Program-made: the position numbers and the translations under genes | From: Mucilaginibacter galii | GTDB taxonomy: Bacteria; Bacteroidota; Bacteroidia; Sphingobacteriales; Sphingobacteriaceae | DNA length: 64,000 nt | Direction of reading: 5' to 3' | Assembly: GCF_014635825.1 (NCBI RefSeq) | Contig: NZ_BMDO01000001.1 | Coordinates: 1 to 64,000, forward strand | Part shown: positions 1 to 64,000 of the stretch, one piece after another | Position numbering within the stretch: the stretch's first letter is position 1 | Layout: every line of letters begins with the position of its first letter | Notes under the pieces: model-generated | Seen by the model: only the letters and a program-made list of their open reading frames with translations | The model's database searches: none | Told to the model about the DNA's origin: nothing

Positions 1-120
1 TCAATAACCACTTTTAATAACTAACTTTGAAAACGCTTTTACAGCTCTCGCTGCTATCGTTCGCCAGCTAATCGCCTGGTCACTTTGCCACGGAATTAGG
101 TGGTCAACATCCCCGGAATA
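1..120 (-). pseudogene. possible remnant of an HNH endonuclease C-terminus
   Basis: A minus-strand frame open for 39 codons ends with a stop at the window edge. It contains the peptide DVDHLIPW, which resembles the first His segment of HNH nucleases (V-D-H-x-I-P-W in many Bacteroidota examples). A stop lies directly upstream in frame, and neither the second half of an HNH motif nor a start is present, so at most this is a fragment. The assignment rests on eight residues and is weak. Confidence 0.2.
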
Positions 121-1133
121 TCAACTTATATACCGAAATGAGTATATTGAGCAAACAGCTAATATTAGAGAATAAGACACTTCATGTATCGGCAACGGTC
201 AATACATTATTGGCTCAAATGACTCAGTAGGCTTGGAGAAACAAATCCATTGATTTCAGCTCGTAACTTACATCCTTTGGGTCTTCGAGTGTTTCATTAT
301 TGTCTCTCACCTTATCCCGTTCAAAATAAATCGTAGCTTTTAGCACTAATGCAGTGTTTAGCCCGTAGCTCATGATGCTAAATGCTTTCATCCTTAACCT
401 ACAAGTCGTGGACACTCGTATTATGGCTTTAAGGTCATTATCTTTTTACAAATTAAATTATTGGATCTGATAGGTCAATGCTAAGTGACACTTCCAAACC
501 TTCATTATAAGAATATTGATCTTGCGTAGTGCTAGCTTATGAGGATTTATCGCCTTGCTCCCAATAGTAATGGCAGCACAGTCAAAACGCTAAATTTCCC
601 TAACCATATTTGACTAATCCCTCAGTTTGGCGGGAGCCGGAGGAGACGCGAAAATCAATCAAAATCTCCTTAAATCACTGACTACCAGTATGTTGCTATT
701 ACTAAATACCTTACTCACCGAGCGCTAACTAACGGGCGTTATTTAACCCTTAAATTATGCTGTTTTTTGTATGTCTAAGATAGCGTTTCTTGTCTATAGT
801 AACAAGTTCCATTACAAGATTTTATTAAGAACAGCGTCAATCTGTAAGATCTTATAATCTATGGACGGGACTCGAACCACTCTTGTAAAATATAAATTTC
901 AATGGTTTACAAACAGCGAAAATCTCAAGTCGCTAATTAGCCACCGTATTAATTGCATGGTTTTCAATTCTCTTAAAGAACTTTGGTATTAAAAAGATAG
1001 AAATATTTGTATGCAGAGAAACAGTATTCGAATCTTCGTCGTAGATATTTTCTATACCGGTCAAAAAGCGAACACGGGTACATACCAAAGGGCAGAAATT
1101 TAAAATAAAAAACTGATCCCGTCCGAAATTTTT
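1..1133. other. AT-rich stretch without a recognisable gene
   Basis: No frame on either strand gives a convincing protein; stops are frequent in all six frames and the composition is more AT-rich than the neighbouring genes. Short pieces stand out: an HNH-like peptide at the extreme left edge (listed separately), a 55-codon minus-strand frame ending at 224, and a piece around 861-878 that reads, on the minus strand, like the 3' part of a tRNA T-loop but does not fold as a T-arm. I see no transposase, no tRNA and no clear terminator. It may be decayed mobile DNA, or sequence wrongly joined to the rest. Confidence 0.5.
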
Positions 1134-1341
1134 TTACCGTGATTGCCAATAATCATCTATTGTGTTTTCCGGCATATGGTTAGCTTTGATATTGACTGCG
1201 TCACGATATGCACTTGTTTGCTCAATGTCATGTATTGCACCGGAAAGCCTTCTCATCATGTCCGATCCTTCCTCTCCGAATGGAACTTGTTGAATGATTT
1301 CCAGATGGTCAACCGGTATATGATTTCGCTTAATATTCCTC
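1134..1341 (-). pseudogene. 3' fragment of an unidentified minus-strand gene, cut at the junction
   Basis: About 66 codons read without a stop on the minus strand and end in TAA at 1134-1136. The peptide has ordinary protein composition, with segments such as VDHLEIIQQVPFGEEG and MPENTIDDYWQSR, unlike the surrounding noise. The frame closes at a stop just inside the TonB-receptor sequence, so the 5' part of this gene is missing. I do not recognise the family. That two unrelated partial genes meet at about 1341 suggests an insertion or rearrangement end, or an assembly join. Confidence 0.35.
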
Positions 1342-2487
1342 GCAGGTTTTGACCATCGTACTTACCTCATCCACCCAGACGGCAACTACTTTATCAACTA
1401 TACGCCCGGCCATACCTTTGACAATTCTACCTATAATAAAACAGGCGGTTTTATGCAGGCGAGTAAATCTCTATTTGATGATAAACTTAAAGTAACCGCT
1501 ACTTTGCGCGCAGATAAGAACGATGATTTTGATGTTAAATTCAATCCGCGGTTCACTGCAGTATTTTCACCAACCATCGAAAATAATTTCCGTTTCTCTT
1601 ACCAAAGCGGCTATCGTTTCCCAAGTATATTTGAGGGCTTTTCTAACGTAAACAGCGGTGGTGTAAAACGCATTGGCGGGCTGCGTATTGCCTCGAACGG
1701 TGTGTTTGAGAATGCCTACATCCGTTCATCTATTGATGCTTTTCAGGCGGCTGTTAAAAACGACTTTAATGCCGGAACCAGCACTAATGCTGCCATTGAA
1801 AAGGAAAAGGCGTTATTAGTGAAAAATACTTATACTTACCTAAAACCCGAACATATAAATTCTTTTGAAGCCGGCTACAAATCACTGCTCTTCGAGGGCA
1901 AATTGAACATTGATGCCGATGTTTACTATAACCAGTACGATAACTTTATAGCGCAGCTGGAAATGAATGTGCCAAACACCAGCAAACCCGATTCCATCCC
2001 TTATTATTTGAACGATAAAACCAAGCAGGCGCGTTATCGTGTATGGACCAATTCAAAAAGCACCGTATATAATTTTGGTGGAAGCCTGGGATTATCTTAT
2101 AATTTATCCCTTAAATACGTGCTGACGGGAAATGTAAGCTATGCCAAGCTTGACCAAAAATCGCACGATGATGCATTGGAAGATGGATTTAATACGCCAA
2201 GGTTGATCACGAATGTATCTTTCGGAGGGAGCCACGTTATTAGTAATTTGGGCTTTAATGTACTTTATAAACACCAGTCCGGCTATTACTGGCAATCTTT
2301 TCTGGTGAACGGCGATGTGAAAGCATATGGAACTATAGACGCACAAGTAAATTACGATTTTGTGAAAACTAAGCTGAATTTAAAAATCGGGGCAAGCAAT
2401 TTAACCAACAAATATTACAACTCCTTTTTAGGAGGCCCGGCTATCGGTGGCTTTTATTACACCACGCTAACTTATAATTTGCTTTAG
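1342..2487 (+). CDS. TonB-dependent receptor, C-terminal beta-barrel fragment (5' truncated)
   Basis: This is the C-terminal ~380 residues of an outer-membrane TonB-dependent transporter, which would import a substrate using energy passed on by TonB-ExbBD. The frame reads sensibly from AGFDHRTY, through the PDGNYFIN segment typical of Bacteroidota receptors, to a final TTLTYNLL. Alternating barrel strands and the late SNLTNKYY motif before the last strand support the call. The plug domain, TonB box and signal peptide are missing: a TGA at 1321 closes the frame and upstream sequence is unrelated. The first ATG in frame (1453) lies inside the barrel and is unlikely to be a true start. It is probably non-functional as it stands. 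Confidence 0.85.
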   Translation, partial: AGFDHRTYLIHPDGNYFINYTPGHTFDNSTYNKTGGFMQASKSLFDDKLKVTATLRADKNDDFDVKFNPRFTAVFSPTIENNFRFSYQSGYRFPSIFEGFSNVNSGGVKRIGGLRIASNGVFENAYIRSSIDAFQAAVKNDFNAGTSTNAAIEKEKALLVKNTYTYLKPEHINSFEAGYKSLLFEGKLNIDADVYYNQYDNFIAQLEMNVPNTSKPDSIPYYLNDKTKQARYRVWTNSKSTVYNFGGSLGLSYNLSLKYVLTGNVSYAKLDQKSHDDALEDGFNTPRLITNVSFGGSHVISNLGFNVLYKHQSGYYWQSFLVNGDVKAYGTIDAQVNYDFVKTKLNLKIGASNLTNKYYNSFLGGPAIGGFYYTTLTYNLL

Positions 2488-2573
2488 GGTTCATAAAAAA
2501 CAAAGAAAAGTTCCTCTGATTCTTATTCAAGCTGCTTTGATTGATTTTGCAACCTGCCTGGTGATAAGCCAAA

Positions 2574-2933
2574 TTACCTTGAACTTCGTGGACGTTTGGG
2601 TCTTTCCTGGCCTTCATTTTTTGTAAGGTTAAACGGCTGACGGTTCATCTGGGCATCTCGGTCCAAAAACGAGACCTGATCCGGTTTGCTTTTTTCTTCA
2701 GCAAATCTTACACTGATCGTTCTTGTCCCCAGCGTTTCACCATTTAATGCCGCAATAGCACGGGTGGCACCTGCATCATCATTCATGGTAACAAAACCAT
2801 AGCCCTTGCTTTCTCCTGTTTGCAGATCAGTGATTATGGTCACGGTGTTCACGGCACCATGGATGCTAAAAAGTTCAAGCAAGCCGATCTCTGACATATC
2901 TTTTGGAAAGCCGACGATAAATAGTTTAGCCAT
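2574..2933 (-). CDS. RNA-binding protein with one RRM domain
   Basis: A 119-residue protein with one RNA recognition motif at about residues 3-78. RNP2 (LFIVGF) and RNP1 (KGYGFVTM) are both clear, the latter with the aromatic pair that stacks on RNA bases. The tail is short, basic and rich in Arg, Lys and Pro, as in the small cold-inducible RRM proteins of cyanobacteria and Bacteroidota. It probably binds single-stranded RNA in the cytoplasm; targets are unknown. It starts at an ATG and appears monocistronic, with gene remnants upstream. Confidence 0.92.
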   Translation of the reverse strand: MAKLFIVGFPKDMSEIGLLELFSIHGAVNTVTIITDLQTGESKGYGFVTMNDDAGATRAIAALNGETLGTRTISVRFAEEKSKPDQVSFLDRDAQMNRQPFNLTKNEGQERPKRPRSSR

Positions 2934-2951
2934 GAGGTAAAGTTAAACAAT

Positions 2952-3089
2952 TGCCTCGTCCTGCTGGCAGAAGAATTGGAGATTATTGAACGCTTAAGCA
3001 ATGAATTCCGTGCCCGTTTGAGCAAGACGATGCTTTTGCAAGAAAGAAAAACAAACTATGATCAATTGGTTGAGATGCTTAAAGTGTAA
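2952..3089 (+). pseudogene. C-terminal remnant of an unidentified gene
   Basis: About 45 codons read without interruption to a TAA at 3087-3089. The peptide has a helical, charged pattern (IIERLSNEFRARL, then LLQERKTNYDQLVEML) that looks like a true protein end. The frame runs back into the antisense of the RRM gene without a plausible start. I cannot name the family. It converges with another remnant on the opposite strand, overlapping it by about 11 bases. Confidence 0.3.
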
Positions 3090-3218
3090 TGGAACAGTTT
3101 GCCCGCATTTCCGGAACCAGTTGGTCAATAAATTCTAAGCCTCCATCTTAAAAGCTTTTTTAAGAAGAATCATGCGCCCTCCTGCTGCAATACCGACTAA
3201 GACCTGCGAAATGCTGAT
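3079..3218 (-). pseudogene. remnant of an unidentified minus-strand gene
   Basis: Two minus-strand frames joined by one frameshift give a plausible protein end: GIAAGGRMILLKKAFK, then, after the shift, GLEFIDQLVPEMRANC and a TAA at 3079-3081. No start is visible and a stop closes the frame on the 5' side. The family is not recognised. With the plus-strand remnant it fills the gap between the RRM gene and the AraC gene, so this gap looks like a site of gene loss rather than a regulatory region. Confidence 0.25.
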
Positions 3219-3274
3219 TTACAAACTTCGGACAATCTGACTACTTAATCTCATTTATTCGTACCTTAGGTTTC

Positions 3275-3709
3275 ATGTACCCCTCATCGAAAGTTTACCT
3301 CTACAGGCGGGTTTTGAACGCAAAACTGTTCATTGAACAACATTATGCGGCCAACATTAATTTGAATGAGATCTCGGGCGAGGCTTTCTTTTCAAAATTT
3401 CACTTTCTGCGCATTTTTAAAAGCGCTTACGGCAAAACGCCGCACCAGTACTTAACCGCCGTAAGAATAACACAGGCTAAACGGTTATTGCAGACTCCTG
3501 CGCCGATAGTCGAAGTTTGCTTTGCGGTGGGGTTTGATAGTGTAAGCACCTTTACCATGCTGTTTAAACGTTTGGCAAAGCAAACTCCTGCCTTATACCA
3601 GCAAACGCAGGCTGAAAGGCAACGACAGCTTAAGAATACTCCTTTGAAATATATCCCTAACTGCTTTGCCGAAAAGAACGGCTGGGTGAATAATCGCAAT
3701 TTTCAATAA
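3275..3709 (+). CDS. AraC family transcriptional regulator (DNA-binding domain only)
   Basis: A 144-residue protein that is almost entirely the AraC/XylS DNA-binding domain: two helix-turn-helix units (around residues 27-50 and 77-98) with the family signature VCFAVGFDSVSTFTMLFKR in the second. There is no N-terminal effector domain, as in MarA/SoxS-like activators. The gene starts at an ATG and is followed 50 bases later by a VOC-fold gene on the same strand. AraC-VOC pairs of this kind recur in Sphingobacteriaceae, so it may control that neighbour. The signal it answers to is unknown. Confidence 0.88.
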   Translation: MYPSSKVYLYRRVLNAKLFIEQHYAANINLNEISGEAFFSKFHFLRIFKSAYGKTPHQYLTAVRITQAKRLLQTPAPIVEVCFAVGFDSVSTFTMLFKRLAKQTPALYQQTQAERQRQLKNTPLKYIPNCFAEKNGWVNNRNFQ

Positions 3710-3759
3710 GCCGGGCACTGGAGTATCTTCGATATTTGCAGGCAAAAACTTATATCCCC

Positions 3760-4176
3760 ATGATTACCAAACTTAACCATGTAAGCGTATTTGTGCTCGA
3801 TCAGGACAGTGCTTACAACTTCTATGTGAATAAATTAGGCTTCAACTTACATACCGATGCCGCCATGGGTCCGGGTATGCGCTGGCTAACGGTATGTCCG
3901 CCCGAGCAGCCCGATCTGGAAATCAGCCTGATGGCCATTAACGCAGGCATGATGTTCAATGAAGAGTCGGCTGCGCAAATGCGCGCACTGGTAAGTGCCG
4001 GCACATTCGGCTTCGGCGTGTTTGAGTGCAAAGACTTGCAGGCTACCTATGAGGAACTGAAAGCCAAAGGTGTGGAATTTACTAAAGAGCCGACACGGGA
4101 GTTTTACGGCTATGAGGCACTCTTTAAAGATGATTCGGGCAACTGGTTCTCCTTGGCAGAGGCAAAAGCAGGGTGA
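3760..4176 (+). CDS. VOC family protein (glyoxalase/bleomycin-resistance fold)
   Basis: A 138-residue protein of the vicinal-oxygen-chelate superfamily with paired beta-alpha-beta-beta-beta modules: the N-terminal one around KLNHVSVFVLDQDSAYNFY and the C-terminal one ending in FKDDSGNWFSLAEA. His in the first strand and Glu in the last fit the usual metal-ligand positions. Members include glyoxalases, dioxygenases and drug-binding resistance proteins; the substrate cannot be read from sequence. An upstream TTG at 3736 is in frame, but the ATG at 3760 gives the typical short N-terminus. It is probably co-transcribed with the AraC gene before it. Confidence 0.88.
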   Translation: MITKLNHVSVFVLDQDSAYNFYVNKLGFNLHTDAAMGPGMRWLTVCPPEQPDLEISLMAINAGMMFNEESAAQMRALVSAGTFGFGVFECKDLQATYEELKAKGVEFTKEPTREFYGYEALFKDDSGNWFSLAEAKAG

Positions 4177-4305
4177 GATTCGATATAGGAGATATTATAG
4201 GCAAATCGGTGTCTGCGGGCAAATCGGCCCTAAGATTTTATTGTTGTCCATGCAGATATATGGATGAGCAGGCAAGATACGTTCTCACCGCCTTGCACAA
4301 AAAAT

Positions 4306-4323
4306 GCGGTACAAATGTACCGC
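4306..4323. repeat. short perfect palindrome
   Basis: GCGGTAC and its exact reverse complement are separated by four bases. It lies just downstream of the MscS-like pseudogene and between two converging units. There is no T-run on either side, so it is not a classical terminator; it could be an operator or simply chance. Confidence 0.4.
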
Positions 4324-4337
4324 CGCAGTTAACTAAA

Positions 4338-4735
4338 CTATTGTTCATCCGGACGTCTAGTATCTCGACCTGGAATATTACGGTTTGGAAATCTGAACAG
4401 AGGTATTACGTAATCATCCGGCAAATATTCTCCGGGGTATCGTTGTAGTTTAGTGTCCCGAACAGCCCGGTAATGAGGCGACTTGATTTCCGCTCCTTCT
4501 TTATTGAAAACAGTCCTGGATATTGGCGTTCACGCTGGAATAGATCAGTGCCTGTTTATTGGGCTGTTTGATGTATGCATTGATGTTGTAGTTAACTCAA
4601 TATCTACCAGGCTAATTTGCAGCACGAAACGTGCCGGTTCCATTTCAACGTAAATGGTTTGGTTAGCCGCCAGAATGGGCAAGCGGTGAACATGCCGCTT
4701 GGGGAACATCGTAACCGATAGTCACCGTCGCCCAG
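4338..4735 (-). pseudogene. mechanosensitive ion channel (MscS family), C-terminal pseudogene
   Basis: Reading the minus strand with three frame changes restores a typical MscS C-terminal cytoplasmic domain. In order the pieces are TVTIGYDVP, then HRLPILAANQTIYVEME and FVLQISLVDIEL, then YNINAYIKQPNKQALIYS and NANIQD, then GAEIKSPHYRAVRD and YLPDDYVIPLFRF, ending in a stop at 4338-4340. The pore-lining and transmembrane part is absent because the homology stops at about 4735. Intact relatives open under membrane tension and release osmolytes. All the damage seen is frameshifts with little amino-acid drift, so the decay looks recent, or the region has sequencing errors. Confidence 0.8.
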
Positions 4736-4833
4736 AAAAAACAAGTTATCATAACTAAAATTCCTAAAACCAAACTATTGATTCATCCTATTTTTGGTGC
4801 AAAAAATCCCATTTTTATGAACCAAATCACTTA

Positions 4834-7122
4834 TTATACATCAAAGAATTTCTCCGGCGTCAGTGGTAAATCACGCAATCTTTTACCCGTTGCGTTAAAT
4901 ACTGCATTAGCAATAGCTGCAGAAACTCCGGTGATTCCGATCTCTCCAATGCCACGTGCACCAATAGGTGAGATGTGCGGATCGGGCTTGCCAATGAAAT
5001 GAACATCGATGGGGGGGACATCCAGGTGTACCGGCACATGATAATCCGCTAGTGTACGTGTTACCGGGTTGCCCCAGCGTTTATCGTACTCCGTTGCTTC
5101 CATCAGTGCTGCACCAATACCGAAAATCACACCGCCAATAACCTGGGACCGTGCTGTTTTCTCATTCATAATACGGCCTACATCCTGCACACTGGTAAAG
5201 CGTTTAACCCGGATGGTGCCAAAATCTTCATCTACCCATACTTCGGCAAACTGGGCACCGAACGAATGAAAAGCATATTGCTTGACATCACTATTTTGTT
5301 CAGGCGGTGTTTGGCTTGGTGTGCAAAGCGCACTTGGTATTGTTAGGCCTGCGCCTGAGATAGGCAGAGTAGTTGCACAAGCTTCAATTTCGCTTCGTTT
5401 TGCACGGCTTAAAATATTCAAATAAGTGTCGCTTTTGCTATTATCACCTTTTACAAATAGTTTACCGTCTGCATGATCAATGTCATCCGGGTTGCGGCCA
5501 TTAAGTTTAGAATTAGGGTCAGCAATTGCGAGTGCTGTAAGTTCTTTTCTCAACAATACGCAGGCATCCAGAGCTGCAGGATGTATGCTTGCCGTGGTTT
5601 GCGACCCACCGGCCAGCGGGGCTGGAGGAAAACTGGAATCGCCTATTTTTACATCAATACGATTAACCGGAACGCCGAGTGCATCGGCTGCGGTTTGAGC
5701 CAGTACGGTATATGTTCCGGTGCCAATATCAATTGATGCCGTCATTACGGTTACATCGCCTTTGGCATTCATGTTCACCTTTACTGATGCAGCGCTGCGC
5801 CCGCCCGGATAGGTTGCCGTTGCCATACCATAACCTACCAGGTATTTGCCATGACGTTTTTGCCTGGGTTCCATGCTGCGGGATGACCATCCAAAGTGCT
5901 CTGCTCCTATGCGATAACAGTCTAACAGGAATTCGCTTGAAAAATCATGCCCTTTCACCGGATCTTTGGTGGTATGATTTTTAATCCGAAATTCTATAGG
6001 ATCTACCTTTAACTGGTAAGCCATCTCATCCATAGCAGACTCCAGTGCAAAGGTGCCCGGAGTTTCGCCTGGGGCACGCATAAATGTGGGGGCACTGCGA
6101 TCCAGGTGCGCTACATTATACGTAACCTCGCGCTGGGGTGCCTGGTACAAAACAAGTGATTGCTTACCACTGGGTTCAAAAAACTGCGTCAGGTTGTTGT
6201 AGGTACCTGTATGATGACGTACCACGCCTAATTGTCCAACAGCGTCTGTTCCGAGCGCCACACGCTGAATGGTTGAGGCGCGATGACCAACATTGGTTTG
6301 CATCATTTGCCGTGTTAGGGCAAGCTTAACTGGACGGCCCACCGCCTTGGCAGCCATGGCTACCAGTAAGGTGTGCAGCCAAAGGCCTTTAGAGCCAAAG
6401 CCTCCACCAACAAAAGGTGCAATAACCCGTACGTTTTCTTTTTGCAATCCTAAAAAGTAGGCGGCTATACTGCCCGTGAATCCAACACCTTGCGTAGCAT
6501 CATATAAGGTAAGTTTATCGGTTCCTTCCCATACTGCAACTGTAGCATGCGGTTCCATCGGGTGATGATGTTCGACCGGGGTAGAATAGGTATGTTCAAC
6601 TTTATGAGAAGCGGCGGCCAGCGGCGCAGCGGCCTTCCCGTCATTTACCTGGGCCTCTTCACCCATAAACATCTTAGGTTTTTCACTGTTCGGAAGTTCG
6701 GTTTTCAGATCAACTGCCCCTTTCTCAGAGGTGTAACCTATTTTTAATTTATAGGCTGCTGTACGGGCCTGCTCATAGGTTTCGGCCACTATTACTGCAA
6801 TAAACTGACCTGGGTAATGCACCACATTATCTTGAAGAGGTGGCAGGTTTTCGCCTAAAAATGCAGCACCGGCTTTGGCCTGCGCCTGCATGTCGAGCGG
6901 CTTTAATTTAAATGCGTTCTTATAGCTGATTACGGCAATTACACCGGGCTCTTTTTGAATAACAGCATCATCTATAGATACAATCCTTCCTTTTGCAATA
7001 GTCGCTCTCACAGGAAAGGCATAAGCTATGTTCGGGAAATTATTTTCAGCAGAATAGGTTGCCTTGCCACTAACCTTCATGCGGCCATCAATGCGGCTTA
7101 TTGGTTTACCAGTTTCACTCAT
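4834..7122 (-). CDS. molybdenum hydroxylase large subunit (PaoC/YagR-like aldehyde oxidoreductase)
   Basis: A 762-residue molybdopterin-cytosine-dinucleotide-binding subunit of the xanthine dehydrogenase/aldehyde oxidase family. It hydroxylates aldehydes or N-heterocycles at the Mo centre. Visible family features are the GGGFGSKG cofactor loop and the late GARGIGEIGITG segment with the catalytic Glu (about residue 727). The frame could start further upstream, but the ATG at 7122 gives the usual N-terminus (MSETGK) and lies four bases after the stop of the FAD subunit, so the three genes form one operon. Order and subunit types match E. coli paoABC; a paoD-like maturation gene is not seen here. 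Confidence 0.93.
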   Translation of the reverse strand: MSETGKPISRIDGRMKVSGKATYSAENNFPNIAYAFPVRATIAKGRIVSIDDAVIQKEPGVIAVISYKNAFKLKPLDMQAQAKAGAAFLGENLPPLQDNVVHYPGQFIAVIVAETYEQARTAAYKLKIGYTSEKGAVDLKTELPNSEKPKMFMGEEAQVNDGKAAAPLAAASHKVEHTYSTPVEHHHPMEPHATVAVWEGTDKLTLYDATQGVGFTGSIAAYFLGLQKENVRVIAPFVGGGFGSKGLWLHTLLVAMAAKAVGRPVKLALTRQMMQTNVGHRASTIQRVALGTDAVGQLGVVRHHTGTYNNLTQFFEPSGKQSLVLYQAPQREVTYNVAHLDRSAPTFMRAPGETPGTFALESAMDEMAYQLKVDPIEFRIKNHTTKDPVKGHDFSSEFLLDCYRIGAEHFGWSSRSMEPRQKRHGKYLVGYGMATATYPGGRSAASVKVNMNAKGDVTVMTASIDIGTGTYTVLAQTAADALGVPVNRIDVKIGDSSFPPAPLAGGSQTTASIHPAALDACVLLRKELTALAIADPNSKLNGRNPDDIDHADGKLFVKGDNSKSDTYLNILSRAKRSEIEACATTLPISGAGLTIPSALCTPSQTPPEQNSDVKQYAFHSFGAQFAEVWVDEDFGTIRVKRFTSVQDVGRIMNEKTARSQVIGGVIFGIGAALMEATEYDKRWGNPVTRTLADYHVPVHLDVPPIDVHFIGKPDPHISPIGARGIGEIGITGVSAAIANAVFNATGKRLRDLPLTPEKFFDV

Positions 7123-7126
7123 GATC

Positions 7127-8158
7127 TTAATTATTATTAGTGGTGGTTGAATCTGCTTCCATAGCTCCGTAAACGCCGCCTTGCATCGCGCCTTCCAGGG
7201 CACGCGTTATCGCCTTAGCTGCCAGACCTACTTTATATTTATTATGTTGTAATGGTTTTGCGTTTTTCAGTTCTGCGGCTGCCGCTGCCTTAAAGTTTGC
7301 TTCCGTAGCTTGTTTGCCGATCAGCCAATGTTCAGCAATCGAGGCACGCCAGGGTTTATGCGCAACACCGCCAAGGGCGATCCTGACCTCTTTGATCGTA
7401 TTGCCATCAGTAACCAAAGCCGCGGCAACCGAAATAAGGGCAAAGGCATACGATGAGCGCTCACGAATTTTTAAGTAATATGATTTGTCGGCGAACTGGT
7501 TTACGGGCAAATGGATGGAGGTTACCAACTCTCCGTGCTTAAGGTTATTGTCGTTTTCAGGATGATCGCCGGGAAGCCGGTGGAAATTTGCAAATTGGAC
7601 ACTTCTTTTTGTGTTATTTGTGCCCTCTACATGAACAACGGCATCCAGCGCAGCCAGTGCTACGGCCATATCCGACGGATAAGTGGCGACACATTCTTCT
7701 GACCATCCAAAAATAGCGTGGTTTTTATTCTCGCCATGCAACGCACCACAGCCTGTTCCCGGTTCCCGTTTATTACAAGGCATGCTTACATCGTAGAAAT
7801 AAGTGCAACGGGTGCGTTGATTAAGGTTACCACCATTGGTGGCCATATTCCGAATTTGTGCGCTGGCACCCGCCAAAATCGCCATAGATAGCAATGGATA
7901 CTTTTCCCTTATCAATTCGTGATTCGCTGTAAATGAGTTTGTGGCAGTTGCACCGATAGATACGCCATCTACTTTCTTTTCGATCTTTGCATATTTCAAC
8001 CGCGTTACGCCTACCAGTTCAGTGGGGCGCATCACATCTTCCTTCATCAGGTCCACGAGGTTGGTTCCGCCACCAAGAAACTTAGCGGTTGGATTGGCAG
8101 ATACAATCCCGATCGCAGTAGCAGCATCGGATGCATTTGAGTATTTAAATGGTCTCAT
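7127..8158 (-). CDS. FAD-binding subunit of the PaoABC-like aldehyde oxidoreductase
   Basis: A 343-residue CO-dehydrogenase-type flavoprotein subunit carrying electrons from the iron-sulfur clusters to FAD. The FAD signatures are GGGTNLVDLMK at about residues 29-39 and ATNGGNLNQRTRC at about 106-118. After the latter comes a Cys-rich insertion (Cys118, Cys128, Cys137) like the segment that holds an extra [4Fe-4S] cluster in E. coli PaoB, a feature not shared by ordinary xanthine dehydrogenase FAD subunits. It lies between the 2Fe-2S and Mo subunit genes with gaps of 36 and 4 bases. Confidence 0.92.
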   Translation of the reverse strand: MRPFKYSNASDAATAIGIVSANPTAKFLGGGTNLVDLMKEDVMRPTELVGVTRLKYAKIEKKVDGVSIGATATNSFTANHELIREKYPLLSMAILAGASAQIRNMATNGGNLNQRTRCTYFYDVSMPCNKREPGTGCGALHGENKNHAIFGWSEECVATYPSDMAVALAALDAVVHVEGTNNTKRSVQFANFHRLPGDHPENDNNLKHGELVTSIHLPVNQFADKSYYLKIRERSSYAFALISVAAALVTDGNTIKEVRIALGGVAHKPWRASIAEHWLIGKQATEANFKAAAAAELKNAKPLQHNKYKVGLAAKAITRALEGAMQGGVYGAMEADSTTTNNN

Positions 8159-8194
8159 AATAGACGCTTTATAGGAGTGATAAAAAAGTGAGAT

Positions 8195-8983
8195 CTAAAT
8201 AGTTCCGTCGGCAAATTGCCAAACTTGTGCCACGGCTTTATCGCCGTGCACTTCACGAATGGCATCTACAATATTGGGATAGGCACCGCAGCGGCAGATA
8301 TTGCCTGACATACGCTCCCTGATCTCTTCATCTGATAGCTTGATTGACTTGCTTTTCTTACGGACATTGGCAGTGACGTAGCTCGCATCCCCGTTATTCG
8401 CTTCATCCATTAAGGCAACAGCCGAGCATATTTGTCCCGGGGTGCAGTATCCGCATTGAAAGCCATCATGTTTGATAAAGGAAGCTTGCATAGGGTGGAG
8501 TTCATTGCCGGTTGCGAGACCTTCTATCGTGGTGACTTTTTTATCCTCACAAGTTGCGGCAAGCGTTAAACATGATAACACACGTTGGTCATCTACAATC
8601 ACCGTACATGCGCCGCATTGGCCATGATCACACCCTTTTTTTGAACCTGTTAAATTAAGTCTTTCCCGGAGCGTATCCAGTAAGGTCATACGTGAATCGA
8701 CTGTTAGTCGCTGCGTACTGCCATTAACTTTAAACGACAGGTTGATTCCGTTCTCAATCAACATAGGCGCTTGCTGTTCGATCGGCATGCTGCGGGCCAT
8801 CAGTTGCTCGATGCCCAACAGATGCGCAGCCAACACACTCGTCCCGGTCACTGCGAAGAGCTTTAAAAAGTGCCTGCGTTTAATACCAGAAGTAATGATC
8901 TCGCTCATTTCATCGGGCATGAGTTCTTCCAACGCGTTACGTTCCGCTTCAGAAAGGTCAGGGAGTTTCGGTTGTTCTTCCAT
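8195..8983 (-). CDS. Tat-exported [2Fe-2S] subunit of the PaoABC-like aldehyde oxidoreductase
   Basis: A 262-residue small subunit with two [2Fe-2S] clusters. The plant-type ferredoxin cluster uses Cys118, Cys123, Cys126 and Cys138; the second uses Cys177, Cys180, Cys230 and Cys232. A twin-arginine signal (KRRHFLKLF at about 35-43, then a hydrophobic stretch) sits behind an unusually long acidic leader, so the assembled complex should be exported folded to the periplasm, as for E. coli PaoABC. It is first in the operon. The upstream neighbour on the same strand is an AraC regulator, a plausible controller of the operon. Confidence 0.92.
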   Translation of the reverse strand: MEEQPKLPDLSEAERNALEELMPDEMSEIITSGIKRRHFLKLFAVTGTSVLAAHLLGIEQLMARSMPIEQQAPMLIENGINLSFKVNGSTQRLTVDSRMTLLDTLRERLNLTGSKKGCDHGQCGACTVIVDDQRVLSCLTLAATCEDKKVTTIEGLATGNELHPMQASFIKHDGFQCGYCTPGQICSAVALMDEANNGDASYVTANVRKKSKSIKLSDEEIRERMSGNICRCGAYPNIVDAIREVHGDKAVAQVWQFADGTI

Positions 8984-9125
8984 AAAGTATGTTGATCTTG
9001 ACCCTAAGTTACAGTTTTATTTACGTGATTTACGCTATATCCAATTGTCATATTAACGCTTATGAATCACTAAGCCTTGAATTTTTAATGCGATGACTTC
9101 GCAGATGTAGTTTCTAAATCCAATC

Positions 9126-10028
9126 TTAGTTCTGGTTCACGTTCCGATATTCGTTAGGGGTCATGCCGGTTTTCAATTTAAACAGCCTTGTAAAATGTTG
9201 CTGATATTTAAAACCTAACTCCCCGGCTACGTCGTTGATTGACTTTTCTGCATCGAAGATCTTGCCTTTTGCCTCATCGATCAGTCTCGTCTGGATATAG
9301 TCTAATGCGGTATTGCCTGTTTCTTTCTTGATCAGGTCGCCGAAATAATTAGGGGACAGATGTAGCTGATCAGCACAGTAAGCAACACTTGGTAAACCTT
9401 CTGCTTTCGCCTTGCCTGATGCAAAGTAGCTATTCAATAATTCTTCAAAGCGCACCAGGATATCTTTGTTGACATTGTTGCGGGTAATGAATTGCCGGTC
9501 ATAAAAGCGCATACAGTAATTCAGCAATACTTCGATATTCGATACGATCAGTGTCTTACTATGCTTATCAATATTTTGTCCAATTTCTTCAGCAATTTTC
9601 CTTAAGGTGTCTTCTATCGTCTTTCTTTCCTTTTTGGAAAGGTGGAGTGCTTCATGCACATCATATGAGAAGAATGAATAATCTTTAATAGCTTTCCCCA
9701 GGTTGGTGCCCTTGATCAGATCCGGGTGAAAGACCAGCGCATAACCGGAAGGCTTCATGGCTTGTCCGTTACTATCTATACCGTAAACCTGGCCTGGCGA
9801 TACAAAAACCAGCGTACCATCTTCGTAATCATAAGGCTGGCAACCATAGGTCATGTTACCACATTTGATGTTTTTCAAAAAGACAGCGTAAACACCCATG
9901 TAATGACGGAAATGCTGAATTGTAGGCACTTCATTAAAGTTGACGACACTTATCAGGGGATGTTGTGTATCGACTCCTACGTAGGCATTATACTGTCCAA
10001 CGGTATCTATTCTGTTGACTTGCTCCAT
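9126..10028 (-). CDS. AraC family transcriptional regulator
   Basis: A 300-residue regulator with an N-terminal cupin-like ligand domain (about 20-170) and a C-terminal AraC DNA-binding domain (about 195-295). The second HTH signature reads DVAGELGFKYQQHFTRLFK. The gene is transcribed toward the PaoABC-like operon and away from the acetyltransferase/cupin/CMD operon. From that position it could regulate either or both, as many aldehyde- or oxidative-stress-responsive AraC proteins do. A TAnnTTTG-type element lies just upstream of its start. The ligand is unknown. Confidence 0.9.
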   Translation of the reverse strand: MEQVNRIDTVGQYNAYVGVDTQHPLISVVNFNEVPTIQHFRHYMGVYAVFLKNIKCGNMTYGCQPYDYEDGTLVFVSPGQVYGIDSNGQAMKPSGYALVFHPDLIKGTNLGKAIKDYSFFSYDVHEALHLSKKERKTIEDTLRKIAEEIGQNIDKHSKTLIVSNIEVLLNYCMRFYDRQFITRNNVNKDILVRFEELLNSYFASGKAKAEGLPSVAYCADQLHLSPNYFGDLIKKETGNTALDYIQTRLIDEAKGKIFDAEKSINDVAGELGFKYQQHFTRLFKLKTGMTPNEYRNVNQN

Positions 10029-10047
10029 GACCTTTAATTTAGTGATA

Positions 10048-10055
10048 CAAATCTA
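10048..10055 (-). promoter_or_regulatory. Bacteroidota-type -7 box upstream of the AraC gene
   Basis: TAGATTTG on the minus strand matches the TAnnTTTG consensus and lies 19 bases before the start codon. I could not identify a convincing -33 element at the usual distance, so this is a partial match. Confidence 0.35.
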
Positions 10056-10187
10056 AGTAACCAATTGGCTTTTACTTGTTAAGAGGCGGCATATCAGTAA
10101 AACTGGTAAATAAAACCGTAATCTGTATAAAGCCATTGCAGACCGTTGTCCTGAAATTTGCATTATCAATTAAAGGATAGGAATGCA

Positions 10188-10778
10188 ATGTCGGAACAAC
10201 CAAGCGTAATGAACACATCTGATATATTTAATCGTCTAAGATCCGGGGAACTTGTCCGGTTAACAGATCCTGAATATCCTAAAGTAGAGGAAGTGGTTAG
10301 ACGAACCATACAGCTTTCCGCTGATCTGAATTCGGCAACGGATATAGACCAGGCTCGTCTGATATTGAGTGAAATTACCGGAAACAAGATAGACGGCAGT
10401 ACAACAGTATTTGTGCCATTTTACACCAACTTTGGAAGATTCACCTCCATAGGTAAAAACGTGTTCATTAACCATGCCTGCTCATTTCTGGACTTAGGCG
10501 GTATCACAATAGAAGATGATGTACTGATTGGCTCACGGGTAAACTTAGTCACTGAAAATCATCCTGCTGATCCGGCTGAAAGAAGATCTCTGATCACCAA
10601 ACCCATCGTTATCAGAAGGAACGCCTGGATAGGTGCAAATGCAACTATCCTGTCGGGCGTGACTATTGGAGAGAATGCAATTGTTGCCGCAGGTGCCGTC
10701 GTTTCGAAAGATGTTCCGGCCAACACCATTGTTGGGGGCATCCCAGCCAAATTTATTAAACCAATTAGCAAACTATGA
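10188..10778 (+). CDS. sugar O-acetyltransferase (maltose/galactoside acetyltransferase type)
   Basis: A 196-residue left-handed beta-helix acetyltransferase. Hexapeptide repeats run from about residue 65 to the end, with the family features NHACSFLDLGGITIEDDVLI and the VTENHP segment that contains the catalytic His; the last repeats are IGENAIVAAGAVVSKDVPAN. Relatives move an acetyl group from acetyl-CoA to a sugar hydroxyl. The ATG at 10188 follows an AAAGGATAGG ribosome site, so I prefer it to the in-frame TTG at 10158. Its stop overlaps the start of the next gene by four bases, showing translational coupling. Confidence 0.9.
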   Translation: MSEQPSVMNTSDIFNRLRSGELVRLTDPEYPKVEEVVRRTIQLSADLNSATDIDQARLILSEITGNKIDGSTTVFVPFYTNFGRFTSIGKNVFINHACSFLDLGGITIEDDVLIGSRVNLVTENHPADPAERRSLITKPIVIRRNAWIGANATILSGVTIGENAIVAAGAVVSKDVPANTIVGGIPAKFIKPISKL

Positions 10779-11269
10779 GACTGAAAACACTCGTCGCACT
10801 ACTATCATTAACTGTAATACTTTTAACCGCTTGCAAAAGCAATAAACAACAAGATGCCATGATAACAGCAAATAACACCGCCCTCTTTCCAAAGGGTAAT
10901 AAACTAACCAACGGATACTTTACCGGTGATGCTTTCTTAAAACCGTTGCTGGCGAAAGACGTAAACAACGGCTTTGCCATGGGCAGCGTGACTTTTGAGC
11001 CAGGCGCAAGAACTAACTGGCATATACACCCCAAAGGGCAGGTATTGGTTGTAACCGAAGGACAAGGCTGGTACCAGGAAAAAGGCAAACCGGCCCGAGT
11101 CATAAAAAAAGGCGATGTAATCAATATCCCTGAAAATTTAGAACACTGGCATGGAGCTTCTTCCGAAAGCATGATGAGCCATATTGCCATCACCAACTAT
11201 AAAGGAGAAGAAAATGTAGTGTGGCTTAAGCCTGTCACCGGGGATGAATATACAGCAGTAAACAAATAA
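10775..11269 (+). CDS. cupin-domain lipoprotein
   Basis: A 164-residue protein with a lipoprotein signal (hydrophobic segment ending LLTACKSN, cleavage before the Cys) and one cupin barrel. The metal-binding motif reads TNWHIHPKGQVLVVTEGQG, with a second motif GDVINIPENLEHWHG; His, His, Glu and a later His fit a metal site. Relatives encoded beside carboxymuconolactone-decarboxylase proteins are often annotated as quinone- or carbohydrate-related. It starts inside the stop of the acetyltransferase gene (ATGA) and precedes the CMD-fusion gene by eight bases. It should sit on the periplasmic side of a membrane. Confidence 0.88.
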   Translation: MRLKTLVALLSLTVILLTACKSNKQQDAMITANNTALFPKGNKLTNGYFTGDAFLKPLLAKDVNNGFAMGSVTFEPGARTNWHIHPKGQVLVVTEGQGWYQEKGKPARVIKKGDVINIPENLEHWHGASSESMMSHIAITNYKGEENVVWLKPVTGDEYTAVNK

Positions 11270-11277
11270 TAGAGATC

Positions 11278-12345
11278 ATGAAAAGCCTAACCAGATGTCT
11301 TCCGTGGCTACTGTTCTGTCTATTACTATCAACCACAACAAACATGAACGCAGAAAATCAAAGCAGCAATCAAAAGTCATTAAGTCCGCAAGAGCAGGCA
11401 TTAGTTAAAATATCGGCGCTTACAGCCACCGGTAATATTGAACAACTAAAAGTGGAGCTTAATGAAGGGCTTGACAACGGATTAACGGTTAACGAAATCA
11501 AAGAAGCACTGGTTCAGCTTTATGCCTATTGCGGTTTCCCCAGAAGCTTAAATGGGATCAGTGCTTTTATGGCGGTTTCCGAAGAACGAAAAGCAAAGGG
11601 CATTACAGACAAAGCGGGCAAGGAAATAATCTTAAACTATAAGAATGGCGATAGTTATGAACGTGGTAGAAAGGTACTGGAGACCTTGACCAAAACGCCG
11701 CAGTCAAAACCCGCACCCGGCTTTGGTGTATTCGCTCCGCGTGCTGATGCGTTTTTAAAGGAACATTTGTTCGCAGATATCTTCGATAGTGACGTCCTCA
11801 CGTACCGCCAAAGAGAACTTGTTACTATTGCTGCCTTAGCCGCAATGCCTGGGGTGGAAGGGCAACTTCAGGCTCATATCAAAATGGGGATGAACACCGG
11901 TATAACGGAAGGCCAACTGGCGCAGGTTGCTGAGTTGATCGCCATAAACGTTAGTCGTTCACAAGCCAATATTCTAAACAATTTGATCGGTAAGCCAGCA
12001 ATCCCGGTAACAGAACCCGACTTGATGGTTCGCATATCCGAAATAGAGATCGTTCCTGAATTTTTAGAGGAATACAAAGCCGTCCTGAAAGAGGAATCGG
12101 CGACTTCAATGAGGATTGAGCTAGGCATGATATCACTCTTTGCGATGTATGAAAAAGAAAGGCCGACACAAGTAAGGATCGTTGAGATATACGCGGACAA
12201 GGATGCTTATCAGTCACATCTTAAAACGCTGCATTTCCAGCATTATAAGACCACTACTCTCAAAATGGTAAAGTCTTTAAAACTGGTGGACATGACCGAC
12301 GTAGACACACAAACGATGCTGAGCATCTTTAAAAAGGCAATGTGA
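11278..12345 (+). CDS. carboxymuconolactone decarboxylase-like protein with C-terminal monooxygenase-like domain
   Basis: A 355-residue exported protein (signal peptide about 1-25). Two CMD/AhpD-like repeats occupy about 35-115 and 140-235; the first holds YAYCGFPRS and the second the region ELVTIAALAAMPGVEGQLQ with a His at the end. The C-terminal ~95 residues (ISEIEIVPEFLEEYK to the end) look like an ABM (antibiotic biosynthesis monooxygenase, YgiN-like) ferredoxin-like fold. CMD proteins usually act as decarboxylases or peroxidases; this fusion and its export are uncommon. It is the last gene of the acetyltransferase-cupin-CMD operon. Confidence 0.85.
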   Translation: MKSLTRCLPWLLFCLLLSTTTNMNAENQSSNQKSLSPQEQALVKISALTATGNIEQLKVELNEGLDNGLTVNEIKEALVQLYAYCGFPRSLNGISAFMAVSEERKAKGITDKAGKEIILNYKNGDSYERGRKVLETLTKTPQSKPAPGFGVFAPRADAFLKEHLFADIFDSDVLTYRQRELVTIAALAAMPGVEGQLQAHIKMGMNTGITEGQLAQVAELIAINVSRSQANILNNLIGKPAIPVTEPDLMVRISEIEIVPEFLEEYKAVLKEESATSMRIELGMISLFAMYEKERPTQVRIVEIYADKDAYQSHLKTLHFQHYKTTTLKMVKSLKLVDMTDVDTQTMLSIFKKAM

Positions 12346-12782
12346 ATTTAGTTATTTTGTCATAATTGGAAAAATTTCGTAACACGTGATCGCCTCATTA
12401 AGCGACAGCGAACATTTGGCTCCTAAACACTTTAACCAAATCAATTCACAGATTGCAACTTCTTCATGAAAGATGACGAAACAAATTGTAAAGAATCGAT
12501 TCAATTAGCTCAATAATCATCATCCTTTAAATCACAAAATTTGCAATTATTGCTGTACTAAGAAAGTGGTGCACTTTTCGCTGCTTATGAATTTATTTAA
12601 CCTATAAGTTATTAATTATCAACTATTGAACCCACTACAAGATCTTCCCTTACAATTGAGATTTTAGTATTGTTTTGTGAAATTTTATAAAATGGCCATT
12701 TATGCTCGGTAGACGATGTAAGCTATAGCGATGAAAAGAGGAGGCAAAATAACCATTGCCTTCCTGTTTGGCATTTAATCTG
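12346..12782. other. intergenic stretch between converging CMD and integrase genes
   Basis: This 437-base AT-rich gap shows no gene. Near its right end a small inverted repeat (AGGCAA with TTGCCT, about 12742-12762) could end integrase transcription. I looked for a copy of the tRNA-Ser 3' end, as expected for the far end of an integrated island, and saw none here. Confidence 0.5.
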
Positions 12783-14048
12783 TTATTGCACTTCAGAAAT
12801 CATTGTAATCTCGTCTGCAAAAATGAACCGATCCTTTTTAAGCTTTTTTTTCAACAAGGTCATATCCTCTGTTACTTTAACCGCTAAAACTTTTGCATAG
12901 TGCTGGGTTTGTTTAATGGTTTTATGCCCCATCATCTTACTGATAGTTTCAATCGGAACATTATTCGCCAAAGTCACTGTAGTTGCAAATGAGTTACGAG
13001 CCATCTTTGATGTCAATTCCTTATCTACGCGACAAATAGCAGCAATCTCCTTTAGATAGGAGTTATACTTTTGGTTGCTTAAGACAGGCAGTAGCATATC
13101 CTTTGCTAAACAAGCCTGATCTTCCTTATATTTCTTCAAGATAATAAGTGCAATCGGCAGCAATGGTATCGCAGCCGGTGTTCCAGTCTTTTGTCGGTTC
13201 TTGTAAATCCGCAGTTCACTATTATGTGCTAAAGTCACCTCAGAGCGTTTAAGCTGTTTAACGTCAATAAAAGAAAGCCCGGTAAAACAGCAAAAAATAA
13301 ATAAATCCCTTACCCTTGAAAGACGCTCATTGTCGATGTTCTTAGATGCAATTCTTTGAAGCTCTGCCTTGTCGAGGTAAACAGTGTCAACATCCTCCCG
13401 TGTCATCTCGAATTTAGCAAATGGATCTCCCACTAACCAGCCATTATCTACGCAATCCAACACGATCTTCTTCATGTTGGCAATATTTTTCAACGCCGAG
13501 TTATGGTTAAGATCAAGGTCAGTTCTGTACCAGTTATAAAGCTTCTTAATAAATTCGAGATCCAAAGAGCGGATATTAATGTCATCAACCTTATATGCTT
13601 CTTTAATGAAAATAGAGGTATGCCTGAACGAGGTATTAAAATTAGTGTAGGTGCCTTTGGCAACACCCTTTCCGATCATTTTTTTTAAATCTTTGTTATG
13701 GGTTTCGAACATTGCAAGTAGCATCCATTTCCGTTCATTTACACCGGACAAAAGTTCGACAATGGCACAGGCCGTTATTACTTTACCGCGGTCTATCAAA
13801 TGTTTGCGGGCTTCGTAAGCCTTGTTTTGTAATATACTAAGAAAGTCGTTTAGTGCCTTTGCATCTTCCTTATTACCACTCGCCCGGTTTCCTTTTGAGT
13901 TCCATCTGGATGGTTCCCATGAGCGTTTAATAGAAAGGTCTTTGGAAACACCATCTACAGTAACCTTGAGATAGATATACATATCTCCTCCATTGTAATT
14001 TCTTGGCTGCTTTAAGAAAAACATCAAGCCTAAACTTTTTTCTAACAT
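12783..14048 (-). CDS. tyrosine-type site-specific recombinase (phage integrase family)
   Basis: A 421-residue integrase of the Bacteroidota type: N-terminal arm-binding domain (about 1-95), SAM-like core-binding domain (about 105-200) and C-terminal catalytic domain. In the catalytic part the box I Arg position reads TGLSFIDV, box II reads KMARNSFATT and the end reads MMGHKTIKQTQHYAKV with the presumed nucleophilic Tyr. Box II normally starts with His (HxxR), so the Lys here is unusual. The gene faces away from tRNA-Ser, with the tRNA 3' end nearest, the classic arrangement for tRNA-targeting islands. No excisionase or other island genes are evident. Confidence 0.9.
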   Translation of the reverse strand: MLEKSLGLMFFLKQPRNYNGGDMYIYLKVTVDGVSKDLSIKRSWEPSRWNSKGNRASGNKEDAKALNDFLSILQNKAYEARKHLIDRGKVITACAIVELLSGVNERKWMLLAMFETHNKDLKKMIGKGVAKGTYTNFNTSFRHTSIFIKEAYKVDDINIRSLDLEFIKKLYNWYRTDLDLNHNSALKNIANMKKIVLDCVDNGWLVGDPFAKFEMTREDVDTVYLDKAELQRIASKNIDNERLSRVRDLFIFCCFTGLSFIDVKQLKRSEVTLAHNSELRIYKNRQKTGTPAAIPLLPIALIILKKYKEDQACLAKDMLLPVLSNQKYNSYLKEIAAICRVDKELTSKMARNSFATTVTLANNVPIETISKMMGHKTIKQTQHYAKVLAVKVTEDMTLLKKKLKKDRFIFADEITMISEVQ

Positions 14049-14147
14049 AACGATAGATTTTTAAGTGAATAAATATCGAAATGCAGCGATAAAAAATCAA
14101 GATGTTCAACGCTTGAATTATCTGACTATCAGCGAATTAAAGCGTTT

Positions 14148-14185
14148 TCATGGCGTCTTTTTTTCGTTATAAAAAGACGCCATGA
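14148..14185. repeat. 15-bp inverted repeat upstream of the integrase gene
   Basis: TCATGGCGTCTTTTT (14148-14162) and its exact complement (14171-14185) are separated by eight bases. The T- and A-runs at the loop-side ends make it an atypical terminator. Because it sits about 100 bases before the integrase start and near the tRNA, it could instead be a recombinase or regulator binding site. Confidence 0.5.
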
Positions 14186-14240
14186 ATGTCGCTCATACTA
14201 TTTGCGAATTCGTATATGTTTTGACGATCGCATGGAAACA

Positions 14241-14274
14241 AAAAAGCCTGTAAATCAATGATTTACAGGCTTTT
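14241..14274 (-). terminator. terminator downstream of tRNA-Ser
   Basis: A perfect stem of about 14-16 bp (AAAAGCCTGTAAATCA and its complement) with a tiny loop and flanking A and T runs. It lies 25 bases past the tRNA 3' end on the minus strand and fits a bidirectional intrinsic terminator. Confidence 0.75.
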
Positions 14275-14298
14275 GGTTTGCTTTGACTAGGTAATCAG

Positions 14299-14385
14299 CG
14301 GTGAGGGAGGGATTCGAACCCTCGGTACAGTTTCCCGTACGTCAGTTTAGCAAACTGATCCTTTCGGCCTCTCAGGCACCTCACC
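14299..14385 (-). tRNA. tRNA-Ser(GCT)
   Basis: An 87-nt class II tRNA. The acceptor stem pairs GGTGAGG with CCTCACC and leaves G73, the serine discriminator. The anticodon loop is TTGCTAA, giving anticodon GCT. The long variable arm (ACGTACGGGAAACTGTACC region) and the T-loop TTCGAAT are clear. CCA is not encoded. Its 3' end points at the nearby integrase gene. Confidence 0.97.
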
Positions 14386-14467
14386 ATCTTTTGTATCCAG
14401 TACGTCCCCGTTTGGGATTGCAAATATAGCAATTCAGGCAAACCGTCAAAAAAAAATCGGCTTAATT

Positions 14468-16531
14468 TTAATAATCTATTCGCACATGGTAAATACTCAT
14501 GAGCATGCGTTTAAATATAGTTTTAATAGTTTCCAGATCTTTCAGCGTAATGTCGCTGTCTTTCAACTGGTTCTGATTAAGCTTGTAGTTTACAATGCGG
14601 TCAACCAAGTCGCTGATGGATTGGGCATCTGGTTCCTTAATAGAGCGAGAAGCTGCCTCAACCGAGTCGGCTAGCATCAAAACACCGGTTTCTTTAGAAA
14701 AAGGAATGGGTCCGGGATACCTGAAAATGTTCTCATCGATAAATTTTTCAGGAAAATTTTTCAAAAACGATTGGTAAAAATAATCAACGCGGGTGTTGCC
14801 ATGGTGAGTACGGATAAAGTTGATGATATCGTCGGGCAGGTTTTCCTTTTCGGCCAGCTCCACTCCTTTACGAACATGTCTGATGATGATTTGCGCACTT
14901 TCTTCATATGGCAGTTTATCGTGAGGATTGAAGCCGGCTGTTTGGTTCTCTATAAAATAAAGCGGATTTTCCATTTTACCAATATCATGGTATAATGCTC
15001 CTGCCCTTACCAGCAAAGCATTGCCTCCAATGCTGTAGATGGCATTTTCGGCAAGGTTGGCTACCTGTAACGAGTGCTGAAAGGTTCCAGGTGCTTTGAA
15101 GGCCATTTCACGCAGCAGGGCGGCGTTGGTATTGGTCAGTTCGATGAGTGTAAGATCGGATGTGATGCGGAATACCTTTTCGAATGCGTAGATTAATGGA
15201 TAGGCCAGCAGTGTGAGCATAACGCTCACAGCAAAGGGGAAAAATTCGGGCCACTCAATATGCATAATATCCCCTTCACGGATGAAAGAGATACCTAAGA
15301 AAGTTACCAGGTAAGTTACGGTAATGAGTAAGGCCGAGGTAAGAAATTGACCGCGCCTAAGCAGGTTTTTAATACTGTATATAGATACCATACCCGCCGT
15401 GATCTCATAAAATGCAAACTCAAAGCTATTGGGCACATAAAAGCCCGCTATAAGTATAACCAGCAAGTGAATGTTGAGCGCCAAACGGGTATCAAATAAT
15501 ATGCGGATAATGATAGGTACAATACAATAAGGTATGTAATATAAATTAGGCAACTGCGCAGTAATGGCCCACGACAGTGTAGCCAACATGGCCGTAATTA
15601 CCAAAAGGATAAGCCCTACCAAACGGTTATCTGCATAAATGTCTTTCCTGAACATTTGCAGGAATACAATGAGCAGGGTAACGGTTAAACCCACTAATAA
15701 AAACTGCCCAAAGAATACAAGACGCCGGTTGCCGTTAACCCGGGCACTGTCTTCAAAATATTTTTTGTACGAGAGTAGCTTTTGGTAGATCTCATCATTA
15801 ATAACCATGCCTTTGGCTATAATTACCTCTCCTTTTTGTATCATGCCCTGAGTAGCCGATATATTGGCTAACGCATCGGCCTTTAGCCGCGAGGTGATCT
15901 TATCATCATACACCATGTTGTTCTGGAGCCGGCTCTGCAATATATCGAGCATATAGGCGCGGTCAACGTTAAGTAGCGTAAGCTGCTGCTCAAAATAGGC
16001 AATGGCTTTCTCTTTGGTGTATAGGGCTGAGGTGTTTCTGCTTACCGATTCGTTTTTGTTTACGATGGTGATATTATAATTTTCATCGGCGGGCTGGTTT
16101 TTTATACCGGGCGTAATTAAACCTATATTGTAAACGTGGTTAAGCAGTACTTTCCCTGTTTCCAAATACTTGGCTTTCAGCTTTTCGGGGATGCCGGCGC
16201 TGGGCCATTTCAGGTTAAAATCGTTAATGTAACCCTCCAACTGCTGTAATTGCACGTTGGTATTTAGCTGGTAAACCGGCGTAATGTTTTGCATTACTGC
16301 GTCTTGGTCCTTTTCCAGTTCTTCGGTAGTTTTCAGGATGGCAAAGTTGTAAGGAGCAACCAAGTCTTTTTGGTTCCAGATGCGGCCTTTTTCAAACTCA
16401 TACCTGAACTTGGTTTGCTTTGGCAGTGCCAAAATGATCAGCAACACGCTCAAAAATATCATGATGAACTTTACAGCCACCGCATATTTGCGCAATACTG
16501 CTCTTTGACGTGAAATACTGAATTTTGCCAT
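14468..16531 (-). CDS. 7TM-HD membrane phosphohydrolase (YqfF/PgpH type)
   Basis: A 687-residue membrane protein. It has one N-terminal membrane segment (about 20-37), a large extracytoplasmic 7TMR-HDED domain (to about 265), seven membrane helices (about 270-455) and a C-terminal cytoplasmic HD domain. The HD motif appears as ALYHDIGKMENP, with a later HHGNTRVDYF. The Listeria relative PgpH degrades cyclic di-AMP, so this protein may do the same, but Bacteroidota function is an inference. It is transcribed alone, upstream of tRNA-Ser on the same strand. Confidence 0.92.
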   Translation of the reverse strand: MAKFSISRQRAVLRKYAVAVKFIMIFLSVLLIILALPKQTKFRYEFEKGRIWNQKDLVAPYNFAILKTTEELEKDQDAVMQNITPVYQLNTNVQLQQLEGYINDFNLKWPSAGIPEKLKAKYLETGKVLLNHVYNIGLITPGIKNQPADENYNITIVNKNESVSRNTSALYTKEKAIAYFEQQLTLLNVDRAYMLDILQSRLQNNMVYDDKITSRLKADALANISATQGMIQKGEVIIAKGMVINDEIYQKLLSYKKYFEDSARVNGNRRLVFFGQFLLVGLTVTLLIVFLQMFRKDIYADNRLVGLILLVITAMLATLSWAITAQLPNLYYIPYCIVPIIIRILFDTRLALNIHLLVILIAGFYVPNSFEFAFYEITAGMVSIYSIKNLLRRGQFLTSALLITVTYLVTFLGISFIREGDIMHIEWPEFFPFAVSVMLTLLAYPLIYAFEKVFRITSDLTLIELTNTNAALLREMAFKAPGTFQHSLQVANLAENAIYSIGGNALLVRAGALYHDIGKMENPLYFIENQTAGFNPHDKLPYEESAQIIIRHVRKGVELAEKENLPDDIINFIRTHHGNTRVDYFYQSFLKNFPEKFIDENIFRYPGPIPFSKETGVLMLADSVEAASRSIKEPDAQSISDLVDRIVNYKLNQNQLKDSDITLKDLETIKTIFKRMLMSIYHVRIDY

Positions 16532-16597
16532 GCAACTCCTCTAATCAAATATAGTACGATTTCCGCACCTAAACTAATGCTTGCAATTATAGTCAAA

Positions 16598-16629
16598 TTG
16601 CAATAAATAAGGCCATTTTTATAGCTTTG
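16598..16629 (+). promoter_or_regulatory. Bacteroidota-type promoter for the following secreted-protein gene
   Basis: TTG at 16598-16600 and TAGCTTTG at 16622-16629, spaced by 21 bases, fit the -33/-7 consensus (TTTG...TAnnTTTG). The start codon of the next gene is 61 bases downstream. Confidence 0.55.
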
Positions 16630-16690
16630 TATACCTTATAAACCCAAAAGCCGTAAAGTGCACAAAAGAAAACTGAACCGGCAAACCTGC

Positions 16691-17608
16691 ATGAGAAAGA
16701 CATTTTTACTATCCCTGTTGTTAACGGCATTTTCGGCAACATTGCTTTATGCGCAAAAATTTAATACGCCCGATGAGCTAAACCAGCTGCGCCGTTACCA
16801 GGACAGCCTTAAAAAACTGGGCTACCAAATGATCAATAACGAGAATGATGTAGAACGCAAGAACGCCAACTACACTTTCATTCGCACGTTAGTTAGCGCT
16901 CTTAAAGTATCAAATTCATACGCTTACAACTTCGATTCGTTAAAAACGCTCAGTATTTTGCGTTCGCCCGACAACAAGTTCAGGATATTTAGCTGGTTTG
17001 TAATGAACGAGGATGGCAGCTACCGCTTTTACGGAACGCTGCAAATGAATACCGGCAATAAACTGCAATTATACCCGCTCGAAGATTACTCGGCTTTTTT
17101 GAAAAACCCAGAAGACTCGGTGACTGACAACCGCAAATGGTATGGTGCCGAATATTATAAAATCATCCCCGTTACCGGCTCTAATCCCTATTACGTATTG
17201 TTGGGCTGGAAAGGACATACGGTAAAATCAACCAAAAAAGTAATTGACGTACTATCCTTTAAAGGCGGCAAACCACAATTTGGTATGCCGGTATTTGCAG
17301 GCAATAAGAAAATTTGTAACCGGGTGATATTTGAATACAACCGCCAAGCCAGTATGTTGCTTCGGTTTGTACCCGAGTTAAATTTAATAGTGTTTGATCA
17401 TCTTTCGCCCCCTGATGATAAGCTGAAGACCCAACCCGAAACTTACGGACCCGACCTGACCTATGATGGCTATAAACTACTGAATGGCAAGTGGCAGTAC
17501 AAAGACAACCTCGATATGCGCAACGTACCCAACCCTACCGATGCCGACATTGCGGACCCTAAAATACAGGCGGTTAAAGACAGGAAAAGTGTGCCCCGCA
17601 GAAATTAA
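16691..17608 (+). CDS. secreted protein of unknown function
   Basis: A 305-residue protein with a clear signal peptide (MRKTFLLSLLLTAFSATLLYAQ up to the cleavage region). I do not recognise a domain. Regions rich in Tyr, Trp and Gly alternate with short beta-strand-like segments, suggesting a soluble beta-rich periplasmic or surface protein. There is no lipobox and no barrel signature. The ATG at 16691 is chosen because it begins the signal peptide directly; the frame is open a further 11 codons upstream. It has its own promoter and is followed by a CinA-like pseudogene on the other strand. Confidence 0.85.
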   Translation: MRKTFLLSLLLTAFSATLLYAQKFNTPDELNQLRRYQDSLKKLGYQMINNENDVERKNANYTFIRTLVSALKVSNSYAYNFDSLKTLSILRSPDNKFRIFSWFVMNEDGSYRFYGTLQMNTGNKLQLYPLEDYSAFLKNPEDSVTDNRKWYGAEYYKIIPVTGSNPYYVLLGWKGHTVKSTKKVIDVLSFKGGKPQFGMPVFAGNKKICNRVIFEYNRQASMLLRFVPELNLIVFDHLSPPDDKLKTQPETYGPDLTYDGYKLLNGKWQYKDNLDMRNVPNPTDADIADPKIQAVKDRKSVPRRN

Positions 17609-17617
17609 CAGATATAA

Positions 17618-18085
17618 TCACTGGTGCAAAATGTAATTGGTAACAGCATCAATGGCTTTAAGAATAACCTGCTCTGGTTCGTCTTCAAAAAGAGTTCCAG
17701 CTTCCAGGGCTGATCTTTGAAAACCTGTGTATAAACATGGTTCCTACCGGCTTATCTTCTATTTCACTTCCACCAAGGGCAGCCAAACCGATTACCGCTA
17801 CAATAACATCGGGGGTACAAGCTTTGCAAGCCTAAAGCTAATTGCTCGGTAACCTCGGCCGATTCTGGCGTAAACTCTTCAATCACTTCTTCGGGAACGT
17901 TTAATAAAGATATTTCACACGCACATCGTAGCAAACAATACTGCCTTTTAACACGGTTCCACAATTAGGAATCAAAGCAAATTCTGAAATTAGTTTACCA
18001 GAGGTAACGCTTTCGGCAAAAATCAATGCTGAGGCCGTTATCTTTTAAAGCATGACTACAGTTGATCACAATTTCAGATGGAATC
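17618..18085 (-). pseudogene. CinA-family (nicotinamide-nucleotide amidase domain) pseudogene
   Basis: Minus-strand reading with about five frame changes recovers an almost complete CinA C-terminal domain. In order: SEIVINCSHALKDNGLSI, FAESVTSGKLISEFAL, CGTVLKGSIVCYDVRVKYL, LNVPEEVIEEFTPESAEVTE, DVIVAVIGLAALGGS, DKPVGTMFI, VFKDQPWKLELF and DEPEQVILKAIDAVTNYIL before a TGA at 17618-17620. Intact relatives hydrolyse nicotinamide mononucleotide (PncC). Residues are well kept and nearly all damage is single-base indels. It lies between a secreted-protein gene and GH92. Confidence 0.82.
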
Positions 18086-18096
18086 TTAGAACAAGC

Positions 18097-20385
18097 TTAT
18101 TGCTTAAAAGACATTGAAAAAGGGAAATCTGCTTGCTTTGTGCCCCTGATTGTGTTAGGTGTTGCCTGCATGTTAAAGTTAAGGGTGGCACCGCCCAAAA
18201 GCGCTTTGTGGCTTAACCAATTGGCGCTATAAGGCTTGCCGTTGTAGTTCAGGGCACTTACATACTTGTTTTCTGCGTTGTTAAGCGGCGCGTTGATGGT
18301 GACCGTTTTGCCGTTCTCCAGATGCAGCGTCATCTTCTTAAATAAGGGTGCGCCTAAAACATACTGGTCACTGGCTGGGCAAACAGGATAAAAGCCCATG
18401 GCCGAGAACACATACCAGGCCGAGGTTTGCCCATTGTCCTCATCGCCGCAATAACCATCGGGCATAGCTTTGTACAGCCGGTTCATCACCTCGCGGGCCC
18501 AGTATTGGGTTTTCCAGGGCTGGCCTGCATAGTTGTACAAATAGATCATATGCTGAATGGGCTGGTTACCATGCGCATATTGCCCCATGTTCATGATCTG
18601 CATCTCGCGGATCTCGTGGATCACCTCACCGTAATAGCTATCGTCAAACACCGGTGGCAAGCTAAACACCGAGTCCAGCTTGTTAGTAAATTTACGCTCT
18701 CCACCCATCAGGTTAATTAAGCCTTGCACGTCATGAAACACCGACCAGGAGTAGTGCCAGCTGTTACCCTCGGTAAAGGCATCGCCCCACTTAAAAGGGT
18801 TAAATGGCGACTGGAATTTGCCGTCCTTATTTTTTCCCCGCATTAAGCCCGTAGCCGGGTCGAACAGGTTGCGGTAGTTCTGTGAGCGTTTCTTGTATAA
18901 GTCTATTTCAGCCTGCGGGCGTTTCAGTTCTTTAGCCAGTTGGTAGATTGCAAAATCATCATAGGCGTACTCCAGCGTACGGGCAGCGTTCTCATTGATC
19001 TTCACATCATAGGGTACATAACCTAAATTGTTGTAATATTTTACACCATAGCGGCCTGTGGCGGTTACTGGGCCTTCATTATTCGCCCCATGTATGAGCG
19101 CTTCGTAGAGCTTGTTGATATCATATCCGCGCAATCCTTTTACATAAGCTTCGGCCACTACTGATGCCGAGTTATTGCCAACCATAATATCGGCATAACC
19201 GGGGCTGCTCCACTCAGGCAGCCAGCCGCCTTCGATATAATCGCTGTTGAGCCCCTGCTGCATCTCTTTGTTGATGGATGGGTACATGAGGTTAAGAAAA
19301 GGATACAAGGCACGGAATGTGTCCCAAAAGCCTGTTCCTGCAAACTTATACCCCGGCATGGTCTTGCCTGTGTAAGGGCTGTAATGCACCACATTATTCT
19401 GCGCATCTACCTCATAAAGCTTATTAGGAAACATCACTGTACGGTAGAGGCAAGAGTAAAAGGTTCGGGTTTGCTCAGGGGTGCCTCCCTCCGGCTGCAG
19501 GCGTCCAAGCACCTTGTTCCAAGCTTGTTGCGCCTTTTGCTTGGTAGCGTCAAAACTGTCGCTGCCTATCTCGCGCTGCAAATTTAGTTCGGCCTGCTCA
19601 AAGCTAATGAGAGATGATGCTACCCGCAGGTGCACCTTTTCGCCTTTGGTGGTCTTAAAACCAATGATTGCACCGGTATGATTGGCGGTGAGTTCCAATG
19701 AATCGGCACTGGCAAGGGTTTTACCATGCCATGTTCTGGCTATGCTAAAGGGTTTATCAGTGTAAATAACAAAATAGTTCTTAAAGTTTACCGGCTTGCT
19801 GCGGGCGTTGCGGGTGGTGTATCCAATGATCTTATTTTCTTTGGGGAATACTTTGATATATGACCCTCTGTCTAAGGCGTCTACCACAATAAAAGAGCTA
19901 TCACTTTTAGGATAAGTAAATTGGAATTGGGCAGCGCGCTCGGTGCTGGTGAGTTCGGCTACTACATCATGGTCGGCGAGGTAAACGCTGTAATAGTAAG
20001 GCCGGGCTGTTTCCGATTTGTGGCTGAACCAACTGGCGCGGGCATCCTGGTCAAACTTCATCCCGCCGGTTACAGGCATAATAGCAAACTGTCCATAATC
20101 ATTCATCCAGGGTGATGGCTGGTGCGTTTGCTTAAAGCCGCGGATCTTATCGGCAGCATAGGTATACATCCAGCCATCGCCCATCTTGCCCGTTTGCGCC
20201 GACCAATAGTTCATTCCCCAGGGCGTGCCTACTGCGGGGTAGGTGTTACCGTTGCTAAGGTCGGGTTTCGAGTCGGTTCCCATTAGGGGGTTAACCCAAT
20301 CGGATGGAGTGTTTGCCTCTGCAAGGTGCTGGGCACGTGCAGATAAAGTAAATGTTAGGAGCAGCAGCCAAAAAAAAGATTTCAT
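18097..20385 (-). CDS. GH92 family glycoside hydrolase (exo-alpha-mannosidase)
   Basis: A 762-residue exported enzyme (signal peptide about 1-18). It has an N-terminal beta-sandwich (to about 270) and a C-terminal (alpha/alpha)6 barrel. Family signatures are GFWDTFRALYP (about 350), EGNSWHYSW, GEVIHEIREM with a Glu at the catalytic-acid position, and CGDEDNGQTSAWYVFSAMGF, which carries calcium-binding and catalytic acidic residues. GH92 enzymes release mannose with inversion, usually from alpha-1,2/1,3/1,4-linked N-glycans or yeast mannan. There is no SusC/SusD pair nearby, so it is not part of an obvious polysaccharide utilisation locus. Confidence 0.94.
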   Translation of the reverse strand: MKSFFWLLLLTFTLSARAQHLAEANTPSDWVNPLMGTDSKPDLSNGNTYPAVGTPWGMNYWSAQTGKMGDGWMYTYAADKIRGFKQTHQPSPWMNDYGQFAIMPVTGGMKFDQDARASWFSHKSETARPYYYSVYLADHDVVAELTSTERAAQFQFTYPKSDSSFIVVDALDRGSYIKVFPKENKIIGYTTRNARSKPVNFKNYFVIYTDKPFSIARTWHGKTLASADSLELTANHTGAIIGFKTTKGEKVHLRVASSLISFEQAELNLQREIGSDSFDATKQKAQQAWNKVLGRLQPEGGTPEQTRTFYSCLYRTVMFPNKLYEVDAQNNVVHYSPYTGKTMPGYKFAGTGFWDTFRALYPFLNLMYPSINKEMQQGLNSDYIEGGWLPEWSSPGYADIMVGNNSASVVAEAYVKGLRGYDINKLYEALIHGANNEGPVTATGRYGVKYYNNLGYVPYDVKINENAARTLEYAYDDFAIYQLAKELKRPQAEIDLYKKRSQNYRNLFDPATGLMRGKNKDGKFQSPFNPFKWGDAFTEGNSWHYSWSVFHDVQGLINLMGGERKFTNKLDSVFSLPPVFDDSYYGEVIHEIREMQIMNMGQYAHGNQPIQHMIYLYNYAGQPWKTQYWAREVMNRLYKAMPDGYCGDEDNGQTSAWYVFSAMGFYPVCPASDQYVLGAPLFKKMTLHLENGKTVTINAPLNNAENKYVSALNYNGKPYSANWLSHKALLGGATLNFNMQATPNTIRGTKQADFPFSMSFKQ

Positions 20386-20490
20386 AAACAGGCACGTATA
20401 AAAAGCAAATATAATTTACTTATACAAACCAAGCATATGCTAAGTATAGCAAACGCATTAATTGTACTACAACAAGAAAACAAAAGCCGC

Positions 20491-21513
20491 TTAAAACAAC
20501 CTTGGCACCTGCCCTGTCCTGATCAATCCTAAATGCTTGTAGGCATTATCAGTAGCTTCGCGGCCGCGCGAAGTGCGCATTAAATAACCTTCCTGTATCA
20601 GGAAAGGCTCATATACTTCTTCAATCGTGCCTTCTTCTTCGCCTACGGCGGTGGCAATAGTTTTTAAGCCTACCGGGCCACCTTTAAACTTCTCAATAAT
20701 GGTGAGGAGTATTTTATTGTCCATTTCGTCTAGGCCGTGCTCATCTACGTTTAACATGGTTAACGCATATTTGGCAATGGCAGTATCAATGTTGCCATCG
20801 CCTTTTATTTGGGCAAAATCGCGCGTGCGGCGCAGCAGGGCATTGGCTATACGTGGTGTACCCCGGCTACGGCGGGCAATTTCGTAGGCACCTTCATCGG
20901 TAATATTGGTTTTAAGGATAGACGATGACCGCAATACAATAGTGGTCAACAACTTGGCATCATAGTACTCCAGCCTTAAGTTAATGCCAAAGCGTGCTCT
21001 TAAAGGCGCCGTAAGCAAGCCCGAGCGTGTAGTAGCACCCACCAGCGTAAACGGATTTAAAGACAATTGTACCGAGCGGGCGTTAGGACCGCTTTCGAGC
21101 ATAATGTCTATCTTAAAATCCTCCATAGCCGAATACAGATACTCTTCTACCAGCGGACTCAAGCGGTGTATTTCATCAATGAAAAGTATATCGCCGGGCT
21201 CCAGGTTGGTGAGCAGGCCGGCCAGGTCGCCGGGTTTGTCGAGTACCGGGCCTGAAGTTATTTTAATGCCCACGCCCATTTCATTAGCTATAATATGCGA
21301 GAGCGTAGTTTTTCCTAAGCCGGGAGGGCCGTGCAGCAATACATGGTCCAGCGATTCGCCACGCTGGCGGGCCGCCTGTACAAACACGCGCAGGTTGGCT
21401 AATATTTTATGCTGGCCGGTAAAATCTTCAAATACCTGCGGGCGTAATACCTTTTCAATATCCCGCTCGGTATTGGTTAAACGTTCCTGGTTAGGATCTA
21501 AATGCTCGTTCAT
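20491..21513 (-). CDS. ruvB: Holliday junction branch migration helicase RuvB
   Basis: A 340-residue AAA+ motor that drives Holliday junction branch migration with RuvA and RuvC. The sequence shows Walker [11 protein letters not shown] (about 65), Walker [10 protein letters not shown], sensor 1 GATTRSGLL, and the C-terminal winged helix ending in RTGQVPRLF. Length and motifs are those of an ordinary RuvB. It starts at an ATG and appears monocistronic; ruvA and ruvC are not adjacent. Confidence 0.98.
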
Positions 21514-21796
21514 TTACCAACAAATTTAGCATTTTATTTGAAAGTGAGTAGTTGAATTGTTGAGAATGTTTATCGGATTTGGTAAGTTTTAGAAGTGCAT
21601 ATAAATACATTAATCCGCAGCTTTTCTTCAAAAAACTTCAAATTTCTTCAAATTTTTTAAATGGTTTGGAAAATCGACCCGACTGGTTAGCTTTTTGCCA
21701 ATTTGTCAACAAAATCTTGAGTAGGCAGGTCGCCTTTTTTCACCAATCGGTCAAGCTCAATAAATAATACCTGCCCACTGAGAACCGACCAGTACC

Positions 21797-22528
21797 TCAT
21801 CCCTCAGGGTACTTCCTAAAGATACTGTTCAGCTTCATTTGGATCACGCCCAAGAAAGCCTCGCGGAAAATATGGGTCGACATTTTAGAGACACCCTCGG
21901 TACGGTCAGTGAAAATAATGGGGACTTCTACCACTTTAAAACCGTGTTTAATAGTGGTGTATTTCATCTCTATCTGGAAAGCATAGCCTACAAATTTGAT
22001 CTTGTTAAGCTGTATGGTTTCCAATACTTTACGTTTGTAGCATACAAACCCGGCTGTAGCATCATGAATGCTAATGCCGGTAATAAAGCGTACATAGGCC
22101 GAGGCATAATAGCTCATGAGTACCCGGTTCATGGGCCAGTTGACTACGTTAACGCCCTTTACATAGCGCGAGCCAATGGCCATATCGGCCCCCTCGGCGC
22201 AGGTTTCGCGCAGGCGGAGCAGATCGTTGGGGTTGTGCGAAAAATCGGCATCCATCTCAAATATATAATCGTACTTGTTACGGATAGCCCATTTAAAGCC
22301 ATGGATATAAGCCGTGCCCAGGCCCTGCTTACCGGCACGTTCTTCAATAAACAATTTGTCGGGGTATTCAGCCTGCAGGCCTTTTACAATAGCCCCGGTA
22401 CCATCAGGCGATCCGTCATCAATAATAAGCAAATGAAAATCATGAGGAAGCGTAAATACCTTACGTATCATGCGCTCAATGTTCTCTTTTTCGTTGTAAG
22501 TAGGAATGATGACTATGCTATCGGGCAC
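21797..22528 (-). CDS. polyprenol monophosphomannose synthase (DPM1-like GT2)
   Basis: A GT2 glycosyltransferase of the dolichol-phosphate mannosyltransferase type: about 243 residues when read from the GTG at 22528, which gives the typical start M-PDSIVIIPTYNEKENIE. A TTG nine codons upstream is an alternative. Nucleotide-sugar motifs are DDGSPDGT (about 40) and EMDADFSHNP (about 85). There is no C-terminal membrane domain, so it is the soluble, membrane-associated form. It would load mannose from GDP-mannose onto a polyprenyl phosphate for glycan or lipid glycosylation. Confidence 0.88.
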   Translation of the reverse strand: MPDSIVIIPTYNEKENIERMIRKVFTLPHDFHLLIIDDGSPDGTGAIVKGLQAEYPDKLFIEERAGKQGLGTAYIHGFKWAIRNKYDYIFEMDADFSHNPNDLLRLRETCAEGADMAIGSRYVKGVNVVNWPMNRVLMSYYASAYVRFITGISIHDATAGFVCYKRKVLETIQLNKIKFVGYAFQIEMKYTTIKHGFKVVEVPIIFTDRTEGVSKMSTHIFREAFLGVIQMKLNSIFRKYPEG

Positions 22529-22647
22529 TTGCGAAATACAATGGGTACGGGGCAAAAGTAAGTATTTAAGCCCAATAAATACAGAAGCAGGAAAGCTTAT
22601 ACCTTCCTGCTTTTGTTAAATAACGTTAAAATCTAAAACTGTGAGCG

Positions 22648-24366
22648 CTATCTCACACCGTGCATCATCTTTTTTAATAAGCCTGATAAAAGGAACAGTA
22701 ATACGGCCGCAACACCCGAAAGTGTAACAAACACCATGAAGAACTCATAAAGGTTATGAATGGTGAACCCCACAAAAGTTGGATAGTGTATATCAATTTT
22801 TTCTTGGGCTAAGGTAGCAAGTTGTGAAGCTGTGCCTTGTATCTTACCATCAAGTATGGCTTGCAGATCAATACCCTTGGAAGAAGCAAATTCAAACTTA
22901 TCGCCGGTAGGCGGAATGATTGCGCCCAAAGTACCCGCAAGCGCATAACCCGCAGCGTTGCCAATAAACCATACTCCCATTAACAATGATGAAAAACGTT
23001 TTGGTGCCAGTTTAGATACCAACGATAGACCAATGGGCGATAAACAAAGTTCACCTAACGTATGAAACAGGTACATGATAATTAACCATATTACCCCTAT
23101 TTTGCCCGAAGTGCCTATTCCCTTCACCTGCATGGCAATAATGTAATAACCGAAAGCTAAAAGCAATAAGCCCAATGCTTGTTTAACCGGAGATATTGGC
23201 TCCATGCCACGTTGCTGAAGCTTTAACCACATCCAGCTAAAAGGAAAGGCAAATATGATGATAAACAATGAGTTGGCATTTTGCACAAAACTTGGCGGTA
23301 ACTGAAAACCTAAAAGGTTAAGGTCGGTTTGTTTATCGGCCACGAACGTTAAAGACGAGCCGGCCTGCTCGAATGCCGACCAAAAGAATATCACGAAAAA
23401 AGCTACCGTATATAAAGCCAGAATGCGGTCGCGCTCAACTTTGGTGATAGTTTTATCGGTCAAAATTAACACAGCCAAACTAATACCAGAGGCGTATATG
23501 AATGGATAAACCCAGCTTTTGATAGGATTTGGATCAATGGAAAAGAAGTGAATTCCAAAGAATAACACTACCATTAATACCCCGACACCAATAACTGATG
23601 CGGTTGAAAAATTAGCCCTTTCCGCTTCACCTGTAGGGCTTAAAGTAGCCTTGTTAAAATCGGGCTTGGCACCTACAGCGTTACCTTCCGGATCGGTTAC
23701 ATATTTATTTTTTAGAAAAATAAATAGCAATACACCCAGCATCATACCAACACCGGCTGCTAAAAAGCCCCATTTAAAAGCTTCAACTACGCGAACCTCG
23801 CCTACTTTAACGTCGCCCAGAAAAGGACAAATGCTCATACCCAGAAAAGCACCTACATTTATACCCATATAAAAAATGGTGAATGCGGCGTCCAAACGCG
23901 AGTCGCCTTTTTTGTAGAGCGAGCCTACCATGGAGGATATGTTAGGCTTGAAAAACCCGTTACCGAAAATAATAACAAACAAGGCCAGCCACATGATCAT
24001 CTTAGCCAAATCGAGGTTGGTAGCAAACAGTGAACCACTAAAAAATAGTAGTAATTGTCCTATAGACATAACCGAACCACCTAAAATGATACAGTTACGA
24101 TTACCCAAATACCTGTCAGATATGTAGCCGCCCAACATAGGCGTAAGATATGATAAGCCTAAAAATCCACCGTAGATAATGGCAGCATCTTTATCTGAGA
24201 ACGAAAGTGCATTTACCAAGAACAAGGTAAGCAGAGCGCGCATGCCGTAGAAGTTAAAGCGCTCCCACATTTCTGTAGAGAATAAAACATATAAACCTTT
24301 AGGATGACCCTTGGCTGGCTGGTGGGCCAACGAAGCATCCAGTGCAATTTCAGGCTCTGTACTCAT
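22648..24366 (-). CDS. proton-dependent oligopeptide transporter (POT/PTR family)
   Basis: A 572-residue major facilitator of the POT family, importing di- and tripeptides with protons. Fourteen or so hydrophobic segments are visible. The family signature is near residue 30, WERFNFYGMRALLTLFL (ExxER-type proton site), followed by GGYISDRYLG and FYMGINVGAF. The central loop after helix 6 and the extra helix pair typical of bacterial DtpT-like transporters are present. It is transcribed alone. Confidence 0.95.
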   Translation of the reverse strand: MSTEPEIALDASLAHQPAKGHPKGLYVLFSTEMWERFNFYGMRALLTLFLVNALSFSDKDAAIIYGGFLGLSYLTPMLGGYISDRYLGNRNCIILGGSVMSIGQLLLFFSGSLFATNLDLAKMIMWLALFVIIFGNGFFKPNISSMVGSLYKKGDSRLDAAFTIFYMGINVGAFLGMSICPFLGDVKVGEVRVVEAFKWGFLAAGVGMMLGVLLFIFLKNKYVTDPEGNAVGAKPDFNKATLSPTGEAERANFSTASVIGVGVLMVVLFFGIHFFSIDPNPIKSWVYPFIYASGISLAVLILTDKTITKVERDRILALYTVAFFVIFFWSAFEQAGSSLTFVADKQTDLNLLGFQLPPSFVQNANSLFIIIFAFPFSWMWLKLQQRGMEPISPVKQALGLLLLAFGYYIIAMQVKGIGTSGKIGVIWLIIMYLFHTLGELCLSPIGLSLVSKLAPKRFSSLLMGVWFIGNAAGYALAGTLGAIIPPTGDKFEFASSKGIDLQAILDGKIQGTASQLATLAQEKIDIHYPTFVGFTIHNLYEFFMVFVTLSGVAAVLLFLLSGLLKKMMHGVR

Positions 24367-24740
24367 AGTTTAAATTAAAAAAATTTTCTAAAAATAGCAT
24401 TTATCTGCCAAACAAGAATTTTGTGTTGAAATCTTTACCGTATGCCCAATAATAATAGCGGTTTAAGCAGTTGTGCCAAAGCTATTTGGCAGATGTTATC
24501 GATATTATGTCTGTAAAACGTGAACTACAAGTATTTTAGTTTCCCTAAAGTATGATAAAGCAGACCGGCAGCTCGGATTGTGACAAAAATACGTTCAAAA
24601 TATATACAACAACCTGATGTAGTCGACTAAGCGCTGTTTCTTTCTATCAAAACACAGAAGTATTTTAAAAACAGGCTATTTGTTAATTAGCAGCAAAAAA
24701 TATTCTATTTTCGCTGCCTTTACTGTATAACTATTTTAGC
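24367..24740. other. divergent intergenic region between the POT and deacetylase genes
   Basis: No gene is seen in these 374 bases. An inverted repeat of at least 10 bp (ATCTGCCAAA near 24403, complement TTTGGCAGAT near 24484) spans about 90 bases and could be an operator for either divergent gene. Confidence 0.4.
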
Positions 24741-25598
24741 ATGTTAAATATATTTTCGGTTACTGCCGCTGCTTGTGCATTGCTGTTTACGGCTTGCAAC
24801 TCGGCCGCCACCAAGCAACCCGCTACCGACTCATCTTCGGTAAGCACCACCACCACATCTACTACTACGCAAACCGTTAAAAAGCCGGGTAAAATGGGCA
24901 CTAATGCCGAAATTATTGCCCGCAAACAGGTACCTATTTTGTGCTACCACCAAATACGCGATTGGCGCGCCAAAGATTCTAAGACGGCTAAAGACTATAT
25001 TGTGCCGATAGCCAGCTTTAAAGAAAAAATTAAAATGCTATCGGATAGCGGTTACCATACTATACTGCCCGATCAGTTGTACGATTACTTAACCACCGGT
25101 GCCGCCCTGCCCAGCAAACCCATCATGTTAACGTTTGATGATACAGATTTGGACCAGTTTACCATAGCCAACCCGGAGCTGAAAAAATACGGATTCAAGG
25201 CAGTTTATTTCATCATGACGGTATCTATTGGCCGCCCTAACTACATGAATAAAGAGCAGATCAAGCAATTATCTGACGAGGGCAACGTAGTAGCCAGCCA
25301 TACCTGGGATCACCACAACTTTAAGAAGTTTGCCGGTAAGGATTGGGAAACCCAGATTGATAAGCCTACTAAAAAACTGGAAGAAATTACAGGCAAAAAG
25401 ATCGAATATTTTGCCTACCCGTTTGGCTTGTGGAACGCCCAAGGATTGCCGGAACTACACAAACGCGGCTTTAAAGCAGCTTTCCAATTAGCCGAAAAAC
25501 GTGATCCTAACGATCCGCTGATGACCATTCGCCGCATTTTAGATAGCGGTTATTGGAGTGCCAAAACACTGAGCAACAGCATTAAGAACAGCTTTTAA
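24741..25598 (+). CDS. polysaccharide deacetylase family lipoprotein
   Basis: A 285-residue lipoprotein (signal ending LLFTACNS, lipidated Cys at about 19) followed by a Ser/Thr-rich linker and a NodB-homology domain (about 70-280). NodB motifs are LTFDDTDLD (motif 1, catalytic Asp pair) and SHTWDHHNF (motif 2, His metal ligands), with FAYPFG as motif 3. Relatives remove N- or O-acetyl groups from chitin-, peptidoglycan- or glucan-type polymers. It would act at a membrane surface in the periplasm or outside. Confidence 0.92.
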   Translation: MLNIFSVTAAACALLFTACNSAATKQPATDSSSVSTTTTSTTTQTVKKPGKMGTNAEIIARKQVPILCYHQIRDWRAKDSKTAKDYIVPIASFKEKIKMLSDSGYHTILPDQLYDYLTTGAALPSKPIMLTFDDTDLDQFTIANPELKKYGFKAVYFIMTVSIGRPNYMNKEQIKQLSDEGNVVASHTWDHHNFKKFAGKDWETQIDKPTKKLEEITGKKIEYFAYPFGLWNAQGLPELHKRGFKAAFQLAEKRDPNDPLMTIRRILDSGYWSAKTLSNSIKNSF

Positions 25599-25639
25599 GT
25601 ATCATAACTACAATTAGAGATTTGTTGCTCATTCAAACA

Positions 25640-25815
25640 ATCTGTCATTTCGAGTGCTAACGAGAAATCTTGTTCGACTAAGCAGGTGGCCTACATTGCA
25701 TCTTGAACAGGATCTTTCACTATCGTTCAAGATGACAGTTTTAATAAAAACATCGCGCCTGCAGTCTGATTTTGTCGAAGACCTGAACGTGGGGTAAGTC
25801 TTCGACATGCTCAGA
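25640..25815. repeat. dispersed Bacteroidota intergenic repeats
   Basis: Two word-like elements of the sort scattered through Bacteroidota genomes lie here. One resembles TCATTTCGAGTGCTAACGAG (25646-25665). The other resembles TCGAAGACNTGAACGTGGGG followed by TCTTCGACATGCTCAGACTG (about 25775-25818), an imperfect hairpin. They sit between convergent genes; copy number cannot be judged from this window. Confidence 0.5.
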
Positions 25816-25831
25816 CTGACAAAGCACTTGT

Positions 25832-25877
25832 AAAAACAAAGAACCCCTTGCTTACCGGCAAGGGGTTCTTTGTTTTT
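25832..25877. terminator. bidirectional terminator
   Basis: A perfect 20-bp stem (AAAAACAAAGAACCCCTTGC and its complement) closes a six-base loop, with A- and T-runs on the outer ends. It serves the convergent deacetylase gene and the small acidic-protein gene. Confidence 0.88.
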
Positions 25878-26091
25878 ACAGGTTTTCTTCAGAAGGGCCG
25901 CCGTCTTTGTTAGACGAATCTTCGCCAGCCGGTGCACCTGGTTTTCCGCTATCGTTATCAGGTACCACAGTATCTACCCTTTCTTCATCGGGTTTATTAT
26001 GTTCCGTAGGTGTATTACCTTTAGAAAGCTCACTATCACCTGCGTTTTCGCCTATTTCGTCGTTATCTTTTGGGGTGTTATCGGTTGCCAT
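25876..26091 (-). CDS. small acidic disordered protein
   Basis: A 71-residue protein rich in Asp, Glu, Gly, Pro, Ser and Asn, without a hydrophobic core, so probably intrinsically disordered. No family is recognised. Both plus-strand frames overlapping it give hydrophobic and Ser-rich strings typical of antisense noise. It starts at an ATG and ends in the terminator stem. It precedes a terminator and follows the STAS-like gene on the same strand by 28 bases, so the two may be co-transcribed. Confidence 0.7.
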   Translation of the reverse strand: MATDNTPKDNDEIGENAGDSELSKGNTPTEHNKPDEERVDTVVPDNDSGKPGAPAGEDSSNKDGGPSEENL

Positions 26092-26119
26092 GATTGTATA
26101 TATTTATTTGGTTAATTAA

Positions 26120-26488
26120 TTACTCTTCTGAAATCCATCTAACTGCATCTTCCAGCTTATCTAACGGAAACCCTTGTGCCTTGCCCGGTATTAACAGTTT
26201 GAAAACATTATTAGTAAACCATTCCACGCTTTTTTGATCGGTTACCACGGCTACTTTCTTCCATTTGGTAAAATGCTTTAAGCCTACCTTTACATCTTCA
26301 AACCAGGCACCTGCGGTAAAGTTTTGAGCATTGGTTTCTAAAACCAGCAGGTAGTTGATCTCGCCCTGGCGCTTTACCAAGTCATCCAAACGCGGAATCA
26401 AAGCCGTGTCTATATCTTCTTTAGTTACCTCTCCAACGGCATGTATGCCTACAATGTCATCTGGTAAATCGTTAATAAACTGAAGCAT
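26120..26488 (-). CDS. SpoIIAA/STAS-like protein
   Basis: A 122-residue protein resembling the SpoIIAA-like family (STAS fold), small proteins found alone in many bacteria. Typical features are the N-terminal DLPDDIVGIHAVGEVTKEDI segment and a central WFEDVKVGLKH, followed by VAVVTDQKSVEW. Function in this family is not established; roles in membrane-lipid or stress regulation have been suggested. It starts at an ATG and shares a strand and a short gap with the small acidic-protein gene. Confidence 0.85.
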   Translation of the reverse strand: MLQFINDLPDDIVGIHAVGEVTKEDIDTALIPRLDDLVKRQGEINYLLVLETNAQNFTAGAWFEDVKVGLKHFTKWKKVAVVTDQKSVEWFTNNVFKLLIPGKAQGFPLDKLEDAVRWISEE

Positions 26489-26653
26489 AAAAAGGTTAAG
26501 TGTTGTTTGTTATTACAACGCAGGCAGGCTTATAGTGTTTGGAATAAAATCCAGAAGGGTTAAGGGAAAGTTTTAATTACTTTAGATGTTTTGACAGTGT
26601 TATTTTTCATTGCGGACTGTTTAACAATCCGGCTTCTTAACTCCACAAAAACT

Positions 26654-26661
26654 TATCTTTG
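26654..26661 (+). promoter_or_regulatory. -7 box upstream of queG
   Basis: TATCTTTG matches TAnnTTTG and ends five bases before the queG start codon, which implies a very short leader or an almost leaderless message. I found no clear -33 element at the standard distance. Confidence 0.45.
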
Positions 26662-26666
26662 CAGCA

Positions 26667-27596
26667 ATGAACCAAAATTTTTTAAAATACAGCAACTTAA
26701 TTAAAGCCGAGGCCAAGCGCCTGGGGTTTATGTTTTGCGGTATTGCCAAGGCAGATTTTTTGGAACAGGAAGCCCCCCGATTGGAAAATTGGCTTAAACA
26801 GGGTCACCATGGCGAAATGCAGTACATGGAAAATCATTTTGATAAGCGTTTAGACCCACGATTGCTGGTGGATGGCGCAAAGTCAGTTATCTCCCTCGCC
26901 TTAAACTACTATACCGACCAGCAGCAGGCCGACCCTTTAGCACCTAAAATATCAAAGTATGCCTACGGCATGGATTACCATGAGGTAATTAAAGATAAGC
27001 TAAAGCAATTACTCTATTTTATACAGGAAAACATTGGCGATATAAGCGGCCGGGCTTTTGTAGATTCGGCCCCGGTACTTGACCGCGCCTGGGCGCAACG
27101 CGCTGGTATTGGCTGGGTGGGCAAAAACGCTAACCTCATTAATAAAAAAAGCGGCTCCTTCTTTTTTTTGGCCGAACTGATTGTGGACGCGGAACTGGCG
27201 TACGATATTGCCCCCACTACAGACCATTGCGGCACCTGCACCCGTTGTGTCGATGCCTGCCCTACCGAGGCCATTGTAGCACCTTATATTGTTGATGGTA
27301 GTCGTTGTATCTCCTATCTTACTATTGAACTCAAAAACAACATCCCCGAGGAGTTTAAAGATAAAACCGATAATTGGATGTTTGGCTGCGACGTTTGCCA
27401 AAACGTTTGTCCCTGGAACCGTTTTTCGCTTACCCATAACGAGCCGGCATTTAATCCCAACCCCGATTTGCTGGGTATGAGCCAGCGCGACTGGCAGGAA
27501 ATAACCCAGGAAACGTTTCAGCAGGTCTTCAAAAAATCGCCCGTTAAACGCACCAAGTTTACGGGCTTGAAAAGGAATATTGAGTTTTTAGGTTGA
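26667..27596 (+). CDS. queG: epoxyqueuosine reductase QueG
   Basis: A 309-residue cobalamin- and iron-sulfur-dependent enzyme that reduces epoxyqueuosine to queuosine in tRNA, the last step of queuosine synthesis. The N-terminal cobalamin-binding part (about 1-160) is followed by two [4Fe-4S] motifs, [12 protein letters not shown] and [11 protein letters not shown]. It lacks the longer C-terminal HEAT-like domain of some relatives, as usual in Bacteroidota. An unusual point is that its TGA stop lies inside the first unit of a TTGATTGG octamer array. Confidence 0.96.
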
Positions 27597-27690
27597 TTGA
27601 TTGGTTGATTGGTTGATTGGTTGATTGGTTGATTGGTTGATTGGTTGATTGGTTGATTGGTTGATTGGTTGATTGGTTGATTGGTTGATT
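27591..27690. repeat. octamer tandem array (GGTTGATT)n
   Basis: One unit at 27591-27598, a half unit, then 11 perfect copies from 27603 to 27690. Being 8 bp long it changes frame with each added copy. The first unit supplies the TGA stop of queG. The next 90 bases continue with looser CTACTCAC/CTACTTAAC words. Confidence 0.95.
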
Positions 27691-27788
27691 AAGCCAAGTT
27701 GTTTCTGATTAACTTTGTTTCAGCTTTCGCAGATTTTAACTATTCAACTACTCACTACTTAACTACTCACTACTTAACCACTCACCAA

Positions 27789-28544
27789 CTAACTACTCAC
27801 ATACCTACTAAAAGTCATTAAATTCTGAACAGCCTCTCCCATCGTATTATTAAAGTAGGCATAAACAGTTTTCCCATCCTCCATCCACTCTTTAACAAAC
27901 TGTGCGTAATCATATAAAAAGTCATCATCGTAACTACCCCGGTAGCCGCCATTAGGTCCGTGAAAACGCAGGTAAACGGCATCTGCTTCTCCTGTTTGGA
28001 TAGGTGCAGCCGATGCGGGAAGGTCGTGCAGTACCATAGTGGCCAGGTACTGGTCGAGCATTTGGCAGGTTACATCCTGATACCATGATTGATGACGGAA
28101 TTCTACGGCTACCTGCCAGGCATGATCAGGATTTCCTAAGCTGATCTCATACAACAGGTTACTTAATAATACCGGACTAAACACCACACCCGGCGGAAAT
28201 TGAACCAGCAAACAGCCTTTTTTATCACCAGCCTGGTTGATGATGCTCATAAAGCGCGCCACATGTTCAGGATCAAACTGCTGCCCTTTCAGATGGGTAA
28301 TTTCCTGCCATAGCTTAAAGCTGAACCTGAAATTATCGGGCACTTCATTGGCCCATTTAGCTACCGTTTTAGCCAGCGGAAGTTTATAGAAGGTGCTGTT
28401 TACTTCCACACTGTTAAACAACGAGGCATAATAGCACAGCCGGCTCTTATCTTGGAACTCTTGCGGGAAGCACTGCTTATTAGGTACGGGCAGTACTACG
28501 TTACTGGTTCCTGCATAGAATTTTCCTTTTTTGTGTTCCGTCAT
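27789..28544 (-). CDS. DUF72 domain-containing protein
   Basis: A 251-residue TIM-barrel protein of the DUF72 family (about residues 8-245), with GTSNVVLP at the start, SVEVNSTFYKLP (about 45), FSFKLWQEITH (about 75), AVEFRHQSWY (about 145) and YLRFHGPNG (about 190). Relatives have no proven activity, though a nuclease or isomerase-like role has been proposed. The ATG at 28544 matches the family N-terminus; an in-frame TTG at 28598 would only add a non-conserved extension. Confidence 0.9.
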   Translation of the reverse strand: MTEHKKGKFYAGTSNVVLPVPNKQCFPQEFQDKSRLCYYASLFNSVEVNSTFYKLPLAKTVAKWANEVPDNFRFSFKLWQEITHLKGQQFDPEHVARFMSIINQAGDKKGCLLVQFPPGVVFSPVLLSNLLYEISLGNPDHAWQVAVEFRHQSWYQDVTCQMLDQYLATMVLHDLPASAAPIQTGEADAVYLRFHGPNGGYRGSYDDDFLYDYAQFVKEWMEDGKTVYAYFNNTMGEAVQNLMTFSRYVSS

Positions 28545-28665
28545 TTCTTGCTGTTGAACTTCCCTATTTAACAAACCAGTTTGCTTAAAGTTGGCCAAAG
28601 CATAAAGGGCAGAGTTTCTAATGAAACCCTGCCCTTCTTATATTCTTAAATTGATGTGCTTTCGT

Positions 28666-29676
28666 TTAAACTTTCCCTTTTTTAAACTTATCGGCCAGCA
28701 TTTGCAGCATATCCTCATTTACCGGTTTAGCTGGCTCCTCGGGCCTTCTAATAGGCTTTGGAGGTGGCTGTTGCTGCTGGTTTTGTGGCTTTACGTAAGG
28801 TTTTTGAAACTGCTTTTTAGGTGCATTCTGATCTTGCTGGGCAGGCTTTGGCTGCGTGGGGCGCGGCGGACGGTTCTGGTTCCAACGGTCGTAAATTTCT
28901 TTTAGCTTGTGCTTGGTGTACAAAGGAAAATCGCCCTGCATCATCCACGAAAAATAGCTTGGCTCTACATCAAACACATCGGTTACGCGCTTGCCTTTAT
29001 GCTTGCCAAAGTTAAACAGCGCTTCGCCGGCATCGTCGTACACCATACGGCCTACAAAATCAACCGCACGCTGCATATTGGTAAATTCGTGTAAGGCCGA
29101 TACCTCGTTTTGCACCGGGGTAGATTTAACGCCCTTCTTGTCAATAAATTCAATGTCTTTATAACGCTCTACCTGTGCCAGCAATACTTCCATAGTAGCG
29201 CGGGTATCAGCTTCGGCCGAGTGGGCATTTTGTATCTCTTTATTGCAATAAAATTGGTAAGCGGCTTTCAATGTACGCTGTTCCATTTGATGAAAAATGT
29301 TCTGCACATCCACAAAGTGGCGGTTGTTCAGATCGAACGGAATACCGGCACGCAAGAACTCCTCCATCAGCATAGGGATGTCGAACTTGTTTGAGTTATA
29401 TCCGGCTAAATCGGCATCGTCAAAAAACTCCGCAATTTCGGCACCTACCGCTTTAAAGTTAGGCTTATCCTGCACCTGCTCATCATAAAAACCATGAATC
29501 AGTGAGGTTTCGAGCGGTATGGGCATTTCGGGGTTCAACACCCAGGTTTTGCTGGCTTCTGTACCATCGGGCAGCATTTTTATGATGGCAATTTCAATGA
29601 TCCTGTCGGCACCAACGTTGGTACCGGTGGTTTCCAGATCAAAAAATGCAAGCGGTCGTTTTAAATTAAGTATCAT
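28666..29676 (-). CDS. DnaQ-like 3'-5' exonuclease with C-terminal extension
   Basis: A 336-residue protein. Residues about 8-180 form a DEDDh exonuclease: motif I FFDLETTGT, motif II AGYNSNKFDIPML, and motif III HSAEADTRAT. A middle domain (about 205-265: FVGRMVYDDAGEALFNFGKHKG) recurs in Bacteroidota exonucleases of this kind, and the tail is Pro/Gln-rich and likely disordered. It may act in DNA repair or proofreading, but it is not the polymerase-associated epsilon subunit itself. It is transcribed alone. Confidence 0.92.
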   Translation of the reverse strand: MILNLKRPLAFFDLETTGTNVGADRIIEIAIIKMLPDGTEASKTWVLNPEMPIPLETSLIHGFYDEQVQDKPNFKAVGAEIAEFFDDADLAGYNSNKFDIPMLMEEFLRAGIPFDLNNRHFVDVQNIFHQMEQRTLKAAYQFYCNKEIQNAHSAEADTRATMEVLLAQVERYKDIEFIDKKGVKSTPVQNEVSALHEFTNMQRAVDFVGRMVYDDAGEALFNFGKHKGKRVTDVFDVEPSYFSWMMQGDFPLYTKHKLKEIYDRWNQNRPPRPTQPKPAQQDQNAPKKQFQKPYVKPQNQQQQPPPKPIRRPEEPAKPVNEDMLQMLADKFKKGKV

Positions 29677-29786
29677 GAGCAGCGTTTTAGCAAAGGTCGT
29701 AAAAACCTTTAAATAGTCGGGCGTTTAGTTTCCTTAATTATGGTTAATGTAGTAATTTAACACCGCCTTAAACTTATTCACAACAC

Positions 29787-31760
29787 ATGAAGAAACTGTT
29801 ACTCCTTTTTTCTGCCGTCTTATTATCGCAACTACTTTATGCGCAGGATTTCCCCTACGATAGTTATAACCTTAGCGATTTGGAAATGAAAAGCTATGAG
29901 AAAGACAAAACTGCCCATGCAGTAGTACTCAAAGAGTTTGGCAAAACCTGGATAAGCAGTGGCGACGGTTTACCGCTTTATCATGAGTACCATGTTAAAA
30001 TAAAGATTTTCGACAGCAAGGCATTTGACGAAGGCAATATTACCATACCCATACATAAAAGTGATAACAATGATTTTGAACAAGTAAGAGATGTGGTTGG
30101 CGTTACCTACTATACCGATGAGCAAGGCAATGTACAACGCAGCTACCTCGACCCTAAAACCGTTGTAACCGAAAACCGCAACAAGTACTGGGACCTGGTT
30201 AAATTTGCCATGCCCAACCTGCGCAATGGTTGCGTAATTGAATACAAATATACGCTGCAATCGCCTTATTCGCTCACTTTCCGCGATTGGGATTTTCAGG
30301 GCACTATACCTAAGATATATTCGGAGTACGAGGCGCATATTCCCGGCGTTTTCAACTTCAAGGCATCATTAAGAGGCTTTTATAAACTCGATAAAAACGT
30401 ATCGGAGATTGAACATGAATGCTTTTCAGCAGGCGGTACCAAGTGCGATTGCTCCAAGATCACTTATGCGATGAAAGATGTTCCAGCTTTTGTGAAAGAG
30501 GATTACATGACGGCACCCAAGAACTTTTTGTCGGCTATCAACTTCGAACTGAACGATTATATAAACCCCTACAACGGGCAAAAAACCGTAAAAACCCAAA
30601 CCTGGGCCGATATTGATTACAACATGAAGCACCATGAAGAATTTGGTGTTCAAATGCGTAAAACAAGTGTTTTTAAAGATAAACTACCAGCCATTACAGG
30701 CGGTGCTACCGATAACCTGGAAAAGGCCAAAGCCATCTATCACTACATTCAAAGCAACCTGAAGCATAACCGCTTTATTGGCATTTACAGCGACAATGGC
30801 TTGCGTAAAACATTAGATACCCACTCGGGCAGTACGGCCGATATTAACCTGGCACTGGTAACAGCCCTAAAAGCAGCCGGTATTGATGCCGAAGCCGTGT
30901 TGCTCTCCACGCGCGACCATGGTTTTATTTCCAAGCTATACCCAGCCATCGGCGATTTTAATTATGTAGTAGCTAAAGCCAATATAGGCGATAAATCTTA
31001 CATGCTCGATGCTACCGATGCTTTAATGCCTTTTGGCCTGCTGCCCGAAGAATGCATTAACGACCAGGGCCGGGTAATGAGTTTAGACAAGCCATCGTAC
31101 TGGATAGATATGGTTGCCGCACAGAAACGAACCAGGACCCACATTATGAACCTGACTTTGCAAACCAATGGTAAGCTCACAGGCAAATTAATTTACTATT
31201 CAAACGGCTACGAGGCGCTTGAGAAACGCCGCAGCATTAAAAAATTTAACAGTATTGATGAGTACGTTGAGAATTTAGATGAAAAGATGGCTAAAGTAAA
31301 AATATCAAAATATGATATTAAGAACGTGGATAGCCTCGAAAATTCGCTGATTGAGTCGTACGATGTTGAAATTGACGTTTACAATAATATGGATGCCGGC
31401 CGTTTGGCTTTTAACCCCTACATGCTGCACCGCATGACAGATAACCCCTTTAAACTGGAAGACCGCACTTACCCCGTTGATATGGGTACCGCCACCGATA
31501 CCCGCATTGTGTTGACCGTAACCCTGCCCGAGCAATACACCGTAGAAACGGCTCCCGAAAATAAGGCAACCGGACTGCCCAACCAAGGCGGCCGTTTCAT
31601 AACCAGTTACGAAACAAACCCCGATGGGTTCACATTCTCGCACATCATCCAGTTAAACAAACCTATTTATTCATCAGACGAATATCCGTATCTCAAAGAG
31701 TTTTATAACACTATTATTAAAGCCGAGAAGGCTGATATTATATTTAAGAAGAAATCATGA
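29787..31760 (+). CDS. DUF3857/transglutaminase-like secreted protein (catalytic residues replaced)
   Basis: A 657-residue exported protein (signal peptide about 1-20). It has an N-terminal DUF3857 domain (about 45-220), a transglutaminase-like middle region (about 280-420) and a C-terminal DUF2569-like beta domain. At the transglutaminase active site the Cys position reads HSGSTADINLAL and the His position GDFNYVVA, so both catalytic residues are missing; the Asp region LDATDALMPFG is kept. It likely has a binding or structural role. Its TGA overlaps the ATG of a paralogous gene, so the two are translated together. Confidence 0.9.
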   Translation: MKKLLLLFSAVLLSQLLYAQDFPYDSYNLSDLEMKSYEKDKTAHAVVLKEFGKTWISSGDGLPLYHEYHVKIKIFDSKAFDEGNITIPIHKSDNNDFEQVRDVVGVTYYTDEQGNVQRSYLDPKTVVTENRNKYWDLVKFAMPNLRNGCVIEYKYTLQSPYSLTFRDWDFQGTIPKIYSEYEAHIPGVFNFKASLRGFYKLDKNVSEIEHECFSAGGTKCDCSKITYAMKDVPAFVKEDYMTAPKNFLSAINFELNDYINPYNGQKTVKTQTWADIDYNMKHHEEFGVQMRKTSVFKDKLPAITGGATDNLEKAKAIYHYIQSNLKHNRFIGIYSDNGLRKTLDTHSGSTADINLALVTALKAAGIDAEAVLLSTRDHGFISKLYPAIGDFNYVVAKANIGDKSYMLDATDALMPFGLLPEECINDQGRVMSLDKPSYWIDMVAAQKRTRTHIMNLTLQTNGKLTGKLIYYSNGYEALEKRRSIKKFNSIDEYVENLDEKMAKVKISKYDIKNVDSLENSLIESYDVEIDVYNNMDAGRLAFNPYMLHRMTDNPFKLEDRTYPVDMGTATDTRIVLTVTLPEQYTVETAPENKATGLPNQGGRFITSYETNPDGFTFSHIIQLNKPIYSSDEYPYLKEFYNTIIKAEKADIIFKKKS

Positions 31761-33664
31761 TGAAGTATTGTGGTTTATTCTTGATTTGCATGTTTGCACT
31801 TTCGGCAAATGCACAAACCACCTACCCTGCAGCCACCATCCCTAAAGACTTGCTCCCTTATGCCAGTGCAGTAGTACGCAACATGGAGGTAGTTACCGAG
31901 GTTAAAGATTTGAGCAACACCATTAACCACGTTAAAGAAGTGGTTACCGTGTTGAATAAAAATGGCGACAGTAATGCCGATATTGTGGTTTGGTACAATA
32001 AAAGTAATCGAATCAAATACATTAAAGGTGTAGTGTACGATGAGTTTGGCAAGCCGGTAGGCAAGTTTTTTGAAAGGAACTTTAGCGATTACAGCGCCGC
32101 CAGCGATGCTTCGCTTTTTGAAGATTCGCGGGTGAGGCACTATAAGCCTTCCGTAGTTAATTATCCTTACACCGTTGAATACGAATACGAGGTGCTCTCC
32201 AAACAATCGCTCAACTTTGCCGATTGGAGTCCTAACGAATCTACAGGCACTGCGGTTGAGCACAGCAGTTATCAATTCATTTGCAAGCCCGATTTCAACA
32301 TCAGGTATAAAGAGATGAATTATACGGGCAAAGTAAACAGCACACCCGTAACAGGCTTAAAGTCTTACTTATGGGAAGCTAACCACATCAAAGCGCTGCG
32401 CAGCGAACCATACAGCCCCGACCCCGAACAGTATCAAACTGTTGTTAAAGTAGCTCCTGAAAAGTTTAGTTATGAGGGTTATACAGGCTCTTTTACCAAC
32501 TGGAACGAGTTAGGCAAATGGGTATACGATAAATTGCTTACGGGCCGCACCGCCCTGCAACCCCAAACCACGGCTTACATGCACAGCCTCACCGATACTA
32601 TAGCCGACCCTAAGATGAAGGCCAAGGCAATCTATGAATATATGCAGCGTAAAAGCCGTTACATAAGTGTGCAAATTGGCATTGGCGGTTACCAGCCTTT
32701 TATGGCCAGCGAGGTTGACCGTGTAAGTTATGGAGATTGCAAGGGATTGGTCAATTATACGCAAGCCCTGTTAAAAGCCGTAAACATACCTTCTTATTAT
32801 TGTGTGGTACAAGCCGGAAACTTGAAGAAAAGTTTGCTGCCCGACTTTGCCAGCATGGCCCAGGGTAACCATATTATCCTGTGTTTACCTTTCAAAAGCG
32901 ATACTACCTGGCTGGAGTGCACCAGCAAAGATATCCCCTTCGGTTTCCTGGGCGATTTTACCGATGACCGCCGGGTACTGGCCTGCACTGCCGATGGCGG
33001 CAAGCTGCTGCATACGCCCAAATATACTACGGCATTAAGCAAACAGATACGCAAGGCCAACGTTACGTTGAAAGAAGACGGACAACTGGATGGCAGCATG
33101 ACTACCACCTTTGAGGGATGGCAGTACGAAAACCGGCCTAATATTCCCGGCGATAATACCGATGAGATCAAGAATGCAAAAAAACGCTACGCCATCAATA
33201 ACCTCGAAATTGAAACACTGGAGCTTAAACCGGTAAAAACCATCAATCCGGTTAATAATGAACAAATGAAATTTGGCGCCAGAGATTACGCTTCGTTATC
33301 AGATGGGCGGTACTTCTTTATGGCAAATTTAGCAAACCGCTACACGTCTGTTCCACGCGAAGTACGTAACCGTACCACCAACGTATACATTAACCGGGGC
33401 TACACCGATGTAGATGAAGTTGTTTACCTGGTACCCGTTGGGTACAAAATAGAAAACATTCCGCTGAGGGTACACATTGATAAGCCGTTTGGACGCTATA
33501 CCGCAAGCGTAAGCATGAACGATAAAAACCAGATCATATACAAGCGAAAGCTGGAAGTAATTGATGGCACCTATCCAGCCGATAGTTATGCCGAGCTTGT
33601 TAACTTTTACCAGCAGGTAGCCGATGCCGATGATTATAAGATAGCGTTGGTTAAGGCTAACTAA
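31757..33664 (+). CDS. DUF3857/transglutaminase-like secreted protein
   Basis: A 635-residue exported protein (signal peptide about 1-19) with the same architecture as its upstream partner: DUF3857 (about 45-215), transglutaminase-like core (about 265-400) and a C-terminal beta domain. Here the active site looks complete, with SYGDCKGLVNY (Cys), AQGNHIILCLP (His) and LECTSKDIPFG (Asp). It overlaps the preceding gene by four bases. The pair may be an active enzyme with an inactive paralogue. The substrate is unknown. Confidence 0.9.
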   Translation: MMKYCGLFLICMFALSANAQTTYPAATIPKDLLPYASAVVRNMEVVTEVKDLSNTINHVKEVVTVLNKNGDSNADIVVWYNKSNRIKYIKGVVYDEFGKPVGKFFERNFSDYSAASDASLFEDSRVRHYKPSVVNYPYTVEYEYEVLSKQSLNFADWSPNESTGTAVEHSSYQFICKPDFNIRYKEMNYTGKVNSTPVTGLKSYLWEANHIKALRSEPYSPDPEQYQTVVKVAPEKFSYEGYTGSFTNWNELGKWVYDKLLTGRTALQPQTTAYMHSLTDTIADPKMKAKAIYEYMQRKSRYISVQIGIGGYQPFMASEVDRVSYGDCKGLVNYTQALLKAVNIPSYYCVVQAGNLKKSLLPDFASMAQGNHIILCLPFKSDTTWLECTSKDIPFGFLGDFTDDRRVLACTADGGKLLHTPKYTTALSKQIRKANVTLKEDGQLDGSMTTTFEGWQYENRPNIPGDNTDEIKNAKKRYAINNLEIETLELKPVKTINPVNNEQMKFGARDYASLSDGRYFFMANLANRYTSVPREVRNRTTNVYINRGYTDVDEVVYLVPVGYKIENIPLRVHIDKPFGRYTASVSMNDKNQIIYKRKLEVIDGTYPADSYAELVNFYQQVADADDYKIALVKAN

Positions 33665-33779
33665 AAATGATGATGCCCAGTATGATACCAACGATCATAA
33701 TCAGATAGAGCAGTATCTCGTTACCGGCAAATTTTTTATACTTGGTCCAAAATGAGTAGTCTTCTTTTTGCTTTGCCAT
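33657..33779 (-). CDS. 40-residue single-pass membrane protein
   Basis: The minus strand encodes M-A-K-Q-K-E-D-Y, a short amphipathic stretch, then one strongly hydrophobic helix (ILLYLIMIVGIILGIIIF) and a stop. It was found by reading the gap. A basic, aromatic N-terminus before a single helix suggests a small inner-membrane protein. Its 3' end overlaps the converging DUF3857 gene by eight bases. No family name is known to me. Confidence 0.75.
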   Translation of the reverse strand: MAKQKEDYSFWTKYKKFAGNEILLYLIMIVGIILGIIIFS

Positions 33780-33820
33780 GGTAGCGCAAAGATATTAAAT
33801 GATTGGCTATGAAATATCAT

Positions 33821-33857
33821 AAGAAAGCCCCGCAGTATAATACTACGGGGCTTTCTT
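33821..33857. terminator. bidirectional terminator
   Basis: AAGAAAGCCCCG pairs exactly with CGGGGCTTTCTT around a partly paired loop, with a T-run on one side and an A-rich start on the other. It lies downstream of the thioredoxin-family gene on the minus strand. Confidence 0.8.
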
Positions 33858-33872
33858 TTCGAGCTTACATCA

Positions 33873-34484
33873 TTATGCGCTTTTTTTCCACTTGATGCTG
33901 CAACCTATAGCTTTGGTGGCAGTTACCTGAGGTTGTTTGCCACTTAATAGTGCATTTACAGCACCTTCCACGTATTTAACTTTATCGGCTTTAGTATTCT
34001 CGGTATCATCATCAATAGCGCCAATGTACTTTACCACGTTTCCTGCTGCAGTTTTCTGCAATACGTACACATGCGGCGTAGCTTTGGCACCATACGCACG
34101 GGTAATGTCTTGCGTTTCATCAATAAGATATGGGAAAGTATAACCTTTTTTAGAGGCCAGTTCCTGCATTTTTTCAAATGAATCGGCTGGCTCGGCAACA
34201 GGGTCGTTAGGGCTTATGGCTATTACCGGATAACCCTTGGCTGAATACTTTTTATCAAGGTCCATAATACGGCTCTCGTAAGCTTTGGCATACGGACAAT
34301 GGTTACAGGTAAATACTACAATGTAGCCTTTAGCCGCTTTATAATCGGCCAGCGACACGGTTTTACCATTCACATTTTTCAATTTGAAATCTGCTGCTGT
34401 GTCGCCCACTTTGTAACCGCCATCGGCCAGTTTGAATGCCATGCTGCTTACAGCAATTAACATTAAAAGAACTAATTTTTTCAT
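33873..34484 (-). CDS. thioredoxin-fold protein (redoxin/AhpC-TSA type), exported
   Basis: A 203-residue protein with a signal peptide (about 1-20), then a peroxiredoxin/TlpA-like domain: DTAADFKLKNVNGKTVSLAD, and the redox motif VFTCNHCPYAK with CxxC. The conserved cis-Pro region ATPHVYVL follows. Such CNHCPY-type proteins are usual in Bacteroidota and act as periplasmic reductants of unknown partner. It is followed 4 bases downstream of another thioredoxin-fold gene and an NlpC/P60 gene on the same strand, forming an envelope cluster. Confidence 0.9.
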   Translation of the reverse strand: MKKLVLLMLIAVSSMAFKLADGGYKVGDTAADFKLKNVNGKTVSLADYKAAKGYIVVFTCNHCPYAKAYESRIMDLDKKYSAKGYPVIAISPNDPVAEPADSFEKMQELASKKGYTFPYLIDETQDITRAYGAKATPHVYVLQKTAAGNVVKYIGAIDDDTENTKADKVKYVEGAVNALLSGKQPQVTATKAIGCSIKWKKSA

Positions 34485-34488
34485 GGAT

Positions 34489-34962
34489 TTATTTATTGGT
34501 TTGATAGAGTTTATTCAATTCATCATAGGTAAATTCCTGCTCCTGAAACTTACGGATTCCCTTTTTACCGTTCACGATCAGCGTACCCGGCAAAGCACCG
34601 CTCCAGTCTTTGTTTATGGCATCGATCAATTCCTGGTCGCTCTTGCGCTGGGCAAGGTAAACTTCCGAAGCTAATTTATGAGTACGGGCAAAGGTTTTAA
34701 CGGCAGGTAACTTCGACTCAAAATCCATACTTATCAACAGCACTTTTAAAGGCTGACTTTTGTAGGTGGCCTGAAGCTTTTCAAAGTAAGGCAGCTCCTC
34801 GATACAAGGCTTGCACCAGGTAGCCCAAAAGTTAACCACATAAACCGTATCGGGATTACTTATGCGTTTTTGAAGCTGTGGCAGGCTCAGCATTTTTACC
34901 TGCGCACTGGCGCCTGTGGTTAATATAGCGAGGAAGATCAAAGACAGGAATATCTTTTTCAT
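34489..34962 (-). CDS. TlpA-family thiol-disulfide reductase
   Basis: A 157-residue periplasmic thioredoxin-like protein with a signal peptide (about 1-20) and the WATWCKPCIEEL redox motif. The cis-Pro segment appears as ALPGTLIV. The ATG at 34962 begins the signal peptide; the TTG at 34989 is a less likely start. TlpA-type proteins reduce disulfides of periplasmic substrates such as cytochrome c apoproteins. The downstream gene starts four bases after its stop, so the two are surely co-transcribed. Confidence 0.92.
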   Translation of the reverse strand: MKKIFLSLIFLAILTTGASAQVKMLSLPQLQKRISNPDTVYVVNFWATWCKPCIEELPYFEKLQATYKSQPLKVLLISMDFESKLPAVKTFARTHKLASEVYLAQRKSDQELIDAINKDWSGALPGTLIVNGKKGIRKFQEQEFTYDELNKLYQTNK

Positions 34963-34991
34963 AATTAAACAACGCTGGCCTTTATACAAAG

Positions 34992-35558
34992 TTATTCGTT
35001 CTGAGCAATATCTGTATTAATAATAGAACCTGCCCTCGAAAAATATTTATACATCGATGGGTCACGTAGCTTAACAATCATTACGCCACGGCGGGTGCTG
35101 GCGTGCACCACATATCCATTTTGCAGGTAAACCCCTACATGGCTAAATTTTTTACCGTCAAAATCAAAGAATACCAGATCACCTTCCTGCAATTCTTCTT
35201 CGTATTTACGTTTAATTACATTGATTTGGCGGGCGGTGTTACGGGGAATGGTAAGGCCAAAAACCTGCTGTTCGAGCAGAAAGGTTAAGCCCGAGCAGTC
35301 TATACCATTATGGTCTAAACCGGCATATTTATAAGGGGTACCGTACCACTGTTCAATAAAGTTGTACAACCGGCCATTGGTAACGTCCCTGCTATCAACA
35401 CCCATAATTTCGGCATACTTATCGGCAATAAAGCCCTGCGGCTTCACCACATCGCCGGGCGAGCCTTTCATAACCGCCTTTTTCGACTTACAGGAAGTCA
35501 TGAAAGCACCCACTAAAAACATCAGCAAAAACAAACGGGAGTACCGACTAATAACCAT
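34992..35558 (-). CDS. NlpC/P60 family peptidoglycan hydrolase (lipoprotein)
   Basis: A 188-residue C40 peptidase with a lipoprotein signal (AFMTSCKSKK). The catalytic Cys lies in HNGIDCSGLTFLL (about 88), the His in KFSHVGVYLQN (about 138) and the third polar residue in VVHASTRRG. It should cleave between D-glutamate and the third amino acid of stem peptides. It is anchored to a membrane and lies upstream of the two thioredoxin-fold genes. Confidence 0.93.
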   Translation of the reverse strand: MVISRYSRLFLLMFLVGAFMTSCKSKKAVMKGSPGDVVKPQGFIADKYAEIMGVDSRDVTNGRLYNFIEQWYGTPYKYAGLDHNGIDCSGLTFLLEQQVFGLTIPRNTARQINVIKRKYEEELQEGDLVFFDFDGKKFSHVGVYLQNGYVVHASTRRGVMIVKLRDPSMYKYFSRAGSIINTDIAQNE

Positions 35559-35648
35559 AGGTTAAAAGTAGGTAATATAGAAGCAAGAGACAAGAGCCAG
35601 GAGATAAGAATGTATTGCCTGCGGATAAGCTGCTATAGGTTTGGCAAA

Positions 35649-38303
35649 CTACGCTTTAATTACCCGTTGTATCTCATCCAGTTTCATGAGTGCTTCTACT
35701 GGGGTAAGGGTGTTCACATCCAGGTTGTTCAGCATATCGCGGATCTTGACCAGCACGGGGTCATCTATCGAAAACATTTGCAACTGCAGCGCCTGTTTTT
35801 GTACTTTTTTGATGCTCTCTTTAATATTCTCGCCGCCGGTGCGTTCGGCTTCCAGCTTTTTCAGGATCTCGTGGGCACGGGCCAATACCTTGGGCGGCAT
35901 ACCGGCAAGCTTGGCCACATGGATACCAAAACTATGCTCGCTGCCACCCGGCACCAGTTTACGCAGGAAGATGATTTGGTTGCCCACTTCCTTCACGGTA
36001 ACGTTAAAGTTTTTTACCCGCGGAAACATGTTGGTGAGTTCGTTCAATTCATGGTAATGCGTAGCAAACAGCGTTTTTGCACTTGCCGATGGGTGGTTAT
36101 GTAAATACTCAGCAATGGCCCATGCAATAGAAATACCATCATAAGTACTGGTACCACGGCCAATTTCATCAAGCAAGATCAAACTGCGGTTGCTCAGGTT
36201 ATTAAGGATGCTGGCCGTCTCGTTCATTTCCACCATAAAGGTAGATTCGCCCGAGGACAAGTTATCTGACGCGCCAACACGGGTAAATATTTTATCTACC
36301 AAGCCTATTACCGCTTCTTTAGCAGGCACAAAGCAGCCCATCTGCGCCAGCAACACAATTAAACCCGTTTGCCTTAACAAAGCCGATTTACCTGCCATGT
36401 TGGGCCCGGTAATAATAATGATCTGCTGACTGTCCGAATCCAGGTAAACATCATTGGTAATGTATTCCTCGCCCGGCGGCAGGTTCTTTTCTATTACCGG
36501 GTGGCGGCCGCCTTTAATATCGATAAGCAAGCCATCGTTTATCTGGGGCTTTACGTAGTAGTTCTTGATAGAAATGGTGGCAAAATTGAGCAGCACATCT
36601 AAACGCGCTATCAATTGCGCATTGAGCTGGATTGGTTTAATATAATCGGCCAGCGAGTAAAGCAGGTCATTATATAAACGGGTTTCCAGCGCCAGTATTT
36701 TTTCCTCGGCACCTAATATTTGCTCTTCGTACTCTTTAAGTTCGGGGGTAATATAGCGCTCGGCATTTACCAGCGTTTGCTTGCGTATCCAGTCGGTTGG
36801 CACCTTGTCACGGTGCGAGTGGGTAACTTCCAGGTAATATCCAAATACATTATTAAACGCTACTTTGAGCGATGGTATGCCCGTTTGCTCCGCTTCGCGC
36901 TTTTGTATCTCGAGCAGGTAACCTTTACCGCCAAAAGCAATTTTGCGCAAACGGTCCAGTTCCTCATGAATGCCCTCGGCCATTACGCCGCCTTTCACCA
37001 GTTGAATGGGCGGCTCGGGGTTCATTTCGCGACCTATCTTTTCACAGATATAATCGCACGGGTTTAGCTGATTACCAATTGCCAGCAAGGCTTCATTGGG
37101 TTTTAATGCAAGACCATCCCCTGCTCCTAAAATTCCGCTCCCCGTACCTTCTATGCACATTTTTTTTATGCTGCCAATTGCCATTAGAGCCTTGCGCAAC
37201 TGGCATACCTCGCGCGGGTTGGCCTTTTGCAAACCTATCTTGCTAATGAGCCTTTCCAGGTCACCCACCTGGCGTATGCAGGCCTGCAACTCGTTGCGCA
37301 AATCTTCATGATCAATAAGGTGCTGCACTACGTTGAGGCGGTCGTTAATGGGTTTCAACTCCTTTAGCGGCATCACTATCCAGCGGCGCAGCAGGCGTGC
37401 CCCCATAGGCGAGCAGGTATGATCGAGCACATCAACCAAAGTTAGGGCATTCTCGTTGTTAGAGCCTACCAACTCCAGGTTACGAATACTAAAGCGGTCG
37501 AGCCACAGGTATCGGTCTTCTTCAATACGGCTTATGGCACTAATGTGCTGCAGGTTGCGGTGTTCAGTTTCGTTTAAGTAATGCAGCGCTACGCCGGCGG
37601 CCACAATACCCAGGTTCAGTTTTTCGATACCGAAGCCTTTAAGCGATTTAACGCCGAAATGCTTGGTGAGCGTTTCGTAGGCATAATCGCCGCTGTAAGG
37701 CCATTCATCGAGGGTATAGGTGTAGTAGCGGTCGCCAAACTTTTCGGTAAAGTCGCGTTTGCAGCTCTTAGGGTATATCACCTCGCTGGGGCTGAACGAT
37801 TGCAGGAGCTTGTCCAAATAATCGGCGTTGCCCTGCGCGGTCAAAAACTCTCCGGTAGAAATATCAATAAGGGCAATACCTACGCTGTTCTTCTCAAAAT
37901 ATAACGAGGCCAGGTAGTTATTGCTTTTTTGATGCAGTATGTTATCGCTCGTGGCTACGCCGGGTGTTACCAGTTCGGTTACCCCACGCTTCACGATGGT
38001 TTTGGTCATCTTTGGATCTTCGAGCTGGTCGCAGATGGCCACCCGCTGACCGGCACGAACCAGTTTGGGCAAATAAGTATCTAAGGAATGATGCGGAAAA
38101 CCGGCCAACTCAATATGTGTGGCAGCACCATTGGCCCGCTTGGTCAACACAATACCCAGTATGCCGGCAGCTTTAATAGCGTCTTCGCCAAAAGTTTCAT
38201 AAAAATCGCCTACGCGGAACAACAATAAGGCACCCGGATATTTGGCCTTGATTTGGTTGTACTGCTGCATTAGCGGCGTTTCTTTAGTTGCGATTTTGCC
38301 CAA
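35649..38303 (-). CDS. mutS: DNA mismatch repair protein MutS
   Basis: An 884-residue MutS. The mismatch-binding FxE motif is seen as [14 protein letters not shown] near residue 35. Walker A is [13 protein letters not shown] and Walker B/signature is [14 protein letters not shown]. The start is a TTG at 38303, since a stop lies just upstream and no ATG is available before the conserved [12 protein letters not shown]. Length and order of domains (I-V) are normal. It is transcribed alone on the minus strand. Confidence 0.97.
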
Positions 38304-38383
38304 GCGATTTAAATTTTAATGGAGGGGTAAATTTAATGCTTTACCACCGATTTAGGGGCACTTGTGGAAAATTTGCATAACCT

Positions 38384-38638
38384 GTGGAGAGGCGCGGAGT
38401 TGCTGGGGATCGAGGTGCGGGGTGCCGGGTTGCGGGGATTGGGGTACGGAGTTGCGGGGATCAGGGTTCTCTTCGGAAACTTTTATAATAGTTCTCTTAT
38501 CTCCGCGCTCCGCAATAAAAAACCGCGCTCCCAATTACTCTACTCCTCGCAACTTAGTACCTCGCTCCTTCTATCTCCACTCCCCACAACCAAAAACCTC
38601 GCTCCTTACAACTTCGTACCTCGCTCCCCAAACCACGC
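38384..38638. repeat. G-rich then C-rich degenerate repeat block
   Basis: The left part repeats variations on GGAGTTGCGGGGAT and GGTGCGGGG; the right part repeats CTCGCTCC, TACCTCGCTCC and similar words. The strand asymmetry makes the two halves roughly complementary, so the block can fold back on itself. It fills the gap between mutS and the next gene, which both read leftward. Confidence 0.7.
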
Positions 38639-39751
38639 TTAGTTATTCTTTAAACCTATGCGGTGGCCGGTATAATCGGTCAGAAACTCGTTATCGGTAA
38701 AAAAGTCGAGACTCATGATGGTACGAAAATCGCCGCTGATGTTGGGGTTTTGTATCTGCGTAAGTTTGCCTGTGCTGGATGTGGTATAGGTGTATACAAA
38801 ACCACGGTTAGTGGTTATGGTAACTACAGTACCTACCGGCAGGCGGCCAAGGGCGGTGGTTTCTTTACTATTCTCAATAACAGAAACAGCAGGATTACCC
38901 GTATCGAATAAAATTTGTGCAGAAGTTGTGGTATTGCCATAAGTTACGGTAGCCGGTATGTTAGGCGAATAACCTCCTGCGCTGCCCAGCGTGAGCGGAT
39001 GCATAACAAAACCTGCGTTATTCAGATCATCGGGCACCAAACCAATGGTGAGCAGGCCGCTCACGAAGGCACCCGCAGCAGTAAATTTCGTATTATCGAG
39101 CTTAGCCAATTTAAAACCACTGGCTACATTGGCGGGCATGGTGAAACCATTTAGCGGACTAACAATGGCAGCAAACGTAAACCCGGTGCTTGGCCCTACA
39201 CCAAACACATCGAACGAGTGCTGGCTTCCGCTAATTTCTTTTCCATCGCCGTCAACCACCTTGTAATACATAAAGAATGCAATGCGTTTAGTGGTCGCCG
39301 TACCTGCCGAATTACCAATGGTAATGGTTGCATAAGCCAGGTTACCAAACTCTTTGGTACTGCTGGTTTTATCGCCGTAAGCCATGGTGGCCGTTTTATT
39401 GGTAACGGTTATGCCATTTACCACCACCGAATCGCCCGTTACCAGTAAGCCGTTTGCGGTGATCATTTCATCGGGGATAAGGCCGTGCGCATCCATGGTT
39501 AAACCAGACGAGCCGGTATCAAAAATGCCAAAATACTGCACAGCTTTTGTGCCTATCTGGCTAATAGGAATAAAAAGACGCTTATTTTCACCACCGCTCA
39601 ACTGAAACAATCCCAGCGTTGCCAATGGCTTGGGCGGTACCACAGGGACAGGGCTATCGCTTCCGCCTTTTTTGCAGGCCGTAGCCATGGCCATCATAAT
39701 CAGCGCCCAAAAGGCTACTTTAATTTTTTGCATGTAGTAGTTATTACTCAT
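38639..39751 (-). CDS. DTG-motif lipoprotein resembling bilobed aspartic proteases
   Basis: A 370-residue lipoprotein. The ATG at 39751 follows an AGAGGG ribosome site and gives a signal ending MATACKKGG. Two separated motifs stand out: FGIFDTGSSGLTM near residue 80 and ILFDTGNPAVSV near residue 295. A pair of hydrophobic-DTG motifs is the hallmark of pepsin-like proteases. DUF3443 proteins of proteobacteria have a similar DTGSSGL segment, so that family is an alternative. Activity is unproven. Confidence 0.8.
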   Translation of the reverse strand: MSNNYYMQKIKVAFWALIMMAMATACKKGGSDSPVPVVPPKPLATLGLFQLSGGENKRLFIPISQIGTKAVQYFGIFDTGSSGLTMDAHGLIPDEMITANGLLVTGDSVVVNGITVTNKTATMAYGDKTSSTKEFGNLAYATITIGNSAGTATTKRIAFFMYYKVVDGDGKEISGSQHSFDVFGVGPSTGFTFAAIVSPLNGFTMPANVASGFKLAKLDNTKFTAAGAFVSGLLTIGLVPDDLNNAGFVMHPLTLGSAGGYSPNIPATVTYGNTTTSAQILFDTGNPAVSVIENSKETTALGRLPVGTVVTITTNRGFVYTYTTSSTGKLTQIQNPNISGDFRTIMSLDFFTDNEFLTDYTGHRIGLKNN

Positions 39752-40030
39752 TTTATATCCCTCTGCATCAATGCTTTTACAACACAATAAACGTAATTCA
39801 GGTTTTGGCAGATTGAGCACCAATGTAATAAATAACCGATAAATCTCCTTTAAATTTCACTGGCCCCTATTATTTTAATTCGGGGATTGATTAAGTTGTT
39901 ATTCTCTTTCTACAACCTTATCCCGTTTGAAAGTAATACCAGCAATAAGGCTGTGCTTTAAAGATTTAGCTAAATGTTAACCTGTGATTTATAAACTTTG
40001 CCTAATTTCGCCGGCACACATCAACCTAAC

Positions 40031-41023
40031 ATGAAAAAAACCATACTCCTGCTTGCACTAATTTGCGGTTTAATAGGCTACCTGCCGGCACACGCACAGT
40101 TTGGCAGCTTAGGCAAAGCCATCTTAGAAAAAGGCGGCGAACTTGCCGGAAGCGGCGCTTTAAACAAAGTTTTGAAGCAACCGGCAGCTATTACCACTAA
40201 CTTTAAAGACGTTGACCGTAACGGTATGAAACCACCGTCGTTCCACGAAGGCGAAACTGCACAGCCTTTATACCTGCTGCCCAAAGCGGCCAACGGTGGA
40301 TATAAACTCTGCGCCGGCTTTTACGAAATGACCAACAAGAGCTACTGCCTGCAGGCCGGTACCCGCGGCCCCAGCAGCGGCGATGGCTATATGCTTGCCC
40401 CAGTACTGGGACCAAAACAGGACGTGGTAATTGCGATACTGAAAAGCGGCGAAAAACACCCCAACGTTAGCCAGCACGATATACAGGTTTTGTTGTGGGC
40501 CATAATTGCCCGCACCCGCTTTGCCGATTACAGCACATCTATAAAATTGACGGCTACTACCCTGCTTACCTCTGCCGACCTGCTTAAGCTGGAAGGTGGC
40601 GCTTTAGGCATTCTCCCGGCCAGTTTGATGGATAAAGCTAAAAATCAATTACCGGCTCCAATACAAGCGGTGTTTGAAGCGGAGAATAACATCAGGCGCC
40701 TGGCGGCTTCGGGTAATGCCTCTTATGAAGAGATGGAACGTTATGCGGTGCTTGCCGGTATTGCCCCTGTGGTAAATAACGAGTTTCCGTCGGGTACGTG
40801 GTCTTTACACCCGCAGGGGTACTACGTAAGATACATACCCAGCAGTTACTCGGTTACTAAAACACAGATCTTTGTGCCGCAAGAAATTGTGAAAGACGGT
40901 TTATACTACGATGCGCCTAATGCTATAGCCTGCCCGGCCAATACAGGGTCGCAGCGCCTTATTCAAACCAACGAACCATTGAATCCTAACTACTCGTTGA
41001 AGTTAAAGACCAAGTGTTTTTAA
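40031..41023 (+). CDS. secreted protein with a thioester-domain-like region
   Basis: A 330-residue exported protein (signal peptide about 1-22, ending in AHAQ). I do not recognise the whole protein. The centre has KSYCLQAGTRGPSSGDGY (Cys106) and, about 45 residues later, HDIQVLLWAIIARTRF (Gln152). A Cys in an aromatic-C-hydrophobic context with a later Gln-x-x-x-Trp is reminiscent of thioester domains in Gram-positive surface adhesins. The C-terminal part (WSLHPQGYYVRYIPSSYS) is beta-rich. The ATG at 40031 starts the signal peptide. Confidence 0.75.
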   Translation: MKKTILLLALICGLIGYLPAHAQFGSLGKAILEKGGELAGSGALNKVLKQPAAITTNFKDVDRNGMKPPSFHEGETAQPLYLLPKAANGGYKLCAGFYEMTNKSYCLQAGTRGPSSGDGYMLAPVLGPKQDVVIAILKSGEKHPNVSQHDIQVLLWAIIARTRFADYSTSIKLTATTLLTSADLLKLEGGALGILPASLMDKAKNQLPAPIQAVFEAENNIRRLAASGNASYEEMERYAVLAGIAPVVNNEFPSGTWSLHPQGYYVRYIPSSYSVTKTQIFVPQEIVKDGLYYDAPNAIACPANTGSQRLIQTNEPLNPNYSLKLKTKCF

Positions 41024-41045
41024 TTTTCTTTATCAGTAAATAAAT

Positions 41046-41084
41046 AGAAAGCCCGGCTGTTAGGTATAACGGCCGGGGCTTTCT
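41046..41084. terminator. terminator after the thioester-like protein gene
   Basis: AGAAAGCCCGGC pairs with GCCGGGGCTTTCT with one bulge, closing a loop of about 13 bases. It lies 23 bases after the preceding stop; T-content after the stem is modest. Confidence 0.7.
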
Positions 41085-41256
41085 GCTAAATTCGGACCGA
41101 TGTATTGATCCAGCCAGCATGGAGATTAAAGGATAACCTAATTTTCCTTAGCGGTAATAATATATTCTATTCTGAAAACCAGGAACATATTTGTAGCTAT
41201 TTCGATTTATCGGTAAACATTAAGTTGCTTCGCTCGTTGCTGCGAAAATCATTATC

Positions 41257-41811
41257 ATGAAAAAAACATTCTTACTGAGCGTAATAGCAGCATCGATGAT
41301 GTTGTTTGGCTGTAAATCTAAAGACAAGGATAAAGGTTCGGTAGATTCTACCGTGAGCGTTACCTCATCAACCTCGGTAACCCCTGCTCCTGCCGAAAGC
41401 AGTACATCTCCTGCAAATGAGCCAAAATCTTATACGGTAGTTTTTGCCCCTGATTCAGCTTTGTTGGGTAAATCTAAAGAAGCCAGCATTAAACTGATAT
41501 CGGGCACTGCAACCGAGCTGGCCGATCCGGATGGAAAAGCACAGGGCATGGAACTTACCTTTAAGATTAGCTTAACCAATAAAAACAAAATTGGTGGTAA
41601 TAATATAGGTGTTTCACCATCGGAGTTCCGCCTGGTATTAGATAATAACACTTCAATTTCACAAACTAACGGCAGCTACGTATCGGCCGAACCAGAGTCT
41701 ACCAAAGAATCGGAGAATATTACTTACCGCTTGCCGGCAGGTTCAAAACCTAAAACACTTAACTTATTTAATGATGAAACCCGCGCTTCGGTGTCGGTAT
41801 CTTTAAAATAG
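41257..41811 (+). CDS. lipoprotein of unknown function
   Basis: A 184-residue lipoprotein (signal ending MMLFGCKSKDKDK) with a Ser/Thr-rich linker (about 28-60) and a C-terminal beta-sandwich-like domain of about 115 residues. Segments such as MELTFKISLTNKNKIGG and GSYVSAEPESTKES suggest a small immunoglobulin-like or C2-like fold, but no family is recognised. It stands alone between two terminators. Confidence 0.85.
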   Translation: MKKTFLLSVIAASMMLFGCKSKDKDKGSVDSTVSVTSSTSVTPAPAESSTSPANEPKSYTVVFAPDSALLGKSKEASIKLISGTATELADPDGKAQGMELTFKISLTNKNKIGGNNIGVSPSEFRLVLDNNTSISQTNGSYVSAEPESTKESENITYRLPAGSKPKTLNLFNDETRASVSVSLK

Positions 41812-41828
41812 GTTTATTCCTATATTTT

Positions 41829-41862
41829 AAAGCCTTTCCTGTTTGTTCAGGAAAGGCTTTTT
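41829..41862. terminator. terminator after the small lipoprotein gene
   Basis: AAAGCCTTTCCTG and its exact complement form a 13-bp stem with a six-base loop, followed by TTCC and a T-run. Confidence 0.85.
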
Positions 41863-41922
41863 CCGTTTTAACCCGGCTCACACTAACCGTAATATTTTAT
41901 ATTTGGTTACCCATTATAGCGT

Positions 41923-42927
41923 ATGAATTACCAGTTTAGACTAACATTAGGCCTTGCCATAACATTGATAATTTTTGCCTTAAATGCGAAGGCACAGCAA
42001 CGGGTACAGGTACTTAAAGTGGTTGATCAAAACAAGATCGATATTTTTATTGGAGATCAGTTGTTCACCAGCTTTTTATATCCCGATAGTTTGGAGAAAC
42101 CAGTGCTGTACCCCTTAATGACAGCCAATGGCACAATGGTTACCCGTGGCTTCCCGCTGCAACCGCAGCCCGGCTGCCCAACCGATCATCCCCACCATAT
42201 TGGCCTTTGGTTTAACTATTAGAACGTGAACGGGCTCGACTTTTGGAACAACTCGTATGCTATTACCGCCGACCGCAAACCTAAATATGGCTGGATACGC
42301 ACCAATAAGATACTGACAATGAAAAGCGGTAAAACCGGTACCCTTACTTACCGCGCCAACTGGACAAACCAGCAAAAAGAAGTTATACTGGAAGAAACCA
42401 CCATTTTTACTTTTATCGGTACCACCAACCAGCGCACCATTGACCGGGTTACCACGCTTAAAGCCATACAACCAGCTATATTTAACGATTTGAAAGACGG
42501 CCTTATTGGACTACGCCTTGCCCACTCACTACAAATGCCCGACAGTATTACCAAAAAAACGCGCGACACTATACCCACCGGCAACTACCTGACCAGTAAC
42601 GGTAAAACAGGCAACAAGGTTTGGGGTACCCGCGCCGCCTGGTGCATGGCATATGGTAAAATAGGTACCGATTCGATAAGCGTTGCCATGATAGATCATC
42701 CGGCTAACCCTAACTTTCCTACCTTTTGGCATGCACGCGGCTACGGGCTTTTTGCTGCCAACCCATTGGGTGAAAAGGTTTTTACCAATGGCAAATCGGC
42801 TAAGAACCTCAGCTTAAAAACAGGGCAATCAGTTACGTTTAAATACCGGGTGGTTATTAGCAATGGTAAACAAAGCTTGAGCACCGGGCAAGTAAATGCG
42901 CTGGCAAAAGCCTTTGCATCAAACTAA
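41923..42927 (+). pseudogene. PmoA/DUF6807 family secreted protein, interrupted by one in-frame stop
   Basis: Signal peptide (about 1-24), then a beta-sandwich protein of the PmoA (DUF6807) family, with TDHPHHIGLWFNY before the break and NVNGLDFWNNS directly after it in the same frame. A TAG at 42220-42222 replaces what in relatives is a Glu codon (GAG) in the HHxGLWFxYExVNGxDFW motif. No other damage is visible over 334 codons. Relatives act in carbohydrate utilisation. Read-through or a recent null mutation would both explain it. Confidence 0.88.
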
Positions 42928-42941
42928 AAGCTACTCATAGC

Positions 42942-42979
42942 AAAAAGCCCTCTTTGTAACTATACAAAGAGGGCTTTTT
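42942..42979. terminator. bidirectional terminator
   Basis: AAAAAGCCCTCTTTGTA and its exact complement (17 bp) close a four-base loop. It separates the convergent PmoA-like and PH-domain genes. Confidence 0.9.
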
Positions 42980-42992
42980 AATTTTCTTTTGC

Positions 42993-43370
42993 TTAGAGTA
43001 CGTGCTGTGCTAAAGTCTTTTGCAAGTCGTAAATATTTACTTGCTTGTTGAACTTCTTGCGAATGCTGGGCACGGTTTCGCTCGAGATCCAGATCTTTAA
43101 TTCAGCATCCAAATCAAGGTGACCGGCGGTTTCGATACTAAAGCGCGAAATGCTTTTATATAATATGGATAGGTACTCTACCTTACTGCCGGTAATACCT
43201 TGTTTATCTACCAGGATAAGGCGCTTGTTTGTAAAGATAAATACATCGCGAAAAAGCTTGAAGCCCACTTCAATTTCTTCAAATTCGGCCAAAAGCTGTG
43301 CATAGTCTTTAAGCAGTTCGGCAGGGTTGGCAACGCCTGCGTTGCCCAATAGTTTTGAGAATAAACTCAT
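42993..43370 (-). CDS. bacterial PH-domain protein
   Basis: A 125-residue soluble protein of the bacterial pleckstrin-homology type (bPH/YokE-like), about residues 25-120. The strand pattern VFIFTNKRLILVDKQGITG followed by SISRFSIETAGHLDLDAELKIW is characteristic. There is no membrane segment. Function of the family is unknown; most are thought to bind proteins or membrane lipids. It is transcribed alone from its own ATG. Confidence 0.88.
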   Translation of the reverse strand: MSLFSKLLGNAGVANPAELLKDYAQLLAEFEEIEVGFKLFRDVFIFTNKRLILVDKQGITGSKVEYLSILYKSISRFSIETAGHLDLDAELKIWISSETVPSIRKKFNKQVNIYDLQKTLAQHVL

Positions 43371-43539
43371 GATAATTTTATTAGGTTGTTAGTTGGCTAA
43401 GATAAGGTTTGGCTGCTTAATTTCAATTCCGTTTTCATTTATACCGAAATATTCTTTAAAACCTTTACGTGTACTCAAAGTTGCGTTTATACCATTTTAG
43501 GCTTATTTTAGGCACCCTGAACGTATACAACGGGTTTAC

Positions 43540-44490
43540 ATGAAATTTTACAGGTTACCTTCGGCACTAACTTACTTTTTATTCCTCATCATAGCAGGCT
43601 TGGCCGCATGTATGGATCCGCCGCCCAAAGGCTCTGTAATGGATAAAGTGCGGCCCAAGGTATCTTTCAAAAAAATCCATAACATTGCTTATACCGAAGT
43701 AAGGCGCGAGTATGAAAACGGCATAGGTTTTCACCCCGAAGGCTACCACCTTGAGCCCGAATGGCAAATCACTTTTCTATCGGAAGATACCGTACGCATT
43801 TACAGCATCGTTAAGCAGCGTTTTATAAAACAATGGGTAACCGTAGACCACGATTCGGTAGCTAATATTGCGCATTCATGGATACGTGTTTTAAAGATCA
43901 CACCCGATAGTCTGAAATTCCAGGTGCTGTATGTAGTAAACCAAAAGGTAGACAATGAAAGCAAAGGGCAAATTTTCATGACCCTGTATAGCAACAACTA
44001 CATTAAAAACGTACTGCATACCACCGCAGCCGAACTGCAAAAACCACCGCGCCGGGATAGCATTTACATTGCTCAGAAAGTTAAGTTAGCAGCAACCGAC
44101 TACCATAAAGCCTTCGCGGCCACAGAACCTGTGATACTGGAAAGCCGGGTACCACAATTGACAATCACTAAAGAACGGGTCAAAGAATCGGACGAGTTGG
44201 CGGATGTAACCCTGGCCGATAATTATCTATCGCCAACGTTCAATATCACCATTCATAAATCATACGCCGATTTTGACTACTACATGCAGGTTATTGTAGA
44301 CAATGAAGGTAAACTACACTTTATTAAATCGCTCAATAATATGTACGACGGGGCAGAGAGCCGTTTGAAAGTAATGAAAGGGATTGTAGATGGCTACCTC
44401 ACCTACTATATTAAAACTACGCCCGGTAAAACTTTGGGTATGCCCCATGCCAGCTATATACTAGTGAGGGTAAAAGGCATTAAAGATTAA
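43540..44490 (+). CDS. lipoprotein of unknown function
   Basis: A 316-residue protein with a lipoprotein signal (LIIAGLAACMDPPPKG). The rest is a mixed alpha/beta soluble domain with no family I recognise. Charged segments and the LNNMYDGAESRLKVMKGIVDGY region near the end suggest a globular fold of about 150 residues in the C-terminal half. It is followed by a terminator at 44597-44630, has no close co-directional neighbour and probably forms a single-gene unit. Confidence 0.85.
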   Translation: MKFYRLPSALTYFLFLIIAGLAACMDPPPKGSVMDKVRPKVSFKKIHNIAYTEVRREYENGIGFHPEGYHLEPEWQITFLSEDTVRIYSIVKQRFIKQWVTVDHDSVANIAHSWIRVLKITPDSLKFQVLYVVNQKVDNESKGQIFMTLYSNNYIKNVLHTTAAELQKPPRRDSIYIAQKVKLAATDYHKAFAATEPVILESRVPQLTITKERVKESDELADVTLADNYLSPTFNITIHKSYADFDYYMQVIVDNEGKLHFIKSLNNMYDGAESRLKVMKGIVDGYLTYYIKTTPGKTLGMPHASYILVRVKGIKD

Positions 44491-44596
44491 CAGCATACAT
44501 GACGCCTTAATAAGATCACCAAGTTAAGTCAGTTGAAGTATTGACACCCTTGTTATGTTTTCTTAAACTGAAAGGTATATCGAAGCAAAATCGCAA

Positions 44597-44630
44597 AAAA
44601 AATGCGGCCCATATTTGAGCCGCATTTTTT
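44597..44630. terminator. terminator between convergent genes
   Basis: AAAAAATGCGGC pairs perfectly with GCCGCATTTTTT (12 bp) over a ten-base loop. It lies between the lipoprotein gene and the small membrane-protein gene. Confidence 0.88.
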
Positions 44631-44647
44631 ATATAGAAGAATTACAA

Positions 44648-44809
44648 TTATACCGCGGTAGATGACGGGCCTCTGAATAAGCCAAGTACCAGAGATATAA
44701 TGGCAATTACAATTAAGATGTGAATTAAGCCGCCTATTGAATAAGCAAATACGCTGATTGCCCAGCCTATTACCAGGATAACTGCGATAATGTACAATAA
44801 TGATCTCAT
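44648..44809 (-). CDS. lmo0937-type (DUF5670) small membrane protein
   Basis: A 53-residue protein with two membrane helices (LLYIIAVILVIGWAISVFAY and ILIVIAIISLVLGLF) joined by a short GG turn, ending in RGPSSTAV. It was found by reading the gap, being too short for routine calling. Size, two-helix hairpin and the first residues (MRSLLYIIAVIL) match the lmo0937 family of small membrane proteins. Role unknown; such proteins are often stress-induced. Confidence 0.88.
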   Translation of the reverse strand: MRSLLYIIAVILVIGWAISVFAYSIGGLIHILIVIAIISLVLGLFRGPSSTAV

Positions 44810-44982
44810 GGTGATGTTTTTTTAAGTTAATGTTACTGGTTTAATATACAAAACCATGCCAATCCATTAATTGATAGAAAAATATATTCACTATACTTTT
44901 CAAACCATTATTCCTATGCGTTGTACGGCATTTTTGCAGCTATTTTTTGAAAAAGGGATGAGAAGCGTTGAAAATTCTTGTA

Positions 44983-45014
44983 AAAAAAGCAAGGCCCCTG
45001 ATGGGCAGGGGCCT
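44983..45014 (-). terminator. terminator of the tRNA-like RNA gene
   Basis: On the minus strand AGGCCCCTG and CAGGGGCCT (9 bp, five-base loop) are followed by TTGC and seven T's. It lies 36 bases past the 3' end of the tRNA-like RNA, in the right orientation to end its transcript. Confidence 0.82.
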
Positions 45015-45050
45015 GTACTAACCAATTATAAACCTAAATTATGAGAAGAG

Positions 45051-45165
45051 CTGTAGGAGAAGGAGTCGAACCTTCACGGAGTGGTTAAAGTTTATTGCTA
45101 AACGCTTTCCAGAATCTCCGCCACCGCGACGAGGAGGTGTGTCTGCCAAATTTCACCATCCTACA
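45051..45165 (-). tRNA. tRNA-like RNA (class II) with an extraordinarily long variable arm
   Basis: About 115 nt. The acceptor stem pairs TGTAGGA with TCCTACA over seven bases; an extra C-G pair can extend it to eight. TGGTGAAATTTGGCAGACAC is a D-arm of the tRNA-Leu type, and GAAGG-TTCGACT-CCTTC a perfect T-arm. Between them lies an anticodon-like stem CCTCC/GGTGG (one T-T mismatch) with loop TCGTCGC, giving a GTC triplet and C where U33 is universal. After it comes a ~45-nt arm: CGGAG/CTCCG, TGG/CCA, AAAG/CTTT and GTTTA/TAAAC, capped by a GCAA tetraloop. It has its own promoter and terminator. It may not serve ordinary translation. Confidence 0.7.
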
Positions 45166-45190
45166 GGATATTTATTTCTCTTTGTTGATA

Positions 45191-45222
45191 CAAATGTAAT
45201 ACATCAACCAATTACTTGCAAA
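45191..45222 (-). promoter_or_regulatory. Bacteroidota promoter driving the tRNA-like RNA
   Basis: On the minus strand TTTG (45222-45219) and TACATTTG (45198-45191) are spaced by exactly 20 bases, fitting the TTTG/TAnnTTTG consensus. The expected start of transcription lies about 10-20 bases before the RNA's 5' end. Confidence 0.75.
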
Positions 45223-45329
45223 TTTTATATAAAATAATTTTAAATATTATTTTTATTTCAATCAATCATTCATTTCTATGCGGATTACATAATTATGATG
45301 AAATAACTATCCTGTTCAATGCTGAGATA

Positions 45330-46109
45330 TCAATCAAACATTTCCTGCGCATCGGTATAATAAGTTTTACGCGACGATAAGGTTTTTTGAAGAATAGCTT
45401 CGCCTTGGGGTGTGGTCTTATGTTTAGGTAGGTGTACCTGCAAAAAATCACGAAATTCTCCGCTAATGCGGTCAGGGTTATCTTTCAAAATCTGCTTCTC
45501 TGCATTCTTAAGTACACCCTTTACCGATTTGGCCAGCACTTTAACGTTGGCGTCAGGTATTTTGCTGGCAATAGAAAATGGAGACAGACGTGCGTCATAC
45601 AAGATCTCGTCGGCATAGGCATTACCAATGCCACGCACTATATCCTGGTTAAGCAATAGGCTCTTTACCGCCCCACGGCTATTTTGAAGTGTTGTTTTCC
45701 AAAACTGGTAGCCGGCATCACCGGCCATTGCATCAGGTGCAGTTGGCTCATCGGGGTTAAGCGTTGGAGTAGCCTGCCGCTGAAAATCGGTTATGGCCAA
45801 TCCCTTCCCTCCCTCAAAATGTAGTTCAAGAATGGTAAACTTGTTAGTGTTATCTCCATCAAACCAATGCATTTGCCCATGCAGCATAAGGTGCAAACCC
45901 AACACATTACCATTTTTAAAAACGAAATGCAATTGCTTGCCCGACCGCTCTACCCGGTTTAGCTCCTGACCTTCCAACGCGGTAATGAGTTCCTTTTCGG
46001 TAACATTGAGTTTTTTGGTTTGTAGTATATTAAGTTTTTGCAGCTTTTTACCTTTCAAAACCTTATTGAGGCTTTGGCTAAATACTTGCAGATCGGGAAG
46101 TTCGGGCAT
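45330..46109 (-). CDS. Fpg/Nei family DNA glycosylase without zinc finger
   Basis: A 259-residue base-excision-repair glycosylase. The start MPELPDLQ gives the catalytic Pro1 (after Met removal) and Glu2, and Lys-rich residues near 55-60 fit the family. A helix-two-turn-helix region is seen as LNQDIVRGIGNAYADEIL. The C-terminal Cys4 zinc finger is absent: the tail GEAILQKTLSSRKTYYT contains Arg/Lys residues but no Cys, as in the zincless-finger group (NEIL1-like). It would excise oxidised bases and nick the strand. It follows a small gene by six bases. Confidence 0.93.
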   Translation of the reverse strand: MPELPDLQVFSQSLNKVLKGKKLQKLNILQTKKLNVTEKELITALEGQELNRVERSGKQLHFVFKNGNVLGLHLMLHGQMHWFDGDNTNKFTILELHFEGGKGLAITDFQRQATPTLNPDEPTAPDAMAGDAGYQFWKTTLQNSRGAVKSLLLNQDIVRGIGNAYADEILYDARLSPFSIASKIPDANVKVLAKSVKGVLKNAEKQILKDNPDRISGEFRDFLQVHLPKHKTTPQGEAILQKTLSSRKTYYTDAQEMFD

Positions 46110-46115
46110 AGTAAG

Positions 46116-46355
46116 TTATTCTTTGTTACGGATACGGTTAAAAGACCTTTTAAGCATGCGCCTTATTTTATGTCGCAACTCGACAGGGCAGTTTTCATCA
46201 AACATGAGTTTGGGCATTACACTTCGGGTAGCACTAACTACAGGGTACGGCGGGTGCTGTATCTTAAAGTGTTCGGCATAGTTATGTCGCTCGTTTTGAC
46301 TGGCATCTTTTACAAGCTCGGCAAAGTGCGACAGTCGTTCATAAAACGCATTCAT
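46116..46355 (-). CDS. small protein of unknown function upstream of the glycosylase
   Basis: A 79-residue basic protein starting at an ATG, without membrane segment or Cys pair. It reads MNAFYERLSHFAELVKDASQ with a His/Pro-rich middle and a basic C-terminus. It ends six bases before the Fpg/Nei start and on the same strand, so co-transcription is very likely. No family is recognised; a helper of the glycosylase is only a guess. Confidence 0.62.
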   Translation of the reverse strand: MNAFYERLSHFAELVKDASQNERHNYAEHFKIQHPPYPVVSATRSVMPKLMFDENCPVELRHKIRRMLKRSFNRIRNKE

Positions 46356-46734
46356 GGTATCTGGTTGTGTATATATGATTGATAATGAGCAATAGTTAAG
46401 CCATTAAAGCTATTCATAGCAGGTAATATTTCCACACGTTATAAACATAACGATGCCGTTTATTAACATATAATACTGCTGGTGAGCACTCTATCATTTT
46501 ACAGCTTATTAGCTTTGTACACCAAATTATTTTAACCGATCTCTTAACCAACACCTTATGGATTTTGGAGTTATTAACAATGTTCACAATACACAATCAC
46601 TATAAACCATGACTCAACTGGGTCTACACAAAGTTCTTATATTGATAATTGAGTTGGATTATTAACAAAAAACAAGCATTTTAAAACAATGTGCACATAT
46701 AGCAGTTAAGCATAAAAACTTAACTCACATTATT
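46356..46734. other. intergenic region between divergent units
   Basis: No gene is supported in these 379 bases. A TAGCTTTG element (46510-46517, plus strand) fits a -7 box, but no -33 element stands at the right distance. The space is AT-rich and probably regulatory for the 77-residue protein gene at 46735 and the small gene on the other side. Confidence 0.4.
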
Positions 46735-46968
46735 ATGGCTAAGGCTAAAGAAGAAAAACCAGCTGCAAGCGGTATAACCGCATACTCTGTGAAGACCAAA
46801 ACTAAAAACGTACCAATGATTGATCCGGTTATCGATATTAAATCTGGTCGTTACATTGCTACAGGTAAAGATGCCGAAGGCAACAAAATGGCTGCCATTA
46901 TGGGCAAAGCTACAGCCGAAGAGCACATTAAAAACGGCGCTGCCAAAAAAGGAACAGGCTGGAGTTAA
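46735..46968 (+). CDS. small basic protein of unknown function
   Basis: A 77-residue, Lys- and Ala-rich protein with ATG start. The middle (IDIKSGRYIATGKDAEGNK) looks ordered and the N-terminus is likely disordered. It has no membrane segment and no known motif. Its length and composition resemble small hypothetical proteins common in Sphingobacteriaceae. It is followed by a decayed membrane-protein gene. Confidence 0.75.
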   Translation: MAKAKEEKPAASGITAYSVKTKTKNVPMIDPVIDIKSGRYIATGKDAEGNKMAAIMGKATAEEHIKNGAAKKGTGWS

Positions 46969-47105
46969 ATATTACTCACCACCGGGCCTCAGTAGTTTTT
47001 TAATCGTACATGAGGCCCGGTTTTTAGCTCTTACATCAACCAATAATTAAACGCATGGGTTTTATTGCTGTGATCTCCTAAACACAGCATTTCAAAAAAA
47101 CCAAT

Positions 47106-47443
47106 TTCACGCCAGGCCCACGGCATTATAGTTATGCCTACGCTGCCATAGTATCCACCTTACCTGAAATGGCCGGCTTCCTGGAAGAAGAAAATACCAC
47201 ATAGCTATGGGGCGATTAATTGCCGACAGCAAATTAGCTTACAGCTTGCTTACCAAAGCCGAATGTTAGGAAGCCTAATTATTCTTTTCTAAAATCATTT
47301 ATTAATTGATTAGACCATCGGCGTGTTAGCACTTGCCGCTCCATGGCTGTTAGGGTTTGCCTATCACAAGCGTGCGCGCAACAGCGTATTCTTAGTAGAC
47401 CTGGCAGGCTTGGCTGCATCGCTACTTACCGAGCCAAAGAAAT
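47106..47443 (+). pseudogene. decayed small membrane-protein gene
   Basis: Three pieces in three frames form one protein: YSYAYAAIVSTLPEMAGFLE (with a TAG soon after), then LIADSKLAYSLLTKAE with another stop, then LLID-stop-TIGVLALAAPWLLGFAYHKR and LAGLAASLLTEPK. Two frameshifts and at least two stop codons are present. The TIGVLALAAPWLLGF helix resembles SPW-repeat or similar small membrane proteins, but I cannot name the family. It precedes the aldo/keto reductase gene, whose real start is downstream (47533). Confidence 0.7.
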
Positions 47444-47532
47444 GCAATACCCCATTATATGATATTACACTGATGATTAAAGGCGAACATAGCGCCTTAC
47501 CATGTGTTATACCAGTATTAAATATTACAATA

Positions 47533-48393
47533 ATGGCAAATACAGCTTCATATCAAAAAACATTCCGCCTGGGCGGCGACCTTAATATTAACCGCTTAGG
47601 CTACGGCGCTATGCGCATTACCGGCGATGGTATTTGGGGACCACCTAAAGATCATGATGCAGCTATCAGCGTGTTGAAACGCGCAGTAGAGCTGGGCGTT
47701 AACTTTATTGATACGGCCGATAGTTATGGTCCCAATGTATCTGAAGAGTTAATTGCCGAGGCACTTTACCCCTACGCAGATGGATTGGTGATTGGCACCA
47801 AAGGTGGCCTGCTACGTACCGGCCCTAACGAATGGCCTGTGGATTCGAGCCCGGCACATTTAAAGGAAGCCCTGGATGGCAGCTTAAAACGCTTAAAGCT
47901 TGAGCAGATAGAGCTTTATCAGCTTCACCGGATAGACCCCAAAGTACCTGCCGAAGAAACTTTTGCATTCCTGAAACAAGCACAACAGGAAGGTAAGATC
48001 AAACACATTGGCTTATCTGAAGTAAGTGTGGATGATATTAAGAAAGCCCAGGAGTTTTTTGAAGTAGTTTCAGTGCAAAACATGTACAGTATAGATAACC
48101 GTAAATGGGAAGAGGTATTGCAGTACACCAAAGAGCATAATATTGCCTTTATACCCTGGTATCCGTTAGGTGGTGGTAATGTGAAAGCGCAGGAAACCTT
48201 GGAGCGCATTGCCCAAAGCAAAGGTGCAACGGTACATCAAATTGCATTAAGCTGGTTACTGCACCATGCCGAAAACATTCTGTTGATTCCGGGTACATCA
48301 AGCGTTGCACACTTGGAGGACAACATGAAAGCAGCCGATATAGAACTTACAGAGAACGATATGCAGGAGTTGGAAAGTGTATCGCAAGGATAA
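47533..48393 (+). CDS. aldo/keto reductase
   Basis: A 286-residue NAD(P)H-dependent oxidoreductase with TIM-barrel fold. Catalytic residues are visible: Asp and Tyr in IDTADSYGPN, Lys in VIGTKGGLL, and His in YQLHRIDPK. Cofactor-binding segments IPWYPLGGG and IPGTSSVAHLEDN are typical. The ATG at 47533 (MANTASY) is the natural start; the frame runs upstream through the decayed membrane-protein gene, which misleads automatic calls. Substrate unknown. Confidence 0.94.
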   Translation: MANTASYQKTFRLGGDLNINRLGYGAMRITGDGIWGPPKDHDAAISVLKRAVELGVNFIDTADSYGPNVSEELIAEALYPYADGLVIGTKGGLLRTGPNEWPVDSSPAHLKEALDGSLKRLKLEQIELYQLHRIDPKVPAEETFAFLKQAQQEGKIKHIGLSEVSVDDIKKAQEFFEVVSVQNMYSIDNRKWEEVLQYTKEHNIAFIPWYPLGGGNVKAQETLERIAQSKGATVHQIALSWLLHHAENILLIPGTSSVAHLEDNMKAADIELTENDMQELESVSQG

Positions 48394-48410
48394 AAAATCA
48401 TCATAAAGTC

Positions 48411-48444
48411 GTTCAGTTGCTTCTCAATAGAACAGCAACTGAAC
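48411..48444 (+). terminator. terminator after the aldo/keto reductase gene
   Basis: GTTCAGTTGCT and AGCAACTGAAC (11 bp) close a 12-base loop and are followed by AACTTTTTA. Confidence 0.8.
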
Positions 48445-48469
48445 AACTTTTTATCATTAAACAACATAT

Positions 48470-49204
48470 ATGCAACTATCTCACAATACTATACTCATTA
48501 CAGGTGGCACATCGGGTATAGGCCTGGCCTTTGCTAAAGAGTTTAAACAGCGCGATAATACCGTAATCATATGCGGCCGCCGCGAAGATAAACTCGAACA
48601 AATTATGCTGCAACACCCGGGCATTATTACCCATGTATGCGATGTGGCCGACGAAAAGCAACGGGAAGAGTTAGTTGAATGGTTAGTAACTAATTACCCA
48701 GACGTTAACGTACTTATAAATAATGCAGGCATCCAGTTAGATACCGATCTAACCAACCCATGCAACCTTGACCGCGTTCGTGCTGAAATTGAAACTAACC
48801 TGGTAGCTCCTATTCACCTGTCATCATTGATGGCACCGCACCTGCGCGATAAGAACGGCGCGGCCATCATTAATATATCATCGGGGTTGGCATTTGCGCC
48901 TTTGGCATTTATGCCGGTGTATTGCGCTACAAAAGCAGCCATCCACTCTATCTCGTTATCGTTAAGGCATCAACTTAAAGATACGCATGTTAAAGTTTTT
49001 GAAATTGCGCCACCTTCGGTAGATACAGAACTGGGGCACGACCGGCGCGAAGATAAAGACCAATCGCACGGGGGCATACCTGTAGATGAGTTTTTGGCCG
49101 GTGCTATTGAAGCCCTGCAAAATGACGTATACGAAGCGGCTATAGGTCAGGCTCAACAATTGCGCGAAAAGCGCGAGGAGTTATTTGAAATGATGAATAA
49201 GTAG
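48470..49204 (+). CDS. short-chain dehydrogenase/reductase (SDR, DltE-like)
   Basis: A 244-residue classical SDR. Cofactor site is TGGTSGIGLAFAKEF (Rossmann Gly motif) at about 11, the NAG segment INNAGIQLDT at about 80, and the catalytic YCATKAA (Tyr and Lys) at about 150 with the Ser in INISSG. DltE-like members are NAD(P)-dependent oxidoreductases of unknown physiological substrate. It is monocistronic between a terminator and a GC-rich repeat. Confidence 0.93.
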   Translation: MQLSHNTILITGGTSGIGLAFAKEFKQRDNTVIICGRREDKLEQIMLQHPGIITHVCDVADEKQREELVEWLVTNYPDVNVLINNAGIQLDTDLTNPCNLDRVRAEIETNLVAPIHLSSLMAPHLRDKNGAAIINISSGLAFAPLAFMPVYCATKAAIHSISLSLRHQLKDTHVKVFEIAPPSVDTELGHDRREDKDQSHGGIPVDEFLAGAIEALQNDVYEAAIGQAQQLREKREELFEMMNK

Positions 49205-49295
49205 CCCCCCTCTAAATCTCCCCCCGGGAGGGGGAGACTTTTGAATAAACTTTTAAAGCCCTCCCTCCCGGGGAGGGTTCGGGAGGGGCTTACAA
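49205..49295. repeat. GC-rich double palindrome between convergent genes
   Basis: Two linked palindromic elements, CTCCCCCCGGGAGGGGGAG (about 49217-49235) and CCCTCCCGGGGAGGG (about 49264-49278), are flanked by AAATCTCC and TTCGGGAGGGGC. This block is a repeat type I know to be dispersed in many Bacteroidota genomes between converging genes. It should form strong hairpins in both transcripts. Confidence 0.8.
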
Positions 49296-49580
49296 CACCG
49301 CCTGTTTAAACGGCTTTACATCTATTGTTTCCCAAACCTTTCCGGTTACGTAGGGGTCATTGTTTTTCCAGGCTTCCATCAGTTCGTCAGTGTCAAACTG
49401 CACCATCATTACCGAGCCAATCATATTGCTTTCGGCATTTAGGATTGCTCCTCCTGCTATATAATTTCCATTTTCTTTAAGTTCGCGCACCTTATCTAAG
49501 TGGTGCGGGCGTACGTCCATACGGCGTTGCAAGGCCTCGCCGTCGGTATAATCATATGCGGTTAAAACGTATTGATTCAT
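49290..49580 (-). CDS. YciI family protein
   Basis: A 96-residue YciI-like alpha/beta protein with the typical start YVLTAYDYTDGEALQRRM and the family core RPHHLDKVRELKEN and GGAILNAESNMIGSVMM; a conserved His and Asp in this family may be catalytic, and its function is mostly unknown. Its stop lies in the GC-rich repeat at 49205-49295 that separates it from the SDR gene. Confidence 0.88.
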   Translation of the reverse strand: MNQYVLTAYDYTDGEALQRRMDVRPHHLDKVRELKENGNYIAGGAILNAESNMIGSVMMVQFDTDELMEAWKNNDPYVTGKVWETIDVKPFKQAVL

Positions 49581-49788
49581 AAGTTTCTATTTATTAAGTC
49601 AACAAGCACAACGCTTACCTGTTTGTTTAATAAGCGATCTCTAAATTATCTTATTTCAAATTCAAATAAAATCTTTTGCGGAAGTCAATCGATTGTATTG
49701 AATAAGACAGTGCAACATTGCTTTATACAGCTAAATCACCATAAAATAAAAGTCATAAATGTAATTAGCTTTTTTATTTTTGCTCACC

Positions 49789-50946
49789 ATGACAACTACC
49801 CAACTCAAACAACAATTCGAAACGCTATTTGACCAGGAGGCATTGGAAACCTACTTTTGCCCGGGCCGTGTAAACTTAATTGGCGAACATATTGACTACA
49901 ACGGCGGACTGGTAATGCCTTGTGCCATCAATTTTGGTACCTGGATGCTACTGTCGCCCAATGAGGATAACGTGTTCCGTTTCAGAAGCGTGAATTTTGA
50001 GGAAACTTATGACATAGGCGTACAAACTGCTTATGAAAAAACAGGCCGCGAGTGGTTTAACTACCCGCTGGGCGTACTGCATCATTTTGTGGCCGATGGT
50101 AAGCAGGTACAGGGTTTAGATGTGTTGTATTACGGTAACGTACCCATTGGTTCGGGCCTATCATCATCGGCTTCTATTGAAATTGCTACGGCATTTGCCT
50201 TTAACCAGTACTTTAAGACTGATTATACCAAGTTAGAACTGGTGCTCATGGCTAAATCGGTTGAGAACAACTTCATTGGCCTGAGCAGCGGTATTATGGA
50301 TCAGTTTGCCGTAGCTTTTGGCGAAGAACACAAAGCACTTAAACTAAATTGCGATACGTTAGATTATGAAGCCGTAACCGCCAATTTGCAAAACAATGTG
50401 CTGGCTATTATTAACACCAACAAGCCCCGTAAACTGGCCGAGAGCAAATACAACGAGCGTGTAGAAGAATGCCACCAAGCCCTTGCCGCATTGCAACAGG
50501 AGCTTGATATCAACAATCTTTGCGATATTGACGGCATCACCTTTAAACAGCACCAGCATTTAATTACTGACCCTACAGTACTTAAACGTGCCCGCCACGT
50601 GATAGAAGAGAACGACCGCGTAAAACTGGCTGCCGTTGCTTTGGCCGAAGATGACCTGGTTCGCTTTGGCCGGCTCATGTATGCCTCTCACCTATCCTTA
50701 CAAAACGACTATGAAGTGAGTGGTGCCGAACTGGATGCCGTGGTAGAATATAGCCTTACCGATAGCAATGTGGTAGGTGCCCGCATGACCGGTGCAGGCT
50801 TCGGCGGCTGCGCCATTGCCATTGTAAATGCCGATGCCTTTGAAGACTACCGTAAAAATGTAATTGAATATTATACCCAAAAAATAGGTTACGCCCCATC
50901 GGTTTACGCTACCAACATTAGTGATGGTGTACACGAGTTAGTGTAA
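49789..50946 (+). CDS. galK: galactokinase
   Basis: A 385-residue GHMP kinase that phosphorylates galactose at O1 in the Leloir pathway. The galactokinase signature GRVNLIGEHIDYNGG lies at about 25, the ATP-binding PIGSGLSSSASIEIA at about 120 and the third motif ARMTGAGFGGCAIAIV near 330. The ATG at 49789 gives the expected short N-terminus; the frame opens at a TTG three codons earlier. No other galactose genes are adjacent. Confidence 0.97.
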   Translation: MTTTQLKQQFETLFDQEALETYFCPGRVNLIGEHIDYNGGLVMPCAINFGTWMLLSPNEDNVFRFRSVNFEETYDIGVQTAYEKTGREWFNYPLGVLHHFVADGKQVQGLDVLYYGNVPIGSGLSSSASIEIATAFAFNQYFKTDYTKLELVLMAKSVENNFIGLSSGIMDQFAVAFGEEHKALKLNCDTLDYEAVTANLQNNVLAIINTNKPRKLAESKYNERVEECHQALAALQQELDINNLCDIDGITFKQHQHLITDPTVLKRARHVIEENDRVKLAAVALAEDDLVRFGRLMYASHLSLQNDYEVSGAELDAVVEYSLTDSNVVGARMTGAGFGGCAIAIVNADAFEDYRKNVIEYYTQKIGYAPSVYATNISDGVHELV

Positions 50947-50950
50947 ATTT

Positions 50951-51034
50951 CAGTTGATAGACCATAGCCGATAGTCCATGGTCTAAAGGATTGTAGTTAC
51001 TAACTATGGACTATCGGCTATGGACTATCGACTG
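50951..51034. repeat. 30-bp imperfect hairpin of repeated words before the RNA methyltransferase gene
   Basis: The left arm (50951-50980) and right arm (about 51004-51034) pair with two or so mismatches. Each arm is itself built from the word CTATGGACTATCG and variants. The hairpin ends five bases before the ATG at 51040, so it could mask the ribosome site. Confidence 0.8.
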
Positions 51035-51039
51035 AAGAG

Positions 51040-51570
51040 ATGCGCAAATTAAAATTAGAAGAGCTGAACCGGGTTTCGGTGGAGGAGTTTAAAGAACAAA
51101 GTAAACTTCCGGTGGCAATTGTGCTTGACAGTGTGCGCAGTATGCATAATGTGGGTTCTATATTTCGCACGTGTGACGGGTTTGCAGTAGAGCAGATCTG
51201 CTTATGCGGTATCACCAGCCAGCCGCCGCACCGGGAGATAGAAAAAACTGCCTTAGGTGCCACAAATTCAATTAATTGGACCTATTATGCTGATGCTGCA
51301 CTTGCGGTGGATGAGTTGCGTAACCAAGGTTACCAGATAGTAGCTGTGGAGCAGGCGGAAAACAGCGTTATGCTCAACGAGTTTAAGCCACAGCCTAATC
51401 AGAGATATGCACTCATTTTTGGTAATGAGGTAAATGGCGTAAGCGATGAAGTGATGGCTAAAATTGATACCTGCCTGGAAATTCCGCAGTTTGGCACCAA
51501 GCATTCGTTTAATATTGTGGTATCGGCCGGCATTGTTTTATGGGATTTCTTTACTAAAATGAAATTATAA
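51040..51570 (+). CDS. SpoU/TrmH family RNA methyltransferase
   Basis: A 176-residue SPOUT-fold 2'-O-methyltransferase. Family motifs are NVGSIFRTCDGFAVEQICLCG (motif 1), LIFGNEVNGVSDEV (motif 2) and LEIPQFGTKHSFNIVVSAGI (motif 3, forming the SAM knot). It is shorter than TrmH because it lacks N- and C-terminal extensions. It probably methylates a ribose in tRNA or rRNA. A word-repeat hairpin lies directly upstream of its start. Confidence 0.93.
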   Translation: MRKLKLEELNRVSVEEFKEQSKLPVAIVLDSVRSMHNVGSIFRTCDGFAVEQICLCGITSQPPHREIEKTALGATNSINWTYYADAALAVDELRNQGYQIVAVEQAENSVMLNEFKPQPNQRYALIFGNEVNGVSDEVMAKIDTCLEIPQFGTKHSFNIVVSAGIVLWDFFTKMKL

Positions 51571-51583
51571 AAACGAAACTTCG

Positions 51584-52243
51584 ATGAATGCTGTTGCCAA
51601 AAAGTTGCTCATGAAAAGCGGTCAGCATTGGTTGCTGCTCAACGCCCCGGAGAACTATCTAAACGTTTTAGACTCCTTGCCCGATGGTGTGCAATTAAGC
51701 TATACAGCCGGGGGAAGTTTTGACGGCATTCAGCTTTTTGTACGCAACAGTGCCGAACTCGCTACGTATCTGAAAGAAATTCAACCTGCTTTAAAACCAG
51801 ATACGGTACTATGGATCATCTACCCCAAAAAATCATCAGGCATAACAACAGACCTGGAAATGATGGGCGGTTGGGACGAACCTGCCAAATACGGCCTGCA
51901 TACCGTAGCCGCTGCAGCTATTGATCAAACCTGGACAGCTTTGCGCTTCAAGCACGAAGGTCAATCTAAAATATCGTCTACACGCAACAGCGAGATTCAG
52001 CACAATGAGCATGCAGCTTATGTAGATGTTTTGAGTAAGACGGTAAAACTCCCCGAAGATGCAAAGGTACTTTTATCAGAAAACAGCCTCGCCTTTGACA
52101 ATTATCATAGGCTCTCCTACTCAAACCAAAAAGAGTACGTGTTGTGGATCCTCACCGCCAAACAAGAAAAAACTCGTACCGACAGGCTGAATAAAATGAT
52201 TGAAAAGCTTGTGTCGGGTAAAAAGAACCCCTCAGAAAAGTAG
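51584..52243 (+). CDS. YdeI/OmpD-associated family protein
   Basis: A 219-residue protein with two parts. The N-terminal ~115 residues (KPDTVLWIIYPKKSSGITTD) resemble DUF3052-like small domains. The C-terminal ~95 residues are the YdeI/OmpD-associated region with a family end YSNQKEYVLWILTAKQE and TRTDRLNKMIEKLVSGKK. Family members are linked to bacteriocin or oxidative-stress resistance in enterics, but function here is inferred. It follows the methyltransferase by 13 bases and is likely co-transcribed. Confidence 0.85.
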   Translation: MNAVAKKLLMKSGQHWLLLNAPENYLNVLDSLPDGVQLSYTAGGSFDGIQLFVRNSAELATYLKEIQPALKPDTVLWIIYPKKSSGITTDLEMMGGWDEPAKYGLHTVAAAAIDQTWTALRFKHEGQSKISSTRNSEIQHNEHAAYVDVLSKTVKLPEDAKVLLSENSLAFDNYHRLSYSNQKEYVLWILTAKQEKTRTDRLNKMIEKLVSGKKNPSEK

Positions 52244-52332
52244 CAAATTCTACATTTCTTGCTTCTATAAATTCAGAAAAGTATAAAATTCTATCAAGCC
52301 AACTAAATGCATCTTCTGTTGTTGTTTGGGTT

Positions 52333-52545
52333 ATGGCAGCAAATACATTTATAGAACTTACAGACAAAAACGGCAGACCTGCGTTGATCAATGTTAACAA
52401 TATTACTTCGGTAGTGGTATACACCGACCCTGAAATGGTGCATGTATATGTTATTGGCGACAACCAATCTTTTGTGACCGTAAAAGAAACTTACGACGAG
52501 GTAAAGGCCAAAATAGCATCGGTTTCCGGCGGAAGCATTTGGTAG
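52333..52545 (+). CDS. small FlbD-like protein
   Basis: A 70-residue protein starting at ATG, with IELTDKNGRPALINVNNITS and ETYDEVKAKI. The pattern (beta strand, Asn-rich turn, ITSV strand, then a final helix YDEV-KI) resembles FlbD-type proteins, although flagella are not usual in this group. No motif for catalysis is seen. It ends at the start of the GAGTTGC heptamer array. Confidence 0.72.
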   Translation: MAANTFIELTDKNGRPALINVNNITSVVVYTDPEMVHVYVIGDNQSFVTVKETYDEVKAKIASVSGGSIW

Positions 52546-52630
52546 TTGTGAGTTGCGAGTTGCGAGTTGCGAGTTGCGAGTTGCGAGTTGCGAGTTGCGA
52601 GTTGCGAGTTGCGAGTTGCGAGTTGCGAGT
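52546..52630. repeat. heptamer tandem array (GAGTTGC)n
   Basis: About 11.6 near-perfect copies of GAGTTGC run from 52550 to 52630, preceded by a variant unit. It begins immediately after the stop of the FlbD-like gene. Confidence 0.95.
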
Positions 52631-52673
52631 AAATTGTTAAACAAATAGATTGTTTTATGATTTTTCGATACTT

Positions 52674-52785
52674 GACCACTGACCACTGACCACTGACCAC
52701 TGACCACTGACCACTGACCACTGACCACTGACCACTGACCACTGACCACTGACCACTGACCACTGACCACTGACCACTGACCACT
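52674..52785. repeat. heptamer tandem array (GACCACT)n
   Basis: Sixteen perfect copies of GACCACT in 112 bases. It starts 44 bases after the GAGTTGC array and lies 72 bases before the pirin start. Confidence 0.97.
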
Positions 52786-52829
52786 CAAAAAACTTAACCT
52801 ACATTAAGTGTAGTTGGTAAGGCAACCGG

Positions 52830-52837
52830 TAGCTTTG
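52830..52837 (+). promoter_or_regulatory. -7 box upstream of the pirin gene
   Basis: TAGCTTTG matches TAnnTTTG and lies 20 bases before the ATG. The only TTG upstream (52814-52816) is 13 bases away, shorter than usual. Confidence 0.4.
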
Positions 52838-52857
52838 TGTATTCTAATTCATAAAAC

Positions 52858-53580
52858 ATGATGTCAAACACTATATTACACAAAGCCGATGCCCGCGGTC
52901 ATGCCAATCATGGCTGGTTAAACAGCTATCACACCTTTAGTTTCGGCGGTTTTTACAATCCGCAGAGCATGAACTTTGGCGCCCTGCGTGTGCTGAACGA
53001 TGACACCGTGAGCGGTGGCCGTGGCTTTGGCGATCATCCTCACGATAATATGGAGATTATTTCCATCCCGTTGGATGGCGATTTGGAGCACGAAGACAGC
53101 ATGGGTAACAAAGCCATCATCCGTAAAGGAGATATACAGGCCATGAGCGCCGGTACGGGCATTTACCACAGCGAGAAGAATGCGCATGAGAACGAGTTGG
53201 TTAAGTTTTTACAGATATGGATCTATCCTAACCAAAAGAACGTTCAACCACGTTATGACCAAATTACGCTGAACCTCAACGACAGGCATAACCGCTTGCA
53301 ACAGATATTATCGCCTAACGCTGATGATGAGGGCGTTTGGATCTATCAGAATGCGTGGTTCCATATAGGCAAGCTTGACAGTGGCCTGAGCACCACCTAT
53401 AACCTTAAAGGCGGCGCTAACAACGGTGTATATGCATTTGTATTAAGTGGCGATGTAGCCGTAAATGGACAGCAATTAAACACCCGCGATGGTTTTGGCC
53501 TTTGGGATGTTGATCAGATTGAAATAACTGCCAATAGCGAAACCGAAATTTTGCTAATGGAAGTACCCATGAAATTTTAA
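52858..53580 (+). CDS. pirin family protein
   Basis: A 240-residue bicupin. The N-terminal cupin has the metal-binding His set in FGDHPHDNMEIISIPLDG (about 60-77) and ALRVLNDDTVSGGRGFG; the second cupin region is around KGGANNGVYAFVLSGDV. Bacterial pirins act as metal-dependent quercetinases or as redox-linked regulators; the family is heterogeneous. The first ATG (52858) is followed directly by a second, so the start could be one codon later. It is followed by a receiver-like small gene one base later. Confidence 0.92.
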   Translation: MMSNTILHKADARGHANHGWLNSYHTFSFGGFYNPQSMNFGALRVLNDDTVSGGRGFGDHPHDNMEIISIPLDGDLEHEDSMGNKAIIRKGDIQAMSAGTGIYHSEKNAHENELVKFLQIWIYPNQKNVQPRYDQITLNLNDRHNRLQQILSPNADDEGVWIYQNAWFHIGKLDSGLSTTYNLKGGANNGVYAFVLSGDVAVNGQQLNTRDGFGLWDVDQIEITANSETEILLMEVPMKF

Positions 53581-53581
53581 A

Positions 53582-53896
53582 ATGGAAAAAGTGAAGATAC
53601 TGGCCATTGGCCGTCATGAGCAGATACTGGAAACCGTGATACGCCTGATAAACCAAAACCCGGATTGGGAAGGTATTGGCGCTATGACGGATAAAGAAGC
53701 GGTTCAGCAATTTGACCACCAACTGATTGACATTATACTGCTTTGCGGCGGCATTGAGCCCGAATCTGAACTTAACTTACGCGCCTACTTTACCGCTCAC
53801 CGCCCCCAGGTAACCATTGTACAACACTACGGTGGCGGTAGCGGGTTACTTACGGCAGAGATTTATGAAGCGCTAAAAGAGAGAGCCAAGAGCTAA
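53582..53896 (+). CDS. small response-regulator-like protein
   Basis: A 104-residue protein resembling a receiver domain: LAIGRHEQILETVIRLINQ, then the acidic strand region IDIILLCGGIEPE and the final helix LTAEIYEALKERAKS. The phosphoacceptor Asp of a true receiver is uncertain (IDIILL has D but lacks the usual neighbourhood), so it may be a pseudo-receiver. It begins one base after the pirin stop and is likely translated with it. Confidence 0.75.
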   Translation: MEKVKILAIGRHEQILETVIRLINQNPDWEGIGAMTDKEAVQQFDHQLIDIILLCGGIEPESELNLRAYFTAHRPQVTIVQHYGGGSGLLTAEIYEALKERAKS

Positions 53897-53962
53897 GAAC
53901 CAAGAGCCAAGAAATTGAAGCCCTAACAAAATCTTGTTTCTTGGCTCTTGATTCTTAGCTCT
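53889..53962. repeat. 26-bp near-perfect hairpin of repeated words, terminator-like
   Basis: The left arm 53889-53914 and right arm 53937-53962 pair with one mismatch; both are made of CCAAGAGC / GAGCCAAGA words. The right arm is followed by ATTTTTT, so it serves as terminator for the small receiver-like gene and its opposite neighbour. Confidence 0.85.
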
Positions 53963-53968
53963 ATTTTT

Positions 53969-54478
53969 TCACAACATCTTCTCCATAATCATCAAATACA
54001 CCGGCTCTTTGGCTACGCTGGTGGTGGTAACTAATGGAAAAACTTCGCCGGTGGCTTTAAACCCGCGGCGTTCGTACCAGGAAATCAATTCGGCTCTGGT
54101 GGTGATCACCGATATTTTTATAGCCTCACAGCCCAACATACGAGCTTGCTCATTGGCTGCGTAAAGCAGCTGCCTGCCTATCCCGGAGGCCTGCAGGGTT
54201 GGGTTTACGGTGAGCATACCCAGGTACAAACACTTATTTTTAACCTGCTCTAAATAAACGAAGCCATCCACACGTCCATCATCGTTCAGGTATTTAAGCA
54301 GCGTTATTTCAGGGCGGTTAAAATAACCTACCATTTCGACCTCGTCAATGCGTATTCCTTCCAGCAGGTGGCTTTCGCTGGTCCAGCCTTGTTTAGAGGT
54401 TTCGCCACGGTAGGCGCTGTTTACTAAAGCAACCGCCTCGGGCACATCATATATAGTCGCTTTTAGTATTGTTGGCAT
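53969..54478 (-). CDS. GNAT family N-acetyltransferase
   Basis: A 169-residue acetyl-CoA-dependent N-acetyltransferase. The cofactor motif VNPTLQASGIGRQLLYAA (motif A, about 92-110) is typical; MLTVNPT precedes it and YERRGFKATGEVF (motif B, about 135-148) follows. Substrate is unknown. The gene reads against the converging receiver-like gene across the word-repeat hairpin. Confidence 0.92.
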   Translation of the reverse strand: MPTILKATIYDVPEAVALVNSAYRGETSKQGWTSESHLLEGIRIDEVEMVGYFNRPEITLLKYLNDDGRVDGFVYLEQVKNKCLYLGMLTVNPTLQASGIGRQLLYAANEQARMLGCEAIKISVITTRAELISWYERRGFKATGEVFPLVTTTSVAKEPVYLMIMEKML

Positions 54479-54628
54479 GTCAAAATATGGGTTGCAAACC
54501 TAATACACTTTTGCAAAATGAGCAAACCTCCCTGTAATTAATAGCATAAATAGCACCTTCATGGATAACCTGCAAGGTGCTTTTTAGGCTGATGATACAA
54601 GTATTGATAGTGTAAATGTAACCTAACT

Positions 54629-54841
54629 TTAAGCCAATTTTCGCTTCAGCAGTTCGTCACGTATAAGGGCGCATTTTTCATAGCGTTCCAGCAATAGGTT
54701 ATGCTTTAACAGGTCTTCCAACTCTAATCTTGACTTGCTTACGAATTCCAGACTATGTGAGGTAAGAGAAGTAACTTGCTGAAAATGGCCATCGGCACTG
54801 TAAAATCCTAACGACGACGGTTTATTGGTGTCTTGATTCAT
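54629..54841 (-). CDS. small protein with a UVR-like motif
   Basis: A 70-residue protein starting with MNQDTNKPSSLGFYSADGH and ending with a helix LLERYEKCALIRDELLKRK. The latter closely resembles the UVR motif (Y-E-x-A-x-x-x-R-D) of UvrB/UvrC that mediates protein contacts, but a Cys replaces one Ala. No other domain is present. It might bind a nucleotide-excision-repair protein or a Clp-type partner; this is inference. Confidence 0.72.
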   Translation of the reverse strand: MNQDTNKPSSLGFYSADGHFQQVTSLTSHSLEFVSKSRLELEDLLKHNLLLERYEKCALIRDELLKRKLA

Positions 54842-54914
54842 CTTTAGTTAAATTTAATTAGGTGAGCTTAAATTAACTATTCGATTTTTAAATCGCAACA
54901 CCAGTAAAGAAAAT

Positions 54915-55250
54915 TTATAGCTTGGCCAGGTCTTCCCTAATAGGATCAAAGATATCCAGCAGTTTACAATCGGTTATGGCACGGCCACCATGAGGCACAT
55001 TTGGTGGGATAATGGCAAAGGTATTGGTATCGAGTATTTGCGGCACACCGTTTACGATCAGCTCAAACTGGCCTTCGAGCACAAATGCGCATTGGTGATG
55101 CATATGCGTATGTATGGCCGATACTGCACCGGCTTTCACTTCTAAAAAGTTCAAAGTGTTAACTTCGGTATGAATAAGTTTAGCCATATAGCCCGGCGAC
55201 ATTTCTTTGGCCGTTATATCACTAAATTGCTTAAATATAGTAGTGTCCAT
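54915..55250 (-). CDS. cupin-domain protein
   Basis: A 111-residue single-domain cupin. Motif 1 reads [24 protein letters not shown] with several His as metal ligands, and motif 2 reads [16 protein letters not shown]. The N-terminal segment has no signal peptide, so it is cytoplasmic. Such small cupins often bind sugars or metals and are of uncertain activity. It starts at an ATG and reads leftward. Confidence 0.88.
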
Positions 55251-55311
55251 TGGTATGATATTAGGTGGTAAATATAGGCCGATTACCCTTTAATTGGTAA
55301 CGCTTGTTAAT

Positions 55312-55319
55312 TACTTTTG
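55312..55319 (+). promoter_or_regulatory. -7 box upstream of thioredoxin
   Basis: TACTTTTG matches TAnnTTTG and lies 52 bases before the trxA start. A TTG 15 bases upstream (55294-55296) is closer than the usual -33 spacing. Confidence 0.4.
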
Positions 55320-55370
55320 CAGGCAAACGTATTTAACTTACCATTGTTACAACTTTATACATTTCAGTTT

Positions 55371-55667
55371 ATGGCAACGTTTTCAGATATTATCAGTTCT
55401 CCTCAAGCCGTTTTGGTCGATTTTTCGGCTGAGTGGTGCGGCCCATGTAAAATGATGGCACCTATTTTAAAACAGGTGAAAGATGCCATGGGCGATAAAG
55501 TGAAGATCGTTAAAATTGACATTGATAAAAATCCGGCTGTAGCCAGTGCCTACCATATACAAGGCGTACCCACTTTAATACTGTTTAAGAATGGTGAAAA
55601 CAAGTGGCGTCAAAGCGGTGTAATGCAGGCCAACCAAATTAAACAGGTGATTGAACAGTACATGTAA
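55371..55667 (+). CDS. trxA: thioredoxin
   Basis: A 98-residue thioredoxin with active site WCGPCKMM (Cys pair, about 25-32), the Asp/Lys environment [13 protein letters not shown] and the cis-Pro [12 protein letters not shown]. It reduces disulfides in cytoplasmic proteins with NADPH and thioredoxin reductase. The ATG at 55371 (MATFSD) is the canonical start; the longer frame begins in upstream leader sequence. Confidence 0.95.
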
Positions 55668-55671
55668 CAAA

Positions 55672-56136
55672 TTACTGCACACGATTAAAGGTCATGGTGC
55701 GGCCTATGAATTTGAAGTGCCAATAGCCGTTAACTTTCAATGCGCCATCTGAGGTTAAATAAGCCGACGAGTTCCACTTTTTACCTGTTTGGGCATCGTA
55801 GATCATGCCATTTTCCCAAGTGTTGCTCTTAGCTTTGTATTCCAGGTCTTCTAAAACATTCATTCCTATAAGCTTACGCGATTGTAAGGATTTATCAGGG
55901 TTCTTATAATCTATACGGCTTTCCATAGGTTTACTTGAATCATCAGCATCATCGAACCAAACTAACCTCGCTTTAAAGTCATCGCCATCGCGGTATACCT
56001 GTACTACGCAGTTCTTTTTCTCCGATTGCCATTTACCACAAATTCTATCGCATGCCTCTAAAGACGAACTCCGAACGTTGAACGTAAACGAAACAATAAA
56101 TAACACCAAACTGCCAGTGAAAAATTTCTTAACCAT
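55672..56136 (-). CDS. DUF2147 domain-containing secreted protein
   Basis: A 154-residue exported protein (signal peptide about 1-22) with a DUF2147 domain: CGKWQSEKKNCVVQVYRD, RLVWFDDADDSSKP and GMNVLEDLEYKA, ending in KVNGYWHFKFIGRTMTFNRV. This beta-barrel-like domain is common in Bacteroidota periplasmic proteins and its function is unknown. Its stop is close to the thioredoxin stop, so the genes converge. Confidence 0.9.
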   Translation of the reverse strand: MVKKFFTGSLVLFIVSFTFNVRSSSLEACDRICGKWQSEKKNCVVQVYRDGDDFKARLVWFDDADDSSKPMESRIDYKNPDKSLQSRKLIGMNVLEDLEYKAKSNTWENGMIYDAQTGKKWNSSAYLTSDGALKVNGYWHFKFIGRTMTFNRVQ

Positions 56137-56250
56137 AGAAAAGACTTAAACCTTTTTGTAAGGTAAGAAATAAACGAACAGAAAATTACAATTGTTTTAC
56201 AAAAGTTTTCTCAGACTAAAATTCTTAAATAGTTAATTAACATCCAATCT

Positions 56251-57651
56251 TTACAAACGCATCAGGTACCCATCGTTAGGGTCGATTCCCGCATCTTTAC
56301 GCGTTTCAATAGCATCTTGTACCTGCTTTGGCAATTTAGACAGTAAGTTGTATCCGGTGGCCTTTTCAATATCACGAACCGTGCACAGGTAATTGGTCCA
56401 ATTAGGCTTTATACCGTTGTTATTTGGCGTGATAACAGCTATGACCCTTGTAGTTGCATCTACGCGCCTTAAGTCATTATTACCATCAGGTAATACTACA
56501 ATTACCTTCCATATGTAAGCTGGCACCGTAATGCGACCGCTATCAATAGTGGTGCGATAGCCGCGCGTGCCATATCCACCGGTACCGTAGCTGCCCATCA
56601 CCACGTAAACTTCATTACCGTTCTTCACGAGCATACGCTCATAGTCTTCCAAATTACCCCAGGTAACCTGGTTGTTGGCCGGTGCCTGCGGTATCATATT
56701 GGACATTAAAAAGGTGGCCGAATTAGCTTTTAATGAGTTGCTTCGATCTGCCGAGGGACAGTTATGTCCCCGCTCAAAACCACTGCCCTGATAGCTGGTA
56801 TTTTGTACATGATACCACCCGGGTGGCAGGGCATCATCGGCCCTGAAATCATTCACGCGTTTAATGCGGCCCAGCCATTCATCACCCATATACCAGCTTA
56901 CCCAATTTGGGCCGCCCCTGCCACGGTTATAGCTCAGAGTATAATAAGGGCGTATCATCAAATAGTTGTCGGGCGTACGAGTACTTGTAGCAGCGTTGCT
57001 GGGGTTGCCTAAAAGCAGGTTGCTATTATCGCCCGTGACAGGCGTGTCGGTACTTGCAGCCGAGGTATTTTTTGATTGAACGTTGGTAGTAGCGGTGTGC
57101 TCATCAAAGCCGTAAATTGTAAAATCATCAATATTGATGCGATTGTTTCCCCCGGCTGTTTTGCAAATGGCAAAGCGGATTGCCTCACGGTGATTAATAA
57201 TAAAAGATACCGTCTGTAAGTTATGCCCCTGAACCACCATATCGGCCCCGGCCTGGGTATAGGTACGGCCACCGTCTACCGACATTTTCAACTGCCATCC
57301 ACCAGATTTTTTGCCCTGATAAGCGGCTTGTTTCACTGTTACTTTTGATATACCGGCAACATCGAAGTCCATCCGAAGCATGCCTTTACCACGCAACCTA
57401 ACCGACTGGCTACCCTCTTTGGCATCCTTATTACTACCCGCTATCAGCGCATCTTCCAGGTACCAAACGCCGGTTTTAAAGCGAACCGTACCTGGATTAT
57501 ATGCCGACTTCGCCCCTGCTTCAAAATCTTCTTTTTGAATAGAAACTTGCTGATTAACCGGTTGTGATTTTTGTTCAGATTCCTTATTATTATCGCAAGC
57601 TGTGAGCCAAAAAACGGCAATAAAAAGACTATACTTTAGTTTTATATGCAT
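56251..57651 (-). CDS. secreted DNA/RNA non-specific endonuclease (lipoprotein)
   Basis: A 466-residue lipoprotein (signal ending AVFWLTACDNN). The N-terminal half (about 40-180) is a beta-rich domain of discoidin/carbohydrate-binding type. The C-terminal half is a DNA/RNA non-specific nuclease (NUC1-like): GSGFERGHNCPSADR holds the [DE]RGH metal/catalytic His motif near residue 292, followed by SNMIPQAPANNQVTWGNLE with a catalytic Asn region. It would degrade extracellular or periplasmic nucleic acids with Mg2+. The combination of nuclease and beta domain is seen in Bacteroidota lipoproteins. Confidence 0.93.
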   Translation of the reverse strand: MHIKLKYSLFIAVFWLTACDNNKESEQKSQPVNQQVSIQKEDFEAGAKSAYNPGTVRFKTGVWYLEDALIAGSNKDAKEGSQSVRLRGKGMLRMDFDVAGISKVTVKQAAYQGKKSGGWQLKMSVDGGRTYTQAGADMVVQGHNLQTVSFIINHREAIRFAICKTAGGNNRINIDDFTIYGFDEHTATTNVQSKNTSAASTDTPVTGDNSNLLLGNPSNAATSTRTPDNYLMIRPYYTLSYNRGRGGPNWVSWYMGDEWLGRIKRVNDFRADDALPPGWYHVQNTSYQGSGFERGHNCPSADRSNSLKANSATFLMSNMIPQAPANNQVTWGNLEDYERMLVKNGNEVYVVMGSYGTGGYGTRGYRTTIDSGRITVPAYIWKVIVVLPDGNNDLRRVDATTRVIAVITPNNNGIKPNWTNYLCTVRDIEKATGYNLLSKLPKQVQDAIETRKDAGIDPNDGYLMRL

Positions 57652-57704
57652 TTATAATCAGACCAATACAACCACCATCTAAATCAATACAGCAGATATA
57701 TAAA

Positions 57705-59405
57705 TTATATCTTGTCTAATTCGCCTTTTACAAATTCAGCAAGATCTTTTACATAACCGGCACTAAAATCAAACTTAATTCCGGCAGTTTCGTAGATCTC
57801 TTTGATGGTTTTGGTGTACCCTAATTTGAGAGCATCAAGGTATTGTTGTAACCCTTTTTCAGGGTTTTCTTTGTAGTTTTTCCAAACTGCAATAGCACCT
57901 AACTGAGCCATGCCATATTCAATGTAGTAGAACGGCACTTCAAAAATGTGCAATTGCTTCTGCCATAAATTTGCTTCGGCCTCGGGGTACTCGCTCCAGT
58001 CAATAAAGCCTGCTCCAAAACGTTCGAAGATCTGTTTCCAGGCATCGGTGCGTTGCTCATCGGTATGGTCGGGGTTGGTGTACAACCAGTGCTGAAACTG
58101 ATCTACCACGGCCACCCACGGCAAGGTTTTGAGCACATCGATCAACTGGTCGCGCTTGGCACGTTTCAGCTCTTCTTCGTTTTCAAAGTACACATCCCAA
58201 TTATCCATCGAGATCAACTCCATAGACATGGAAGCCAGTTCAGCCACCTCGCTCGGGCAATGTTTAAAATCGTTCAGTTCTAAATCGGCAGTCAGGAAAG
58301 TATGAACGGCATGCCCCCCTTCGTGAACCATGGTGGTCAAATCGCGAAAGGTGTTAGCGGAGTTCATAAAGATGAACGGAGCGCCTGTTTCGGCCAAGGG
58401 GTAGTTATAACCGCCTGGGGCTTTGCCTTTGCGACTTTCCACATCGAATAGCCCGTTGGCCTTCATGATCTCTAAACGTTCGCCCAGGTAAGGGCTAATG
58501 CGGTTAAAACAGGTAATAGATTTATTCACCAGGTCGGCCCCGTCGGTAAAGGGCTTTAAAGCGGGCTTGCCGGTAATGTCAACATCCATATCCCAAGGCT
58601 TCAGCTCATCTAAACCTAAAGCCTCTTTGCGCTTTTGCGCCTGCTCACGCAAAATGGGTACGATCTCTTTTTCTATAGCCTCATGAAAAGCGTAGCAATC
58701 TTGCGGTGTATAATCAAAGCGGCCAAGCGCCTGGAACATGTAATTCCTGAAGTTTTCAAAATCGGCATTGCGGGCAACCTTGTGGCGCAACACCATCAGC
58801 AGGTCGAACAACTCGTTCAACGGTTGCTTGTCTTGCAAACGGCGGGCGGTGATTTTCTCCCAGGCCTCCTGCCTTTTAGCACGGTCGGTATCTTTTAATA
58901 AGGCAGCCGCCTGCTCCAGGGTAAACTCCTTATCGCCTATGGTAACCGACATAGCACCGGTGATGCTTTGGTACTTTTGCTGCTCTACCTGAATCTCCGT
59001 TTGCACCGGGATGTTTTCTTCACGGAACAGCTCTAAAGACTTTTTAATACTGCGGAGGTATATAAAGTACTTCTTTTCATCAAGTTGTTTAACATACTCG
59101 CTATCAATTAACTTTTTGTTTAACTCATTATTGAAAGGTGCTATTTTGGGTTCAATTTCGGTAGCAAAATATTGAAACTGCTGTAGCAATTCTTCACTCG
59201 CTGTATCGCAGGTCATGCGGATGTAGCGCCAGGCAAAATCTTCTTCCAGGGCGGCTTCCAACTCGCTGCGGTCGTGCAGCCAGTGTTCCAATTCCTGAAC
59301 CGAATTAATTGGCCGGTTGCTTAGTTCCTGGTAAAACGGTTCCAGGGTTTCCCATTTAATATCAAGTTGTGCAGGGATGTATTTTCTTTCTTTAGCAGAT
59401 ATCAT
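57705..59405 (-). CDS. M3 family oligoendopeptidase (PepF-like)
   Basis: A 566-residue zinc metallopeptidase. The active site is MVHEGGHAVHTF (HExxH) around residue 358, with the third ligand Glu in SMSMELISMDN about 25-30 residues later. The whole protein is alpha-helical in the manner of the M3 family. No signal peptide: it is cytoplasmic and degrades short peptides from 7 to about 17 residues. It is transcribed alone. Confidence 0.95.
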   Translation of the reverse strand: MISAKERKYIPAQLDIKWETLEPFYQELSNRPINSVQELEHWLHDRSELEAALEEDFAWRYIRMTCDTASEELLQQFQYFATEIEPKIAPFNNELNKKLIDSEYVKQLDEKKYFIYLRSIKKSLELFREENIPVQTEIQVEQQKYQSITGAMSVTIGDKEFTLEQAAALLKDTDRAKRQEAWEKITARRLQDKQPLNELFDLLMVLRHKVARNADFENFRNYMFQALGRFDYTPQDCYAFHEAIEKEIVPILREQAQKRKEALGLDELKPWDMDVDITGKPALKPFTDGADLVNKSITCFNRISPYLGERLEIMKANGLFDVESRKGKAPGGYNYPLAETGAPFIFMNSANTFRDLTTMVHEGGHAVHTFLTADLELNDFKHCPSEVAELASMSMELISMDNWDVYFENEEELKRAKRDQLIDVLKTLPWVAVVDQFQHWLYTNPDHTDEQRTDAWKQIFERFGAGFIDWSEYPEAEANLWQKQLHIFEVPFYYIEYGMAQLGAIAVWKNYKENPEKGLQQYLDALKLGYTKTIKEIYETAGIKFDFSAGYVKDLAEFVKGELDKI

Positions 59406-59424
59406 AGTTTCTCAAACCACACAT

Positions 59425-59472
59425 CTTTGATGATGTGCAGAACTACAAATGTGCAGATGTGTAGATGATAAA
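59425..59472. repeat. short word repeat before the M3 peptidase gene
   Basis: Words close to GATGTGCAG recur (about 59432, 59454 and a variant GATGTGTAG after it). The element stands in the gap upstream of the peptidase start and is another example of word-built intergenic sequence. It is too short to be a hairpin of note. Confidence 0.5.
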
Positions 59473-59511
59473 GCAAATGAAATCACATCAATTTACCAAT
59501 GCATGATTACC

Positions 59512-60438
59512 TTACGCTTTGAACAAGGTTTGAGCTAAGTTTTGAATGCCTTGCGCGTAAGTGGTAGGTTTTACATTAAAAGCCTTTTCGAATTTATCTG
59601 AATTGAAAACGTAGTCGTGATTAAACTGGTAATACATTTCTACGCTGTCTTTAACCGGCTTATTGAAAAGGCCTATCACTTGCAACATTAGTTTATTTAC
59701 AGCTATGTGCCGGGGCTTGGTATTAAATGTGGCGGCGGCTATTTCCATGATTTGTTTGCCGGTAATAGCAGGAGCCGTAGGCAGGTGCCAAATCTGGTTA
59801 TCGGCATCGGGGCGCTGTCCTAACAGGTACATTGCCTTGCCGGCATCGGGCACGTAAGTAAAGCTATGCAGGGTATCGGGCTTACCTAACCACATGGCTT
59901 TTTCGCCTTTGGCAAATTTGCTTAATACCATGCTATCTAAAACGCTATTTGTGCCTTCGGTTCCATAAAAATCGGCAGCACGGGCAATGGAAGCGTGCAG
60001 GTTACCAGCCTTCACCTCATCCATCAGTTGAGCTGATATTTTGGCCCTCACCTCCCCTTTTACACTTGCGGGATTGTAAATTTCGGTCTCCAGCATTGGT
60101 CCTTTTACTAAACCATACATGTACACGTTATCGAAAAAAATTAGGCGGGCATTGTTTTCTTTCGCCGCGTTAATGACGTTTTGCATGATGACCGGCCATT
60201 GTTGCTGCCATATAGTTTTATTATATACCAGTCCGGCACATAAATAAATAATGGTTGATCCTTGGGTAGCCTGCATTACCTCGGCGGCGTTGGTGAGGTC
60301 GGCCTTGTGCCATTTTACATTCGCATTAGCCGGAGTTATGGGCCGCCTGCTCACCAGGCGTATTTGTTGATTGGATTTGATCAATTCGGCGGTAAGCGCG
60401 TTTGCTATGGGGCCACCTGCTCCTAAAATGGTGTGCAT
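59512..60438 (-). CDS. NAD-dependent epimerase/dehydratase-like protein
   Basis: A 308-residue extended SDR (atypical). The Rossmann Gly motif is GAGGPIANALTAEL at the N-terminus; a VRAK/Tyr-like catalytic region and FFDNVYMYG follow, with the substrate domain in the C-terminal half. The YxxxK motif is not in its usual form, so the enzyme may be an NmrA-like or reductase-type relative. No pathway neighbour suggests a substrate. It starts at an ATG. Confidence 0.82.
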   Translation of the reverse strand: MHTILGAGGPIANALTAELIKSNQQIRLVSRRPITPANANVKWHKADLTNAAEVMQATQGSTIIYLCAGLVYNKTIWQQQWPVIMQNVINAAKENNARLIFFDNVYMYGLVKGPMLETEIYNPASVKGEVRAKISAQLMDEVKAGNLHASIARAADFYGTEGTNSVLDSMVLSKFAKGEKAMWLGKPDTLHSFTYVPDAGKAMYLLGQRPDADNQIWHLPTAPAITGKQIMEIAAATFNTKPRHIAVNKLMLQVIGLFNKPVKDSVEMYYQFNHDYVFNSDKFEKAFNVKPTTYAQGIQNLAQTLFKA

Positions 60439-60519
60439 GATATTGGGGTTTTATTTAACTCAAAAGTAGGCCCTCCCAGTAAATCAAAACGTTAACAAAA
60501 GATAAGAAAACAAGTGCGG

Positions 60520-61131
60520 CTATTTAACCACTTCAAACATCCGCTTACGAATGCGCGATAGCGAAACCGGGGTTATACCCAAGTAAGTGGCCAGGTAATG
60601 CTGCGGGATACGTTGTAGCAAGCGGGAATTACTTTCGAGCAAGGCGATATACCGCTCCTCGGGGGTTAATGTAATAAAGCTAACTACGCGCTCCTCGTAG
60701 CAACATATTAGGTACTCGGCTATGAGGCGACCAAAGCGTTCCATTTTGTAAGCCATAAGCGGGTTTGCCAAAAGCTGCTGTATGTTTTGATGGGTAAAGG
60801 TAATGAGCAGTACCTCTTCGAGCGCTTGTATGTTAGTGTGCCCCGGCACCTGTTTCAGGAAACTGCTGTAAGAACTTACAAACTCTTGATCGAGGCAAAA
60901 GTAATTGGTTATTTCATGCCCATCCTTTACGTGATAAAAACGGAGGGAACCCGACACAATAAAGCCAATCTCTTTGCAAATCTGCCCGCTCTCAATCAGA
61001 TGATCTTTCTTTTTTACGGTTCTGATCTTGAGATACGACGCAAACACATTCCACTCCTCATCGTTGAAAACAACGAACTTTTCCAGTTGCTTGCGGAAAA
61101 TGGGGAGGTGGGTTGCTATCTGCGGATCCAT
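60520..61131 (-). CDS. Crp/Fnr family transcriptional regulator
   Basis: A 203-residue protein with an N-terminal cyclic-nucleotide-binding-fold domain (about 15-120: KKDHLIESGQICKEIGFIVSG) and a C-terminal helix-turn-helix (IPQHYLATYLGITPVSLSRIRKR, about 168-190). The binding-pocket residues of true Crp are not obviously present. Its start overlaps the end of the UbiA-family gene by 16 bases, so it is co-transcribed with a prenyltransferase, which is an unexpected pairing. Confidence 0.9.
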   Translation of the reverse strand: MDPQIATHLPIFRKQLEKFVVFNDEEWNVFASYLKIRTVKKKDHLIESGQICKEIGFIVSGSLRFYHVKDGHEITNYFCLDQEFVSSYSSFLKQVPGHTNIQALEEVLLITFTHQNIQQLLANPLMAYKMERFGRLIAEYLICCYEERVVSFITLTPEERYIALLESNSRLLQRIPQHYLATYLGITPVSLSRIRKRMFEVVK

Positions 61132-61973
61132 AATCTGTCTAACAAAAAGAAGGCCGCGAATACTACGCTGGCAATACCATTGGTGGTCATGAAAGCAAAG
61201 TTTACCCGGCTGAGGTCTGTAGGTTTAACCAGGCGGTGCTGATAAACTAGCATGCTGCAGTATACAAATACGCCAACATAGTACAATGGCCCAACTTGAG
61301 TAAAGAAAACCGGCAAGATTACAAATATCGCTGATAACACATGTAGAAACGTAGATAGCGCTAAAGCTTTAGCGGTACCCAAAGCACTTGGTATAGAGTG
61401 TAGCTTTTCATTACGGTCAAAATCCTCATCTTGCAAAGCATAAATAATATCGAACCCACTTACCCAACAAACCACCGCCAGCGAAAAGAAGATTGGCAGT
61501 AGTGCAAAATGACCAGCAACCACCAAATAAGCGCCTATGGGAGCCAGCGAAAGGCCCAAGCCTAATACCAGATGACAAAGCGCTGTAAAGCGCTTTGTTG
61601 CGCTGTAACCCAGCACCACCAGCAAAGCTACGGGCGACAGGTAAAAGCAAATAAGGTTAATGAACCAGGTTACAGTGACAAATAACAGGCAGTTAGCTAT
61701 CGTAAACGTAAGGGCTCCAGCAGGCGAAATACGCCCTGCCGGAATATCACGAACCTTAGTACGTGGGTTTTTGGCATCAATATCCCTGTCTAAGTAGCGA
61801 TTAAATGCCATGGCTGAGTTACGGGCAAATACCATGCACAGCAACATGAGCAGCAGCTTGATCCATTCAAACTTTCCATCGGTAGTGGTAACCGCCAAAA
61901 AAAAGCCGATGAAAGCAAACGGCATGGCAAATATGGTATGCGAAAAAGTAACTAATGAGAAGTATTTTTTCAT
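61116..61973 (-). CDS. UbiA-family prenyltransferase (menaquinone/ubiquinone type)
   Basis: A 285-residue membrane enzyme with eight or so helices. It transfers a polyprenyl chain onto an aromatic ring. The first Asp-rich motif is NRYLDRDIDAKNPRTKVRD (about 63-80), and the second YALQDEDFDRNEKLHSIP (about 180-196). In Bacteroidota a close relative serves the futalosine menaquinone route, but this is inference. The 3' end overlaps the Crp/Fnr gene. Confidence 0.9.
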   Translation of the reverse strand: MKKYFSLVTFSHTIFAMPFAFIGFFLAVTTTDGKFEWIKLLLMLLCMVFARNSAMAFNRYLDRDIDAKNPRTKVRDIPAGRISPAGALTFTIANCLLFVTVTWFINLICFYLSPVALLVVLGYSATKRFTALCHLVLGLGLSLAPIGAYLVVAGHFALLPIFFSLAVVCWVSGFDIIYALQDEDFDRNEKLHSIPSALGTAKALALSTFLHVLSAIFVILPVFFTQVGPLYYVGVFVYCSMLVYQHRLVKPTDLSRVNFAFMTTNGIASVVFAAFFLLDRLWIRR

Positions 61974-61996
61974 GTAAATTATATTCTATTATTCTT

Positions 61997-62454
61997 CCCC
62001 TCTTGAGAGGGGCAGGGGTGTGTATCACAAGCATGCTTAAACTACCCTCCTTTATTGTATTCTTCTAAATAAGCTTACAAAGTCCTCAAGACATTTAGCA
62101 TATCCTTCATCACTTCACTCTCACTAAATCTTACAACGGTTAAATTGTATCGTGCTAATTCATTATCCCTTTTCAAATCATCTTCACTAATCCCGTCATG
62201 GTAACGCCCATCTAACTCAATTACCAACCCTAACTCCGCACAATAAAAATCGACAATATAATCTAATAACGGTTTTTGACGGTGAAAATCGCATCCGTGA
62301 AACTGCTTATTTCTCAACTCCTGCCAAAGTTTAATTTCGCCGGGTGTGCTATTGTTTCTTAGCTGCCTCGCTAATCGCTTCAGGTTGCTGTTGTATGAGA
62401 TTATTTTGCGTGGTATAGTTTATTAGGACACACCCCTGCCCCTCTCAAGAGGGG
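61997..62454. mobile_element. DUF559 endonuclease cassette with 27-bp perfect terminal inverted repeats
   Basis: The left end (61997-62023) begins CCCCTCTTGAGAGGGGCAGG and runs on to GGTGTGT; the right end (62428-62454) is its exact reverse complement over 27 bases. Each end carries an internal near-palindrome CCCCTCTTGAGAGGGG. The 458-bp unit contains one minus-strand gene for a DUF559 (Vsr/PD-(D/E)XK-type) protein and sits between ubiA-family and ysxC genes. No transposase is present. No target-site duplication is obvious. Confidence 0.72.
62075..62416 (-). CDS. DUF559 (Vsr-like) endonuclease-domain protein; start codon possibly lost
   Basis: A 113-residue PD-(D/E)XK-fold nuclease of the DUF559/Vsr-like group. 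The family start PRKIISYNSNLKRLARQL and the core LDYIVDFYCAELGLVIELDG (Asp and Glu of the catalytic ELD/ELDG region), then RDNELARYNLTVVRFSESEV are all in one frame. The family N-terminus begins at an ATA (62416) where relatives have ATG, so this copy may be silenced or use a rare start. A TTG inside (62317) would remove a third of the protein. It is the only gene in the inverted-repeat cassette. Confidence 0.8.
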   Translation of the reverse strand: MPRKIISYNSNLKRLARQLRNNSTPGEIKLWQELRNKQFHGCDFHRQKPLLDYIVDFYCAELGLVIELDGRYHDGISEDDLKRDNELARYNLTVVRFSESEVMKDMLNVLRTL

Positions 62455-62488
62455 GAAAGCTTCAATCATTTTGCAACCTTTCAACTTC

Positions 62489-63097
62489 TTACCAATTCTT
62501 AACAAACCCCTTATTCACGCTATCAATAAAACCCAACACCTCATCACGACCTAACTTATTCTCGGCTGAAGTAATGAAATGCTGAGGTACTTCCTCAAAG
62601 GTTTCACTTAACGCTTTTCTAAACTTAGCTACGTTCTGGTCGGTTTTAATGGCCGATTGCTTATCGGCTTTGGTAAATACCAATACGAACGACAATCCTT
62701 TTTCGCCTAACCAGTTACAAAATGCAACGTCGATCTTTTGTGGTTCTAAACGGCTATCTATCAACACCAGCACACATTGCAGGCTTTCGCGCTTATCCAG
62801 GTAAGTGCGGATAAACTTATCCCAGTCTTCCTTTTTACTTTTAGAGATCCGGGCGTAGCCATAACCGGGTAAATCTACCAGGTACCAGTCTTCATTGATG
62901 TAAAAATGGTTAATGAGTTGAGTTTTACCTGGTGTTTGAGAGGTTTTGGCTAAGCCTTTTTTGTTAACCAACATATTGATCAACGAAGATTTACCCACAT
63001 TAGAGCGGCCAATAAAGGCATACTCCGGTTTTTCGGGTGGCGGCAGTTTGGAAGTTTGCGTGTTACTGCAAATAAATTCAGCAGATTTGACAATCAT
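62489..63097 (-). CDS. ysxC: ribosome biogenesis GTPase YsxC/EngB
   Basis: A 202-residue TRAFAC-class GTPase needed for late 50S assembly. G1 is GRSNVGKSSLIN, G3 LVDLPGYGYA, G4 TKADKQS and the G5 region TSAENKLG. Length is normal. It starts at an ATG and is divergent from the following VOC gene. The cassette with a DUF559 gene ends 35 bases downstream of it. Confidence 0.97.
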   Translation of the reverse strand: MIVKSAEFICSNTQTSKLPPPEKPEYAFIGRSNVGKSSLINMLVNKKGLAKTSQTPGKTQLINHFYINEDWYLVDLPGYGYARISKSKKEDWDKFIRTYLDKRESLQCVLVLIDSRLEPQKIDVAFCNWLGEKGLSFVLVFTKADKQSAIKTDQNVAKFRKALSETFEEVPQHFITSAENKLGRDEVLGFIDSVNKGFVKNW

Positions 63098-63153
63098 GGT
63101 ACAAAGGTAAGTGTTACAAATCTTACATTTAATGTTTAAACATATAATTAGTT

Positions 63154-63645
63154 ATGAATGACTATCAAATACCTGCACAAACCCGCATAGGTCATGTGCA
63201 TTTGAAAGTAAGCGACTTGCAACGTTCGCTGGATTTTTATTGCGGCTTACTTGGCTTTGAACTTATGATGAAGTACGGAACGCAAGCGGCTTTTATTTCG
63301 GCAGGTGGCTACCATCACCACATTGGTTTAAATACGTGGCACAGCTTAGGCTCAGAACCCGCACCCGACAGATTTCCGGGCCTATACCATACCGCTATAC
63401 TCTATCCCGAACGTAAAGATTTAGCCGCCATATTTAAGCGCTTGGTGGATGCTAAATATGCGCACATTACCGGTGCATCAGACCATGGTGTGTCTGAAGC
63501 TATCTATTTAAACGACCCTGACATGAACGGCGTGGAACTTTATTGGGACCGCCCGAAAGAGCTTTGGCCATTAGATGCTGATGGCAATCTAACCATGTTT
63601 ACTCAAAGGCTTGATATAGAAAACCTCTTACAGGAGCTGAAATAA
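63154..63645 (+). CDS. VOC family protein (extradiol-dioxygenase-like)
   Basis: A 163-residue glyoxalase/dioxygenase-fold protein. The first half TRIGHVHLKVSDLQRSLDFY and LLGFELMMKYG are typical; GYHHHIGLNTW supplies His residues, and a final Glu in GVELYWDRP fits the metal site. It resembles catechol-2,3-dioxygenase-like VOC proteins of uncertain substrate. It is transcribed alone from its ATG. Confidence 0.9.
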   Translation: MNDYQIPAQTRIGHVHLKVSDLQRSLDFYCGLLGFELMMKYGTQAAFISAGGYHHHIGLNTWHSLGSEPAPDRFPGLYHTAILYPERKDLAAIFKRLVDAKYAHITGASDHGVSEAIYLNDPDMNGVELYWDRPKELWPLDADGNLTMFTQRLDIENLLQELK

Positions 63646-63741
63646 CAACGTCATTCTTTGATTTATACTACATATACAAAGCATTGTAATACAGACAAAT
63701 ATATTACTTTTAATATTCGTTATTACTTTTCATTATATGCT

Positions 63742-64000
63742 TTAAAAGTAACGTTCAACTTTCAAACCATAAGTCAGCAACAGGTTTTCACTATCCGTAC
63801 GCGATATTTTATTGTAAGATAATGAGCTATTCAAAGTAAGCCAATTATTGATTTTGAAGCCTAAGCCAAACGTACTTTTGATAATGTAATCTCCACTCCT
63901 GGTCAGCGAATTTTGCAGAAAGTTTCCACTATCTACGGTAATTAAATCTGCTATAAGAAAGTGCATTTGTAACCTGAAAGAGTTGCGGTAAGTGTGGTAA
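63742..64000 (-). CDS. outer-membrane beta-barrel-like protein, C-terminal part (runs off the window)
   Basis: The frame reads from the right window edge (YHTYRNSFRLQ) to a stop at 63742-63744. Alternating hydrophobic strands such as LGFKINNWLTLNSSLSYN and LLTYGLKVERYF ending in Phe match the last strands of an outer-membrane beta barrel, perhaps DUF481-like. The 5' part lies outside the window, so the family is uncertain. The internal ATG at 63966 is not a true start. Confidence 0.6.
   Translation of the reverse strand, partial: YHTYRNSFRLQMHFLIADLITVDSGNFLQNSLTRSGDYIIKSTFGLGFKINNWLTLNSSLSYNKISRTDSENLLLTYGLKVERYF

Follow-up and report, generated by a model that had tools for sequence, protein, structure and literature searches.

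The 64,000-nt stretch of Mucilaginibacter galii DNA analyzed here (the window) encodes on its minus strand, from 45165 down to 45051, a 115-nt class II tRNA-like RNA, and the question raised by this locus is what an RNA with a tRNA body and a GUC anticodon is used for when the same genome carries a normal tRNAAsp(GUC) as well. All of the arms listed for it in a preliminary description, that is the acceptor, D-, anticodon, variable and T-arms, were recovered in a molecule of ~115 nt (Table 1), together with the anticodon loop TCGTCGC, which has C33 and GUC in the window copy, and a variable region of ~45 nt (about 44-45 nt in this copy) with nested stems and a GCAA loop. A promoter of its own and a same-strand T-tailed terminator had also been described as bracketing the RNA and both were confirmed, the promoter being of Bacteroidota type and its elements enriched upstream of the copies: the -7 element was found upstream of 92 of 160 distinct copies versus 6.6% of random stretches, and the -33/-7 pair in 51 of the 160 versus 0.9%. 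ARAGORN run on the window did not report the RNA at 45051-45165, nor did the whole-window Rfam search, and Rfam listed no copies from six further loci; in a focused search only, the window copy scored 31.4 bits with the Rfam tRNA model (RF00005), the gathering score of which is 29. The folding z-score of the single window sequence alone (-1.56) was unremarkable. A second copy of the RNA is present in the same genome (L061, G000:C5:40092-40205). Assignment as a tRNA-Sec, with an 8-bp acceptor formed by way of C45166 and G45051, was rejected on the basis of the GUC triplet, the 3-bp D-stem and an eighth pair that is not in all copies. The window also encodes an ordinary tRNA-Ser(GCU) at 14298-14385 (minus strand).

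Table 1. Features of the tRNA-like RNA locus in the window (all coordinates are window positions).
Feature	Position	Strand	Observation
-33 promoter element TTTG, 20 nt from the -7 element	45219..45222	-	pair found upstream of relatives
-7 promoter element TACATTTG	45191..45198	-	found upstream of relatives
tRNA-like RNA body, acceptor to G73, 115 nt	45051..45165	-	covariance model R1, 118.9 bits
Acceptor stem, 5' strand TGTAGGA (U1, G2)	45159..45165	-	pairs with 45052-45058
D-arm GTG/CAC, tRNA-Leu-like loop	45139..45156	-	covaries as GTG/CAC, ATG/CAT, TTG/CAA, ACG/CGT
Anticodon arm CCTCC-TCGTCGC-GGTGG, GUC at 45130-45128	45121..45137	-	GUC and C38 conserved
Giant variable arm CGGAG/CTCCG, TGG/CCA, GTTTA-GCAA-TAAAC	45077..45120	-	covarying helices 4 and 5
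T-arm GAAGG-TTCGACT-CCTTC	45059..45075	-	read from sequence, Rfam alignment and covariation
Acceptor 3' strand TCCTACA and discriminator G73 (45051)	45051..45058	-	G73 in 61/61 unselected members
Conserved 3' trailer CTCTTCTCATAATTTAGGTTTATAATTGGTTAGT	45015..45050	-	motif TTATAATTGGTTAGT at a near-fixed distance past the RNA in Sphingobacteriaceae loci
Intrinsic terminator (stem 44992-45014, T-run 44988-44982)	44982..45014	-	forms a stem when the full transcript is folded

Conservation and covariation in relatives had been set beforehand as a test on which the RNA would stand or fall, and when this was run the finding survived. By blastn the RNA was present in all same-genus genomes searched except one 71%-complete genome, usually as two tandem paralogues, and a covariance model extended it to many families of the class and to the majority of genera in the window's family, in which strong and weak matches were sharply apart (≤1.4e-25 versus ≥4e-13). 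The members, which were told from ordinary tRNAs by length and score (class-level weak matches of about 80-86 nt being counted as ordinary tRNAs on these grounds), come, among others, from Mucilaginibacter, Pedobacter, Chitinophaga, Cyclobacterium, Algoriphagus, Dyadobacter, Saprospiraceae and one Ignavibacteriales, and reach up to about 195 nt by virtue of longer variable arms. Their cloverleaf of a 7-bp acceptor and a 5-bp T-stem is conserved and its helices covary: in the first alignment double changes were seen at 8 pairs and 95% of cells were paired, and a larger set, which was aligned to the model in a manner that favours pairing, had 17 pairs with 281 double-changed cells and 97.4% paired versus at most 63% for slid controls. 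The RNA is a large covarying family across Bacteroidota, far beyond chance. Its Leu-like D-arm and its being missed by ARAGORN are what a degenerate tRNA-Leu pseudogene or repeat might present, but that reading was rejected on the covariation and we give it practically no credence, as the RNA has been kept across many families with compensatory changes. We conclude that this is a conserved, previously unlisted family of tRNA-derived RNA, of which no description was found among open-licence papers, and that tRNA finders and Rfam overlook it, Rfam giving at most a weak match to generic tRNA, despite its occurrence in many sequenced genomes. Bacterial tRNA-Leu, with which the RNA shares its D-arm sequence and class II body, is the likely ancestor, from which it differs in having GUC, C38, G73, U1-A72 and a much longer variable arm. 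Allo-tRNAs and selC* tRNACys (PMC7609411) are likewise non-canonical, class II-like and missed by standard finders, and GUC is among the allo-tRNA anticodons; however, those have 8/4 or 9/3 acceptor/T-stems and mostly Ser identity, whereas the RNA described here has conserved 7/5 stems and Asp determinants.

As the set of members from named organisms had been selected on GUC and C38, base frequencies are quoted from 61 unselected members. C38, G73, U1-A72 and G2-C71 are each present in 61/61 of these and GUC in 60/61. The bacterial Asp determinants are G73, G10, G34, U35, C36 and C38, and it is U1-A72 that allows GatCAB to amidate a tRNA, with G1-C72 and U20a blocking the reaction (PMC9976931). 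Read against these determinants, the member base frequencies combine two identities: G73, G34, U35, C36 and C38 are found in 60 or 61 of the 61 members, and the features of a GatCAB substrate are seen as well, U1-A72 being invariant and U20a absent, with the D-loop ending in GGCAGA or close variants without a U after GG. Two elements that would favour AspRS are not kept, position 10 being G, A or U and the 1-72 pair being U-A rather than G1-C72. On this reading of the sequences, the RNA joins the anticodon and discriminator set known for AspRS with the pair known for GatCAB. Position 74 is always an encoded C and the full CCA is rarely encoded, as expected in Bacteroidota (PMC5143459).

The positions that matter for decoding are far less constrained. 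Position 33 is U in 40, C in 14 and G in 7 of the 61 members, and position 37 is U in 37, C in 13 and G in 11 and never A; the elongator-tRNA pattern of U33 with a purine at 37 does not hold among the 61. The C33 that had been noted is, as such, a property of the window copy and not a family trait, since most relatives have U33 and others have C33 or G33. The doubt expressed earlier about a decoding role therefore stands on other grounds, namely that positions 33 and 37 are unconstrained and the aminoacylation bases invariant, and C33 itself is no argument for it. A role in decoding, either as a functional tRNA for Asp codons or as a missense tRNA, would agree with the GUC anticodon and with U33 in most copies, but we rejected this reading on the drift of the loop (C or G at position 33 in 21/61, a pyrimidine at 37 in 50/61) and hold it to be very improbable, given that a normal tRNAAsp(GUC) exists and that amidation would place Asn at Asp codons. 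The preliminary description had suggested a regulatory or non-translational mimic: the drift at 33 and 37 beside invariant charging bases supports the non-translational part, and the regulatory part gives way to a genomic context and a co-occurrence pattern that point to tRNA-dependent asparagine biosynthesis.

The co-occurrence pattern was apparent in 151 family genomes, which are drafts, with RNA-negative status taken from filtered searches and GatCAB judged by gatB: 92 have both the RNA and gatB, 44 have neither, 14 have gatB only and one (G351) has the RNA but no detected gatB. Classical AsnB was found in 0/93 RNA-positive versus 38/58 RNA-negative family genomes, scored with a classical AsnB protein and NF006949, as TIGR01536 alone over-counts AsnB through polysaccharide-type paralogues that exceed its cut-off. 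In the class, gatB was present in 50/50 RNA-positive versus 166/245 RNA-negative genomes and classical AsnB in 0/50 versus 39/245. The p-values for co-occurrence, which ignore phylogeny, were 1.5e-24, 2.5e-21, 4e-8 and 8e-4. The switch between AsnB and the RNA appears to have taken place at least twice within the family (in a five-genus group and in three g27 genomes, g27 being a genus) and once in a different family, in its genus g16 (G225 versus G095 and G164). Among 40 genomes that were checked further, all had matches to AsnRS, and the family genomes had GlnRS in all but three, those three having gatB and not the RNA; with AsnRS and GlnRS both present, GatCAB has no evident charging duty in most RNA-positive family genomes. 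The window genome itself has AspRS, AsnRS, GlnRS and GatB, and searches of it for AsnA and AsnB gave nothing over the cut-off.

The genomic context adds to this pattern. Beside the RNA, on the opposite strand and mostly 90-230 nt away, is a divergent gene for a protein of ~157 aa that has HTH and ligand domains of the AsnC type; the gene was present at 27 of the first 38 loci and at 49 of 80 loci from named organisms, Ignavibacteriales included (51 of 80 if two over-extended starts are counted). Its product has the Lrp/AsnC Pfam domains, and its best NCBIfam match is AsnC at 182.8 bits, under the equivalog cut-off of 227, versus 62.7 for Lrp. The window copy is apart from such a gene, behind an Fpg-like gene, and the other copy in the genome (L061) adjoins one. 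Other conserved neighbours are few and mostly confined to related genomes. The asnA gene of E. coli is activated by AsnC as long as there is no asparagine (PMC4482635); the divergent asnC-asnA pair is alike in that an AsnC-type gene adjoins an asparagine-making function, the difference being that its partner is asnA, whereas here the partner is an RNA gene and the control is putative.

Taken with the base conservation, a part for the RNA in tRNA-dependent asparagine synthesis is, on these comparative grounds, strongly supported. We think it probable, although well short of certain, that it is a non-decoding tRNA dedicated to the making of asparagine from aspartate, for which it would act as carrier. 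In such a cycle the RNA would be transcribed from its own promoter, processed in the manner of a tRNA and provided with CCA; ordinary AspRS would load it with aspartate, recognising G73, G34-U35-C36 and C38; GatCAB would recognise U1-A72 and amidate Asp to Asn on the RNA; and hydrolysis would free the asparagine to supply AsnRS, the RNA being recycled and AsnC-type control tuning it to asparagine supply. Because its anticodon is that of Asp and its product would be Asn, the RNA would have to avoid the ribosome, and both the drift at positions 33 and 37 and the very large variable arm would be in keeping with its staying off it. Charging, amidation and release are all steps that we infer from sequence, and release is the weakest link. 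The half-life of the ester is estimated at tens of minutes when hydrolysis is spontaneous, which is probably too slow for bulk asparagine, so that a releasing enzyme would be required, perhaps recruited by the variable arm.

Several observations count for or against a carrier of this kind. In its favour, the only RNA-positive genome checked that has AsnA (G224) carries a copy with a broken anticodon (G34C; L141 8072-8186), the only such member of the family. Against it, the family lacks both a conserved G10, which is a minor determinant for Asp, and the G1-C72 pair that is helpful to AspRS; several RNA-positive genomes carry polysaccharide-type AsnB paralogues, which might be a source of asparagine; G351 has the RNA with no gatB detected; and U1-A72 is found in the window genome's tRNAAsn too, so that asparagine may be made on tRNAAsn.

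This last route is known from Deinococcus, Thermus, Staphylococcus and Bdellovibrio (PMC4206432), in which AspRS and then GatCAB act on a tRNA with U1-A72, and the genomes that use it resemble RNA-positive genomes in having AsnRS, GlnRS and GatCAB and no asparagine synthetase. It depends on a decoding tRNAAsn and a relaxed AspRS, whereas here there would be a separate non-decoding RNA, the Asp identity of which would suit an ordinary AspRS. Where bacteria, some Bacteroidetes among them, have AsnRS, GlnRS and GatCAB and lack a synthetase, tRNA-dependent synthesis has been taken to be on tRNAAsn (PMC4206432). One AspRS was found among the class IIb synthetases of the window genome, of bacterial type with a GAD domain. 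At the position that we take from AspRS studies to be one that matters for discrimination, it has Leu, as do the discriminating enzymes of E. coli and Thermus (AspRS1), and the Asp/Asn enzymes of P. aeruginosa and M. tuberculosis have His; by this single-residue hint the window AspRS looks discriminating. The residue does not differ between RNA-positive and RNA-negative family members.

The main rival to a carrier is that the RNA nucleates a Bacteroidota AspRS-GatCAB particle as a scaffold, asparagine being made on ordinary tRNAAsn without the RNA as its final carrier. This shares the genomic evidence set out above and gains from the U1-A72 of tRNAAsn, from the fact that a tRNA belongs to the stable particle in the Thermus transamidosome (PMC9976931), and from its product entering translation directly, so that the release step is unneeded. 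We nevertheless regard it as unlikely, since the window AspRS looks discriminating at its key residue, the same in genomes with and without the RNA, and since use of the RNA's own end is suggested by the invariance of G73 and U1-A72. Slightly less likely still, in our estimate, is a regulatory RNA or decoy under AsnC-type control that titrates or senses AspRS or GatCAB or otherwise tunes asparagine metabolism with no bulk flux; the divergent AsnC-type gene, the multiple tandem copies and the conserved 3' trailer would all be consistent with it, but it leaves unexplained both the replacement of AsnB and the source of asparagine in RNA-positive genomes.

Aminoacyl-tRNAs have uses outside translation, such as Glu-tRNA for haem and Gly-tRNAs for staphylococcal peptidoglycan, and are alike in being metabolic intermediates, some of them on tRNAs that are poor in translation. 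The amino acid is different here, and the RNA would act in biosynthesis only, as a carrier. It seems to us fairly probable that asparagine is made lineage-wide, off the ribosome and under AsnC-type control, on a tRNA for which carrying a metabolite is the sole purpose of its evolution. If true, this would explain the asparagine supply of many Bacteroidota without asparagine synthetase as well as the retention of GatCAB beside AsnRS and GlnRS, and would be a clear example of a tRNA given over entirely to metabolism, as a pure biosynthetic cofactor.

Further features were observed in and around the copies. Between RNA and terminator, the trailer with AGGTTTATAATTGGTTAGT is nearly invariant across Sphingobacteriaceae (the window; L123, L125-L128), and its TGGTTAG is complementary to a conserved CTAACCA of the variable arm; the trailer is perhaps a processing signal or an alternative pairing. 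In the window genome, trailer and terminator also occur without a tRNA-like body upstream of tRNA-Ala (L059 1320-1390, G000:C1), perhaps as the relic of a lost copy, and at L127 (1344-1449, minus strand) a decayed copy followed by an intact trailer lies beside three intact ones. Tandem arrays of five copies were found at L123 7984-9601 and L124 8505-9220, and are of two types, one in which the copies lie about 370 bp from each other and each is served by a promoter and a terminator of its own, and one in which identical 34-nt spacers join the copies as if they were co-transcribed. Genes were looked for between tandem copies, and the short spacers held only promoters and terminators. The anticodon arms of Sphingobacteriaceae, including that of the window (45121-45139, minus strand), contain CACCTCCT(T), which resembles the 3' end of 16S rRNA (anti-Shine-Dalgarno); this likeness is probably a coincidence, as distant members are without CACCTCCT(T). 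An extra module, GGGTTGACCAC, is common to the long variable arms of several families (L129, L134, L135, L139 and L070).
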